This document shows positions 1 to 64,000 of a stretch of DNA of 64,000 bases, piece by piece. Position 1 is the stretch's first letter. Each line of letters opens with the position of its first letter. The stretch lies in NCBI GenBank assembly GCA_037178675.1, contig JAYMGJ010000300.1, positions 169,883 through 233,882 on the forward strand. Direction: 5' to 3'. The position numbers and the translations under genes were made by a program. The DNA comes from Scleroderma bovista (Eukaryota; Basidiomycota; Agaricomycetes; Boletales; Sclerodermataceae). Under the pieces are notes generated by a model. That model ran no database searches, was not told the DNA's origin, and saw only the letters and a list, made by a program, of their open reading frames with translations.

Positions 1-1238
1 TTTCAAGCAGTGATAAGAGCTCAAATTAATGGTGCAGTGAGACTCCGTACCTGCAGCACAGTTCGCCTTAAAGCGTCCTTGTTGCATTTTGTCAATCACC
101 ACATCTAGCGGTAGTAGCTATCATCATATGTGAGCATTAGGCTCAAGGACGAACGGCTTAGTCCTACATCAAACGACTCGACTTCGCCATCAGAGGGTTC
201 TGGTTGGAATATCATACCATCGGGTATCTTCATGTCATAAACAAATCTTTCACCACTGATCAGACATACCAAACACGGGGAACAGCTTGCTTTCTCACTG
301 GACTTCGGGTTTTAACCACCCCTCTGTTGTTCTGCAGCATCGTTAGAGATAATAGGCCAGATGAGACATGGTCCTCGCTCACTGAGTGTAATAGCTAATT
401 GATCCTGTACATCTTGCAAGGGCCTTGGTAATGGCTTCGTCAATACTCGCCTCTTCTGTAGCCTCTTTGACAAGAGATTCGAACGCGGACATCCCGCTCG
501 GAATACCACCTGCGACACTGTTGTCCAGATATCCAGGCCACCTGTCGAACAAGGATGAGGTTGGGTAGCACCACTTATGTGGACAACTTACGTTTGCTTC
601 GTTCGAGAGCGAGTGGGAACCCATATCTTCAAGTCAGTCCCATCAGGGTTCTCTTGATAAATTGTCATGTGTACACCGTATGCAACGACGCCGAACAAAG
701 GACAGGCAGAACGCTCCATCTCAAACGCACAGTTACCATTGTCCGAATCTTCTGCTGCATTGGGATCATGGGCACGATGGACACCGAATGGATTACGATA
801 TACAGGATATATCTCGTTTCGCCATTTCTTCGGCCCGATGACATTCTGGTAAATCGTGCCGCTGTCGCGCCACCGCTCACAAAGTTTCTTCATGACTTTC
901 GTGCGTTTGGCAGGGGTGTCAATTGATGGGTGGAAGCTCACCCGATAACTTGAATGTGGAACGCTGTCTTTGAGGGGAATAATCCAGGATCCATCTACTT
1001 CCTTGCGCAGAAGATTGACAATTTCCGGCTTGAGCAAGCCGATAACCGGACTGTCGGGAGCTTGAGTCAAGGTCCAGGACGCCAGGTAGTCGCCCGCGTG
1101 CGTAGAGCTGTCATTGGAAGGAAGCCTGAAATTATCGCAAGCATTAACAAGTTCCAGGAATGTCAGCTTCGTCTGGATCGATCCATCGGCACCCGTCGTA
1201 ATCGCTTGGTGATACAGTAGGACGTCAGAGCTGGACAA
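1..1238 (-). CDS. DUF4743/Nudix hydrolase, 3' end outside window
   Basis: Likely a cytosolic Nudix hydrolase of the fungal DUF4743 type (relatives of human NUDT20 and yeast YJR142W) that cleaves nucleoside-diphosphate-linked substrates; the exact substrate is not inferable. Exons on the minus strand, all with GT-AG borders in phase, are 1238-592, 541-383, 331-299, 255-168 and 117-51; the gene continues past base 1. Exon 1 holds the DUF4743 part (FLELVNACDNFR near its start). Exon 2 holds the Nudix box with VAGGIPSG, then KEATEEAS carrying the metal-binding glutamates. Exon 4 reads RFVYDMKIP and ends in DGEVESFD, typical of the family C-terminal region. No in-frame ATG is visible at the 5' end: 1238 is only the first alternative start, so a short upstream exon or a missed start is likely. 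It is divergent from the lyase at 1458. Confidence 0.85.
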
Positions 1239-1457
1239 GCCACCCCTAAGTACGTACGAGTCATTTATGCCCTGATACCAAAACTTGGACCTTCCCCGCT
1301 AGTTAGGACAAAGCCTTCGCTGAATGTGATGTGGTCAAGACTCAAAAGTAATGGCGTATTTATGTAATCAGGTGCTGAAGTAATCTATTTCCATTTCCAT
1401 AGCCAGTCAATTCAATCATTGGTTCAGATCGGAGTCCTTTCCTCGTAATCTGCAGAC
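1239..1457. promoter_or_regulatory. Short shared intergenic region between divergent genes
   Basis: About 220 bp separate the Nudix exon from the ATG of the lyase on the other strand, so both promoters must lie here unless the Nudix gene has an upstream exon. No clear TATA box or factor site was recognised. Confidence 0.35.
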
Positions 1458-2856
1458 ATGTCATCGATTTTTCAAACGATCTTCGCAACCCCGGAAATGC
1501 TTGCTATCTGGTCGGATGCCAGACGGACGTCGTTTTACCTCGAGTTTGAGCGTGGTTTGGCTATTGTGCAAGCACAACTGGGAATTATTCCCCAAGATGC
1601 CGCAGATGCGATTGCCGAGTTCTGTAGCGACGTATCCAACGTAGATTTTGAGGAGCTGAGGGAACAGACCGAAAAGATTGGTTACCCAGTCCTTGGGCTT
1701 GTCAAGCAGATTGTGCGCCGTGTCAACGCGAAGACACCAAATTACGGTGAATGGGCCCACTGGGGCACCACAACCCAGGTGTCAAATATCCTCTGTCGAT
1801 AAATGAATAGGGAATCTAACTTTCCTTGCGGCCTAGGACGTCGCAGACACCGCTACCGTTCTTCAACTTCGTGAAACATTAGATATCATTATGGGGACGC
1901 TCGAGTCTATCATGGCTAGTCTTCGTGACCTTGCAGCCACCCACAAATCTACTCCTATGGCAGCAAGGAGCAACCTCCAACAAGCTGTTCCTATCACCTT
2001 TGGTTTCAAGCTCGCACGTCTCCTATCCACGTTCCAGCGGCACCATGAACGGCTTTTACAGCTTAAAGGCCGCCTCCTGGTTCTCCAGTTCAGTGGTGCG
2101 GCGGGCACGCTAGCCACTCTTCCTGCAGATAGAGCTTTGGAATGCCAGATGGCACTTGCACAGTTCTTACATCTCTCCCCTCCGGATATCGCTTGGCACG
2201 CTGAACGAGATCGTTTCGCGGAACTTGCTGGGTGCTTCGCTATGCTCACCAGCACCTGTGCCAAGTTTGCCCTGGACGTGAAACTTCTCATGCAAACCGA
2301 AGTCGGTGAGGTCTCAGAGCCCTTCCATGACCACCGTGGAGCCTCCTCCACGATGCCACAGAAGAGAAACCCCATTTCTTCTGCGTATATATCAGCCATA
2401 GCTACCTCTGTGCGACAGCATGCAAATGCTATGTACGAGGCTATGGTCGCCGACCATGAGCGTTCAACAGGGCCATGGCAGGTTGAATGGATAGTTTTAC
2501 CGGAATTGTGCATTCTTACAGGAGCCGCGCTCAAGCATACGCAAGGCCTTGTTATTGGCCTCCAAGTTCATCCCGAAGCAATGCTAAGAAACTTGGATGC
2601 GACCAACGGAGCCATTGTTTCAGAAGCTGTTATGATGCATCTTGCCCCACACATAGGTAGGCAAGTCGCCCATGATCTGGTGTATGAGCTCTGTCGCAAA
2701 AGCGCAAAGAACAATGTCCATCTCATTGATTTGCTGGAGGTCGATAAGCGCGTAATTTCAGCGGGTCTTTCAAAGGAGATGCTTGAACCGTTATGTGACC
2801 CCAGAAATTACCTAGGCCTGTCGGTCGAGATGGTCGAGCGCGTAGTCGGTAAATGA
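1458..2856 (+). CDS. Fumarase/aspartase-superfamily lyase (3-carboxymuconate cycloisomerase-like)
   Basis: Predicted 446-residue enzyme of the class-II fumarase/aspartase/adenylosuccinate lyase superfamily. Exons are 1458-1778 and 1837-2856; the 58-bp GT-AG intron is in phase 0. Exon 1 ends in HWGTTTQ and exon 2 begins DVADTA, giving the HxGTTxQD segment of this superfamily, which carries a catalytic histidine region. The superfamily signature SSTMPQKRNP (GSSxMPxKxNP class) lies in the middle of exon 2, and the C-terminal GLSxEM region resembles the bacterial PcaB branch. Length and the MPQKRNP form favour 3-carboxy-cis,cis-muconate cycloisomerase (beta-ketoadipate pathway, aromatic breakdown) over fumarase. 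Adenylosuccinate lyase or an unassigned fungal lyase cannot be excluded. The ATG at 1458 starts a well conserved N-terminus. There are no stops or frame breaks, so the gene appears functional. Confidence 0.85.
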
Positions 2857-3804
2857 TTTCCGCACAGAGCTGCGACAGTATTTAGTAGTACTAAGAAGTG
2901 GCAGAATATGAGTTTTGTAAATTAGTTACTTGTCCAGCCAGGTTGTTCTGTCCGTCAGCGTCTAAATCTTTGATTTGATAGGACACTCCGCCTCAGAAAA
3001 TTATTAACGGCTTGACGTTATTTCATTGTATCGCAACTCCCTCTCATCGCCCGTCTCACTCGTCAGATTAAGTAATTCTCATGTATCCTTTAGTGCGGCC
3101 ACTATCAGTGTCCATTTCTTATGACTGTAGACATTGGCGCTTATATGTGTGATTATCCTGCCTCGTCTCTCGCGTGCTCCGTCAGCGCGTGAGGAGGTTG
3201 TGCTTGGCCGAGCGTTAGCTCGGCGGTGGCAAAGCAGGTGGAGCCACTTCGGTGAGTCACTAACTTACTTATATCAATTCGATGAGCTTCTGACTACGCC
3301 ACTGGATCGTGTGTTCAGGCACCTGCCACAGCTCTATTCGCGTATGGTGAGTCTCTCCGTTCGTTGTACTAATGGCACACAATTACCCTGTTCTAACAAA
3401 ACGCCCATACAGCTTGAGATAGGCCGGAGTTCTTCCATCCGACATGGGTGACGACTTAGTTTTGTGAAGAGTGTTCGAGGGTTGGCCCTCGGACAGTGGA
3501 AGAGTCTGAATGAAAAGGTTCAGCAAGATTGTGTGACTGAGTACATAGTGAAGTGTGAGGCCCATCTCGGAAGATAAGTAAACGAACAATGAAGAGGAGT
3601 ACCCAGTGTTGTACAATTTATTTTTAGGTTGCACTAGCATCTTCCGGAGTTTGGCCAATGCGCAGGGGCCGGGCTGAGGTACATAAAACTTCAATGGGGA
3701 GTCTGGCCCTGGGACTCAGGGACTTCCCTTTCCTGTCAAATGCCAAACAGATCGCAATAAGTTCCATCATGCCCAAACCAGGAAACCAATACATGCCTTC
3801 AACA
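2857..3804. other. Intergenic region, no gene recognised
   Basis: This stretch separates the lyase from the HSP20 promoter. ORFs of about 100 codons on either strand (3134-3451 plus, 3624-3986 minus) show no recognisable motif and look like chance. A short perfect hairpin (7-bp arms, 4-base loop) sits at 3207-3224; its role is unknown. Confidence 0.4.
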
Positions 3805-3827
3805 GAACTTTCTTGAACCTCGAAGAA
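3805..3827 (+). promoter_or_regulatory. Heat-shock element upstream of HSP20
   Basis: Alternating 5-bp units GAAnn/TTCnn are seen: GAA at 3805, TTC at 3810, GAA at 3815 and GAA at 3825, with only the 3820 unit imperfect (TCG). This is the binding array of heat-shock factor (Hsf1). It lies about 185-205 bp upstream of the HSP20 ATG. Confidence 0.75.
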
Positions 3828-3904
3828 TTTCCCCAGCCGTCGGAGGCTACCCTCATGCCATCGAGAATATTCGTGTCCTTCGTAATGGCAGAAGCTTTGG
3901 AACA

Positions 3905-3911
3905 TATATAA
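3905..3911 (+). promoter_or_regulatory. TATA box of HSP20
   Basis: TATATAA lies about 100 bp upstream of the HSP20 ATG and about 80 bp downstream of the heat-shock element, the usual layout of a strongly inducible fungal promoter. Confidence 0.6.
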
Positions 3912-4008
3912 GAAGGGCCAAAATGGCCGTCTCATCATCATTTCAAGAGTTACCACAATCCACCTTCCAGAACAGTCACTCTTCAATTGCTACAACCACT
4001 TCTCTGCA

Positions 4009-4587
4009 ATGTCTTGCCCCGTGCGTTTCTACTATGATCCCTTCTTCGAGTTCGATCGTCTCTTTGAAGACGCATTCGTGGCTCGTTGCGATTCTCCGAG
4101 CGCTGTAGTCGAGGGAGGTCGGAACTCCGGCAACACCGAACATCAGTTGCCATTCCGTCCCAGGTATGTACTTAACCCATGGTCGCAGTGTTACTTTTCT
4201 GACATATATCTATAGGATGGACCTCCATGAAAACAATGAAGCGAACACTGTCACTGCAACTTTTGAGTTGCCGGGACTGAAGTCGCACGATGTCTCTATT
4301 GAAGTCCATCAGGGCCGTCTAACAGTTTCTGGCGAGTTCAGCAAGACAGAATCTCGAGAGGAAAATGGGTATGCTGTTCGCGAGCGCCGTCACGGCAAAT
4401 TCTCGCGAACTATTCGGCTTCCTGTGGGTGTACAGGTAAGGTTTGCCTGCTATGCAGAGAGAGTTCCTTTACTGACAAGAATATCCAGCCGGGGGATGTA
4501 AATGCGAAGATGGAGGATGGTCTCCTGAATATTACGTTCCCCAGGACCACAGCTGAACAGCAGCCCCATCGCATTACCATTTCATAA
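4009..4587 (+). CDS. Small heat-shock protein, HSP20/alpha-crystallin family
   Basis: Predicted 157-residue ATP-independent chaperone that binds unfolding proteins in the cytosol during stress. Exons are 4009-4163, 4216-4435 and 4489-4587, with two introns of about 52 bp, both in frame. The N-terminus, with FYYDPFFEFDRLFED, is the amphipathic arm usual in fungal HSP20. The alpha-crystallin domain runs from about residue 60 (TVTATFELPGL, then VSIEVHQGRLTVSGE, then HGKFSRTIRLPVGV) to GLLNITFPR near the end. The C-terminal IXI-like motif is ITIS. Length is normal for the family. A heat-shock element and TATA box upstream predict induction by heat shock factor. The gene converges on the DUF6698 gene about 980 bp away. 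Confidence 0.93.
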
Positions 4588-5568
4588 CTGTTGCGTATCA
4601 ATTGTGTTGGTGCACTCCCTTCACATTTGTCGGGGATGGAGCATCGTGACGGTAGGATAGTATGTTTATAATCTGAGACTATCGATATGCAGTTGCCTGT
4701 ACTCTCGTTTGCTATTTACAAATTTGTAAATATCATTTCTGTTCAATGTCACGACCACTTACGGCTGGCGCCTCCGCTACTGTAAATTTGTTCATGCACC
4801 CCTACTCCATGGCACCACAGGTTTAACAAGTTTGTGACATAGGTTTATATACCCCTTATAATCGTCTCGAATAACTGTAATTGGAATCATGCAAGGCGTG
4901 TTTAGGACGTGTCCGATATTAGAATATCATGGTAGGTCTATGTTAGGTATTCTCTCATAAAGATGCATTAGTCACAATGCCATCTGATGGTAAATTCGCG
5001 AGCAGTAGTATCTTCCCGATTTTCCATTATATACTTTCTACAGATGTGACGAGCTGTCATATATTTAGTACTCCAACAAATATACTAAGTCGTGACAATC
5101 AAGGTCGTCAATGTGGACCTTGCAGACTCCAGTATGCATGATGTGACTTATTATTTCCCGAAATGATGATCACTGTTCCTCGTGGTATGCCATGGTCAGC
5201 AACATGGCCATTCATTGGAATGACTGTCTTGTAGATGTAGCTAGGAAACAAGCAAAATTATGATTTTCATCCCTCTGTAATCACTACACGGTGCAAGTTT
5301 GGAAGCCATATGTAATTCTGATATTTCCGCTACATCAGTCCCATCTTTCTGTCAATGATGCGCAACGATCGTAGTTGCTCGAGTTTCCCAAGATTGTTGT
5401 CATGATGAGATTCACGAGTGCTCATCACCCATGCCTGTATTGATACTGAATAACAATGGCGAATGCATAGCTTTTAGGCTGGATGACGTGCTAATCAAAC
5501 AGTGACAATCTTTCATTTCAAATGGTACTACTAGTCTTACAACCGGCTGAATCATATCATTACTATCA
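4588..5568. other. Intergenic region between convergent genes
   Basis: About 980 bp lie between the HSP20 stop and the DUF6698 stop on the other strand. It is AT-rich with no ORF that carries a motif; I see 3' untranslated sequence and nothing else. Confidence 0.4.
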
Positions 5569-7107
5569 TTACAAGGGGTGTCGCATGGAAGTGTTGCTGC
5601 TGATATTGGCTGTCCGGCGTTTCTTGAATGAAGCCGCCACTGACATATTGTCAGCAGCTTGGGGGGCGTAAGTGACCATACTTGCTGGGCCAAACACTTG
5701 CCTGTGAAGTTGAATGAGTCCTCTCTGTGATGAATGCTGTAGTTACTGACCGGTTCCACCACAACACCAACTCCTTGATGAATTCTTCTGCCTCCGTATC
5801 TGCAGTGTCCTCGAAGAAGGCGACGATATTCTTGTAGAATTGATGGTAGTCGAAGAACACGTCAACAATGCGCCATGAGCCACAGCTCGCCAATGCAAAG
5901 TAGAGCTGACAGATAAGTGATGAGTTGTATGGCAACAGCGGCAAAAATGCTCACCTGTACAGCAATATATGCGATTGCTCGTGGGGCTACGGTCTTCATC
6001 CCGAGTAGAGTGGCTACATTGGTACGCGTGCGTCGCTCATTGCGACGATGCCTCCTGGGCTGTGCTAGGAGGAACTCAGAATTTAAATCATCCGCTGTGA
6101 GATCAGCAGACGATGGAGAGGTGAAGATGTACTTGAACGCCTGCAAAGTCATCAGTCAAATTGTGAAGCAATGAGACGCTAAGCTTACCTTGACAAGGAG
6201 CTCCCCCTTAAAAAGGCCATGGTTTGGAAAGTTGGGATTGTACCTGCCGTTTGCATAAAGGAAAATCGGCCATGAATTGGCAGTAACGAGAAAGTCAGGA
6301 TGGAAATCCCGAACATTTTGCCTGTGCCTGAGACCGAAGCATGCTGAAGTTAGCAATGTGCGGTAATCGAATCAAGTGCCCTACCGAGGATTGTCCCAAT
6401 CATAGTCAACTGGACATAGGAGCCTACCAGTAGCGTCGTTATAAAATCCTCTCCCGGATTTGTCATACGGAAGTAACTCTGGCTCAGGAGGGGGTGTCTG
6501 TGCCATCAGCCAGCCAACAACAGCGGTCTTCAGCCGTGAGGCATCGTCACCACGTGCACCATCTGCGCCAACAAGAAGCTGTAGTCACATTAGCCAAATT
6601 CGAAAACTAATTTGACTTTAGCCCCACCGCTTTGAAGATCTTGTCCAAGCGCACACCATTACTGTGTGCAAATACCGGGCGAAGCTGTGGAATCCAGCGT
6701 AACAGCTCTTGGTAGCATTTATATAAGCGGTTCTCTCTGTTTACGAAGTCAACTGGTAGTGTTGTCATTTTAAATACACGACTTACTCATCAGAACTACT
6801 AGTGAGTGTTTCCCCGCAGGCGCTGTGATCCATGGGCTGGTTGCGGCGATCAGCCTCAGTGACTAAGTCACTGACATTATCTACAAGTGTTACCACCCTT
6901 CGTATCATTCGTCCAAGCTTGCGGTAGCGCTGAGTAGTGCTGCAGTAGAAATTTAACTTTCGAAATCTTCTATGAGGACCGAAAAACTCACGCTTCACGA
7001 TCAACATCTGCTTGATGAAGGGTTGCAAGTTCGGATTCCAAGGTAGCGATCCGCTGTTGGTAACTGGCTTCAGGCTCAGAAGCCCGGTGAACACCTGCAT
7101 GTGCCAT
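5569..7107 (-). CDS. DUF6698-family protein (Agaricomycete-specific)
   Basis: Predicted 394-residue protein of a family expanded in mushrooms with no known function. Eight exons on the minus strand are 7107-6992, 6939-6787, 6736-6628, 6578-6385, 6327-6189, 6140-5955, 5905-5751 and 5701-5569; introns are 48-57 bp and all phases agree. The N-terminus is a short coiled coil (RIATLESELATLHQAD). The conserved core contains GADGARGDDASRLK, GRGFYNDATGRLLCP, SWPIFLY with LFKGELLVK, FTSPSS, LLGMKTVAPRAIAYIAVQ, then SWRIVDVFFDY and LVLWWNRQVFG. The tail is basic (FKKRRTAN). The start is the first ATG that keeps the coiled coil in frame. There are no stops or frameshifts, so it is probably expressed. 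DUF6698 genes often sit among mobile DNA, but this copy lies in a genic stretch. Confidence 0.82.
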
Positions 7108-7974
7108 TGATGATAGAGATATGGAATGACTGCAAATGTTGGGGATCAGTCAAGTCTGCAGTTTTTACCTTATTAACCAAAACCGGATCAGATCCGTTGA
7201 GACGGAGGTGTGGATCACGTCTTTGACTAATGGTGATCATAATATCCGAATTTCCGATCAAATGTTGTTAGTTTAGTCGAAGAATGGAATGAAAGGCTAC
7301 GTACTTCACTAGGGCAAGTTTGGATTGCTGTGGAGCGATAAAAATCTATTAGCGAAGAAAGATCATTGTTCCTGATATGCTGTACACACCATGCATAGGC
7401 TAAGTTCCATCCTTGGAACACCCAAGGACCTCATGTCTGGACTACACCGCGCACCGCCTGTTAGGGATCAATAATTGAATGTAAACACGAAGCTAGTGAG
7501 CAAACAGTGGGCGCGATGAGACTGCTTTTCACTTCTGTGCGAAGCGTGATTTCTAATCAGCACTCCAGAGGTCACATTTGGCTCTGGCTCGAAGATTTGG
7601 ATGGCGGCAATCTGAAAAATCTTCATGTCTGGCAAAGGTGGACCTTTATGCAGTTAGAATCGACCCACAGATCAGGTTCATCATGGTTGGAACTCGATCC
7701 GTAGCACTGCTCAAGGTCCCCGACAAAGGGTCTTCGTTCTTAACAAAGTTCAAAGTAGCTTGGATAGGAAAACATACCGATTTGTCCCGTCAACGGTCCG
7801 CTCTCCCTGACAGGTAGCCCGAAGTAGAGAGTTTCCGATCATGTTGACGTGCCGAATACAACAAAAAAAACCTTGCACCACTGTACATGTATCTTCGTGA
7901 GCTTGGCTGCAGGACCTGAATTAAAAGAAGGAATATTTGGACTCACCGAACGAAACCCCCGAAAGTTCATTCCA
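7108..7974. other. Intergenic region between divergent genes
   Basis: About 870 bp lie between the DUF6698 start and the F-box gene start. Short ORFs (7507-7704, 7578-7817) have no motif. I see nothing beyond presumed promoters. Confidence 0.35.
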
Positions 7975-8938
7975 ATGCCAGTATTCAGTCGTCTTCCTGA
8001 CGAACTTGAGCGCGAGATCTTTCTTATCGCGGCCGCAGAGCATTCGCGGCCCCACCGCTATTTACTTGTTGCTCGCCGGGTTCTAGTCTGGTGAGTTCTA
8101 TATTGACTTTCTGCTGCAGAGCTAAATGATTTTTGTTAGGGTGCAAAAGATTGTTTACCACTCGGCCATCCTTCGCACTGATTCTGCAGCCCAATGTTTC
8201 ATCACTTCATTGGAGTACCGCCCGCAGTTTGCTATTTCTGCAGTTAGAACACTCTATATTGGGGTGGCAGTACGAGACACCCACGCCGCACAAATCCTGC
8301 ACCTCTGTAAAGGAATTACTGATCTCACTCTGCGTGTCGTTTTCCATCACCTAGGCACGAAGAATCCCTTCATCGAGCCCCTGGATGCTCTTCCTTTGAC
8401 CTCCCTGTCAACGGACTTGTCAGGCATCTTCCACAATCAGCGTTCATACTTGCCCAACTTACGGGTTGCCCACCGCATCACCCACTTGCACCTCACCAAC
8501 GCCTGGTCATCTTGGATGGGTTTCCCTGTTGGGCTCACGAGGCTAATCCAGCTTACCCATCTTTCGGTTCCCTGGAGTACATCTCGGTCAGATTTTAATT
8601 TGCTCCGCGAAATTTTGACGTCTATCGACCTAAAAGTCCTCGTGTTGTGGAGGAGTGAATACGAGAGATATGATGATCTGATAGACAACCTCCAGAGAGA
8701 AAGGTTGAATGACCGTCGCATCGTCTGCTTGAATTCAGTCCTATATTCGCCCTACTTGGTTTATGGGGGGTTTTGGGAATATGCTGAGGAGCTGGTTAAC
8801 TGGAGGAAGAAGGTAGAAGGTATGTCATTAGTCCAATACAATGCCGCACCCCGCTAAAAAAACGTACCAGCCAAACCGTTTGAGAATCCTGTTGACATGG
8901 AGTTACCTGCCTTGAGAGTAGCCGTTGAACGCCGTTGA
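7975..8938 (+). CDS. F-box-like protein
   Basis: Predicted 287-residue protein with an N-terminal F-box-like motif (FSRLPDELEREIF followed by LLVARRVLVWVQ), the form common in agaric F-box proteins. Such proteins usually recruit substrates to SCF ubiquitin ligases through Skp1. Exons are 7975-8090, 8140-8819 and 8871-8938. Without the last intron the frame would end in an unrelated tail at about 8857; with it, it ends in MELPALRVAVERR, a more natural terminus. The middle has leucine-rich, LRR-like stretches (ITHLHLTNAW, LIQLTHLSVPW, LKVLVLW). An upstream in-frame start near 7849 is possible but adds a non-conserved extension. The substrate is unknown. Confidence 0.75.
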
Positions 8939-9559
8939 ACAAGCCTATCTATACTATGCAGTAAATCGAGTGTTGCAATGTAAGCCTACAGGGAATTTTT
9001 AGTGAAACCAGATGCAAAAGCAAAAGTGGAAGATGGGAAATCACATCGTTGCAGTGTGCAGTGGTAGGAATGAGGGCACGAAGGTCATGCACGTGACCAC
9101 ATGGTTTCTCCTTCCCCTCATCGCTGCGCAGCGCTCAGTACTCAGTGCTCAGCATTGTCACCCGTTTGTTCGCTTGCCCGGAGCTGCCGCCGCCCTCGTC
9201 TGGCTCCATCATCAAGCTTCCATACCTTATCGCTATGCCCTCCACCGCACCCAACTACACCCTTTGGCTACCTTGGCGGTACTTGTTCTTCGACGGCTGA
9301 AGGTGCGTTTTCCCACTGCATGGGATGTCTGTTCATCACCACGTTCCCAGCAAGGTCATCTGCGACGATACCTATTCGAACAAATCATAGTTGATCGTCG
9401 CACAGGTATGTTCCAGCTGAAAGAGATCAACTAGATGGATATTCTTTTTATTTGGTGAGTCCCCCACCATTTACCGTTATAAGTGGCTGTGGGACTTACA
9501 TGCTTCCCTTCGTAGGTAATCTCGCAGATGAACGACTCTGCATAGCAATCAGGTGGAAA
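8939..9559. other. Region with no recognised gene
   Basis: ORFs of up to 140 codons (9012-9434) show no motif or coherent domain. This may be the eroded 5' end of the adjacent chitin synthase pseudogene, but nothing could be matched. Confidence 0.3.
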
Positions 9560-12283
9560 GGCGCAACACCCGTTACTTAACACTGTTTGTGCTCATTCAC
9601 CCCTCTGCCCGGCCAGGCGACATTTTTCCGCCATCAAGCTTGCGATCCGCACTCGCTGTAGTAAACCCGCACAAATATGTTTCATCAAATACAGATCTGG
9701 TCTTGCACGAGTATGCAGCAGAGTATAGAGACACCACTCCAGGGAGGGTCCCTCTGCCGCCACACATCCATCAGCTGGCGAACAATGCGTACTACCACAT
9801 GAGACGGACTAGGCAGGACTAGTCTATGCTGTTTAGGTGCGTACATCGTAGATGCACTCCACGTTAACATGCTTAATGCACCATGACAGCGGAGAAACTG
9901 CAAGCGGCAAATCCGAAAACCGGCGTCTCGCCATCAAATCGCTTCTGGAACTCTCCGTCTCCAATCCAGGCAAAAAAGGATCCAAACTCACTAGCCAAGT
10001 ACCCGCTGCAGAGTTCGTCATTGAAACGTTCAGAAAAGTCGCTCTGAAAACCATCAGCCTCTCAAAGTGGCACGTTGCGCAGATGTGTCGACTCATCGCC
10101 GCCATCCTCCACCTCGGCAACCTTGAATTCACGATCAACCATTCTCGCGACGTCGACGCTGCGGTCATACGTAACACAGATATTCTGGCTCTTGTAGCGG
10201 ATTTCCTCGGTGTTCAGCCCTCCACACTCGAGAACGCCCTCTCCTACAAGACTAAAATGGTCAAGAAGGAGCTCTGCACTGTATTTCTCAATCCTGATGG
10301 AGCTTCTGATAATTGTGACAACCTCGCTAAGACCTTATATTCTCTTTTGTTCACTTGGCTTAACGAACATATCAACCAGCATCTTTGCAGAGATGATTTT
10401 GATACCTTTATCAGACTCTTTGATCTTCCTGGTCCACAGAACATGACTGGTCGCCCCAACTCACTCGACCAATTCTGCATTAACCTTGCAAACGAGCATT
10501 TGCATCATTTTATCCAGCACTGCCTATTTGAGGCACACATGGACGAATACAAAAGCGAAGGCATAGCCTCACTCGTCCCCCCATCCCCTACTTCGACAAT
10601 TCAGAATGTATTCGCCTTCTTCAGAACAAACCTGGTGGACTCATTCATATCATGGATGACCAGGCCCGTTGATTGCATAAAAAGACGGACCATATGATGG
10701 ATAGAGGTGTTTGGAAAGAGATGGGGAAACCATTCTTCATTCAAGCTCAGTGCAATGGATAGATCTGGATACACTACATTTACAGTTAATCACTTCAACG
10801 GGCCTGTTACATATTTGTCGGAGGGGCTCTTGGAACGCAACCTCGATGCCCTCAATCCGGACTTTGTGGCTCTCCTTCAGGGGACTTCCACCTCTGCCCC
10901 TGCGTCTGCTGCTGGTGCAGGGCTGGGCACAGGCACCGACGCAATGGATGGTGCAGGATCCATCAACCCATTCATTAAAGGTCTCTTCTTGGGCAAAGCC
11001 ATCGCAACACAAGCACATCCCAAGAGTGAGGATACCATCGTAGCGGCACAGCAACCTATTAAACCTATGTGCGGGCCCTCTACTCAGTGCAAGGGCACTG
11101 TGAGACGGATGCCTGTGGGGTGCGACACCGCCACAGCCACAATCACCAACAAAGATCAGGACAACAAAGATGGAGCTCAGCACGGTGACACTGGTACCAG
11201 CAGTGCAGGTGGGAGTGGAGTGGGAGCACCATGTGTCACAGGCAAGTTCTGCGCTGCACTCGATACGTTGTTCGACACATTATCCAAGATGCAACCGTGG
11301 TATATATTCTGCATAATATTCTGCATAAATCCCAATGATGCGCGTCTGCCCAACCAGCTCGAGGGGCGCGCTGTCAAGGTGCAGGTGAGGAGTGCGGGTC
11401 TGGGGGCCGTTGTGGCGCGATGTGGTGGTGGGAGTGCAGGTGCTAGGGGAAGAATATGGGAAGTGGGCGTCGAGATTGGGGAATTTTGGAGGAGGTACCG
11501 TACCCCTCTGAGTGCGGAGGGTGTTTTTATACCGGAGGAGAGGGAGCAGAGAGACGGGATTGCACATGCAAGGTCGGCATTGGGGCTTGGCGAGGCAGAT
11601 GTGGTCGTAGGTCAGTTCAAGGTGAGCGATATTGTCACTGAGTTTGCAACGGTGGTGATTATGACGGTACACAGGTGTTCATGTCCCAGGCGGCATTCCA
11701 CGCGCTGGAGGACCGCCTACGCGCAGCAGACGTCGACGAGCAGAAGCGCAACCGCCTACGTGATGCCGAGGTCGAAGCCGGGCTAGACGTACGCCAGGGT
11801 AACGCCGGCGATCCTTATGCGCCATATCTATCTCCTTCAGTCGCTAGAGGTGAAGATGCTGGATTTGGGAACACATACGGTGACCAAGCACCACTTGTCG
11901 GTCGGGGATCGTCTTTCCACCGCGAATACGAGGACGATGTAGACGAAGACAAGTCCATGCGGAGCGACGATTTCGATTACCGCAGCCGTCTAACGAGCGA
12001 TCGGGACGATTCCAATTCTAACTACGGTACCGAATCGTACGCGCCCTCTAGGAATATGTTTCAGACTGCGGATAAGGAGGGACACGTACCCAAGGAGACG
12101 CTGCCGGGAGAAGCTCGCTCTGAACATGATCATATCTGGTTCATATGCGCTTGTGCTGTATTTGTGATCGCCGTCTTGGGCTCGGTCATCTGTCCCACTC
12201 AGCACGCCTTCAATACGTCCGAGCTCGCGTCCCATGCGTATCAGAACGGTTTTAGAAGTGTTACGAACACGTCGATAGAGTGA
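9560..12283 (+). pseudogene. Class V chitin synthase pseudogene, myosin-head region only
   Basis: Relatives are plasma-membrane chitin synthases with an N-terminal myosin motor. From about 9.64 kb the reading follows that motor: VVNPHKYVSSN, LANNAYYHMRR, the P-loop GETASGKSENRR (after an intron at 9837-9889, still present), VPAAEF, AAILHLGNLEF, LYSLLFTWLNEHIN, FDLPGPQNMT, GKRWGNHSSFK and FTVNHFNGPVTY. From about 11.68 kb it follows the post-motor linker (LSQAAFH-like start, RSRLTSDRDD, SYAPSRNMFQ) and one membrane helix (IWFICACAVFVIAVLGS). Damage: TAG for glutamine just before the intron (RTRQD-stop), loss of roughly 100 residues between AAEF and the HLGNLEF part, a frame change near 10.69 kb, a 12-bp tandem duplication near 11.30 kb, and frame loss across 11.35-11.67 kb. 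The cytochrome b5 and catalytic chitin synthase domains are absent. Intron retention shows a DNA-level copy, not a processed one. Confidence 0.85.
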
Positions 12284-12535
12284 CCCCTCCCCGGCGTGCC
12301 CACTCAAGTAAACGGCATACGGCATCACAATCGTCACGGAGCTAGGTGACGGCAGTGACACAGATGACACCGGTGACCTCGTCGCCCTTCGGTCCGTGGC
12401 CTGCGCCTTCCTAACATGGCATTCCCAGAACCCTTGTCAAGCAGATTCCCGCCAGCCTGCTGTGACTTGAGCTTGTCGCCTTCCATGAAGTCCATAGGCC
12501 TCACCATCATCGTATTTCTTGGCTCATGGCTACTG
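12284..12535. other. Junction between chitin synthase pseudogene and transposase gene
   Basis: An ATG at 12416 is in frame with the transposase and would add 40 residues including a hydrophobic stretch (IGLTIIVFLGSWLLMS). Because the zinc finger follows at once, I take this as the promoter or left end of the element or as unidentified sequence. No terminal inverted repeat could be recognised. Confidence 0.3.
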
Positions 12536-15500
12536 ATGTCAACAACTTTCAAGTGTTCAACTCATTGTAATCGTACCTTTACAGTCCCACGGTACCTGGC
12601 CCAGCACCGTACTTCTTGTCCATCCTACCAACACCAGCTCCGTTCTCATACTGGAAGATCGAGTACCCAACCTGTGGCAAATGGAGAACCACCCAGGAAG
12701 CGTCTGAGATTGGATCCGGATTGTCATGCTTCAACCAATCCAAGTCATGGTGGCGAGGTGAGTGTCCGTTGTTGCGGTCAAGTAATGTTGTCTAATTCAC
12801 AAGCGCAGTACATGGAGACTACTGAAGCTGCTTCTGCAGGCACTAGCGTGCGCGTAGCACGTCCATCCTTGGGTGATCCTCCATTGGATCTGGTGAACCC
12901 TGTTGGACTTGGATCTCCCGCCTCCAGCCCAATCATAGGACCGGACCCACCAAATGAAATACTTCCCCCTCGTGCACGTCGTTTGCCTGCCAGGTTCCGT
13001 GACATCCTACCCACTCCTCCGGTACCTGTTCCCCCCATGGCTGCTGAGCAGCCGTCTATCATCAGACGGGTTATTCTCCATGTATTCGATTCTTTCCGCA
13101 CTCATTTTAATCTCTTTGGTATTGCTCGCGAGTATCGCCACCGCCCATCTCATGACCCGGATGCTTTCCTCTCTGCCAAGGACTTGTCCAATTTCACTCG
13201 CTCAGCACTTGAACAACTCGCGCATGACCCAGCAGTGAGGCAGGAATGTCCGAGTCCACTCAGAGACAACCATGCGCCACCCTGGCCTTGGGCCAACATG
13301 TCAATCTGGCGGCTGATGAACTGGAGATTAACAGGAAGTGTTCAAAAGTCTTCTGCAGAAGTCAATCGCCTTGTGCGCGAGGTCATCCAAGCAGAGGATT
13401 TCAACGTCCTTGAACTGGATGGGTTCAATGCTCATACAGAGGCATCACGCTTAGATGCTGCAGAGAGGGCACTTCCTGAAGATGACCCATTTAACACTGA
13501 CCAATGGAAGACCACCAATGTTGAAATCAGTGTTCCAACCAGGGAGAAGAATCCGAAAGGGAATGGAAGGGCTTTCTATGTTGAGGGACTGAAATATCGG
13601 CCGCTGACTTCTGTGGTCCGGGCGGTTTTTGCAGAGGCATCATCGAAGTTATTTCATCTCACTCCCTTCAAGCGCATGTGGAGATCGCCACTCACTGGAA
13701 ATGAACAGCGCGTTTATGACGAACTTTACACATCAGATGCGTGGATTCAAGCTCATGACGAGATTATGAAACAAAGGCGAGAAGACAACTGCCAACTAGA
13801 AAGGGTAATTGCGGGCATGATGTTTTGGTCGGACGCAACACACCTCGCACAGTTTGGCCATGCATCTGCCTGGCCGATATATCTTTTCTTTGGAAATCTA
13901 TCCAAATATCTCAGAGCCAAACCAGATCTCGGACCTTGTCATCCGATTGCTTTTATTCCGCAGGTAAGCCAATATTCCACGTCTATAGTCATGTAACTGA
14001 CACTCTTCGTAATGTAGCTTCCACAGTCAATACATGGCTTCATCTCGAGCTTTTCGACAAAGAAGAACAATGCTGACCTTCTCACTCACTGCAAACGCGA
14101 GCTTGTTCACGCCATTTGGAGAATATTGTTGGACGATGAATTCATTGATGCGTATAGGAATGGGATAGTGGTAAAATGCTTTGATGGGGTAATGAGGCGA
14201 ATTTACCCTCGGATATTCACGTACTCTGCTGACTACCCGGAAAAGTAAGTATCAGAGTCTTGACAGACTCAGATATCCCAGTGTGAACTAACGCAATATT
14301 ACAGGGTCATCTTAGGCACTTTACGGGACAAAGGAAACTGCCCGTGCCCACGGTGTTTAATCCTGAAATCGGACTTTCACCAACTTGGGATTCTGACCGA
14401 CCTGTCAGCCAGACTGACCTTGGCGCGGACATACTTACGGAACAAGATTGACGAGGCAAGGCGAGCTATCTACCAGCTGGGCATGCCGTTGAAAGGAGTG
14501 GCAGTAGAGCGTCTCTTAGGGGCCGAGTCGCTCATACCAACCGTGGTGCGCCTTTTTTGCACCATCAATTTCCGACCTGTTGCTCAATTGGTTCTTTGTC
14601 TAGAACTCCTTTGCCGAGTGCCTTGGACAGTTCGGTTTCAACATATTCCCTGTGCTCGTGGTGGATCTACTACACGAGTTTGAGCTTGGAGTGGCCAAGA
14701 CAGTCCTCAGACACCTGATACGCCTCATTCATGCAATAGATCCCAGTCTTGTGAATACTCTGAATGAACGGTGAGTGTAATTTGTGAGCGCCGTACCACG
14801 TAACTACTAATGTTTTCACGCATCTCTTAGATTTGCTAATATTCCATCTTTTGGGCTTTCCACCATCCGTCAATTTCCGTCAAACGTCGCTGACACTACG
14901 CAGTGTGCTGCCCGACATTTCGAAGACATGCTCCAGGTATCTTTTGCAACCGCTTATTTCTGCTGCCACGTAAACTGATCCACACAATGTCTAGTGTGCA
15001 ATGCCTGCATTTGAAGGCTTGCTACCAGAAACGCATGATACAATTGTTCAAGTACTCCTCTTCCGCCTGTGCGAATGGCACGCTCTGGCAAAGCTGCGCC
15101 TTCACACTGACACATCCCTTGAATTACTGGGGCAGTCTTTGCGACGACTTTCTGCCCAAATCCGAAGGTTTCAGAGCTGCACGTGTGTAGCTTTTCAAGC
15201 TGTTGAACTACCCAACGAAGCTGCTCAGCGACAAAGGCGGGAAGTAGCCGAACTCCAATCTGGCCAGCGAACGAAGCCATCACGTTCAGCACCTCAGTGT
15301 AAGACGTTCAACATCAATACTTACAAGTTCCATGCGCTGGGCGACTACGTTGGAACCATAAGGATGTTTGGAACGACGGATTCCTACACCACCCAAATCG
15401 TGAGTGTGTACTCTCTGCGTTGTTATACTATGTGGCTGACATTCATATAAAACATAGGGTGAACGTGCTCATCAAATCGTCAAGAGGTTTTATTCGCAAT

Positions 15501-16709
15501 CAAACAAAAAAAATGTGGTCAACCAATTCGCTACGCAGGAGCGGCGGCATACAGTCCTCAGGCGGCAGTGTGAACGCCTGAACCCTGAAGTTAGTGATGC
15601 CGATCCAAGCGATGCCGATCCAGAGATCCATCATGTCATGACGGATATTCCAAGACATGACAATACGTTCAACTTAGCAGACCTCATTGGAACGTACCGT
15701 GAAGATCCTGCCATGAAGGTATAGACTTCTGCTAGTTTCCTGAATTTTGCTTCTGAGATGGGGTTGGCAGCCAGATTTTGTGCAGAAACTCAAAAACCAT
15801 CTCCTCTCGAGGCTACTTGGACTGGACTACGATGGGGATGAACGATCTTTCTCACCTGAGGATCGGAACGGTCTTCGCTTAACAAACCATCAAATGGTCG
15901 AGTCAAAGATCTTCCGGGTTAACTACACTACCTACGATATTCGCCGCGATCAAGATGTGATACGACCTGGCTCCAACAACAGTGTCATTATGACACTGTC
16001 AAGGGAAACTAGTCCCACCGCGCATCCATTCTGGTATGCACAGGTCCTGCGTGCTTTCCACATCCAGGTCCACTTCTGTCCGGGAGGCGTAAGTCAGCCA
16101 AAGCGAAGTATGGAAGTTCTCTGGGTACGGTGGCTTGGAGTGGATCCAGACCATCGATGGGGCTTTAAACAGGCCCGTCTTCCAAAGATCGGGTTCATCC
16201 CAGATAGTAACGACGCATTTGGTTTCTTGGACCCCTTGCTGGTTATCCGGGGTTGTCATATCATACCTGCGTTTGTTGATGGCCGCACAGATCTCCTAAT
16301 GCCTCGTGGGCCATCACTTTCCAGGCGACCAGGGGAAATTGATGATTGGAGAGCGTTCTATGTGAATATGTAAGCTACTCGCATTTACTGTTATACACTA
16401 AAGAAATTCAATGATGACCCTCAAAGCTTTGCGGACCGTGATATGTTTGCCCGTTTTGCAGGTATAGGCGTGGGCCATAGTGCAGTCAACTTGGGTCAAG
16501 TACCAGCACTAAGCATTACCGAGGACAACGAAGTTGATGTCGAAGCTTATAGAGAAAGCAAGGAGTCCGACATCCTGGATGAGGTCAGGGAGCACTCGGG
16601 GGCTGGGTACAGTTTGGATGACGACGACGACGACGACACTGAGGAGGATTTGGACCTGGGAAATGTCTCCAGCGATTCGGAAGTGGACGAGGACAATAGT
16701 TACTATTAG
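12536..16709 (+). CDS. Large C2H2 zinc-finger transposase-type protein, intact
   Basis: Predicted 1,238-residue protein of a large family repeated in agaric genomes, probably the transposase of a CACTA/Plavaka-like DNA transposon. Nine exons: 12536-13963, 14018-14244, 14305-14545, 14604-14770, 14831-14936, 14995-15399, 15458-15718, 15771-16369 and 16427-16709; all eight introns (51-60 bp) are GT-AG with matching phases. A C2H2 finger opens the protein (FKCSTHCNRTFTVPRYLAQH). Family blocks follow: FMMWSDATHLAQFG-like segment (MMFWSDATHLAQFG), PRIFTYSADYPEK, CPCPRCL, LVVDLLHEFELGV, TYKFHALGDY, VLWVRWLGVDP, DRDMFARFAGIGVGH. The tail is acidic. The start could also be 12416. No stop or frameshift is seen, unlike the other transposases in the window, so it is recent or under selection. 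It abuts the chitin synthase pseudogene. Confidence 0.75.
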
Positions 16710-17640
16710 TATTCGCAATGCATTGTGTTTGCCATGCTATGAGTAAGCCTAAATACATATGACCCGTCTTTTCTGAGGTAGGGATAACAGTTCACGAAAC
16801 CAATATAGCCTGCAGCTGAGAACAAAGTTGATCAGACATAATGTCTGCCTTCCCTCGGGAAAAAATGTAATTTGCTGCTGGAGTATGATATATGGCGCAC
16901 ATGATTATCACGGTGAGACGAATTACGCAGTCATTTGTAAGGTAATGTCGAGACATCAGAATCTAGAGGATTACTCTACTACGAATATAAGGCCTGATAC
17001 CTGGAGTATCATTTTAGAGCTGATGGCCATTAGAACAAAAAATTACATTGATCTGATATGGCTAGAGAAGCTTATATGGAGTGACTGTCAGTATTATAGA
17101 CGTGCGATAACTATGTACATTTGTTGGTTGTTCGAACATAAATATAGTCTACTCGAATCCATCATAGTCCATTCTCGACTCGTACCATCAAGACAACTTT
17201 TGACTCAACACCGTAATACATATCGGGCGCCTGTGGTTTCAGTGGTGTTCTACCATCTACCGATTAGCCATTACGCACAAGCATGATATAGTAGTCATAG
17301 TAACAATCGATGTATCTCTGTTAGTTCATCAATCCTGATTGAACCGGAGATAGAATGAATACAAAAGGTTGGTATTTGACAACAAATGCAGCATATTCGA
17401 CACTAACGGACACTGAAATACACAAGATCGCGGACATTCAAAAAATGTTGACACATTTCGGGTGGGAGTGACCTTGTTAGACAAGGTGAAGATTAGTGCC
17501 TTATGTCCTGGTGTGGCGTATCGAAAATTCGAAATGGCGCAAAGCACTCTGTCGCCGGATAACTACCTCGAGCCGAGGAGGTGACTGGTCAGGTTAGGAT
17601 TCCAGTGGTTGCAAGAATCTAACGATTAAGCAACACAGGT
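16710..17640. other. AT-rich region without recognised gene
   Basis: A 152-codon frame at 16828-17286 is AT-rich and has no motif. The right terminus of the preceding transposon may lie here, but no inverted repeat partner was found by eye. Confidence 0.3.
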
Positions 17641-17649
17641 GAATAGTTG

Positions 17650-18420
17650 GGATGGACCAGAGATGGGACACCAGAAGATGGAGCATTCACGCTGTATCGT
17701 CGATGGTAGACGGACGACAAAGGCCCAGTCACGGGCTGAATAAACGTTCTGGAGGCGCACGAGCAGCACGGTCTCGATCTTCCGGTCAACACGCGCTTTC
17801 TATTCGAAAGGAAGGAAGAAATCGGCAGCCCAGGCTTGGATGACTTCATTTGTGTTAAGAAAGGCGAAAATGAAATTTCCACCCACTGGTGGACGGTGTT
17901 TGCATCGTTCGTCCCCACTGCCATGGCTACAGATGACTTGCACTCAGAGATGTACGGACGGATGATTCACGAGCACATGACCGACACGGTAAAGCTATTG
18001 AGAAAACTCGTTGAGTCATGTGCGCCTTCCATTAACTAACTTATTCCGCCCCAGGGAAGAGTATGAACTCATGGACTATACCGGCAGTGGCAGATCTTCA
18101 GGAGGATAGTAGCGGTCGCGAAATCTGTGCCTTTAACGGCAGATCTACCGTGCTTCTTAACCCAGAGCTGGGTAGGTCGAACTGACAGAAAACCACGCGG
18201 TCCTGTTAATGGGCCGTACGCGGTTCCCATCGTTGTCTGTCCACGGTAATAAAGGTATCTTCAATACAGATGACGGCTATCTCAGGGTGACAGTTTAAAA
18301 CCTCATTGGCGAGTCAATCCCCGTTTCTCTCACATTCAGCAACCTTCTCGGGGAAAACGTGTTTCTCTTACCCATGGGACAAACCAGCGACGGCGCTCAG
18401 TACGTATTGCGCCTTTTACA
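17650..18420 (+). pseudogene. M20 metallodipeptidase pseudogene (Cys-Gly dipeptidase/DUG1-like)
   Basis: Relatives hydrolyse Cys-Gly in glutathione turnover. Reading three frames gives family segments in order: DDKGPVTG then a TGA where tryptophan is expected, VLEAHEQHGLDLPVN, GSPGLDDFI, DLHSEMYGRMIHEHMTDTVKL (standing for the DLHSGxFG block), then near 18.2 kb GRTRFPSLSVHG, and near 18.31-18.41 kb GESIPVSLTFSNLLGENV and LLPMGQTSDGAQ. The metal-binding N-terminal part, most of the lid region and the last part of the dimer domain are missing, and at least two stops and several frameshifts are present, so it is dead. It could have been left by rearrangement together with the neighbouring transposon. 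Confidence 0.75.
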
Positions 18421-18894
18421 TCCAGGAATCTAGATAGAATTGGCTCGCACTAGTACCAAGCTTGAGAAGCTTGACGAGGCTAATTGCATCAAAAGAGTGC
18501 GTACCAAACTGCATGTTGGTCTCCCTTGCTAATATAGTTGCAGACGAAGGTGCCATTTGATAAATACTTCTATGTACTTGCCAGCATCCAATGATTGAGC
18601 TCAGAGTGGGTGCGTCATGGTAGATCAGTACATCAACCAGAAATGATCCTTTGGTGCATGTGAAGCCTGTCATGGTACATCTGCCTAGTCTCGACAATTT
18701 CCAACTTGATTAACTCGTGTACGAATTTAGCTTTCAAAAGTTTTGTAGGTATCTGAGTGGTTTCCCAATCAACCAATTTATCTATAGGTCTGGATCCTTA
18801 AACTTTTTTATCACCAACTGCCTTTCTCCAGCACCTCAGATTTGTTATACATGTTTTGTGCTACTGCCTCTTCAACCTGTTTTGTTCCACCAGT
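18421..18894. other. Gap between M20 pseudogene and exportin gene
   Basis: No motif-bearing ORF. It presumably holds the 3' untranslated region and terminator of the exportin-2 gene on the minus strand. Confidence 0.3.
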
Positions 18895-21800
18895 TCACTG
18901 TATAGAATATCCTTCTACAACTAAACCCTCCAAGAAGGATTTTACAATAGGTTCGGCCACAGCTAACAATGGTCCAACTCTGGCCCTCGATAGAGCCTGA
19001 CCAAGGAACACCCTCGGATCCTTCACATATGCGACAGGATCGACGGGAGAACTATCGGCAGCAGCGAGACGCGAGTAAGCAGCTTGATACCCTGCAGTTT
19101 GTTCTTCATAGTCGATCTCGGTGAGGCCCGTCGTGGTGGTGTCGTCGTTCGAGGTCGATTTGCTGAGGTACTGTGGTTCATCAAAAAGCTTTACGAGGAC
19201 AGTGAACGCAGGCATCCTGAGTGGCCAAGAGAGGCAATCTAAGCGAGGAATCGCATACGACGGAGGCCATAGAAACGCATACCAACTACGCGCAGTAGGC
19301 TCTGAGCGCATCACCTGGCTCTCAGTCAGCATGCGCGTCAGGCCAACCGCTGTCAGCTTGCGGTCCTTGTGTGGCATCTTCGGGATTTGAGGTATAACAA
19401 AGGACATCAGGACCTGAGACCACAGCCTAGTAGCTCGAGCGATCAGTGCGCTGATACCCATCAAGAAAAACAACTTGAAGCGTACTGTGGCTGAATTTCC
19501 TCGACCATAGAAATGACATAGTCGGGGCCAAGGCCCTCGACGTCGATAGCCATGGAGAAGAGCAAAAAGAGAGAGAAATGGTATACATATCTATCTGTCT
19601 TACTTGTTTGCATCCTTGTTAACAGCGTCATGAGCAAGACCCTGAAATATTGCTTCATGTGGGTCCTGCCAAAAGGTCAGCCATTCGGTTCCCGGGAAGG
19701 AGTTAGAAGACGTACGGTGGTACGTATTGCATGACTGCCTGTAAGAGCTCAAAGCCCCAAACGTCGTTGATCTTTGACGGGACGAGGCGCTGCTGAATAA
19801 TGGCAAGGACGGACGGTATTTGGTTCTTCGCCATCATTTCGTTGGCGTCGCGCGCAAGGAATGCCTTGAGCAATTTGACGAGAGCTGGGATACTGCCCTT
19901 CTGTTGCCAACAGGCAGGCATGAAGAGGAACGGAAGGAGGGTGCGGTAATCGGCTGGAACACCAGTGGTATGCATCTCCAGCATCTGGGCCAGAATCTGG
20001 AAGACATAGGGGATATACTCTGAACCACGAGTCATCGGTAACAAGTCTTGTGAAACTGAACAACTTACGATCAATATCCTGTTGAAGGATCGAAGTGCAA
20101 TGAGGGAAGAGAGCTTGTTCAAAAGCAGAGAGAGTCGATCCATCGTGTACCACAAATCTGCAGCTAAATTACTATGCGTCCCTATTTCAGCTCGGGAGCA
20201 TACCTCAAGAGAGCTGATATGCTCTCAAAAAGATAATGATCGAAGTTGGGATTGCTTGGGTTCTTGGAGACAGCGCTAAGAATGACAATGAGTCTTTGAA
20301 GTACTTGCTGGTACAGTGGGGTCAACGTTTGTCGAGCGGTGACGATTACTCTCATTGCACCTAGGGGCAAGGAGACCCATCGACAATCAATATCACACTA
20401 ACTCGACAAAGGAAAATAACAAACATTTCATGAGGTGATCATTCTCTGAAATTTTTTCCGGAGTGCCTGCTGCTTCGATTTTGACCAACGTTGCATGAAG
20501 CAGATCAGGCGCAATGTCGTGCACGTCTGCTTGTGCAAATCTAATAACAGTGCTTAACGGAAAGAGAGATAAATCGCCACAAGGTAGAGGCTTACACAAG
20601 TTGAGATCCCTTTTTCATAAACAGTATGCGATCAATGGTAATGGCCGCATACGTGTACGCAACGTAGTTGTCCGACTTCAGGTGACTGACAAGGAGAGGC
20701 AAGACGAAGAGAAGTTGCTCCTTTGTCAACTACTCAAATAGTAGGTCATCAAGGTCATTCTGCCAAACCGATAACCTAGATACTACATACCTGATTTCGG
20801 AATGTCAACAGGAATCGGATCGCGTCGACCTGCAGAATCGGGTGTACAGTAGCTTGGGCGCCTTGCAAGTCTGGGAGAACGTGTTGCGAAAAGAAATCCA
20901 CTACATCGACTTGTGCGTTAATGGAGGTCACGCCATGCTGGTATACGAGTCAGTTTTCGTAATGAAGTCAACTCGGTTCTCCATCCATATGCTCACCTTT
21001 GCGGTTGAGGTTTCGGTTGCAATAGCGGTGAGAAGATATACAGCACTGTCTTTTGATCTCCATTCTTGTCCCGGATTGGAGCTGTACATGCTGAGCGCAG
21101 AGTTGATCAGAGATCCTACAATTTCTGTAGCTTCGGTCTGGAATCCGCTTCCGACCAATGCCTGTAGCACATCTGCGGCAGCCTGTCGTCTTGTGCACGC
21201 TTCCGCAGATCCCGCTCCACCGGATCCAGAGGGGAGCGCCAGATCAAGACGGATGAATTCGAGTGGATCATCTTCGAATTGTTCCGTTTCATGGTCACGC
21301 AAACCAACGTTGGGCAATACTACCTCTCTCACGAGAGAAGATATGTCGCCTTTGGACGAAAATAAAATTTTAAAGTGATTAGAACGGATCGTTGATGAAA
21401 TGAAGCGCAGAGCTTGAGAAACAAGCTAATGGGTAGAATAGGTTAACTGGGGGATTTTCGAGAACCAATCGTCTTACTTGGTCGTGGGCTACATTTGAAA
21501 GTTCTCTGGACCCAGCAATTGTCAACACACTTCTCATAAAAGACGGAACAGTAGATGAAAGCGACAGTTGTTCAGGGTAGAGTTTGACATATAGCTAGAA
21601 ATTGTCAGGGATGGAGGACACAAGAATGATGGTTCAATACGGACCTCAGTTATTTCAAAGATCACTGTCTTCAGTCGTGCAGGAAGGGATGGGCTCACAT
21701 CATCAAACTGCATGAAAGAGGGTGAGCCAGGATCAAAAAGGACATTGATCACACACTTGTCCCTTCAGTGCAGGAGGATCCCACGTAAGGAACCGATGAA

Positions 21801-22613
21801 AGATACCAGCGTCCGCGAAGAAGTCATTGTGGGCATCCTCAATACCAGGGGGTAAATCGTGACAGGTGAAGTCGTAAAATACTTCTGCAAGTAAAATTTG
21901 TGATTGTGTCATGATTTCGATGTTGGCCGGAGAGGCTGGAGAGAGGAGCAACGTCGCTGTGCGGCGGAACAGCTCCAGGAAAGGGTTCATAAATTGTGAT
22001 AATACGAGATTGATCTCCGAATATAGTTGGTTTGAGGCAGATTGAGAGCGCCAATGACGGAAAATAGAGTGTGCAGCCTCAAGGACACCAGCATTGATAG
22101 CGTAATCTTGTGGAGAAAGAGACTGTACAAGTTGCTTCAGAGGGATGTCAGAGTGGTGTCCGTCGAATTTGTGGTGTCAAACATACAGCGATCAGATCAC
22201 TCCACTGAACAGGGAAATCAAGTTCTGCGATGAGCGCAATTGACTCTGCGATCTGAGCACGAATTGCCTTGTCTGAAGGGCTCGAAAGTGCGATCATTGA
22301 AGGAACCAACTGTGCTCGGATATTTGCCTTTTCCTTCTCCGGCAGAGGTGCGACATCCTGTGACAAGGTGTTTGAAGCGTGTCGAGTTGCCAAGGAGCGA
22401 CATGCTGACCTCTTCCCATCTGAGTTTAGCGATGTTTTTTAGATATATTCCTCCAGCGAGTCTGATTGAAGGATCTACGTTCTTATTGAGGATCAGCTGA
22501 AGTAAATGAGAAAGAAAGCCATCTTGGGGGGTGAGTTGGTGAAGCTGTTGTTCCGCTTGCTTTCTCGTGGCAGGTTGCAACGATGCTTGAAGTAGCGATG
22601 CGACATCAGCCAT
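18895..22613 (-). CDS. CSE1: Exportin-2 (importin-alpha re-exporter)
   Basis: Predicted 984-residue karyopherin-beta that returns importin-alpha from nucleus to cytoplasm with RanGTP. Fifteen exons on the minus strand: 22613-22410, 22357-22187, 22134-21757, 21707-21645, 21594-21478, 21425-20997, 20937-20791, 20729-20596, 20540-20425, 20360-20204, 20157-20069, 20019-19716, 19665-19486, 19426-19283 and 19216-18895; all phases agree. The start MADVASLLQASLQP matches the family N-terminus, followed by the importin-beta N-terminal domain (RKQAEQQL, RLAGGIYLKN, LRWEE). HEAT-repeat blocks typical of CSE1 follow (YYDFTCHDLP-like FYDFTCHDLPPGIED, VVLPNVGLRDHETEQFEDDPLEF, IPYVFQILAQMLE, VLMTLLTRMQTSKTD). 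The end, IDYEEQTAGYQAAYSRLA and DPVAYVKDP, is the family C-terminus. Intact and surely essential. A TTG in frame at 22631 is not needed. Confidence 0.93.
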
Positions 22614-22925
22614 CGTAGACGCGACTGTCAAATAAGGTGAAAGGGAATAACGATGGTCGGGTAGTAGTAGTACGTGTTTGTCGCTGTATATGTTTAGCCC
22701 CTAAGTAGTACCTCAGACAAAGAACAGTACGATCAGACGTATACCAAACATTCTCGCTACTTAGAAACCTGATACGGTGGAATTAATTAGCGCACTTGAT
22801 GTGACAAAGTCCTAAAGCACAGGCTCACATCACTCCTTCGATCTGCGCTCCTATTGGGAAACCTCGTGGAACCTGGTTGGCCTCAAGGTCGCGGCGGGGC
22901 GTGGGGTTGGTTGCTTCACGCATCC
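22614..22925. other. Intergenic region between divergent genes
   Basis: About 310 bp lie between the exportin-2 start and the first ATG of the RBR reading frame. It should contain the exportin promoter; no factor site was recognised. Confidence 0.35.
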
Positions 22926-24280
22926 ATGATGAGTACTACTATTCAACTCCAGAGCCTAGCACCACCGCTGCACGCTCCCTTCTTCGCCAGAAAAGCAGAG
23001 TCTGACTGCGAGTTCCCGCTCGGAAAGCAGTTGAAGGCAAGTGTTTATTTGTCCAGATATGCCGAGCCGCCAGGGATCTCATACCTGGAGGGCACGCAGC
23101 ACTGCATTTCTGGTGAATCAAAGGACGAAATGCCCAAAAACATCGGTCGAATGATGCAAGGCTCCGTCGTCGCGTTTACTGGAGGCTTAGACATTTTGGA
23201 TCTTACTACTGGCTTCGAATTGTGTACTCTTCTCATCGAGAACCTTCCCAGCGACATACAAGATGCTGAATTGCGTTCCTTGTTCATGGAACAGGATCTG
23301 GAGGTCGATCACTTCTATCTTGTTGGTATCGAGGAGACCGGCAAGGGAATGCTGGAGGCCAAACTGGTCACAGATAAGCAATCTGCGGAAATACTGGTCT
23401 CTACGTCAGGTGGTCTCAAATTAAGGGGCTCTACATTGAAGGTTGAAAGGTCGACCGCTGGGGTGGTTGGGGGCATGGCTCCATACGGTGCGATGACCTT
23501 GACCGTAGTATGGCATCCCTTCACTGCGAAATGCTCTGGAAAAGCACCCTCTCGGGAAAAGGTCCATTTGGGGGGGAAATCTCTCGGGACAGAACAAGTA
23601 TGCCCAATTTGCTATGACAGCATTTCGAACGCCTTTCGACTGAACTGTGGACACACCTATTGTTCCGCATGTCTACGTCACTTTCTGGACTCTGCTGTGG
23701 ATATAAATCAATTTCCCTTGACATGCGTTGCCGACGATGGCCACTGTCAAGTCCCTGTAACCATCTCCACCATTCAACAGTTTCTCGCTCCAGCATCCTT
23801 TGAGCTGCTGCTCAAGGCCGCATTTAACTTCTACGTTTCCCAGCGTCCGACGGAGTTCAAGTTCTGCAGGACACCAGACTGCACACAGATCTATCGCTCC
23901 ACATCCCAAGATGCTGCGATGAAACTCCGTTGTCCATCTTGCTCCAAAGAGGTTTGCTCGGCATGTGGTGATGAACCTCATGAAGGGTCGACATGTGATG
24001 AATTCAAGAGACGCAAAGCCGAAGAAGAGCAGACAGATGCCTGGGTAGTTGCCCAAGGGAACGTGTCAAGAAGTGCCCGCATTGCAAAGTGATAATAGAG
24101 AAAGAAGGAGGGTGCAATCGCGTAGATTGTCGGTTGGTATCGTGATCCCACGCAGGTGTTTCATGGTGCTGACGAGATTATAGCTGTGGTGCCTCTATCT
24201 GCTGGAAATGCTTGGGAGTTTTCACCACCAATACCATATACCCACACCTGCAGCAAGTGCATCAAGGCTACTATGATTAG
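22926..24280 (+). pseudogene. RBR-type E3 ubiquitin ligase, truncated and frameshifted
   Basis: RBR ligases pass ubiquitin through a cysteine in RING2. The frame from the ATG at 22926 runs to 24092. It contains an RRM-like segment (LLIENLPSDIQDAELRSLF), RING1 (CPICYDSISNAFRLNCGHTY, CSACLRHFL) and the IBR (FCRTPDCTQIY, LRCPSCSKEVCSACG, HEGSTC). At about 24055-24065 the frame slips by one base; the correct frame then gives KKCPHCKVIIEKEGGCNRVDC, whose last cysteine is the expected catalytic one. A short intron (24133-24183) joins it to CGASICWKCLGVF and the end at 24280. So everything downstream of the slip is well conserved and only one lesion separates it from an open gene. The N-terminal CCCH/RRM repeats of full-length relatives are not found. 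A sequencing error is possible. Confidence 0.7.
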
Positions 24281-24639
24281 CCCGGGTCTCTACTCGCATG
24301 AATCGCTAGGACGAGATACATAGATGATCATGGGCGGTACGTAATCAACAGCGAACAACTTGTTGCAGGGGACTGTACAGTTTATGTAAATCCTGTGGAT
24401 TGTAAATAGCGGTTATGGACTCTTGGATCTGGTGGCACTATAGCCTGGGACTTCCAGTCTGTGCAGGTCCATCAAACTGCACATGGTCTAAGCAGTCAAG
24501 ACTTGTCGCATATTCACTACGGGGCAAAGCACAAGCTGAAATGAACTAGAGCCACCTAGGTACTTAAATTGTCTGAGCAGAGACCAGATTGAGGGCAAAA
24601 ATACAGTGGCTCTGATTCGGAAAAGAACTCATCAACTAC
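24281..24639. other. Intergenic, nothing recognised
   Basis: No motif-bearing ORF on either strand between the RBR end and the F-box-like fragment. Confidence 0.3.
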
Positions 24640-25330
24640 GTTGGGGAAGTAAATACTTCCAAGTTGCAGTGCCTTTCCAGTAATGCATAGTAGGTTGAAG
24701 GTAACCCCATTTCACCTTCCCGGAAGCGGGGCAGCCTCACGCGTAACCGTGGTAGACCTGATTCCTGTCGACTTCCGGGCCACTTTACGATAGGATCGTT
24801 ACTACTACCAAGCTCCCAACGTTCCAGCCACTGGTAATTGAGACCATACAGGGTTACAGTTTCGAGCTTTAGCCATTGGTCTATGGGAGGTCGCCTTTCA
24901 AAGGCCCCGGGTCCGTGAATACCAGCCATAAAGAAAGAAGTCTCCTGTGCCGATAAGTGTACTTGGGGTACCCCTGGAAATGCACGACACAGAGACTCGG
25001 CACCCTGATCGTCGACTCGATAGGAGAATAAAAGAGATAGATCATAAGTAATGCGTAGAACTGGTCATATACCACATGTATGGGATAATACCAATCCTCA
25101 AACCAAATGTCCAGTAAAGCCTTATGGCTCCTCTTCAATTGCTCCTTCAATCCCTTCTCGCCCTGGTCCGGTGTCACCTTGATGGAAGTCCAGAAGCTGG
25201 GATTGTTCCAGACTATAGGGAGGCTCAGAGTAGTCGCAGTCGCAGTCGCGGCGGTAGAACTATACCTGTGGGCCAGTTAGGACCTATCGGAGTTTGAAAC
25301 CTAACCTACCGGACCGCTCGGCCCGCTGAA
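24640..25330 (-). pseudogene. Fragment resembling an F-box/LRR protein
   Basis: On the minus strand the reading NPSFWTSIKV, GLKEQLKRSHKALLDIWFE, followed in another frame by DQWLKLETVTLYGLNYQWLE, resembles the region just after the F-box in agaric F-box/LRR proteins (tryptophan after serine-phenylalanine, then a polar helix and a LLDI strand). No F-box itself and no continuous frame are seen, so this is probably a remnant. Assignment is tentative. Confidence 0.35.
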
Positions 25331-25399
25331 AATAATTCTGCCTCTTACACCGCACTCAGCCAATGATCCCCACAGAATCAAGATGCACGGCGATTACCC

Positions 25400-25870
25400 A
25401 GATGGCAAATCAAGTACTGTAGCCACCACGACGGCCATGGCCAGCACCGCCAGGGACGACGACGACAGTGGTGACAGCAAGTAATTTTTTTTCTTCTTTT
25501 CATGCGGTGTCCTGACGACGACACAGCAGTAACAGCCGCGGCCACCAGCAACCTCAGCAATGACGACGGCCACGGCCAGCACCACCACCAACGATGACGA
25601 CGATGACGACGACAGTTGTGGCCACCACCACCAACGTCGACGACGGCACCACCAGTGACAGTGACGACGATGGCAGCAACAGCAAGTATTTTTCTTTCTT
25701 TCTTTCTTTCTTTACACCCGCAGCGTCTGGATGACGGTGGCAGCGATCGCCGTCAACGGTGCACACCACCAGCCCCAATGTCGACAAAGATGACCCCTCT
25801 CCGCATATTGATGCCAACGCGCCCAGCAGGCAAGCTTTTCTTTTCTTCTTTACACGCTCAGCGTCAATAG
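25400..25870. repeat. Triplet-rich low-complexity stretch (CAC/GAC)
   Basis: Degenerate runs of CCACCA, GACGAC and CAGCAC blocks alternate with a (TTTC)n tract at about 25690-25715. ORFs here are compositional artefacts. It marks the left edge of a roughly 7-kb gene-free block. Confidence 0.7.
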
Positions 25871-26849
25871 CCACCAACATCACCAATGCACCATTATGCC
25901 ATGACCAGCCCTGGCATGTTGATGTCAACATGCCCACTAAATTTCTTTTTTTTCCCTCAGTCACACCTTCATTTTGGATTGTTGTAGGGCTATACTCATG
26001 TAATTGTTTCATGCTGCCCTTATCCCAAATGCATTGTGTTTTGTTCCCTACTACCTGTGAGCTGGAATAGTAGAAATAGTCGAAAAGTAGTACAAAAAAT
26101 AGTATGGATAGTAAACAAGCCCACTAAAATGACTATTCTGGAGCACACATGCACCCACTGTCATTCAAAGGAGTGTGCCAGTTGCTGGAGCATTGGCAAA
26201 TGCCCACAGAAGACAGTACAGGGACACCTTTCAACCACATCAAATGGGGCTTTGTTCAAACTCATAGTTTTTAGTCCTTACTCTGTATCTGACTCAATGT
26301 ACTATTGTTCTTGCAAATATGAGTACCTACATTAGTTACCATGTTGCTTGGCCAGCAAGTTGCAACATGGTATAGAACACATTGCCTCCCTCTCGTGAGT
26401 CTCATCTCAACTCAAATTAACTTTTGTGCTCCTGAATTTATTTATTTAATTTTTTTCCCAGACCCACAAGTATAGCTCCAGTGCTGCAACTGACAGTTGC
26501 AGTTGCAGTTGCAGTCTCACATGACTTGCCATATTGAGGCATAGTGTATTATCTAATGTCGAAGGTTTGGTCGGAGTGCAAATATTCAGTATGAAAACTT
26601 TTGAGTAGGATTGACTACCAAATAATGCTAATAAGTTGTGTACAAAAAAGTGCTTAATAGAAAGGGAGAATGCATGAGTGTGTACCATTGAAATGGAGCA
26701 AATGAGGAGGCAAGATGGAGCCAAAATGAGACAACCCTAAGGGACAAGCCCAGAACTATCATGCAAGCTCTGAGGAGGGATAGGACATCAGCAAGGTGAC
26801 AATTGGTCTTAACTCTCTTACAGCGTCTGGATTGTCTGGAATCAGATAG
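25871..26849. other. Gene-free AT-rich stretch
   Basis: Nothing coding was recognised. It contains a short (TTGCAG)n-like run near 26495. Confidence 0.35.
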
Positions 26850-27470
26850 TTAAGATGGATAAGTCAGATAAGTCAGTCAAGCCATTCCAGACCATCAGAC
26901 CAGGGTGTCTGCTGAAACCAGATGGCCAGACCACCAGACCAGTCAGACCAGTCAGACCAGCCAGAGCCAGCCAGTCCAGTCAGTCAGTCAGACAGTCCAG
27001 ACCACTCCAGACCAGTCAGAGGACCCAGACAGTAAGTCAGTCAGAGAGTTAAGACAATCCAGACCAGTCAGACCAGTCAGACCACCCAGGCAGTAAGTCA
27101 GTCAGAGAGTTAAGACAATCCAAACCAGTCAGACCAGTCAGACCACTCAGGCAGTAAGTCAGTCAGTCAGTTAAGACCATCCAGACCTGTCAGACCTGTC
27201 AGACCACCCAGATTGTAAGTCAGTCAGACAGTCAAGACAGTCCAGACCATCCAGACCACCCAGCCCAATCAGATCACCCAGACTGTCAGACCTGTCAGGC
27301 CCCTTAGATAGTAAGTTGGTCAGACAGTTAAGACAATCCAGACCAACCAGACCAGTCAGGCCACCCAGACAAGTCACATCAGTAAGACTGGCCAGACAAT
27401 TCAGAGACTCAGACCAGTCAGACCAATTAGACTATTAAGATTAGCCAGACCAGCCAGGCCATTAGCTGTA
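26850..27470 (+). repeat. Satellite array, unit GACCAGTCA, 61-bp higher-order repeat
   Basis: The basic unit is about 9 bp (GACCAGTCA). From about 27029 it is organised into a higher-order unit of about 61 bp that starts AGTAAGTCAGTCAG, contains GTTAAGAC and CCAGACC, and repeats near 27029, 27090, 27151 and 27212. Reading frames through it are Pro-Val-Arg/Gln-Ser artefacts. The same family occurs in reverse orientation at 31570-32370. Confidence 0.85.
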
Positions 27471-27599
27471 TCCATCTGTATTCTTTTGCCACTTAATTTA
27501 TTCAATATTCATGCTAATAAATTTATATTAATTCTGAACAAAAAAACACTAGTACAACAAATATATATTATATACAAATAGGGGGGCATCATCAAGCTG

Positions 27600-28000
27600 G
27601 GGCTGGGGGACACAGGGCACGCATTGTTGTGGTCACCAGACGATGCTGGGCTGGGAGAATGCCATTGTCATCTTCGGGCAATGTGCTGGCAAATCATCAG
27701 CAAAACCCTAAGTTGCTGTGCCAAGCTGTGCAAAGCTGTACAGTTGGCTACAGTTCCCACAGTGATACAGATAGGTCCCCATTTGTACAGCACGGTGACA
27801 GCACTGTGACAGTGCTGTACAGACCATTACAGAATCTCGCGCGCTGTACATAGATTCGTACTGTATCTGCTGTCACACTCTGTATCACACTGTATCATTC
27901 TGTAGTCAAACTGGACAACCCTGTATTCAATTGTAGCTACTACATTGTAATTTACTAAATGCTAATTGGTTCCTTCAATGCTGTCCGCTGTAGCATTGTC
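27600..28000. repeat. Cluster of CTGTACAG-like palindromes
   Basis: Many copies of CTGT and ACAG, often forming CTGTACAG or CTGTnACAG palindromes, are packed between about 27690 and 27930. A second, smaller cluster is at 29630-29760. No ORF of interest. They may be subterminal repeats of a DNA transposon. Confidence 0.45.
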
Positions 28001-28079
28001 ATCATCCCCATTCTTTGTTGCTGTCATACCGCCGTGGCACTGGCCACATGCGCATTGTCGTTGTCATCGTTGTCAATGC

Positions 28080-29340
28080 TGGTAGTGGTGGTGGTCGTGC
28101 AGCAGCGTGCGTGCTGGTGCTGGGTCGTCGACACCAGTAGTGGTGGTGATCATGTCGCAACGTGTGTGCGTGTGGGCGCTGGGTCATCAACGCGAGTGGT
28201 GGTGGTGGTTGCACTGCAGCGTGCGTGCGTGCATTCGTGCATGCTGGTGCTGGGTCGTCGATGCCGGTAGTGGTGGTGGTCATGTTGCAATGTGTGTGCG
28301 TGTGGACGCTGGGTCGTCAACACAAGTGGAGGTGGTGATGGTAGTCTCATCGCAACGTGTGTACGTGCGGGTGCTGGGTCGTCAAAACGAGTGGTGGTGG
28401 TGGTCGTGCACGCTGGCGCTGGGTCGTCGACGCTGGTACTAGTGGTGGTGGTCGCGTCGCAACGTGAGTGTGTGCGGGTGTTGGGTCGTCAACACAATTG
28501 GTGGTGGTGGTGGTCACACTGCAGCATGTGTGCATGCTGGCACTGGGGTCGTCGCCCTCATCATCGTGGTGGTGATCGCGCCGTAGCATGCGTGCGTGCA
28601 TGCTTGCGCTGGGGTTGTTGCCGTTGACAGTAATGGTCGTGGTTGTGTCTCAACATGCGGGTGAGCAGGCGCTGGGTTGTCAACGCTAGTGGTGGTGGTG
28701 GTGGTCGCATCGCAACATGTGTGCATGGTGGCACTGGGGTCGTTGCCGTCGGTAGTGGTGGTGGTGGTCGCGTCACAACATGCGTGCAGGTGGGCGCTGG
28801 GTCGCCAACGCCAGTGGTGGGTGATGGTCGTGGTCATGTCGCAGCGTGTGGGCATGGGGGTGGGCACTGGGTCGTCAACGCCAGTGGTGGTGGTGGTGGT
28901 TGCGTCACATCCCTGCTGGCACTGGGGTCATCATCACTAGTCGTGGTCGTGGCCGTGGTTGTGCCACTGTGTGCATGCGTGCTGGACTGGGGTCATCGTC
29001 ATTGCCAGTCATGGTCATGGTCGCTTTGCAATGTGCGTGCATGCTGGCACTGGGGTCATTGAGACTGGTGGTGGCAGTGGTGGTGGTGGTGGTGGTGGTG
29101 GTAGATGTTGTTGTTGAGGTGGTGGCTGTTGTCGCCATCATTTGGTGTGGTAAAGAGGGTGGTAGTTGGCGCTGTGTTGGTGGTGGTCACAATGGTCGTC
29201 GTTGTGTGGTCGTCATCGCATTGTGGTGGTTGTGGTTGTGGTCAGTGTTTTGGTCTTGGTTGTGGTGTTGTCGTCATCGCATTGTGGTGCCAGTCTCGGA
29301 GTCGGTCGGTGTAGGTGGCAGGGCTGTGTGGTGTATGTGG
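28080..29340 (+). repeat. Degenerate minisatellite (GTGGTGGT plus GCGCTGGGTCGTC)
   Basis: An irregular tandem array in which GTGGTGGTGGT alternates with TGCGTG and GCTGGGTCGTCAACG-like blocks, with a unit of roughly 55-75 bp. It fades into GTG/GTT triplets after about 29080. All long ORFs here (Cys/Trp/Val-rich or Thr/His-rich) are repeat shadows. Confidence 0.75.
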
Positions 29341-29939
29341 GGTGAGTGTCCATGCAACAGGCTGGTAATAAAAGTTGTAAAAATAAAAAAACATATGAGA
29401 GGGGGGAATGATTTGTGCTGTACGGGCATAGGTACACGCAGAGGTCCTGTAACAATAGTTAGTATACGAAACAAAACACAAAAAACATACCTGGAGGTGC
29501 GATTGTGCTGTGGTGGACAGCATCGTGCACGAACAGTGCAAATTAATTACAGTGGCGGAGTGGGGGAGAGCAGTGGGGGTGGGGTAAGTGATGGGACGGG
29601 ACTTAGTGAAATTTGTGAAAAAGTCAACATACTGTGACATGCTGTGTCAGTGCTGCGTTCCCATGGAACTGGGACCCTGTAGCAATGTATGCTGTAAGCG
29701 CTGTCACATTCTGTACTATTATGGTAATTACTGTAAGTGCTGTCCCGAAACAAGGGATTTGCTGATGTCATGCTGGGGATGGGAATGCGGGGAGTGTCAT
29801 CATTGCTGGGGCTGGTCATCATTGTCATGGTTGTTGACGCTGGTGGTGGTGGGGTCATTGTTGTTGTTGTCATTGGACGACGCTGGGACGGGGGTGGTTA
29901 TCATCGGTCTTTGTCCATTAGAGGCGACATAGGGGTAGT
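29341..29939. other. Gene-free stretch between minisatellites
   Basis: A short unique segment with CTGT/ACAG motifs near 29.7 kb; no supported gene. Confidence 0.35.
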
Positions 29940-30430
29940 CATTGTCGTCCATGGTCGTCCATCAGAGAGGATGGGCTGGGGGTTGTGGTCATCCATCAGA
30001 GATGATGGGCAGGGGGTCATCGTCATTGTTCATAAGAGAGGATGGGCTGGGGGTCGCCATCATTGTTGGATGGCGCTGGGATGGGGGTCGTGGTCATCTG
30101 TGGTCGTCCGTCAGAGACGATGGGCTGGGGGTCATTGTCCATGGTCATCCGTCAGAGAGGACGGGCTGGGGGTCGCCGTCGTCATTGGATGGCGCTGGGA
30201 TGGGGGTCGTGGTCGTCCATCAGAGATGACAGGTGGGGGGTCGCTGTTGTTGGACAACAACAGGATGGGGGTCCTGGGATGGGGGTTGTGGTTGTCCGTC
30301 AGAGAGGATGGGCTGGGGTTCGTCGTTGTCATTGGATGGCACTGGGATGGGGGTCATGGTCGTCTGTGATCATCCATCAGAGACAATGGGCGGGGGGTCA
30401 TCATTGTTGGACGACACTGGGGCTGTCGTG
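29940..30430 (+). repeat. Second minisatellite (CATCAGAGA/GATGGGCTGGGGGTC)
   Basis: About ten degenerate copies of a unit containing CATCAGAGAGGATGGG and CTGGGGGTCGT blocks, with spacing of about 45-70 bp. G-rich on the plus strand. Confidence 0.75.
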
Positions 30431-30649
30431 GTCGTGTGTTAGTGGCGGGTGCTGCATATGGTGGTACGTACCTGATAGCGAGTCGTGGTCGACGTGTTGT
30501 TATCGTCATGGTTGAATGGGAGACGGAGGTGACGCGGGACTTATGTAGAGAATATTTGGAGTTGTTGTGACATGATTTGTAATCACAACAACTCCAATTT
30601 TTTTTCTAAGTCCTGCGTTCCATACACTAAGGTAAGTACTTCAAACCCC

Positions 30650-31060
30650 ATCTACCACTACTGACAACGACCACCCACAGCACCCGCAGCACCCGCAGCG
30701 ACAACGACGACCAGTGTCATCATTGACAATGACAATGCCACGGTGACCACACCAGCCCCAGCGTTGTAGCTGTTGACGACACCACCACCGCCAGCAACAC
30801 CCTCAACGTTGTCGACATGGCCACCAACATCAACAACATCAACGACGACAACAGCATCATCGACCACCAATGCGACGACAACGGCCAACAATGCGACCAC
30901 CACCCAACTGCATCAACGACAACCATCACTGACATCGACAACGCAAGACACTGGCCACCACCACACTGGCCCACCAATGCGACAATGGTGATGACACTGA
31001 CCCACTACCACCCACCACCCCTGCATTGATGATCACATGATGACGGTGGTGGTGGTGGTG
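30650..31060. repeat. Triplet-rich low-complexity stretch (CAC/AAC/GAC)
   Basis: Degenerate CCACC, AACAAC and GACGAC runs similar to 25400-25870, ending in a GGTGGTGGTGG run. No gene. Confidence 0.65.
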
Positions 31061-31569
31061 GTGCAATTTATTTAGTATAGTATCTAGTCTATGTCATACC
31101 TTGATACAATAAAAAAATGTTTGCTTTAATGGCTCTTTTTTTTGTATTGATGGTGTTATTGCTACTATACTACTGACACTGGATTGACCCAGTGTGCATG
31201 TGGACAAATTTGGTGGTAGGCAGGGGTGAATGGGTATTAATTTGTTTCTATCCTCTGCATTTGATGCAGAGGGCACTCTAGCTAAAGGTGTACAGGTCAG
31301 CCAAATATTAAATACAATAAAATAATTCATAGTGGAGGAGGAGGGCCACTAGATTAGGTTTCAAACTCCACTAGGACCTAACACCCATACACCTTTAATT
31401 GACTGCCAGCATCACTGTTGACAACCATGGTGGCAACCTGCACCCCTAGGTGATGATGACCCATGCCTAAATGACAACAGAGACCCCTAACAATTATAGA
31501 TTAATGAATATATTGTTACACTATTGCTTGTTCTTGAGACATAACAACAATGATTGACTATTAGGTGTG
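31061..31569. other. AT-rich gene-free stretch
   Basis: Noth­ing coding recognised between the triplet tract and the right satellite array. Confidence 0.35.
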
Positions 31570-32370
31570 TCTGTTAATTACATTTTCTGATTGGTCTGAA
31601 TGGTCTTAACTGTCTTACTAACTTACTGGCTGGGGTGTCTGGCCGCTATGACTCATGGACAGTCTGACAGTCTGGGTGGTCTAAACTTTCTGAGTGACTT
31701 ATTATCTGGGGGCCCTGATTGTGCTGGTTACTCTGAATGGTCTTATCTATCTGACAACCTTACTAGCTGGAGAGTCTGACTGGTATGACATGTCTGGCAG
31801 GGGCTTAAATGGTTGACTGGTCTGACTACCTGGTGGGTCTGACCACTGACCACTCTGACTGGTCTGCAGAAGTCTGAAGTGTCTGATTGCTCTGATTGCT
31901 CTGCCTGATCTGACTGCCTAGGAGGTCTGACAACTCTGATTGCTCTGGAGTGGCCTGAAGTATCTGACTGGCCTGACTGCCTGAAGGGTCTGATCACTCT
32001 GACTGTTCTGACTGGTCTGGATTGGCCTGAAATATGTGACTGGTTGGACTGTCTGGTGGGTCTAACCAGTCTGACTGGTCTGGGGGGTGGTCTGAAGTGT
32101 CTGACTGGCCTGACTGTCTGGGGGGTCTGATTGGTCTGATTTTTCTAACTGGTCTAGGGTAGTCTGAAGTGTCTGACTGCTCTGACTGCTCTGGATTGGC
32201 CTGAACTATCTGACTGACCTGGCTGTCTGGTGGGTCTGACCACTCTGACCACTCTGACTGGTCTGACACAGTCTGAAGTGTCTGACTGGCCTGACTGTCT
32301 GGGGAATCTGACTGGTCTGGAGTGGCCTGAAGTGTCTGACTGGCCTAACTGTCTGGAGGGTCTGAATATC
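31570..32370 (-). repeat. Satellite array, reverse orientation
   Basis: The reverse complement of the 26850-27470 family (GGTCTGACTGGTCTG on the plus strand), including the GTCTTAAC and ACTTACT landmarks of the higher-order unit near 31600-31640. The array ends about 50 bp from the truncated end of gypsy element A. Confidence 0.85.
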
Positions 32371-32416
32371 AGGGAAATTTTGAGGGAAAGATAATCTATT
32401 ATAATCATCAAAGGGG

Positions 32417-35029
32417 GGTTGATTCAGGGACCGGTAATTGCTTGAGCATCCCATAGGGTCGGTGATGTGGCGTCTTAGCTTGGGCACAGGCCGTGCAGGA
32501 CTTGACGTAGTCCTTTATGTAGGTACGAATTCCTGGCCATGTGTATTTGCGACGGATGAGCTCTAGAGTGCAATTTTGACCGAAGTGTCCCGATAGGGGA
32601 TGGTCATGCTTGTATCTGAGGACACGAAGACGTAGGTCATCGGCCTTGGGGACGTACATGTGACCATCGAGACATAGGTAACCAGTCTCATCAGTTGATC
32701 ATCGGGGATTCGATGTGTCCGAGAGGTGGGCTTTAGCGATGGGATCAGTCAGGAGGTTGGCTAGGATATCGGCATGAAGACGCTCGACATCCATGAGTGC
32801 ACTTGCTCTGAGTACTGGAGCGTGTAGGTATGTTGCGCGAAGGGAATTGATGAGCTGTTCAGCCGTGAACACCGGTTGGAGGTTCTGTGGATTGACTCGG
32901 GCGAAGCCCCTATCCCCCTCTTTGGGGTAGACGTCCCAGCGTCTAGTCAAGGCGTCGGGCTTTGCACCAAGCTTACCAGGTTGGAAACAAATAATCAAGT
33001 TGAACGAAGAGAGATATTCTGACCATCGGGCTTGCCGACGGGTGAGAACCTTAGAGGTGGAGAAATATTCCAAATTTTTGTGGTCGGTCACGACGTCAAT
33101 CAGGAAGGCAGGGCCCTCCAGATAATGACGCCAGGCCTTGAAGGCTTCGAAAATAGTGAGAAGCTCCTTGTCGTGTGTATTGTAGTTCAGCTCGGGCGCG
33201 GTCAGAGTGCAAGAGTAAAACACAACTGGTCGTATTTTGTCATCCGAACCTGTGATGGATAGGATACCGGCGATCGCATAGTCCGAAGCATTGGTCTCGA
33301 CTGTCAGTTGGGCGCCTGGCTGGAAGTGGGTGAGGATGGGAGCTGTGGTGAAGGCCTCCTTGAGTTGGTTGAATGAGCATCGGCAGACATCGGAGAAGTC
33401 CCAAGGGGCATCTTTCTGTGTCAACTGAGTTAGTGGGACCACTATATCAAAGTAATTGAATATAAATCGACGGTAAAAGTTTGCGAAGCCGAGGAAGGAC
33501 TGAATGTCCTTCACCTTGCGAGGTTCGGGCCAATCGCAGATTGTCTTGACTTTGTCTTGCGACATCGTCAATCTGTCGGGGGAGAGGAAGTACCTGAGGT
33601 ACTCCACCGAGTCTGAATGGAACTCACACTTTTCGGGTTTGGTGTAAAGCTTGTGCTGGCGGAGTCGCCGAAGCACTTCCCGAACGTGGTCAGTATGGTC
33701 CTCCATATTGTCCAAGTAGACTAGGATGTTGTCAAGGTAGACTATGACGCAGGCATCGAGCATGTCCGCGAAGACGGAGTTGACGAACCACTGAAAGGCT
33801 GCAGGGGCGTTGGTGAGACCGAAGGGCATCACCTGCCACTCATACGAGCCATAGCGAGTCCTGAAGGCGGTTTTCCACTCATCACCTTCGGCAATGCGAA
33901 CCAGGTGATAAGCATGTCTCAGGTTGATTTTAGTGTAGACCTTTGCCCGACTCGGAGAGTTGAGTAGGTCGGAGATGAGGGGTAGGGGATACCGATCCTT
34001 CTTTGATATTCTGTTGAGTCCTCAGTAGTCAACGCAAAGTCGGAGAGAGCCCTCCTTCTTCTTGACGAAGAGGACAGGGGCTGCATGGGAGGATGAGGTC
34101 AGACAGATGAAACCAAAGCGTAGGTTTTCGTCGATGAATGCCCGAAGGGTTTCAAGCTCGATGGGGGAGAGAGAGTAGAGTCTACCAGGCGGTAGAGGCG
34201 CTCCTTCTTCCAGTTCTATCTTGAGGTCGTATTCCCGATGAGGCGCGAGTACCAATGCTTTCGCCTTGCTAAAGACGTCGGCAAAGTTGTGGTATGCCTC
34301 GGGGACAGAGGAGAGGTTGGGAGCAGTGTTGACCGATGCAGCGCAAAAGCTACCGTCAGGCTTCAGCTGGATAGAGAACTGTTGAGAGCCATTGAGCTGG
34401 CAAGCCTTTAGAAAAGCTGCAGTGTTGATGAGAGCGATAGGAGGTGCCCGAAGACCAGGAGCCTGAGGCGAGTCGGTCGGAGAAGGAGATGAGACTGACG
34501 TAGCGTAGAGTCTCAGCATGCTCGGTGAGGGTGCTACAGGGTCGGGGAGTGAGCTCGGGGTTGGCACTTGCTGCGTAGATGTTCTGAACTCGATACTGCT
34601 CAGTACCCAGTCAATTGACGGATTGTATCAGGTGAGCCAGTTGTGTCCGAGCACAATCTTACAGTCAGAGTCCAACGGGGTGACATAAAATGTCATCGGG
34701 GTGATGTCGCCAGAGGGAAAACGGATGGGTAGATTGGTTGCTTCGGTGATTATGGTGGTGGTGGTACCATCGAATAGACGGAGAATGATCGGGGATACCG
34801 AGTAGCATGAAAGAGTGTTCATATTGGCAAAAGATGGAATCTACAAAACAATGGGTAGAACCCGAATCTACTAGCGCAGGAAAGGACTGTATATCATGGT
34901 CACTGACGGTAACCTGAGGTTGGAGAGAGTTGGGGTCGGAAAGAGCGGCTGCATTGAGTTGGGCCTCCATAGGTGCACAGTCAGGAACAACGCAACTCCC
35001 ACTCTGTGTGGAGTCTCGGGAGTTGCTAT
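32417..35029 (-). pseudogene. Pol of element A (protease, RT, RNase H, partial integrase)
   Basis: Ordered fragments: aspartic protease with ALVDSGSTHCFVD (about 34.88 kb), RT start with APVLFVKKKEGSLRLCVDY, RT core with MPFGLTNAPAAF (33.83 kb), RNase H with VETNASDYAIAGILS, tether, and the integrase H2C2 finger (HDHPLSGHFGQN then CTACAQAK) near 32.5 kb. Inactivating changes: the RT box reads YLDN instead of YLDD, the RNase H start reads ETNAS instead of ETDAS, both D-to-N (G-to-A on the coding strand), plus several frame breaks. The reading ends at KQLPVPE where the element is cut off. Confidence 0.85.
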
Positions 35030-36379
35030 CTATTTTTTTGCCTCAGTGGAGGCTGTCGGTTTGGCTTCTGATGTGTTCGTGGTAGTGGTGGTAGCTGCCC
35101 TAGCCTTGGCTGCTCGAGAGCCTGACTTGGGGCAGTCCTTGGCCTTGTGGCCAGTTGCACCACAGAACATGCACAGATTCATGTCGAACCTGCGCTTGCG
35201 TTCCTCAGAGGTCAGCTTGCCGTCCTTGCCGAGCTTGTCCGAAAGCTCAGCAGTCTTGCCCGACTTGTTAGTTTTCTGAGTCAGGGTTGACAACGAAGAG
35301 GACTGGGCAGCGTTGCCTGAGGATTTACCCTTATCGGTTTTACCCGACTTGGTGTTGGGGGTGTTGGTACTAGTGCTGGTAGAGGTCTTGTTCTGATGTG
35401 CGACCTCTTCCTTGCGTTCCCAATATCAGGTGTCGATCTCCTGGGTAAGGATGCGAAGACCGTTCAGAGTGTGCAGTTTACCGACATGGCTTATCTCGTC
35501 CTTGATTCGGTCGGGGAGACCTGTGTAGAAGTGATGGCGTAGGGCACCATCGCCATAGCCCTGAACCTGGGAAGCGATGCGATTGAAGTCAACCACATAT
35601 CGGTTGGCACAATGGTTTTCCTTCATGTGGAGGTGGTCGAGCTGATGCTCGGCGTTGGCAACTGGGTCATGGGGACTGAAAGTTGTTTGGAGTTCAATGA
35701 CAAACTCTTCCCAATCGGTCATCCAGATCGGACGGTTGTGGGGGTCTCCTGCACCGAGTAGGTCTGGCTCGAACCATTTGAGAGCCATCCCTTTGAGGTA
35801 CAATTGCGCGAACGTGACCTTGGTTCGGTCAGTTCGGAATGCCTTCAGTCGGTCCTGGAAGTTGAGCTCGCACTGGACTAAGAATGTGCGCAACTTCTTT
35901 GGATTGGTCCCGTCGAAGGTGTCGGGTTCGTGCACCTTGGTGCGAGACGACGACTCAGAAGAGCGCGAAGATCGCGCGAGTCTGTTGATAGCGATGGAGA
36001 GATTATTAAAGATGACTAGACCAGCCTCATCTGGGTCGGGGATGCCATCAATGGGGTTTTCACCGCCATCATCAGGGTTTGGGTCGTCGGGGTCGTCGGG
36101 ACCATCACTGCCAGGACCATCGTCACCGGGGCCATTGTCGTAGGGATGGTCATCACCTGGGTCATCGCCGAGATCTTCGACGAAGGCCCCAGGTGGGCGA
36201 TGCTGAGCAGGGGAGGAGGCCCTCCGAGCAGAGAAGCCTTGGAATTGGGAGATGGAGTCAGGTGAGTGCCTGAGGCTAGTCAGAGCGCTCAAGGCAGCAG
36301 CCCAACAAGTGTTGGATGCTGAGGGTTCCGGGTTGTTTGTGTGAGCAGTGCACGAGCAGGTTTGGATTGTCCTGGACAT
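35030..36379 (-). pseudogene. Gag of element A
   Basis: The ATG at 36379 opens a retrotransposon Gag with an acidic Asp/Pro/Gly-rich segment, the capsid-type core (FLVQCELNFQDR, YLKGMALKWFEPD, YVVDFNRIASQVQGYGDGAL) and, after one stop, the CCHC zinc knuckle CMFCGATGHKAKDC. The single stop (TGA at 35426-35428) replaces the arginine of the ARYWER motif seen in element C. The frame ends at TAG (35030-35032) directly after an A7 run, the site where pol is presumably joined. Confidence 0.85.
35033..35039 (-). other. A7 slippery site of element A
   Basis: Seven A on the minus strand, immediately followed by the gag stop TAG; the same A AAA AAA heptamer lies at the gag end of elements B and C. Confidence 0.6.
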
Positions 36380-36420
36380 AGATGATTGTGAACTCGTACA
36401 AGACTAGAGTTCGAATATAC

Positions 36421-37041
36421 TGTCAAGACTGGTTCTTCACCGATCTGATCTCTACGAGGGGTCAGGGGGTCAGGGGTTGGTCTAGCGGTAAGACCGAGAT
36501 GCTACGTAGCGTAGTTGTACTTCCCGAGTAATAGGAAGGCCGACCGAGGGTCTGATGGGGAGTCCGAGGGTAAACGGTCTACGACCGAGTACTTGTACGA
36601 GGGCAGAGGCAGAGAGCACGAAGAGAGAACAGAGGAGAAGTATCTTATTCGATATTCGAACTGAAACTACAACAGACTGAGTATCTAAGTATTTATACTG
36701 AGTGGAACGGATGAGGTGATGTACGGGAAGTCGGGATTACTGACGAATGACAAGCGCAAACGCGCTGCGCGCTGAGTAAGTACGGTAAGTGCGATAACCG
36801 GATTACCGATAGGTATTGTATTAGTAATGCAACGGGACGGGAACATATAGTAACCGGAAACAAGAAAGGAAACATATTAGGTAATCGTACAGAGAGACAG
36901 AACGGACAACACGCTCACCGATCGGTGGCGATACAGGATAGAGAGAAACGGAGAAGGGAGTACATACAATAAACGGACAGCAAACGTGTGGACGCAATCA
37001 GACAATAGGGTACAGGGTGATCAGGTGTCACAGTCGTGACA
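36421..37041 (-). repeat. LTR of element A (5' LTR)
   Basis: 621 bp bounded by TGTCA...TGACA on the minus strand (TG..CA ends). It differs clearly from the LTRs of elements B and C and has few CCGG sites. Confidence 0.75.
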
Positions 37042-37767
37042 GTGAGTATGGGCACGGTAGTGAAGGCGTGCTTGAGAGCATTGAAAGCGCATTGACAGTC
37101 CTTGGAAAAAATCCAAGGGGCATCTTTCTGGGTGAGCCGGGTAAGAGGAACCACAATGTCGGAGTAATTGAATATGAACCGGCGGTAGAAATTGGTGAAT
37201 CCCAAGAAGGATTGGATGTCCTTTACCTTACGAGATTCAGGCCAATCGGAGATGGTTTGGATTTTGTCTGGGGACATAGTCAGACCTTCAGGGGACAGAT
37301 GGTAGCCAAGGTATTCCACTGAGTCCGAGTGGAACTTGCACTTCTCCAGTTTGGCGAACAGGCCATGCAACCAGAGTCGGCGGAGGACCTCCCGGACATG
37401 CTGCTTGTGAGACTTCATATCCTCAGAGTAAATGAGGATGTCATTGAGGTACACAACAACACAGACATCCAGCATGTCAGCAAAGACAGTGTTGACAAAG
37501 CGCTGGAATGCTGCAGGGGTGTTAGTGAGGCCAAAGGGCATTACTAACCACTCATAGGACCCATAGCACGTATGGAAAGCGGTCTTCCATTCATCACCTG
37601 GAGCAATCCAGACTAGATGGTATGCATGTCGGAGGTCAATCTTTGAATAGATCTTAGCACGGCTAGGGGAGTCCAATAGGTCAGAGATAAGGGGGAGTGG
37701 ATAGCGGTCTTTTTTGGTGATTTTGTTTAGGCCTCGGAAGTCAACACATAGTCATAAAGAGCCATCC
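37042..37767 (-). pseudogene. Element B pol fragment (RT to start of RNase H)
   Basis: The frame carries DLLDSPSRAKIYSKIDLRHAYH, MPFGLTNTPAAFQRFVN, a YLND box in place of YLDD, and QSFLGFTNFYRRFIFNYSD. It is cut on the left by the LTR of element A after PILT and on the right by the poly(A) retroposon at 37768. The missing upstream part continues at 39275. Confidence 0.85.
37756..37767. repeat. Target-site duplication of retroposon, left copy
   Basis: AAAGAGCCATCC; the same 12 bp recur at 39263-39274. Confidence 0.75.
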
Positions 37768-39262
37768 TGGGGATGCCTCTTGTCCTTCAACCACCACCTT
37801 CCCCCGTGGGAAAGTCGACCTCCCAGCCCAAACACCAGTGTTCTGCTTCATCTCCATGCTTGATCCTCCTCTCTGAGGTGGGTAAGAGATTCCACTCATT
37901 CCCCAAGGGCATGTTCAAGACCCGATTTGCCCCCCCACCGTTCCACGTTCGGTACTCAACCACATTGCCTCACATCCGCCTCAGTGGTCCTGGACCACCA
38001 AGGCCGGCCCCAACATGGGAAAAACCTTTTCGGTTCCCACTGTCCCTACTTCCTGTGGGAAGGACAGCCCCAAGGTTTTGCCTGCCTATGTCAGGGTATA
38101 CCAAAACAACATGCTGCTGCACCTTCGTGCCCAGCAGGCTCGCCTTCGGCCTGCCCCCCCCAAGTCCTCTCAGCCTCCCCAGCCAGCTGTGCCCCGACCC
38201 CCCTCTACCCCCCGACCTTGTGGCCGAGCTCCGTAAGGAAATCGTGGCTCTCCGGCATGAATTCGAAGCCTCCCGTGCCCTGCACGAGGCATCCCTCATC
38301 CCCCCCCTTTCTCCACGCACCGCCCTCACAGTGGTGCCGACCTACCCCCCCCACTCCCCCTCATCCACCTCATCCATGTCCATTACACAGGAGGGCCTTG
38401 CCCACCCTGACCTCTTGGAAAAAGTGTGTTGGGGGGTTGCTACAGTGGACCTAAAGGACAGAAGCTGTGGTAGGAAATTGGTAACCCTGTAGTAAACCTC
38501 AGTAGATGGTCAAGCTACTGTATTAGAGTAGTACCTGTAGTAAACTACTACAAGTTAGTATGAGTAAAAGGAATGTGTAGGACTACTTACCCTCAGTAGA
38601 TGGTCAAGCTACTGAGGGACTAATAGGCAAATACTACTGTGTATGTACGCTCGAAGGGCTTATGTAAGCTGTGCGGTCACACGCCTAAGTACCTAGTAAC
38701 GCATGCTGGTTAATTTACAACACAACCATCAATGGCTGCAGCCTGTCCTTGATCAGGCCCACTGCCCCCCCTTCATCCGCCACATCGACTCCTCTATGGT
38801 CCCCTACTATCCTTTCGACCTCCTGGAGGACTGCCACCAGGCCATCGAAGTCATTTATCAGGCGGACATGCCCCGTTTCATGGGTTTCGACTCCAACGGT
38901 GACCTCTATGTTGCTATACGGGCCCCCCTGAGGTGATTGTCACAGCCGTGGTCGCTCCTCCAGGTGCCCCTCTACCACCTGCCCCTCGTGCTAGAGAGCT
39001 CCTACGCTTATAGTATCCCCCCCACCCTTTTCTCTGCTCCCTCTCTCCTCCTCCTCCCCCATCACCCCCTCAGTTACATAGTGCACGCTTTCGGGCAGCT
39101 CAGGCTGCCTGGCTTTGCCCGTACCTGATTAGCCGGGTGTTGTACGGGCGTGTGGCCAGAGTCCCTTGTGTTTAGTTGGTAGCAGTGTGTTGTATAAGCC
39201 AGTAGAGTGCAATATGGGTGGTATCACCCGACACACTATAATGAAATGAAGAAAAAAAAAAA
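37768..39262 (+). mobile_element. Poly(A)-tailed retroposon inserted in element B
   Basis: About 1.5 kb of unrelated plus-strand sequence interrupts the RT of element B. It ends in an A-run (about 39252-39265) and is flanked by a 12-bp duplication, the hallmarks of target-primed (LINE-type) insertion. Its own coding content is broken: Pro-rich frames at 37773-38492 including a short coiled coil (LVAELRKEIVALRHEFEASR), and another short frame at 38703-38936. I recognise no reverse transcriptase, so it may be a truncated LINE ORF1 part or a non-autonomous element. A 23-bp direct repeat (38498-38520 and 38592-38614) lies inside it. Confidence 0.75.
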
Positions 39263-39274
39263 AAAGAGCCATCC
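39263..39274. repeat. Target-site duplication of retroposon, right copy
   Basis: AAAGAGCCATCC, matching 37756-37767; its first bases are indistinguishable from the poly(A) tail. Confidence 0.7.
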
Positions 39275-39943
39275 TTCTTCTTGATGAAGAGGACTGGAGC
39301 AGTGTGAGAGGAAGAGGTAGGGCGGATGAAACCTGTAGTAAGATTCTCATCGATGAATGTCCGGAGAGTGGAGAGCTTGACTGGAGACAGTGAGTAAAGG
39401 GTTCCCAAGGGTGGTGAAGTACCTTCCTCGAGTTCGATCTTCAAATTGTAATTGTGATGTGGGGGAAGTTCGGAGGCTTTCACCTTACTGAACACATCCA
39501 CATAATCACAATATTCCAGAGGGACGATGTCCAAGTCTGGCGGAGTTGATATAGAAGAGGACCGGACCTTTGCTGAGTCGGCAGGATGCAGCTGGAGTTG
39601 GTACTTTGTGGATCCTTCCAAACTGCACACACGCACGAATGCGGCTGCGTTGATTAGAGAGATGTGCGGAGGGGTGCAAGCTGGAGTGTCGACAGATGGC
39701 ACAAGGCCTGGGGTAGACTGGCCAGAGAGGCTGGAGTCAGAGTTTCTGGGCAGAACTGGAGAGGGAGTCGACAGGGGCGCTGGCAAACTTCCTGCAAGAG
39801 TCCGGAATGTTAAACTACTCAATACCCAGTCAATCAACGGATTATAGCGGGTGAGCCAGTTATGTCCAAGGACAATCGAACATTCAGAATCCAATGGAGC
39901 AAGATAAAAAGTCATGGGGGTGACATCACCGGATGTGGGGAAC
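39275..39943 (-). pseudogene. Element B pol fragment (end of protease to start of RT)
   Basis: Reads MTFYLAPLDSECSIVLGHNW at the protease end, the linker with PPHISLINAAAFVR, and the RT start (GFIRPTSSSHTAPVLFIKKK). It is bounded on the low side by the retroposon and on the high side by the LTR of element C; the upstream continuation is at 47807. Confidence 0.85.
39939..39943. repeat. Target-site duplication of element C, left copy
   Basis: GGAAC, repeated at 47807-47811. Confidence 0.85.
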
Positions 39944-40588
39944 TGTCAAGTCCGGGTCTACTCCGGTAGGAGGTCCGGTCAAGTCCGGACGAGCGCAGAC
40001 AAAGGAAGGGGGCAGAGGGCTGTACGAGGGATTAGTCCGGCCGGAGTTGGTGACCGCTTGGATTCAACGACAAGGACGACGTGCGTTGATCCCTTGCGTA
40101 GGTTCCGGTCAAGGTGATAGAGACAGAGACGGAGACGGAGACGGAGACAGGCAGAGACTGGAGTAGTGACTAAGTTGATTTCAGACTGAGGTGTACAAGG
40201 TAAACTAGAGGGTACTTATACTAAGTAGAACTAGGGTCGAGTACATACGGTGACAAGTAAACAGCCTAATAGCGGACAAGGGATGACCGGAGTTAGGACT
40301 AGGTCAGGTCCGGTGAAAATAAAGTCAGGTCCGGTAAAATAAATCAGGTCCGGTGAAAATGCTACAAGGTATAGGATATATCGAGTTCACGGAGAACTCA
40401 CGTCAAGGCAGGGTAAACGGCAAAGTGTGGTAACGAGCGAATGGAGCATAGACCAAGGGTCGTGCTTAACGGAAGGTTATCTGCGTGAGCGCGACCGGAG
40501 TAGGAGACGAGCGACCGGAGTAGAGCTGTAGAGCTGCGATGCGACCGGAGTGACCGGATAAGGCCCGGAGTTGGGCATGGTCGTAACA
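39944..40588 (-). repeat. 3' LTR of element C
   Basis: 645 bp with TG..CA ends. It contains about 16 CCGG tetramers and a threefold tandem block with GTCAGGTCCGGTGAAAATAA near 40310-40360. It lies just upstream of the antisense gene and may supply or regulate its promoter. Confidence 0.9.
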
Positions 40589-40604
40589 GTATCCCCCTTT
40601 TAGG
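40589..40604 (-). promoter_or_regulatory. Polypurine tract of element C
   Basis: On the minus strand CCCCTAAAAGGGGGATAC directly precedes the 3' LTR, the position of the plus-strand DNA primer of LTR retrotransposons. Confidence 0.6.
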
Positions 40605-40696
40605 GGCCGAACCCATGAGGCCCCAATGAGGCTGTCGTGTGGTCGCCTAGAACAATGCGGAGTCCGGAGTGATTGTCTGAGTACGAAATTTGGATC

Positions 40697-40703
40697 TATA
40701 AAG
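40697..40703 (+). promoter_or_regulatory. TATA-like box of the antisense gene
   Basis: TATAAAG (within CTATAAAGATC) lies 51-57 bp upstream of the ATG at 40754, outside the LTR. Confidence 0.5.
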
Positions 40704-40753
40704 ATCAAACCGGTTCTTGCTTTTACCCCCAGTTTCCTGCCATTAATCAAAAC

Positions 40754-41788
40754 ATGTCGAACACTGCTAAGTCCACCACCCCCACTGTTCCCTCTGCGGT
40801 CGAGTCCAAGGACTGGACCAAGGCGCCAACACCGGAGCTCCAGTCCGGTAGCGAAGACGAGGCGTCCGTCCTCGATGCCAAAACAAAGGAGAGGCGTCGA
40901 CGCAAGCAGGTCAAGAGAGAGGAGAAGCAACGCCGGGAAGAGGCGGAGCGACGAGCACGAGAGGAGGCGGAACGCAAGGCGAAAGAGGAGGCGGAGCGCC
41001 AGGTGCGCGAGCAGGCGGAGAAGGAACGAGTGGAGGTGCAGCGAAGGGCTGCAGAGGTAGCGGTGAGGCAGAGAGCGATGGCGCAGGAGGCGTCGAAGAA
41101 GAGAGCGAGGGAAGAGCCGGAGGCGGGTCCGAGTGGAGACCGGAGCGACAATGTCCGGTAAGTATTTTTTTTAAATTTTATTCCCTTGTTACTTTATTAA
41201 TTTTTTGGCAGGTGCATTCGCTGTGCGAAGCACAAGGCCAAGTGCGAACGAGACCCGGAAAAACCCAAGCAGCGCGCGTGCATGAAATGCGCAGGGCTCA
41301 AGGAGCGGTGTGAGTGGCCGGAGGTGGGTGGTCCGGGTCCGGTAGGGGATAAGGGGAAGGGCAAAGCGAAGGAGAAGGAGGTGGTGATGTCACCGCGAGG
41401 AGGCGAGAAGCGGAAGAAGAAGAAGCTGGCGAAGGTCGTCAACGACGACGACGACATCGTCGAAGTACCGGGGCCGTCTGGGAAACGGTCCGGGTTTGAC
41501 CCTGGGCCGTTCCTGGAACGACTGGACCGGTTGACCGGGGCGGTGGAGGAGATGACCGGTCAGATGCGCCGGGTCGCGGATGCCACCCGCTCGGTGGCCA
41601 GAGGTAACGAGCGGCTGACGGCCGGCCTCGAGACCTTCCTCGAGGAGTGCCGATTTTTTACGGCGCCCTGGGATGAAGACGAGGAGTCGGAGGACAGCGA
41701 GGCGGAGGTCGACCCGGAGGAGGTCGAAAAGGAGGTCCAGGGGCTCCAAGAGGAGCAGGAGGATCCTGGCAGCGGTGCGCCGGAGTAG
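40754..41788 (+). CDS. Antisense accessory ORF of element C with Zn2Cys6-like cluster
   Basis: Predicted 326-residue nuclear protein of unknown role, encoded against the direction of gag-pol between pol and the 3' LTR. Exons are 40754-41157 and 41212-41788; the 54-bp intron has a canonical GTAAGT donor and CAG acceptor and restores the frame. Residues about 45-120 are a highly charged Arg/Glu/Lys coiled coil. Cysteines at 136, 139, 146, 158, 161 and 168 follow the spacing C-x2-C-x6-C-x11-C-x2-C-x6-C of the GAL4-type Zn2Cys6 DNA-binding cluster (CIRCAKHKAKC, then CMKCAGLKERC). A basic stretch (KRKKKKLAK) could be a nuclear signal, followed by DDDDIVEVP, which fits a SUMO-interacting motif. The C-terminus holds a helix (PFLERLDRLTGAVEEMTGQM) and an acidic tail. 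Its stop is 54 bp from the pol stop, tail to tail. An RNA-binding Cys knuckle is an alternative. Confidence 0.8.
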
Positions 41789-41842
41789 TTGGTCCGGTCC
41801 GGAACTTGTAAATAGAAATGTAATTTAGTTTTACTTTTTTGT

Positions 41843-44800
41843 TTATAGAGAAAAGTGGCTGGATTTGAGAGTGAGTGATATTACAGAGACAGAGTGAAAC
41901 AGATAGGGGAAACAGATAAAAGAAACAGATAAGAGAAACAGAGGCGAGAGTAATACTACATGGACGCAAGTGGTCCGGGTTTGTCCGGGTACCGGACATG
42001 ATAATCTTCTAAGTAGTTCCGTAGCGTTGCCTAGTTCAGTGGCGAGTAGCCAAGACGTTTCTTCATCAGTTCCCTCGTAGCCAGACCAACGTACCATGTA
42101 GAGTAGCTTGCACAATTTACGGCGATGGTCAACCTTGGAGTCGAGGATCTCAGAGATCTCGAACTCTGGTTCACCATCTACTTTGACCGGTGGCGGAGGA
42201 GGTTGTATCCGGTCCGGTATGGTGTTGGGTATGGCCGGTTCGAGTTGGGAGACATGGAAGACGGGGTGAACTGCGCGCATGGAATCTGGAAGGCGGAGCG
42301 TAAAAGAGAGGGAGCCTACTTGCGCGATGATAGTGTAGGGCCCCAGGTTCTTCTCTGATAGCTTTTTGGATGGTCGTGTTGACCGGAAGTATTTGGCTTT
42401 CACGTACACTTGGTCGCCAACCTTGAAGTCCGGTGCCGGAGTACGTTTGGCATCAGCCGGACCTTGGTAGCGAAGTTGCGCGTTGGCCATTTCTTCTCGA
42501 AGGTATTGATGCAGCGACTCAAGGTCAACTGCGTAGTCATGAGCCCGTGCAGAGGTCATATCGCGTTCTGGATAGACGGAGATGTTAGGATGATAACCTT
42601 TGTTAGCGAAGAATGGTGAGACTCCGGTGGTAGCACTAGGTGCGTTGTTGTATGCAAACTCCGCCAGTGGGAGTAGGTCCGCCCAGTTGTCCTGCTGGTA
42701 GTTGCAGTAGATGCGGAGGTACTGTTCCAGTGTCTGGTTAGACCGCTCTGTCTGGCCATCGCCCTCCGGGTGGTAACCGGAGGTGAAATGGAGGCGCATG
42801 TCGAGAGCCTTCCCAAGTGACCGGAAGAAGTGTGAGACGAATTCAGTTCCTCGATCTGAGGTGACGTGGGCGGGAACACCGTGCTTGGAGAATACGTGGA
42901 GCAAGAAGAGTTTTGCGAGCTCCGGGCTAGTGATGGTGTCGTGAGTAGGAATGAAAATGGCTTGTTTAGAAAGCCTGTCTACTATGACCAGGATGGCTGT
43001 AAAGCTGGTGGATGAAGGGAGTTGCTCTATGAAGTCCATCGAGATGGAATTCCAGGGCTTCTCCGGTACGGGAAGCTGTTTCAGCAGCCCATAGGGTCTA
43101 TGGCGCGGTGTCTTAGCTCTTGCGCAAGAAGTACAGGACCGGACGTAGTCTTTGACGAAGGTCCGGAGACCAGGCCAGGTATACTCACGCCGGATTAGTT
43201 CTAGAGTCCGGTTTTGCCCAAAGTGACCAGCGAGTGGGTGATCGTGTCGATACCGGAGAACCCGGAGACAGAGGTCATCCAAGTCCGGTACGTATATACG
43301 ACCGTCTAGTCGAAGGAAACCAGCCTCGTCGGTGGACCAGCGAGAGTCCGGTGGATCTGCGAGGTGGACCTGGGCAATGGGATCAGAGGGTAGTGCAGAG
43401 AGGATGTCGCTGTGGAGTGTTTCCACGTCCATGATTGCGACTGCACGGAGGACCGGAAACTCTAGATAAGTAGCACGAAGAGAATTAGAGAGTTGTTCTT
43501 GAGTGAACACCGGCCTAAGGTTTTGGGGATTAACCCGGGCGTAGCCACTATCCCCCTCTTTGGGGTAGACGTCCCATCGTCTAGTGAGAGCGTCCGGCTT
43601 GGCACCGAGTTTTCCGGGGCGGAAACGAATGACAAGATTAAATTGAGAGAGAAATTCAGACCACCGGGCTTGCCGGCGGGACAGTACTTTTGAGGTGGAG
43701 AAGTACTCGAGGTTTTTGTGGTCCGTGACAACGTCTATAGGGGAGGCGGAGCCTTCGAGGTAATGGTGCCAGTTCTGGAAAGCTTTGAAAATAGCAAGTA
43801 GTTCCTTATCGTGGGTGTCGTAGTTTAACTCCGGAGCAGTTAAAGTCCGGGAGTAGTATGCGACCGGATGAATCTCTCCGTCGGCGCAAGTGATAGACAA
43901 GATGCCAGCGACAGCGTAGTCAGAGGCGTCAGTTTCCACAATAATAGGGGTGTCCGGAATGAAGTGGGTAAGGATGGGCGCGGTAGTGAAGGCGTGCTTG
44001 AGAGCATTGAAAGAGCGTCGACATTCCTCAGAGAAGTTCCAAGGAGCATCCTTCCGGGTGAGCCGGGTGAGAGGGACCACGATGTCCGAGTAGTTGAATA
44101 TAAACCGGCGGTAGAAATTGGCGAAGCCTAGGAAGGACTGGATGTCCTTTACCTTTCGAGGTTCAGGCCAGTCGGAGATGGTCTGGATTTTGTCCGGAGA
44201 CATAGTTAGACCGTCAGGAGATAGGCGGTAGCCAAGATACTCTACCGAGTCCGAGTGGAACTCACATTTCTCCGGTTTGGCGAAGAGGCCATGCAACCGG
44301 AGACGGTGGAGTACTTCCCGGACGTGCTGCTGGTGGGACTCCATATCCTCGGAGTAGATGAGGATGTCGTCGAGGTACACGACGACGCAGACATCCAGCA
44401 TGTCAGCGAAGATGGTGTTGACAAAGCGCTGGAAGGCTGCAGGGGCGTTAGTGAGGCCAAAGGGCATTACTAACCACTCGTAGGACCCATAGCGTGTACG
44501 GAAGGCGGTCTTCCACTCGTCGCCCGGAGCAATCCGGACTAGATGGTACGCGTGCCGGAGATCGATCTTTGAATAGATTTTAGCACGGCTAGGTGAGTCC
44601 AAAAGATCAGAGATTAGGGGGAGTGGATAGCGATCCTTTTTAGTGATTTTGTTTAGACCTCGGAAGTCAACGCAGAGGCGGAGTGAGCCATCCTTCTTTT
44701 TTACGAAGAGGACCGGAGCAGCGTGGGAGGAAGCGGTAGGACGGATGAAACCTGTATTTAGATTCTCGTCGATGAAGGTCCGGAGAGCAGAGAGCTCAAC

Positions 44801-45672
44801 CGGAGACAGTGAGTAGAGAGTTCCCAGAGGAGGGGAGGTACCTTCTTCAAGGTCGATCTTCAAGTCGTAGTCGCGATGCGGGGGAAGTTCAGAGGCCTTC
44901 GCCTTACTGAACACATCCGCATAATCGCGATACTCCGGAGGGACGATGTCCAAGTCCGGCGGAGTAGAGGCGGAGGAAGAACGAGCCTTTGCTGTGTCAG
45001 AAGGACGCAGCTGAAGTTGGTATTTGGTGGATCCTTCTAATTTGCACGCACGCACGAATGCGGCTGCATTAATCAGAGAGATGTGGGGAGGGGTGCAAAC
45101 CGGAGTGTCGACAGATGGCGCGAGGCCGGGGTCAGATTGGCCGGAGAGGCCGGAGACAGGGTTACCGGACTGAACCGGAGAGGGAGTCGACGGGGGCGCT
45201 AGCAAACTTGGTGCAAGGGTCCGGAAAGTTAAACTGCTCAGTACCCAGTCAATCAACGGATTGTAGCGGGTGAGCCAGTTATGTCCAAGGACAATCGAGC
45301 ATTCAGAATCTAACGGAGCGAGGTAAAAAGTCATAGGGGTGACATCACCGGATGCGGGGAATTTCACTGATAAATCGACAGCTTGAGTGATTACAAAGTT
45401 TGATGTACCGTCAAAGAGCCGGAGTGTAATCGGAGGAACGGAGTAGGTGGTAATATTGTTTTTGTGCGCGAATTGTATATCTACAAAGCAATGCGTGGAC
45501 CCGGAGTCCACAAGAGCGCGGGTTTTAGGTAAGTCAAATGGTAAGAGGATAACATGTGGCATAAGGGAGTTAGGATCGTAAAGAGCGGACATGTTGAGGC
45601 GGGCCTCCTTGGGTGCACTTCCGGAGTCAACGCAGCTCACCGGTTGTGCGGAGGGCTGGGAGCTGCTTACTC
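41843..45672 (-). CDS. Pol polyprotein of element C
   Basis: About 1,265 codons, uninterrupted. Order of domains: aspartic protease (LVDSGSTHCFVD), reverse transcriptase (APVLFVKKKDGSLRLCVDFR, MPFGLTNAPAAFQ and an intact YLDD box), RNase H (VETDASDYAVAGIL), integrase H2C2 finger (HDHPLAGHFGQN, CTSCARAK), DDE core (MDFIEQLPSS, VTSDRGTEF, EGDGQTERSNQ) and a C-terminal chromodomain (FEISEILDSK, YMVRWSGYEG, TSWLLATEL). The chromodomain places it in the chromoviruses, which target heterochromatin. There is no ATG before the protease: the frame is open back to the A7 run at the end of gag, so it is expected to be made as a Gag-Pol fusion by -1 frameshifting. The first alternative start (GTG, 45640) need not be used. 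Confidence 0.9.
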
Positions 45673-47103
45673 TTTTTTTGACTCGGAGTTGGCACCCAAG
45701 TTAGAGTCCGTCTTACCAGATTCAGCAGCGATGGCCGCAGCGCGAGCCTTGGCCTTTTTGGTCTTTTTTGGACAGTTGTCCGCGAAATGACTGGTACCTC
45801 TGCAGAACATGCAGAGGTTGTTGTCCAGACGCCTTTTGCGCTCGTCTGCGGTTAGCTTCCCGTCCTTACCAAGCTTGTTGGTTAGGTCCGGTCTGGAACC
45901 GGAGGAGGACTGGTTGCTGGTCGTCTTGGACAAGCCAGAGTTGGCGGGGCTGGGGGAGTTTCCGGTCTTGGCCTGACCGGAGTTAGGGGAGTTGCCTCCG
46001 GAGTTGGAGGGCTTGGTTGGGGATGAGGTGGACTGGGTCTTTGTCGTACGAGAGATCTCGTCTTTGCGCTCCCAATAGCGCGCGTCGATCTCTTGACAAA
46101 GGGCCCTAAGCCCATGTAGAGTCAGGGGCTTCCCAACTCGAGCTATCTCGTCCTTGAGGCGATCCGGGAGACCGGAGTAGAATAGGCGGCGGAGCGCGCC
46201 ATCTCCGTAGTCCTGGACCTGGGAGGTGAGTCGGTTGAAGTCTACTATGTACCGCGTAACGCGGTGAGCATCCTTCATCCGGAGGTGCTCTAATTGATGC
46301 TCTGCATCAGCGATGGGGTCGTGAGGTCCAAAGGTGCTCTGGAGCTCAGCGACGAAGTGAACCCAACTGTCCATCCAGAGTGGACGGTCAGCCGGATCAC
46401 CGGAGTGGAGGAGGTCAGGTTCGAACCACTCCAACGTCATACCTTTGAGATAGGACTGGGCGAACGTTACCTTAGCCCTATCTAGGCAGAACGCTTTGGC
46501 GTGATCCTGGAAGCAGAGCTCACACTGGACCAAGAAGGTCCTGAGCTTTTTGGGATCCGTACCGTCGAAGGTGTCCGGTTCACGGACTTTGGCACATGAG
46601 GAGGAAGAGTCGTTGGTCCGGCAGGAGGAGCGGGAGAGGCGGTTGACGGCGACTGCTAAATTTTGGAAGACAGCCAGACCAGGGTCTAGCTCATCCATGG
46701 CGTCGACAAAGTCATCATCGTCGTCATCATCGTTGTTGCCATCTCCGGGGTCGTCCGGATCATCTCCGGGTCCGTCCTCAGGGCCAAACCACTGGTGACG
46801 GGCAGGTTCGCAACGTTCTGGAGTGGGGTCGCGATGGTAGGGGAATCGATCACCAGAAACGGATTCATGGTGACCTAAGTCTGCAGAACCACGAAGGCTC
46901 TGAGACGCAGCATCTCGATGCGGAGTCAAAGGCGCTGTAGGGTTTCGAGCTGTGAAGCTCCGGAATTGGCTAACTGAAGCCGGAGGTTGCCTGCGGTTAG
47001 ACAGGGCTTGATGAGCAGCAGAGAGGTGGAGGTCGTCGACTGCACCTGCTTCTTCAGCAAGTGCTGCAGCGGTACGAGCACGAGAGCGCGTAGTCATAGT
47101 CAT
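45667..47103 (-). CDS. Gag of element C
   Basis: 478 residues from the ATG at 47103, forming the virus-like particle shell of the retrotransposon. It has an N-terminal variable part, an acidic low-complexity stretch, a capsid-type core (FLVQCELCFQDHAKAF, YLKGMTLEWFEPDLL, YIVDFNRLTSQVQDYGDGAL, ARYWERKDEIS), a Ser/Asn/Gly/Pro-rich linker, and one CCHC zinc knuckle (CMFCRGTSHFADNCP). It ends NSESKKE at TAA. The reading frame is clean, in contrast with the homologous gag genes of A and B. Confidence 0.9.
   Translation of the reverse strand: MTMTTRSRARTAAALAEEAGAVDDLHLSAAHQALSNRRQPPASVSQFRSFTARNPTAPLTPHRDAASQSLRGSADLGHHESVSGDRFPYHRDPTPERCEPARHQWFGPEDGPGDDPDDPGDGNNDDDDDDDFVDAMDELDPGLAVFQNLAVAVNRLSRSSCRTNDSSSSCAKVREPDTFDGTDPKKLRTFLVQCELCFQDHAKAFCLDRAKVTFAQSYLKGMTLEWFEPDLLHSGDPADRPLWMDSWVHFVAELQSTFGPHDPIADAEHQLEHLRMKDAHRVTRYIVDFNRLTSQVQDYGDGALRRLFYSGLPDRLKDEIARVGKPLTLHGLRALCQEIDARYWERKDEISRTTKTQSTSSPTKPSNSGGNSPNSGQAKTGNSPSPANSGLSKTTSNQSSSGSRPDLTNKLGKDGKLTADERKRRLDNNLCMFCRGTSHFADNCPKKTKKAKARAAAIAAESGKTDSNLGANSESKKE
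45673..45679 (-). promoter_or_regulatory. -1 frameshift slippery heptamer at gag-pol junction
   Basis: On the minus strand gag reads TCA AAA AAA GAG TAA. A AAA AAA is a perfect X XXY YYZ heptamer two codons before the stop, and the -1 frame is open straight into the protease. Equivalent A7 runs end gag in elements A (35033-35039) and B (48122-48128). Confidence 0.7.
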
Positions 47104-47172
47104 AAGAAATAGAAGCTAGTTTGCGTACGGGGTATGGAACAGTGAACCCACACAAGTGTGAGTCTGAAATAC

Positions 47173-47806
47173 TGTCAAGTCCGGGTCTACTCCGGTAGGA
47201 GGTCCAGTCAAGTCCGGACGAGCGCGGACGAAGGAAGGGGGCAGAGGGCTGGACGAGGGATTAGTCCGGCCGGAGTTGGTGACCGCTTGGATTCAACGAC
47301 AAGGACAACGTGCGTTGATCCCTTGCGTAGGTTCCGGTCAAGGTGATAGAGACGGAGACGGAGACAGGCAGAGACTGGAGTAGTGACTAAGTTGATTTCA
47401 GACTGAGGTGTACAAGGTAAACTAGAGGGTACTTATACTAAGTAGAACTAGGGTCGAGTACATACGGTGACAAGTAAACAACCTAATAGCGGACAAGGGA
47501 TGACCGGAGTTAGGACTAGGTCAGGACCAGTGAAAATAAAGTCAGGTCCGTGTAAAATAAATCAGGTCCGGTGAAAATGCTACAAGGTATAGGATATATC
47601 GAGTTCACGGAGAACTCACGTCAAGGCAGGGTAAACGGCAAAGTGTGGTAACGAGCGAATGGAGCATAGACCAAGGGTCGTGCTTAACGGAAGGTTATCT
47701 GCGTGAGTGCGACCGGAGTAGGAGACGAGCGACCGGAGTAGAGCTGTAGAGCTGCGACGCGACCGGAGTGACCGGATAAGGCCCGGAGTTGGGCATGGTC
47801 GTAACA
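47173..47806 (-). repeat. 5' LTR of element C
   Basis: 634 bp, TG..CA ends, near-identical to 39944-40588. The transcript of the element should start here. Confidence 0.9.
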
Positions 47807-47811
47807 GGAAC
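47807..47811. repeat. Target-site duplication of element C, right copy
   Basis: GGAAC, matching 39939-39943; element B sequence resumes directly after it. Confidence 0.85.
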
Positions 47812-48115
47812 TTCACTGATAAATCAACGGCTTGAGTAATTACATAGTTTGATGTACTGTCAAATAACCGGAGTTGGATGGGAGAGATGGAGTAAGAGGT
47901 AAGGTTGTTTTTGTGCGCGAATTGTAAATCTACAAAACAATGCGTGGACCTGGAGTCCATGAGAGCGTGGATTTTAGGTATATCAGGAGATAAAAGGGAA
48001 ACATGAGGCATAAGGGAGTTTGGGTCGAAAAGAGCAGATGCGTTGAGGTGGGCCTCCTTGGGTGCACTTCCAGAGTCAACACAGCTCGCCGCTTGTGCGG
48101 AGGGCCAGGAGCTGC
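47807..48115 (-). pseudogene. Element B pol fragment (protease)
   Basis: Reads through the protease with DSRSTHCFVD: the active-site DSG of element C is DSR here (G-to-A), which should abolish activity. It ends at element C. Confidence 0.8.
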
Positions 48116-49580
48116 TTACTCTTTTTTTGACTCAGAGTTGGCACCCAAGTTAGTAGAGTCCGTTTTTCTGGACTCAGCAGCGATGGCCACAGCGTGAGCC
48201 TTGGCCTTTTTGGACTTCTTTGGACAGTTGTCCGCGAAGTGTCCGGTACCTCTGTAGAACATGCAGAGGTTGTTTTTGAGCCACCATTTGCACTCGTCAG
48301 CAATTAGCTTCCCATCCTTACCAAGCTTGTTGGTCAAGTCCGGTTTGGAACCGGATGAGGACTGGTTGCTGGTTGCCTTAGACGAGCCAGAGGTGTTGGC
48401 AGAGCTGGGGGAGTTGCCGGTCTTAGCTGGACCAGGCTTAGGGGAGTTGCCTCCGGAGTTGGAGGGCTTGGTGGAGGACGAGGTAGGCTGGCTCTTTGTC
48501 GTACGAGAGATCTCGTCTTTGCACTCCCAATAGCACACGTTGATTTCTTGACAAAGGGCTCTCAACCCATTCAGAGTCAGGGGCTTCCCGACTCGAGCAA
48601 TCTCATCCTTGAGGTGGTCCAGGAGGCTGGAGTAAAACAGGCGATGGAGTGTGCCATCCCCATAGTCCTGGACCTGCGAAGCGAGGCGGTTGAAATCTAC
48701 GATGTACCACGTAACACGGTATGAGTCCTTCATCCGGAGATGCTCGAGCTGGTGCTCAGCATCAGCAACTGGGTCGTGAGGACCAAAGGTACTCTGGAGT
48801 TCTGCGACAAAGTGGACCCAGCTGTCCATCCATCGCGGGCGGTCAGCCAGATTACCGGAGTTGAGGAGGTCCGGTTCAAACCATTCCAGAGTCATACCTT
48901 TTAGGTAGGACTGGGCGCATTACCCTTGCCCTATCCTGGCAGAAAGCCTTGGCGCAATCCTGGAAGCACAGTTCACACTGGACCAAGAAGGTCCGGAGTT
49001 TTTTGGGGTTTGTGCCATCAAAGGTGTCCGGTTCACGGACCTTGGCATGGGAGGAAGAGGAGTCGTTGGTATGATGAGAGGAGCGAGAGAGGCAGTTGAC
49101 GGCGATGGCAAGATTGTGGAAGACAGCCAGACTAGGATCTAGCTCTTCCGTGGTGTCAAGAAATTCATTGTTGATGTTGTTGTTGTTGTTGTCATCTTCA
49201 GGGTCGTCTGGATCATCTCCGGGACCATCCTCAGGGCTGAACCATTGGAAATGACCAGGTTCGCAATGCTCTGGAGTGGAGTCACATTGGTAGGGGAACC
49301 TATCACCAGAAACAGATTCATGGTGACCTAAGTCTGCAGAACCACGAAGGCTCTGAGACACAGCATCTCGATGTGGAGTCATGGATGCTGTGGGGTTTCG
49401 AGCTGTAAAGCTCCAGAATTGGCTAACGGAAGCCAGAGGTTGCCTGCGGTTAGACAGGGCTTGCTGGGCAGCAGAAGGATGGAGATCATTTACTGCACCT
49501 GCTTCTTCAGCGAGTGCAGCAGCAGTACGAGCGCGAGAGCACATAGTCATGGTCATGAGGAAATGGAAACTAGTTTGCAT
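48116..49580 (-). pseudogene. Gag of element B
   Basis: Homologous over its length to Gag of element C but in two frames: a 2-bp deletion near 48917 shifts the frame after the capsid start. Coding differences from C are almost all transitions: R to W, H or C, A to T or V, G to S, P to L, D to N (for example ARYWER became VCYWEC). The CCHC knuckle is retained as CMFYRGTGHFADNC, with one cysteine changed to tyrosine. Confidence 0.85.
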
Positions 49581-49626
49581 ATGAGGTTTTGTATAGTGAA
49601 CCCACACAAGTGTGAGTCTGAAATTC

Positions 49627-50220
49627 TGTCAAGTCCGGGTCTACTCCAGTAGGGGGTCCAGTCAAGTCCGGACGAAAGCGGACGAGAGGGGAGATCAGGG
49701 ATTTGGGCAGAGGTTAGCCCAGGCTGGAGTTGCGACCGATTGGATTCAATGACAAGGACAGTGAGCATTGATCCCTTGCGTAGGTTCCGGTCAGACAGAG
49801 AAAGAGACAGAGACAGACAAGGATCAGGAGTAGTAACTTAGATGATTTCAGACTGAGGTGTACAAGGTAAACTAACTAGAGGGTACTTATACTAAGTAGA
49901 AACTAGGGTCGAGTACATACGGTGACAAGTAAACAACCTAATAGCGGACAAGGGATGACCGGAGTTAGGACTAGGTCAGGTCTGGTGAAAATACTACAAG
50001 GTCTAGGATATATTGAGTTCACGGAGAACTCCCGTCAAGACAGGGTAGACAGGCAAGTGTGGTAAGGACTGGATGCAGGCTAGACCAAGGGTCATAGTTA
50101 GTGGAAGGTTATCTGTGTGACCACGACCAGAGTAAGTGACAAGCAACCGGAGTTGGGCTAGAGAGCTGTGATGTGACCGGAGTATCTGGATATGATCTGG
50201 AGTTGGACATGGTTGTAACA
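49627..50220 (-). repeat. 5' LTR of element B
   Basis: 594 bp, TG..CA ends, same family as the LTRs of C but diverged and with several CCGG sites turned into CTGG or CCAG. The matching 3' LTR is not in the window. Confidence 0.85.
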
Positions 50221-50481
50221 GTTTTCTGTTCCCTTGACAGCAGCGATGTCCTCGTTGCCTTGAATGGGACAACACACCAAGTTCATGTTGGATAAGCGCT
50301 ATCTGCCCATATCCAATGGTCCTTGGGGATGAGTTGTGCTGGGCGCTGTGCGAGTTGAGTCCCCTGGAACGCATAGGCATCATGAACACTTCCTGGGTGA
50401 CCCAGGCCATAGTCAACCACAAGAAGATTATGCGGCATCACAACCAGCTGCAGGGCATCAGCAACTTGCATGCAAAATGGT

Positions 50482-50486
50482 ACCTG
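50482..50486. repeat. Target-site duplication of solo LTR, left copy
   Basis: ACCTG, repeated at 51727-51731. Confidence 0.8.
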
Positions 50487-51726
50487 TGTCAAGACCGGTT
50501 CTCCTCGACGATCTTACTAGGAGGTCCAGAGGTGCAGGGAACTAATGAGGAGGTAAGTCCAGACACTAGTAGGTGCTAGTTAGTGTGGAGAGTCAAGTCC
50601 GGGTCAAACGAACAAAGTCCGGGCACTAGAGAAGCACAGGGAGTAAGTCCGGGTTTTTGCAGAGTAAGTCCGGACCGCGGGAAAGTGGTCCGGAGTTGAG
50701 TGCAGCTTGTCCGGAGTGAAGGACATCCCAGAGGTGGGATAGTCCTGAGAGGTCTAGCGTCGAGTCTGGGACAGAGGTGGCTTTTGCCCTCGTGCAAGTA
50801 GGAGACTTGCTAGGATCGGACATAGGACCAAGGGGACGAGATAGGACGGAGGCCGGAGTTGGCCGGAGTTCAGGAGTTCAGATGAACAGATGGATTAGGA
50901 GAGCATGGTGGGTAGTACAGAGTGGGGAGTATCTTAGTCGAGATTTGATCTAAGGACTACTAGGCCGGAGTATGGTAGTTTATATAGTAATGAAACTAAG
51001 GTGAGTATATACGGTGACAAGTAAACACCTTAATGTTGAGACAAGGGATGGAGCAGAAGCAGACAGGAAAATAAACCAGGTACAAGAAAATAAAGCAGGG
51101 ACAGGAAAATAAACCGGAGCAGAAGCAGACACGGGGAACTAGAGTTACAGGGACGACGGAGGAAAAGCAGGGACAAGGGAACTAGGTCGGAAGAGGACAG
51201 GTAAGGGTCAGAGGTGGACTTAACTAATGTTAAGTCTGGAGCGATGTCCAGGACTGGAGGAAGTGGGACTGGAGGAAGTGCAAGAGCGGAGGGAGTGCAC
51301 AGGTGGAGGAAGGGCGGAGTAGCCGGAGGAAGGTCCGGAGTTGGACATGGAAATGTCCTAAGCCTTTGGTGGACCTGACAGAGGAAGTGGAGCAGGAGCA
51401 GGAGCAGAACTGAGCCGGAGTTGGATGTACCAGCCGGAGTTGGGCTACATCGCAGACAAGGCTAAGGGAGTGGCCGGACTGAAACCGGAGTAGCGACTAG
51501 TGGTAGGTACAGGTCCAACACAGAGGAGTTAGACCGCGGATCTGTCTGTAGGAAGACAGGGGTTAGTCCTGAGGCGGAGATGGACGTAGTGACCGGAGTT
51601 GAGCTGGAGTGCAGCTATAGGGCTGGAGATGGCCGGACTAGATCCGGAGTTGCATCTATGCCTAAGGAGAGGTCAGGCGGGCCATGGTTAGACCAGAGTT
51701 GCGACTGGAAAAGTATGGATATGACA
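50487..51726 (-). mobile_element. Solo LTR in the intron of the Harbinger transposase
   Basis: 1,240 bp with TGTCA...TGACA ends and a perfect 5-bp duplication ACCTG, but no internal coding region, so it is a solo LTR left by recombination between two LTRs. It contains many TCCGG motifs and three blocks of GGGACAGGAAAATAAA type, resembling but not matching the LTRs of B and C, so it belongs to a related family. Host intron splice sites survive on both sides. Confidence 0.82.
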
Positions 51727-51731
51727 ACCTG
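51727..51731. repeat. Target-site duplication of solo LTR, right copy
   Basis: ACCTG, matching 50482-50486, just inside the intron near the GTATGT donor. Confidence 0.8.
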
Positions 51732-52579
51732 TCACATACCTGACAGTTCAGGGAGTATCTCAATTTTCTATCATAGAACGTTTCTCCATAAACTGACGGC
51801 TTTGCAAACAGGTTGATAGCAGATCCATCCGCTGCAAATATGCCATTCTGCCAAGCATTACAAGATCGGGACTCCACCCACTGGTATGATCTCTCAGTGT
51901 CCTCTGAATCTTCCCCAGGAAGGTCTACAAACGTGTCATGCTGGGAAAGGATCGCTATCATAACACGGTTTGTACAGTTTATTACTGAACCGATGCTGAC
52001 TCCTGCCCACTGGCATACATCTTCTGGCGAGCACGCATTACCATAGTGGCCAGCACGGTTCAAAAAGATAGCGAGTTGGATAGCTACTGGGAGCTGTGGG
52101 TTATTTGATTTTGATTGAAATATCAGATGGTTGCTGATTTGATCGAGAATGCAGTCAAAAATCTGTGGGTCAACACGGACTTTTTTTCGGAATAAATGTG
52201 GACGGTCATCCACAAAATATTCAAGAAGATGGAGCTGTGGGGCACACATTGGCCGTTCCACAATGGGGTTTATAACCCGAGCCCTTTTGACTTCATCATA
52301 CAGGGCACATATCACCTGAAGAAAGCAGTGATAATGTGCATCTCTCAACTCCACTGAGGTCATTGAGTCATCACTGGCATTGGATTCCAGATCAGATGAA
52401 AGAATGGGACTTATGGGACTCGGGGGTGTGATGAGAAGTCCACTGTCATCACTGGAGGAGTTGGCACTGCTGTCTTCCTCGTCATGGTGGTATAAGTATT
52501 TCCGCCTTGCTTCTGAAGCTTTGCCAGCTAATTCTTCGATTTTTTGTAACATTTCAGCTCTCGTTGACTTTCGAGGCAT

Positions 52580-53139
52580 TGCAGGTGCTGGTAGAAGGGA
52601 TGGGACATGCGTTTCATGTACCCCATGCCCAAATCAACCCACTTCGCTCGAGCATGTGTCTCTTCAGTGATTTGAGGCCCCTTAAAGGTATCTTCCATCT
52701 TGAATGGCCTCAATGTCCAGGCCCACCACTTGCCTGTCTTGTTCTCACTCAGGTCATGCATCACAGGTCCCCTTTCTCCACTTGAAGCAGCCGGTGCACT
52801 TGTGCACACACACAAGACAATCTACAACATCGCAAGCAAGCATGGCTTGCATGTGACGCTTGCATCCAGACTGCACTTAGACAGCTGTATGTTCCTCCTC
52901 CTCATTCTCAGCGCCATACGCATACCACAAATACAGGCAGCAGCAATGTACATACCCGCATCTCTGTACACCCCTCTCCCCACAGGCACCCACCCATCCC
53001 TCCTCACAACACACAAATATCACTTCCTCGCAGGACTCACCTTCCCTCTGTCATCACATTCACACTCTCCCTCCCCCAGTCGTACATGTGGATGCTAGAC
53101 AGAATCTAGGCTGGCAGAACATGGGCATATTAGGAACTA
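52580..53139. other. Region without recognised gene
   Basis: Probably the 5' flank of the Harbinger element. A minus-strand frame at 52815-52528 has tryptophans (GKWWAWTLRPF) but no family could be assigned; no terminal inverted repeat was identified. Confidence 0.3.
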
Positions 53140-53275
53140 GACCATCACAAGGTGCCTGTGCACATCGCCAACCCCAGTTCACTGCATACACGCAACTTTG
53201 AGATCAAATTGGCCAATGGGACTGCAAGTCCATATCTTGCACTTGCAGGTCTGTTGAGCGCTGGTATTGTTGGGC
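53140..53275 (+). pseudogene. Glutamine synthetase-like C-terminal scrap
   Basis: The plus strand reads VHIANPSSLHTRNFEIKLAN, then GTASPYLALAGLLSAGIVGL, which follows the end of the catalytic domain in glutamine synthetase-like (FluG-type) fungal proteins (RNFE..DGTANPYLALAG). Only about 45 residues remain, with no flanking exons in frame, so it is a fossil. Confidence 0.5.
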
Positions 53276-53470
53276 TCATGGATAGGAGCAGCTGGGTACA
53301 TGTTGGGATCGACTCCAGCATACGTCACCACATCCTCCCCCCCCATGTTAGGTGGTGTGATTAAAACAGCTGGCGGGAATGGAACGGACTGTCGGGGAGC
53401 TACAAAATTTCTGTCAACAGGGCACTCGCACACCAGGGGGAGTGACAGGCCATGGGGGCTTAGCTTGTAG
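53276..53470. other. Short gap, nothing recognised
   Basis: No motif between the glutamine synthetase scrap and the DUF6532 pseudogene. Confidence 0.3.
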
Positions 53471-55740
53471 CTATAGAGTATGTTGATATAAATGTGACAT
53501 TAGAGCCTTAAGCCCTAAAATGCACTTTAATTGATTTAAAATAAAAGAAGTCCTTATCAAATAGTTTATGGTTATCTTATCTACATCAGTAGTTTGAGTT
53601 TCGGCATGACATACAGCACTAATCGGAGTTTCAAGACACCACCAGAATTTAAGAATTCTCATGCCTGTCCATAGCCATTCCAGAGTGATTCCAGAGCGCT
53701 CCAAAGTCAACTTGAGTGCCACTAGTATAGCACAGGTATGAAAAAGAGATGCACATTTTCATCAAAACTGTTCTGCAAGAAGACTAATTGTTCCAGGAGG
53801 CTTGATGCAGCATTCTCAACCCACGTGGTTCATTCTCAAGATGGGGTACCATGGGGGGGAATAAGGTTGAACAATGTCAGAGTAAGGGCAATGGAAACCT
53901 TCTTCAGCTCTGAGTGCCATGTGGAAAGATCATTGAGAAGCTGAAAGATAGAAAATTAGCAAGTAGGCTGTCATATATGGGGGACTTACTATGATTGCCA
54001 TATTTCTTTTGTGTTCTGGCCAAAAACCTAAGTGGGGTGAGTAGTGTTCTGGCGTGACATGGCGATGACATACCAGGTTCGAATGCCGTACCTCGCTTAG
54101 TCCATTCAACCATGACTGTTACCAGAGACTCCATTATTGAGCTATTGAGATCACAAGCTTTTGAGGGAAACAGATTGTCTGATGTGTGAGCAGCCCAGCA
54201 TTCCTTCTTGGCATCTTCAAGGCAGTCTTTCCATGTTGCATGATAAAACCTGAGATTGTTGGGAGATGGCAACGTGTCCTTGAGCTTCTTTGAGTTGTGG
54301 GGAGCTCATACCTTGGAAGCCATTGCAGTCTGGGAAGGATGAGCCAGTAGTGCAGGGTCGGGAGCAGAGGGACACCCATTATTCTTATGATGCCATTCCA
54401 GGATGTCTTCACCTTGACCAGTAACCTGACAACTAATTAGTATATTCATGATAACTCACACATGTGTACCACAGCTGAGGCAGTATCATTGTCTGCCCTC
54501 AAAGCGTTCTGAGCCGCTTGATTGTCCTCATCACATGAGTATTGGAATTTGTGGTCAGGAGTGAGTGAATGACCATGGACGCAGAGGAGGTGATATGACA
54601 TTCTCTGGATGAAACCCTAGAAAGGCATCAGTAGGCACTCCAACCCAGACAAATGCATACCAGGATGAGTCTTTCTTGCTTTCCCAGTTGCCACCCAACC
54701 TACATCAGGCATCTCATCCCCATCTTCATCTGATGAGTTTTAGTCTGCTTGATCAGAGCGTGAGTCCTGTTCAGACGAGCTCTCCAATTCACTGGAAGAG
54801 CCATCCCCAATTCAACGAGGATTTGGCTTAGGGAGGCTTGTGGGAGCTCCAGCAAGCTCAGACGCACGACTGAGTAGTGTGGGGTCAATGTTCAACATGG
54901 GGACATTGGATTGTGAGGTTGCTGGTGTTGTGTTGGGGATATGTGGTGGACCACTCTGAGTAGCACTGCTGAAGTTATACGCTGGGGAACGTGAGATGGG
55001 AATGGTTGACACCTGTGTGCGTGCCCGGGCCACTGCGATGTATGGGTTGTTGATGGCCTGTAGATCTGGCTCTGTGCCAGGCAGGATGAGGTGAGTGGGT
55101 GAATTCGAAAAAATCTGAAGCGATCCCCATCTTGATTGCATGGATAAAACTGGGGAATTGACTTGGAGGGGGGACCAGCAACCTGATAAAATCAGATAAG
55201 CTTCAGATGAGCTGAGATGAAGTGATAGGGATGACAAACCTGGGCATGAGTTCCATCCAGCACATTACCCTGTTGAAGAATATCTGGCCTTGAAGCGGAG
55301 GGATACGGTGGTGGAGGGTTATTTGCCTGTCCAAGAAATCATTTCCTGTTCTTTCGCAGATACACCTGGTAACTGACCTTTGCTTTTCTACGTCTCTGTT
55401 TCTTTGGAGGGGCAAATGGATTGTCAGGCAATGATTCTGTCATGGTTGTTACCTTCTGGGGTCATGCTGATCTCTCTTTGAGAGTGTTTCCGACTTTCTC
55501 CAGCTGTGCCACCTGTCCACCCGTCCCAGCACCCACCCTTCCACTACAATGAGGCTCCTCATGAGAAGCATGTTCTTCAGCATTTCCAATGGCCTGAGAA
55601 TCCTTGCATTGTTTATTCTTCTTGGGCCACAAGGGCTGTGAGCTGTCTGTGTTGTTGCCCAGACCACCTTTGGATCGCTTGGTCTTGGACTTCTTGGTGG
55701 GTGAGGGTGGAAAATGTCCAAGATGCTGCTGAGATGCCAT
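53471..55740 (-). pseudogene. DUF6532-family gene, decayed
   Basis: A protein family of unknown function abundant in agarics. The ATG at 55740 starts a basic, low-complexity N-terminus (PPSPTKKSKTKRSKGG). A Ser/Pro-rich linker follows, then the domain core near 54.25-54.07 kb (NLRFYHATWKDCLEDAKKEC, then AHTSDNLFPSK and RGTAFEPG), an exon with FWPEHKRNMAII, and an exon at about 53.94 kb (LLNDLSTWHSELKKVSIAL, IPPHGTPS). After this come two TGA codons (S-stop-E-stop-T), then WVENAASSLLEQ and FDENV, and a C-terminal part near 53.65 kb. Both TGA codons stand where CGA arginine would fit. Intron positions are partly preserved, so it is a genomic copy killed by point mutation. Confidence 0.65.
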
Positions 55741-55948
55741 ACCCAGAAGGCTGGTGTGAGCACTCAGTGAGCATAAAATCAAGGACTCACTTGTGTATAT
55801 ATATGTTGCGACTGCATGCAAATTTCTAGCGAAAGAGTCACAAGGTCAACAGCAAGTAATCAGGCATGAGAATTACATACAAATTACGGATGCGGCCATA
55901 CAAAGCAATACTAGTATCAATACTACAAAGAGTAAGACTACAACAACC

Positions 55949-58555
55949 TTACACCTTGAAGCGCTTAATAGGAACACGAGGATTCCCCATGCTTCTAACC
56001 TCATCATACAAACACTTACTAGGGTACATAATAGTGTGATTGGTATTAGTGGCATCAGTTTTGGTGGCAGGGTGGGAAGGGAGAACTGAATCAAGCAAAC
56101 TGTGTTGCTCAACTATTTTGTGCAGCGTGTTAACCATGACTGGAGGTTTCTCGGAATCAGGCATCTTCGTCAAGAAATCATCAAGAATCTGAAGGACTTC
56201 ATCAAAAGGCACAGAAGCCTCCTTATGTACATACTGTCCAAGAAGTGTGCACCATGATTCTGCTAATGGGAGCAAGTCGGCGAAATAAGGTGCAATTTGA
56301 GTGTTTAGATTGCTCCACTTCGAAATGAGGAATGCGAACTTCGCAAATTTTGCAGTCTTAAGATTTTTGGATGCTTCTTCACTCCAGAAAGAAAGAAGGG
56401 TGTTCTCATGCCCAATTCCCTCATGCTTGCGGCCAAGTGGACCATCATAGAGGACGAGAATCCAAATAAAGATGTAGAATAAGGATTCAATGTTGTTGGC
56501 ATAGGTGTGCCTGATCGTGACAGGGGATTGAAGGTTGACATGCATGCAGGATGCACTTTTTTGGGCGGGTGAGGCTTCTATGGGGTGAACAAAGTCCCTC
56601 AGCTGGTCGAGGAGGCTCATGGACAGAAATGGTAGGGTACCCTGTAAAGTGACCATTAGCTGTGCAGTCAGCAAGGGTGACAGCAGACATACCGTCCCAC
56701 CCATCTCATATGTATGTTGCATGTTAATTTGGATGGCAAACTCCCAGTCGAGAAGGAACCCACAGGCCCCATTCTCAGTATCTTCGATCATTGTGTTATT
56801 GATACTACAGTCTCAGTGTAGTACTCCCCTCTGTTCCACGGCCACTTGTTGGACTGTTGATGGAAGTGAATGTGTGTTTGATGTCAGCATCGCAGGTCAC
56901 AGACATACTTTTCAAAATATCCCTCATGCACGAAACAAACTCCTTCTTGGTTCTGAATATGGTGAGTATGCATGCGCAAGGTTTCATGACAAAGACAAAC
57001 ATGAGTCCGCGTAGACTTCATGTTTTGCCACCACTTTTCTTGGTGATAATGCTGAGTTACATCCAGAACACTGGGTAAGACCTCAACTACCCAGAAGTCA
57101 ATCAGGGTGGGGACACTGTCAATCCCTTGAATGAGCTTCATCATATTGACCTCTTGCAAAGGACTTTGATACTGTTTTATGTCATTCTGAACCCAGTGGT
57201 CCATGATAACGTAGAGCTCCCCGTCACGACGTACAAGGTAGCAAACCGTGCCCCATCCAAGAAACCCAGTGCTGGAAAACAAAACCTCCATGATATCATA
57301 AATTATTTGCCCCACCTGTATAGTCCCAATGGATGGTGTTGGTTCAGGAGACAACAACAAGAGGGATTCAGGCACGGGTGCAACTGATCTGAGCATGGGT
57401 AATGGGGCCTGATCCCCAGAATGTTGCTGCAATTTGCACAATGGTGAAGATGGGGGGCTGTCCACACATGGCACTGCAATTCAGGGGGGGGGCATCTGTA
57501 GAAAGTGGCAGTTGTGAGTTGAGAAGTGGGGGGGGCGGATGTGGTTGAGGTGATGTGAGTACCCGCAGGGGATGACCAGTAGCAGAGGGCCCAGACTTGG
57601 CGGGGGGAGACTTGGCTGTTACCTGCCTACGACTGTTTATTGGGGGAGGAGAGATCCTGATAGTCATGTCGAAGCCAATGCACGAGCGAATACCAAACAC
57701 AAGCCCACTAATGATATACAGAAAAGAATCCGGCTCCACATGGATGTTGAAAGACAGGGAAATTGAACCACCAGAGTGGTCGTAGAAATGAACCCAAAGT
57801 TCCTCATTAGCAAGGGACAGCCCAAGAACAAAATTCCTCCAGGGCTGATCTACCATGACAAGGTATGCCTTCGTATCCATTGTCCTTCTGATACGAGAAG
57901 CCAGCTGAAACGACTCCTTGCTGTACTCTCTGATCACCTTCAGACTGAGCCATGTAATCTCGTTGTGCGACGTAATTGTGTTGCTGACGAGGACGAGATC
58001 AGGCTTTCGGTTATAGACCATCGAGCCAGCCATACACTGGCTACTCCAGTCTGCCATCCAAATATGTTGCTGGCGTGGCGAGAGGGCTGTATGATCAGTT
58101 TTGGTGGAGTTGGCTACAGCGGTTGCAATGGTGTTTAAGAAAAGTGCAATTTGGGCCTCATTTGAAAGACCACCCCCAGAGGTCAAATTTCCTGCCAGAA
58201 AAACCCAATTCCACCTTTTTTTCTGTGAATCATAGAGAGGTACCAGCTTGTGGGGTTTGGATGCTGTGGTACCTACGAGCAAACTTGAGGAGTGTTCCTT
58301 CAAAGTGCTGGGAGTCACCATTAAGTCATCTGCATGGATAGTGGTATGAATATCTTCCTTGAATGTCGCAAAAATGATGTCAATGAGAAAACCAAGGTTG
58401 CAAGCTTGATTTTTGTCTTGTTTTTCATTAATGATAGCACCAGCGAGCTCAGATGCCATAAATTTGTCCATGGCTGCGACGTTGCGGCCATTCTTGGGAG
58501 GTGGGAGAGAACCAAGGGGTTTGAGTGCACCACTCCTCAGATTCCACGATGCCAT
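55949..58555 (-). pseudogene. FunK1-type protein kinase, inactivated
   Basis: FunK1 kinases are a fungal protein-kinase-like family expanded in mushrooms. The ATG at 58555 (MASWNLRSGALK) starts the N-terminal domain. After a frame change near 57.42 kb the kinase lobe reads YLVRRDGELYVIMDHWV, with methionine where relatives have the ATP-binding lysine. A one-base slip near 57.0 kb precedes TIFRTKKEFVSCMRDI. After an intron the catalytic loop reads GVLH-stop-DCSINNTMIED: the arginine of HRD is TGA (56813-56815). The C-lobe continues with GFLLDWEFAI, TLPFLSMSLL and ESLFYIFIWI to the stop at 55949. It therefore has two frameshifts, one stop and a lost lysine. Confidence 0.8.
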
Positions 58556-58663
58556 TGTCTTATTTACTATGTGACAACCACTGGTGGAGGAGGGATGGTG
58601 ACAAGTTCTAAATATATACAAGTGCTGAGGCAAGTTTACTAAGTAGGGTTATGCTAAAAAAAT

Positions 58664-61600
58664 CTAGGCAAGTGACAAAGGAAAGTACATATTTTTGTCG
58701 AAATACTTATTCAGATAAAACTCGCTCGAAAGTTCCATGGAATTATATTGGGTCAATCGGCGGTCTGCTGTCTGTCCAAAGCGAGGTATGAGGTGTACAA
58801 ATGTGTGAAGCTGGCTGAGAGGGATGATGTTCCTAAGGTGTTGATTGCTGGCACGCTTTGCTCTCTTGAGGATATCAAGCTGGGTCGCATCTTGACCAAC
58901 TGCATCAAACTGATGTATGTAGACTAGAAATCAGTCTATCCATGACCACTCCATGCCCTTGCGTCCAATGGGGCACAGGATAAGTCAGAGCTGGCATATG
59001 TGATGTCCTGTGAGACATGGTAAACTATTGTGTATTGTGTATATTGTACACAAACCTTTCAAACCGCTTTCAGGCCACCTAGACTCCGAATCAATGTTGA
59101 ATATTGCTGTGTCATACCGTCCGAAGGACCAGCTTCCATCTGGTGGGGAAGAAAAGAGTGTTTGCACTGGGACCACTATGCTGGGATTGCCAAACTCGGT
59201 GTTTTGGACTTGAACCTTGAACCAAACTTGGATTTCGTCGAATGGCAGTGAGGATGCACTCGAAGCCCTTTGTTGCCCACCAATTGGATGCACAGTGTCA
59301 GGACCACATGCCTTTTCCCTATTTAAAAAGTCAGCCAAGGCAGGCCAGAGGTCAGGTAGACCATATTTCTCAGCAGCATCATCAATGATCATCCGCCGTA
59401 TAGACGGGTTGTAACCGAGGTGAATGGCTGTGTTATTGTTGACTGAAAATGTGTGCAAGGGGAGAGGAATCGTGTCTGCATTCTTCGTACACAGCTGAGC
59501 AGTGATGGTGAAATAGTTCGTGATGGGGCATGCATAGCCAGGGGACAAAGGAGTTCGATCCATTCCAGTAACTCATAGTTCAAATTCATTCTCGACTGCA
59601 GGAGCCAAGTCACTGTCTGGATCTGTGTCAGAAGACAGCTCTGAATTGATGTCGGAGGACAGGCTCCTGGGAGTGTGCTGTCCAAGCAAAGAGGTGATGA
59701 ACTTGAAGGACCTGCACTTCTCCACACAATCCAGATATTGACAGATTTGGGGCTCATAGTTGTTATTGTTGCTGGATCCTGCTGGTACTTTGATTTCAGT
59801 GATGTGCGTGTGCTCTGTTACATCTGCTGTCCATTGCATCAGAACTCCACTCTGCCGGATGCTCGGGATGACACTTTGCATAAGCTCAAGCTTTGGGATT
59901 TGCCAATTGTTGATAGGATTCTTCTGTCCCTCACCATGTCGGGCCCCAAGCTGAAGAATAACATCCTTGTTTGCATGGAACTCACTCAAAGCATCATTGA
60001 TAATGGCTGTGTTGCCATCATCAATTCGATGGGCCTGGACTCAGTAGTGGAAGTCCATGAGAGCACGAATTGCAGTCACAAATCCAGTGGGGGATGGTCC
60101 ACTGATTATGCCCACAATGTAATGCTGGATATCACGATGGACATGGCCTGTAACCTGTTTCAGTTTGGTGATGCCGCCCTTGAAGTGCTGAAACCACACA
60201 ATGGGCTGTAAGATCAAAAAGCGGAAATCAATCTCGGCAGCGCCAACGACATTGATACACCACTTAGCATCATGGTCCCAAAACTTCCTGTGGAGATAGT
60301 GGAGGAATTCTGGAGTGAGAAATGAGCTTGGGCATGCGAGGAGGTAGTTTCTCCAAAATGGTTCATGGACACCATTAAGATGAAAGTGTTGTGCTTCACG
60401 AAAGAAAGCTTCAATGTCCGCAGGGTTGGCCTTGGATTTGGCAACCGACAGCTGAGCAAGGGTGGTCTCGTGCATGCACGGCTCATGACGAAAAGGGTCA
60501 CCAAATTGCTTAAACATCGCCATCATGAGTGGTGAAGTCTTTCTGCTGATGGCAGCCAGCATAGCTGCTTCCAGGGTATTGCAGATATAGCTTGCAAGGG
60601 GTGTAAAACAATATTGCATGTCACCATTAAAATCAGGAATCATAGCTCCAAGTCTCACGGCCTGCTTAAGAGGGGAGAGAACGATGTCAAGGCATTGATG
60701 TACAAGCTGATCCTTGAGGACACTGTACATGTGTCTACTCGGGTGAATAAAATTGGAGATGGGAAGAAGGGCGGTGAGCATGAACGAATGGGACGATAGT
60801 TTGAGCCTGGTGGACATCTTGATGTTTTCCAGGCCTATAAGGAGTGGATGAGTGGCACAGCCACCACTCAGCGTCAATATATTAGTTTTGTCCGAGGAAA
60901 GAATTGTGCTGATGAGAGTCGCACCATGGGGGAGATGCAACTGCTTGTTATAAGACCATGATTCAAGTGTAGAGGTAATGAATACATGCCTGCATTTCCC
61001 ATGCATCATCACCTGTCATCCACTCTGTATATACACAACATTCCCTTGTCTCTGTTGTGTATACATGGCGAGGGACGAATTCCAGGTGGTCGGCAAATAA
61101 AGGATGGTTGAGGATGGATGCAAGGCAGTCCAAAGGATCGCACCAGTACAAATACATGGGAGCCTTTGTCAGGTGAGTAGTTTGGACCTGCATGGATTGC
61201 CAGCGTGGCCCACTTGGTAACAACTCGGCATGTCCACGTAGTTCCTTTGTGGTATTAAACAAGAGGTGCAATGCTTTGATCTGGTCAAGACACAGTGAAT
61301 GATAGGTGATACACCAAAATTCAAATGAAAACTCACTATCTCAAGCGATAAAAACTCATCAGTTGCAGACATACTAATGTCAGAACGAAGAAGCCATAAA
61401 GCTAGGTGCCATTCTGGCCAAGACACAAAGGGGTAATAGAGATTTTCCCATTGATGGTGACAAAACTTATCTGTATTGAACTTGTCCAAGAACGTCTGGC
61501 CCTTTCCAAAAGTTTGGGCCACACCCAGGAAACAGTCTTCGATCTGAGTGTTCAGTATGGAAGTGGGCTCATAGAGCTCATCGTCATCAATGGCCATTGC

Positions 61601-61831
61601 ATCAGGACCATCATGAAAAGCTCCAGCTGCAGGGAGATCTGATGCATACGAGTGATGGGCAGAGAGACTTGGATTTCTGGCAGCCGAAGTACTTGGAAGA
61701 CCAAGTTCTTCTTGTTGAAGACGGACAAGATCGTTTACCCAGGTATTGCATCTGGAAGTTGGCTGGCTCATGTGCATTGCAACAGAAGCAGCATCTTTGA
61801 AACCTTTGCCGCAGCTCGGACAACGAGGCAT
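58664..61831 (-). pseudogene. Plavaka-type transposase family protein with in-frame TGA codons
   Basis: A family repeated many times in agaric genomes, which I associate with Plavaka/CACTA-like DNA transposons. Exons on the minus strand: 61831-61337, 61280-60990, 60943-59056 and 59007-58664; frames agree, and the second intron has a GC-AG border (GCATGT donor at 60989). The N-terminus has a C2H2-like finger (CPSCGKGFKDAASVAMHM). Core blocks: TILSSDKTNI, LLIGLENIKM, YCFTPLASYI, KTSPLMMAMFKQFGDPFRHEP, WDHDAKWCINVVGAAEIDFRF, NWQIPKLELMQSVIPSIR, LPFDEIQVWFKVQVQN and the final SSEFYLNKYFDKNMYFPLSLA. The frame would give about 1,005 codons, but TGA occurs at 60041-60043, 59573-59575, 58985-58987 and 58931-58933. 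The last two replace arginines of the family motifs (QLRLI, DRFL). No indel is needed. Confidence 0.78.
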
Positions 61832-61909
61832 GTCAGATGAATATTGAATACCAGATTTCGGAGCTCCAAAACATGAGGCAAATATCCATCGTGGTAACGT
61901 TGAAGGCAT

Positions 61910-62131
61910 TTCACAAGTGTTGACTTGACCACATCAGCAATTTGACGAACATCTGGAGCATCTGGGTTTCGTCTGAATGTCCTGGGTCCCTGGGATTGTC
62001 TGGGCTGTGACTGGTTTCAGACTACACACTGGGGACAGATTCTCCAGACACCTTACAGACCTTTTGCCCAGATGTACCTACATACTCATGACAGATACTA
62101 CCAGACACCAGCCAGATAAATTTTCAGACTA
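61910..62131. repeat. Short CCAGAC/GTCTGG-rich segment between two transposase remnants
   Basis: About 170 bp rich in CTGG, CCAGAC and CAGACTAC motifs, resembling in composition the satellite of 26.9-27.5 kb. It could be subterminal repeat sequence of a DNA transposon; not demonstrated. Confidence 0.35.
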
Positions 62132-64000
62132 CTACTAGAATGTGAGTGCATGTGCATGATGATCAATGTACTTATTGACATAGTAAGCTTTAAATGCATC
62201 TAATGTTTCGGAGAAGTGAAGATCAATGGGGACGATGTCATTGCCATAAACTGCAATAAGGTGTGCACTCCGTACAATGGAATCAAGAGAAATGACTGAT
62301 TGCACATGCCGACCTTGGTTGTCTATCTCTGGGGAGACAATCCACATGCCTGTGAGCTCACACACTTAGGCACACAAGTAATCACGGCCATTATAAGCAC
62401 AAGAAAAGAATAGGGGCACCCTTGCCACCAACAGGCTCCAAAACCCATCTGTATCCACCCCTCCCTTAGCCACATACACGCAGTCATAGTGTCCAGGTCC
62501 CCCTTGCCAAGAGGGTGTTGCACGGATTATTTCATGGCGCATTCCTCCTACACCCGACTGGTCACTGGGTGCAAAAAACATTGCTTTGGCCGAGTTAAAC
62601 ATGTAGACTTTGCCTCGAAAGTCTGGGCAGATGCACAGGTCGACACAATCACCAGGAATATCTGCAAATGGATACAGTTGGTCATAGAGAAATTGTCGGA
62701 TTTCTTCTTGCAACCTTGGCAAACCCAAACCGTTTTCCACATGTGATACCATCCCAGATACATGATATACTGAGAGTGCAGGGTTAATAAACCAGTATCA
62801 AAAATATAAGTAACATACCTGGGCAAGATGCAAGTTTAACAATATACATGGATGGGTCATCGTCCACCGCTCCATCCTCATCCTCATCCAAGTCCAATTG
62901 TATAGCTTCCATCCCAACCAGGAGAAGTGGGTTGTCAAGTATGTTACATTCAGTGAAATGTCAACATGCACCTGCAAGCTTGTCAAGGTGTTGGTTGGTT
63001 ATGAGCATTTGCCCAAGGGCATCAAATTTGTTTGAGCAATGCCAGGGTTCTTTGACTGCACAGATATGCTTTGACTCTGTAATAGATGAGCACAGTCCAT
63101 TGGGCACGCCAAACAGCTCAATAAGTTCACAATAATGAACCATGGCATGTTGACGTGGTAGGGAAAAATGTGCACGCACGCCTGTGGTCTGGAAGATGGT
63201 GTGTTCGTTGTGGAAACGATCAACTGCTGTGCTGATAGCTTCAAGAGTTTCTTTGTTGATAACCGAGTGCCAGACCAAGTAGCAAAATTCCAGGAAAGCA
63301 CTCAGAGCATGGACCATTTTTGGGGGCACATGGCCAGCTATAGCTGGCAAGTATACCTTACAATACACAAAAATATAAGGACTGTGCTCGAGTAGACAAC
63401 ACAAGAGTAGTACTTACCTTCATTAGTGCTTTGGAGTTGTCTCCTGTCCATTGCTTGAACCTGCAGCCTTCAGGAAACCGCCGCAAAGCAGAGAACGAAG
63501 GGACAGCTGCGATCCTAAACATACACAATGATCAGTGGCATCAGAAAGGCTTACTATCATAGAACGAGACATGACCTACCTGCAGTCAATGTCTGCAATG
63601 ATTTTTCCTGCATGTTGCTTGCTGTGCTCATGCTCCAAATACTCATGGATCCAGGTCACCAGATGGTCTTTAAAGGTCCCCTTGATTAATTGGTGAAGAA
63701 GGTCGGGGGCGATTAGTTCATGTATGTCGGCACAGGGAAAGTATGAGGTGAATGGCTATGAAATGTCTAAGTCAACCACACATGGAGAATAAAACACCGG
63801 GACAAACACATACCACGACATCATAGATATTCATCCCGTAGTACTTGTGGCTCCAGAATGTCAATGAGCGCATCTCTAAGTTCTTTTGAACAATGGCCGC
63901 CCATGTCATCTAGGTTATTGTTGTGTGCTGTGCATCTAGCCAGTGGCAACAATATTAGTTAGTAGAATAGAAGTATGAACCATGTACTTACCATGGACAC
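62132..64000 (-). pseudogene. Plavaka transposase, C-terminal half, continues past right edge
   Basis: On the minus strand the window enters inside the protein. Exon blocks read PCADIHELIAPDLLHQLIKG and TFKDHLVTWIHEYL (about 63.7 kb), SFSALRRFPEGCRFKQWTGD with SKALMK (63.5 kb), then after an intron VYLPAIAGHVPPKMVHALSA, FSLPRQHAMVHY and GLCSSITESKHI (63.4-63.0 kb), then FLYDQLYPFADIP, APSDQSGVGGMRHEIIRATP and, last, GMWIVSPEI and VNKYIDHHAHAL (62.13 kb). Breaks: TGA at 62961-62963, TAA at 62366-62368, and a missing block after RDYLCA where relatives have VHWF. The catalytic N-terminal part lies outside the window. Confidence 0.78.

Follow-up and report, generated by a model that had tools for sequence, protein, structure and literature searches.

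The window, by which we mean the whole stretch of 64,000 nucleotides of Scleroderma bovista DNA analysed here, contains a Ty3/gypsy LTR retrotransposon of what we call family F at 39944-47806, recognised from its LTR pair, target duplication and Pfam domains, with gag-pol read on the minus strand. Its 3' LTR (39944-40588, minus strand) and 5' LTR (47173-47806, minus strand) are direct repeats of each other and 96.5% alike, and a GGAAC target duplication (39939-39943 and 47807-47811) bounds the element on both sides. Between the LTRs lie gag (45667-47103, minus strand) and pol (41843-45640, minus strand), both called from open reading frames and Pfam, the latter encoding protease, reverse transcriptase (RT), RNase H, integrase and a weak chromodomain. 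The Pfam matches are to RT, RNase H, integrase and gag; the chromodomain falls under its cut-off (17.8 vs 25.1 bits). The initial annotation spoke of an intact chromovirus, which is right for most of pol, but besides the sub-threshold chromodomain, the end of pol behind it (41843-42040, minus strand) is out of register in the window copy when compared by eye with a related element, L057. This young element lies within an older F copy whose CpGs have decayed and whose pieces are found at 36.4-39.9 and 47.8-51.6 kb. Elsewhere in the window, imperfect TCTGACTGG-type repeats at about 31580-32370 adjoin a truncated element of a second family, S, in a zone that is nearly free of CpG (observed/expected ratio 0.04 at 31-32 kb). 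In another F locus (L024, 7670-8754) the gag end of the element carries an inverted F LTR, and further out lies a piece of another LTR.

On the plus strand, opposite in direction to gag-pol and between pol and the 3' LTR, is a gene at 40754-41788 that encodes 326 amino acids once spliced. Exon 1 (40754-41157) is rich in Lys, Arg and Glu and resembles a coiled coil, a call made from amino-acid composition. It is followed by a predicted 54-bp intron (41158-41211, GTAAGT...CAG), supported by its GT-AG signals and by comparison of copies; read unspliced, the frame reaches a stop at once. Exon 2 (41212-41788) encodes a Zn2Cys6-type cluster, a basic stretch, a long predicted helix and an acidic tail. 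The codons of the six-cysteine cluster, CIRCAKHKAKCERDPEKPKQRACMKCAGLKERC, occupy 41213-41311 (residues 136-168), with the spacing C2C6C11C2C6C, and a putative promoter, TATAAA (40697-40702, plus strand), starts 57 bp before the ATG. The spliced frame, the TATA-like box, the frame-restoring intron and the cysteine spacing had all been described in the initial annotation, and each is confirmed here. Because the gene does not overlap the pol open reading frame, it is no coding shadow of pol.

A search of the genome assembly (51.8 Mb, 850 contigs) with exon 2 returned 150 scored matches among 257 candidates, the window's own included, and 113 of the 150 are free of stops (counted by hand from the table). 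Both exons were found in all 20 loci that were fetched, the gene lies opposite pol in each of the 19 with pol on the contig, and an LTR stands beside it in 19 of the 20, the exception being L017. No domesticated host gene was seen, all 20 fetched loci lying inside elements. Of 41 copies, 37 have an intron that could be parsed at the same place, and L011 and L021 also show one (39/41), leaving L030, in which it is deleted, and L035, which is truncated. The 37 parsed introns are 46-62 bp long, comprise 29 distinct sequences and fall in all three length phases; all 37 have GT and AG, as well as a loosely defined branch-like motif, so that the intron body varies between copies while its signals are kept. 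Long open frames had raised the suspicion of precise intron loss, but L029, L031 and L032 retain the intron and L030 carries a deletion there; no precise loss occurs among the 41 copies, which is consistent with the earlier suggestion that antisense orientation protects the intron. Exon 1 could not be parsed in seven of the 37 copies, and among the remaining 30 a TATA box lies 52-57 bp 5' of the ATG in 28, the other two having had their start parsed upstream.

After L029 was dropped for a wrong start, 29 copies remained for estimates of pN/pS, for which the 21 without stops were used. The ratio is 0.25 over the whole gene, 0.26 in exon 1, 0.24 in exon 2 and 0.14-0.15 in the cluster; for pol it is 0.12 (15 copies). 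Four of the five alternative frames of the antisense gene give 1.30-1.54, and the fifth, at 0.37, is the antisense frame whose third positions coincide with those of the gene. Non-overlap with pol, pN/pS and the frame controls rule out a chance open reading frame or a shadow of pol, and on these comparisons the antisense open reading frame is a real gene under purifying selection. The claim that it is a true accessory gene of the element is thus upheld by its many copies, its low pN/pS and its conserved intron signals.

Two other Boletales, Scleroderma citrinum and Melanogaster broomeanus, have homologues with 43-50% identity that resemble the F protein in the cluster, in an MS...KS.TP motif at the N-terminus and in the acidic tail. 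It had been surmised that mushroom genome annotations list such relatives as hypothetical proteins, and the homologue search bears this out; some carry the UniRef name Zn(2)-C6 fungal-type. In one of three aligned S. citrinum proteins (P0074) the fourth cysteine is absent. A pattern search of viral contigs gave 16 stretches, none of which codes for a relative.

Zn2Cys6 domains follow the pattern CX2CX6CX5-16CX2CX6-8C, which the F cluster fits; the clusters of the sister families S (C2C8C10C2C6C) and T (C2C9C10C2C6C), introduced below, depart from it in a first loop of eight and nine residues. Pfam PF00172 (Zn_clus) is hit below its gathering score of 21 by F (12.6 bits), S (13.7) and the F-like L058 (13.9), and the T protein has no Zn_clus match. 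A structure model of F exon 2 reaches block pLDDT values of 72-82 in the cluster, where it shows two short helices, and has an overall pTM of 0.31. All 23 Foldseek matches of this model are Zn2Cys6 DNA-binding domains, though weak (best E 0.34, probability 0.93), and include Leu3, Pho7, GAL4, 1cld, Hap1, Ppr1, Put3 and AlcR. None of the seven Foldseek matches of the S model is a Zn2Cys6 structure, and none of the 21 matches in a search of PDB sequences is a Zn-cluster entry. The F protein resembles Gal4, Leu3, Hap1 and Pho7 in its six-cysteine spacing, in the structural match of its model and in the CGG-type sites discussed below, and differs from fungal Zn2Cys6 regulators in being sub-threshold in Pfam, in being encoded by a mobile element, and in having a long charged stretch before the cluster and a helix after it. 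CGG triplets are the typical target of fungal Zn2Cys6 proteins, according to the available text of PMC5559640.

What the gene might do for the element had been left open; family-specific motif arrays, which had gone unseen, now give that role a direction. K-mer counts over the F element (39944-47806) reveal an array of 131 CCGGA/TCCGG sites in both orientations, containing 114 distinct CGs, where about 21-23 sites would be expected from dinucleotide frequencies, and CCGG makes up 132 of the 559 CpG contexts of the element. The sites are spread alike over LTR, gag, pol and antisense gene, and the limits of the array coincide with family F DNA, old copies included. In pol alone there are 62 sites, against 22.3 +/- 4.5 under shuffling that keeps the protein and codon counts. 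The best z values for 4-, 5- and 6-mers are 15, 26 and 33 in F, 14, 10 and 10.5 in S, and 10, 14 and 18 in T; across six control stretches, namely five others from the window (two of them overlapping) and one from L056 in which the open reading frames are transposon-like, the best z for 4- to 6-mers is 3.2-6.5.

Fourfold sites show that the F motif is kept by selection, synonymous codon positions included. Using 14 of the 20 fetched loci, with pol aligned over 3400 bases and the window copy as reference, we found changes in 46 of 983 comparisons (4.7%) at the 75 fourfold sites inside the motif, in 475 of 2168 (21.9%) within 12 bases of it and in 1338 of 5467 farther off; a value as low as that of the motif never arose in 20,000 base-matched samples. 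Both orientations are conserved (14/552 and 18/279 changed), T in the motif never changed (0/140), and CCGG without the flanking T or A changed more than the full motif (54/383). The most changed of the classes tested is TCGG/CCGA, the word of family S, at 55/126 (10 sites). In a ranking of 59 5-mers CCGGA stands third, and the two that are lower have just 13 and 18 sites to its 75. A rival account would make the arrays a by-product, whether of mutation, of the context of CpG methylation or of biased codon use, with the antisense gene unrelated to them. CpG decay is indeed seen in old F copies and in flanking DNA, yet in the two decayed pieces beside the element motif CpGs (20/52 kept) have eroded like other CpGs (78/209), so that the motif enjoys no mutational shelter, which rules out mutation context as the explanation. 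Non-CpG positions of the motif are conserved as well (22/566 changed vs 1600/6566), the enrichment stands over synonymous shuffles that preserve codon use, and families within one nucleus have different words; taken as a whole, the by-product account is extremely improbable.

The families compared all carry the antisense gene and fall into three word classes in this one genome. Family S is represented in the window by a fragment at 32400-36400 (minus strand), in which TCGG/CCGA occurs 73 times vs 33 expected and CCGG five times vs 14; in the S search, 57 of 109 scored matches are at least 83% to S. Its pol is 78.8% identical to that of F in protein and its gag 61% over 310 residues. The S antisense gene has two exons at the same place as in F and shares 31% identity with F across 268 aligned positions, so that the antisense protein has diverged far more than pol (31% vs 79%); the intron of the S gene is 55 bp long in L051 and L053, while in L052 it was not recovered by a string search. 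In S the word is TCGG (199 vs 97 expected; in pol 103 vs 51.5, z 9.8), with T or G as the preferred next base; it is weak in the LTR (14 vs 6.8, z 3.1). CCGGA is scarce in S (5 vs 24), as is TCGG in F (17 vs 82), although these expectations are inflated by the arrays themselves; by density, TCGG at 2.2 per kb in F is below the 5.6 per kb of the window's 1-25 kb stretch. With two duplicate rows left out, fourfold sites within the S word changed in 7/300 comparisons vs 70/1443, which is suggestive and not significant (p 0.06). In-place conversion of F words to S words in pol was considered and rejected, CCGG being aligned with TCGG at only 5 of 60 positions and with CCGA at 3 of 60. S-type proteins with 53-63% identity also occur in S. 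citrinum, and the F and S lineages therefore appear older than the split of these fungi.

Family T is known from one copy, L055, whose pol is 72% to F. Its antisense gene is at the same place and has a six-cysteine cluster, with no interruption between the charged stretch and the cluster. At about 1100-1300 of L055 the N-terminal frame that begins with the ATG comes to a stop, after which the charged stretch and the cluster are encoded in a long open frame; either the intron may sit elsewhere or the copy may be broken. The T word is CGGAG preceded by G or T (100 vs 28; pol 47 vs 21, z 6.5), and CCGGA is again scarce (9 vs 18). T is the least clean case of a private word by these counts: plain 4-mers are hardly enriched in its pol (GCGG z 1.9, TCGG z 0.2), its gag alone has the word 12 times vs 7.9 +/- 2.2, and CTCC without CGG is also over-represented. 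Two F-like lineages, L057 and L058, keep CCGGA (94 vs 18 and 27 vs 7), their antisense proteins having 38-49% identity to F by the method applied.

We hypothesize that the antisense protein, with its charged coiled-coil-like part, Zn2Cys6-type cluster and acidic tail, is built like a nuclear regulator and would bind a family-specific, CGG-centred word (CCGGA/TCCGG in F) along the whole element, selection keeping that word at more than 100 places in F, synonymous codon positions included. It is likely, in our estimation, that the antisense protein is the reader of the word; the CGG core common to all three families fits a Zn2Cys6 reader. An alternative we consider unlikely accepts the arrays as real and selected but assigns them to the Gag nucleocapsid, as signals for RNA packaging, or to integrase/chromodomain, the antisense protein being otherwise employed. 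Gag and pol do differ between F and S, to the degree given above, and the words are strand-biased as an RNA signal would be: in F hexamers CTCCGG outnumbers CCGGAG 47 to 13 and CCGGAC outnumbers GTCCGG 38 to 8, and in T the bias runs through all regions (CTCCG 86, CGGAG 14). Against this, both orientations are enriched over codon expectation in the pol of F (2.84x and 2.55x) and S (1.97x and 2.0x), which fits binding to double-stranded DNA, and both are conserved at the fourfold sites of F; in T pol the enrichments are 2.3x and 1.76x, the rarer orientation weakly so (z 1.6). Strand bias is itself compatible with a DNA reader, since the arrays of the VANC21 system are described in the consulted portion of PMC5735166 as lying in the same orientation. 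Sites in F and L057 tend to a spacing of 10.5-11 bp (0-6 of 300 jittered controls were as strong), close to one helical turn, and T has a peak at 10.5 bp in one test (7/500) and near 10 bp in another; S is not significant and control k-mers, several of them overlapping the word, reach similar power, so that helical spacing is a hint only and counts as weak evidence for DNA binding over RNA packaging.

If the antisense protein is the reader, coating of its own DNA could keep the family open for transcription, by anti-silencing or activation, as VANC does on VANDAL transposons, and in the sister families a diverged gene together with a diverged word would let each recognise itself. This combined reading, in which the protein reads the word of its own family and thereby keeps it open, is one we hold to be probable from the sequence comparisons and from analogy. 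Its least-supported part is the outcome: anti-silencing is the likeliest of the purposes considered, but that it is the effect rather than some other self-directed one is a tentative suggestion. That the families form mutually blind systems of self-recognition, each with a private CGG word at some 100 or more places and a spliced antisense reader, avoiding the words of the others and coevolving, seems to us slightly favoured.

The same binding could instead restrain the family, as copy-number control through repression of transcription or a block to integration. A retrotransposon product is known to restrain its own element in Ty1, and antisense RNA could feed silencing. The latter is discussed for plants in the text seen of PMC7264820. 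We nevertheless regard self-restraint as improbable, in that selected words throughout gag and pol, and a protein and word that diverge together, fit escape from silencing better. A further possibility, that the protein tethers the integration complex to word-rich DNA such that new copies land in old ones, would account for the nesting of the window copy, with its GGAAC duplication, in an older F copy, and for F matches in the outer flanks of L023, L024, L027 and L031 and a T match in one flank of L030. The other 19 of the 24 loci have no F, S or T in their outer flanks (up to 700 bases), such matches as L013, L020 and L030 (on one side) give being internal; self-targeted integration is mostly unsupported by these counts and tethering is quite improbable.

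The closest functional parallel is provided by the VANC anti-silencing proteins of Arabidopsis VANDAL transposons, for which the sections consulted of PMC5735166 describe a short word crowded into the protein's own family, different words for related proteins, and DNA that loses its methylation once bound; VANC proteins are also covered in PMC10398659. As in F, the gene is one of a mobile element and stands beside the transposition genes, the word abounds in its own family and seldom occurs in other elements, relatives have diverged proteins and words, and VANC outpaces the transposase in divergence (PMC5735166, in the part available) as the antisense protein outpaces pol. VANDALs differ in being DNA transposons, whereas F is an LTR retrotransposon, and, as far as the same excerpts go, in having their words in non-coding tandem repeats, whereas those of F occupy gag, pol, the antisense gene and the LTR alike. 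The portions of PMC5735166 and PMC10398659 that were available mention no Zn2Cys6 cluster, and the VANC Pfam domains DUF1985 and DUF287 have no match in F or in the eight relatives scanned. Demonstrated hypomethylation, again going by those portions, is a further point that sets VANC apart from F. Should the proposed reading hold, fungal retrotransposons would have evolved sequence-specific recognition of self independently of the plant DNA transposons in which it is known, and the clusters, diverged along with their words, would offer a naturally occurring panel of matched specificities in DNA binding.

Gypsy elements with antisense accessory genes are likewise known already, as are VANC-type words; what appears to be new is their combination. 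The parts of PMC7264820 and PMC11963269 at hand describe antisense open reading frames between pol and the 3' LTR in the plant Ty3/gypsy elements Grande (gene23), RIRE2 and Retand (TRP28), at the same position and in the same orientation as the F gene, and call the function of such LTR-retrotransposon genes unknown. In those parts Grande has its own promoter, like the putative one of F, and Retand predicted DNA binding; the proteins are different ones, and no word array through the element is reported. Here the gene comes with a clue, a selected word at synonymous sites that differs by family along with the gene, and the pairing of gene and word allows a direct binding test: F with CCGGA, S with TCGG and T with CGGAG.

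Among fungal elements, Boty of Botrytis cinerea has brtn, reportedly the subject of Zhao et al. 2011. HTLV-1 HBZ, a spliced antisense gene of an LTR element whose product is a nuclear regulator, encodes a bZIP protein; the F protein has no Pfam match to bZIP, PF00172 being its sole entry at E up to 1. Boty brtn is an extra antisense gene in a fungal gypsy element (cited in PMC7264820 and PMC8365987) and is set apart from F by its description, the text of PMC8365987 at our disposal mentioning no Zn2Cys6 cluster, splicing or word array, while HBZ is mentioned among the antisense genes of LTR elements in the corresponding extract of PMC11963269. In the titles and abstract openings of the literature searched we recognised neither an antisense Zn2Cys6 gene in fungal retrotransposons nor a family-specific word through retrotransposon coding sequence.

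Several minor observations concern the antisense gene in other settings. A T-like antisense gene is present in L056 (5952-7039, minus strand) beside transposon-like open reading frames, with no gag or pol in the 8.1 kb examined, and is either a remnant or a lone copy. Relative to L001, the copies L048, L045 and L046 are among several that join exon 1 of one subfamily to the exon 2 or tail of another, an arrangement that suggests recombination between subfamilies, such as by template switching. Finally, low-scoring places in the genome hold further distant relatives of the antisense exon 2 (C370, C351:41360, C546, C598, C786, C278 and C689), which are possibly members of more families with words of their own.
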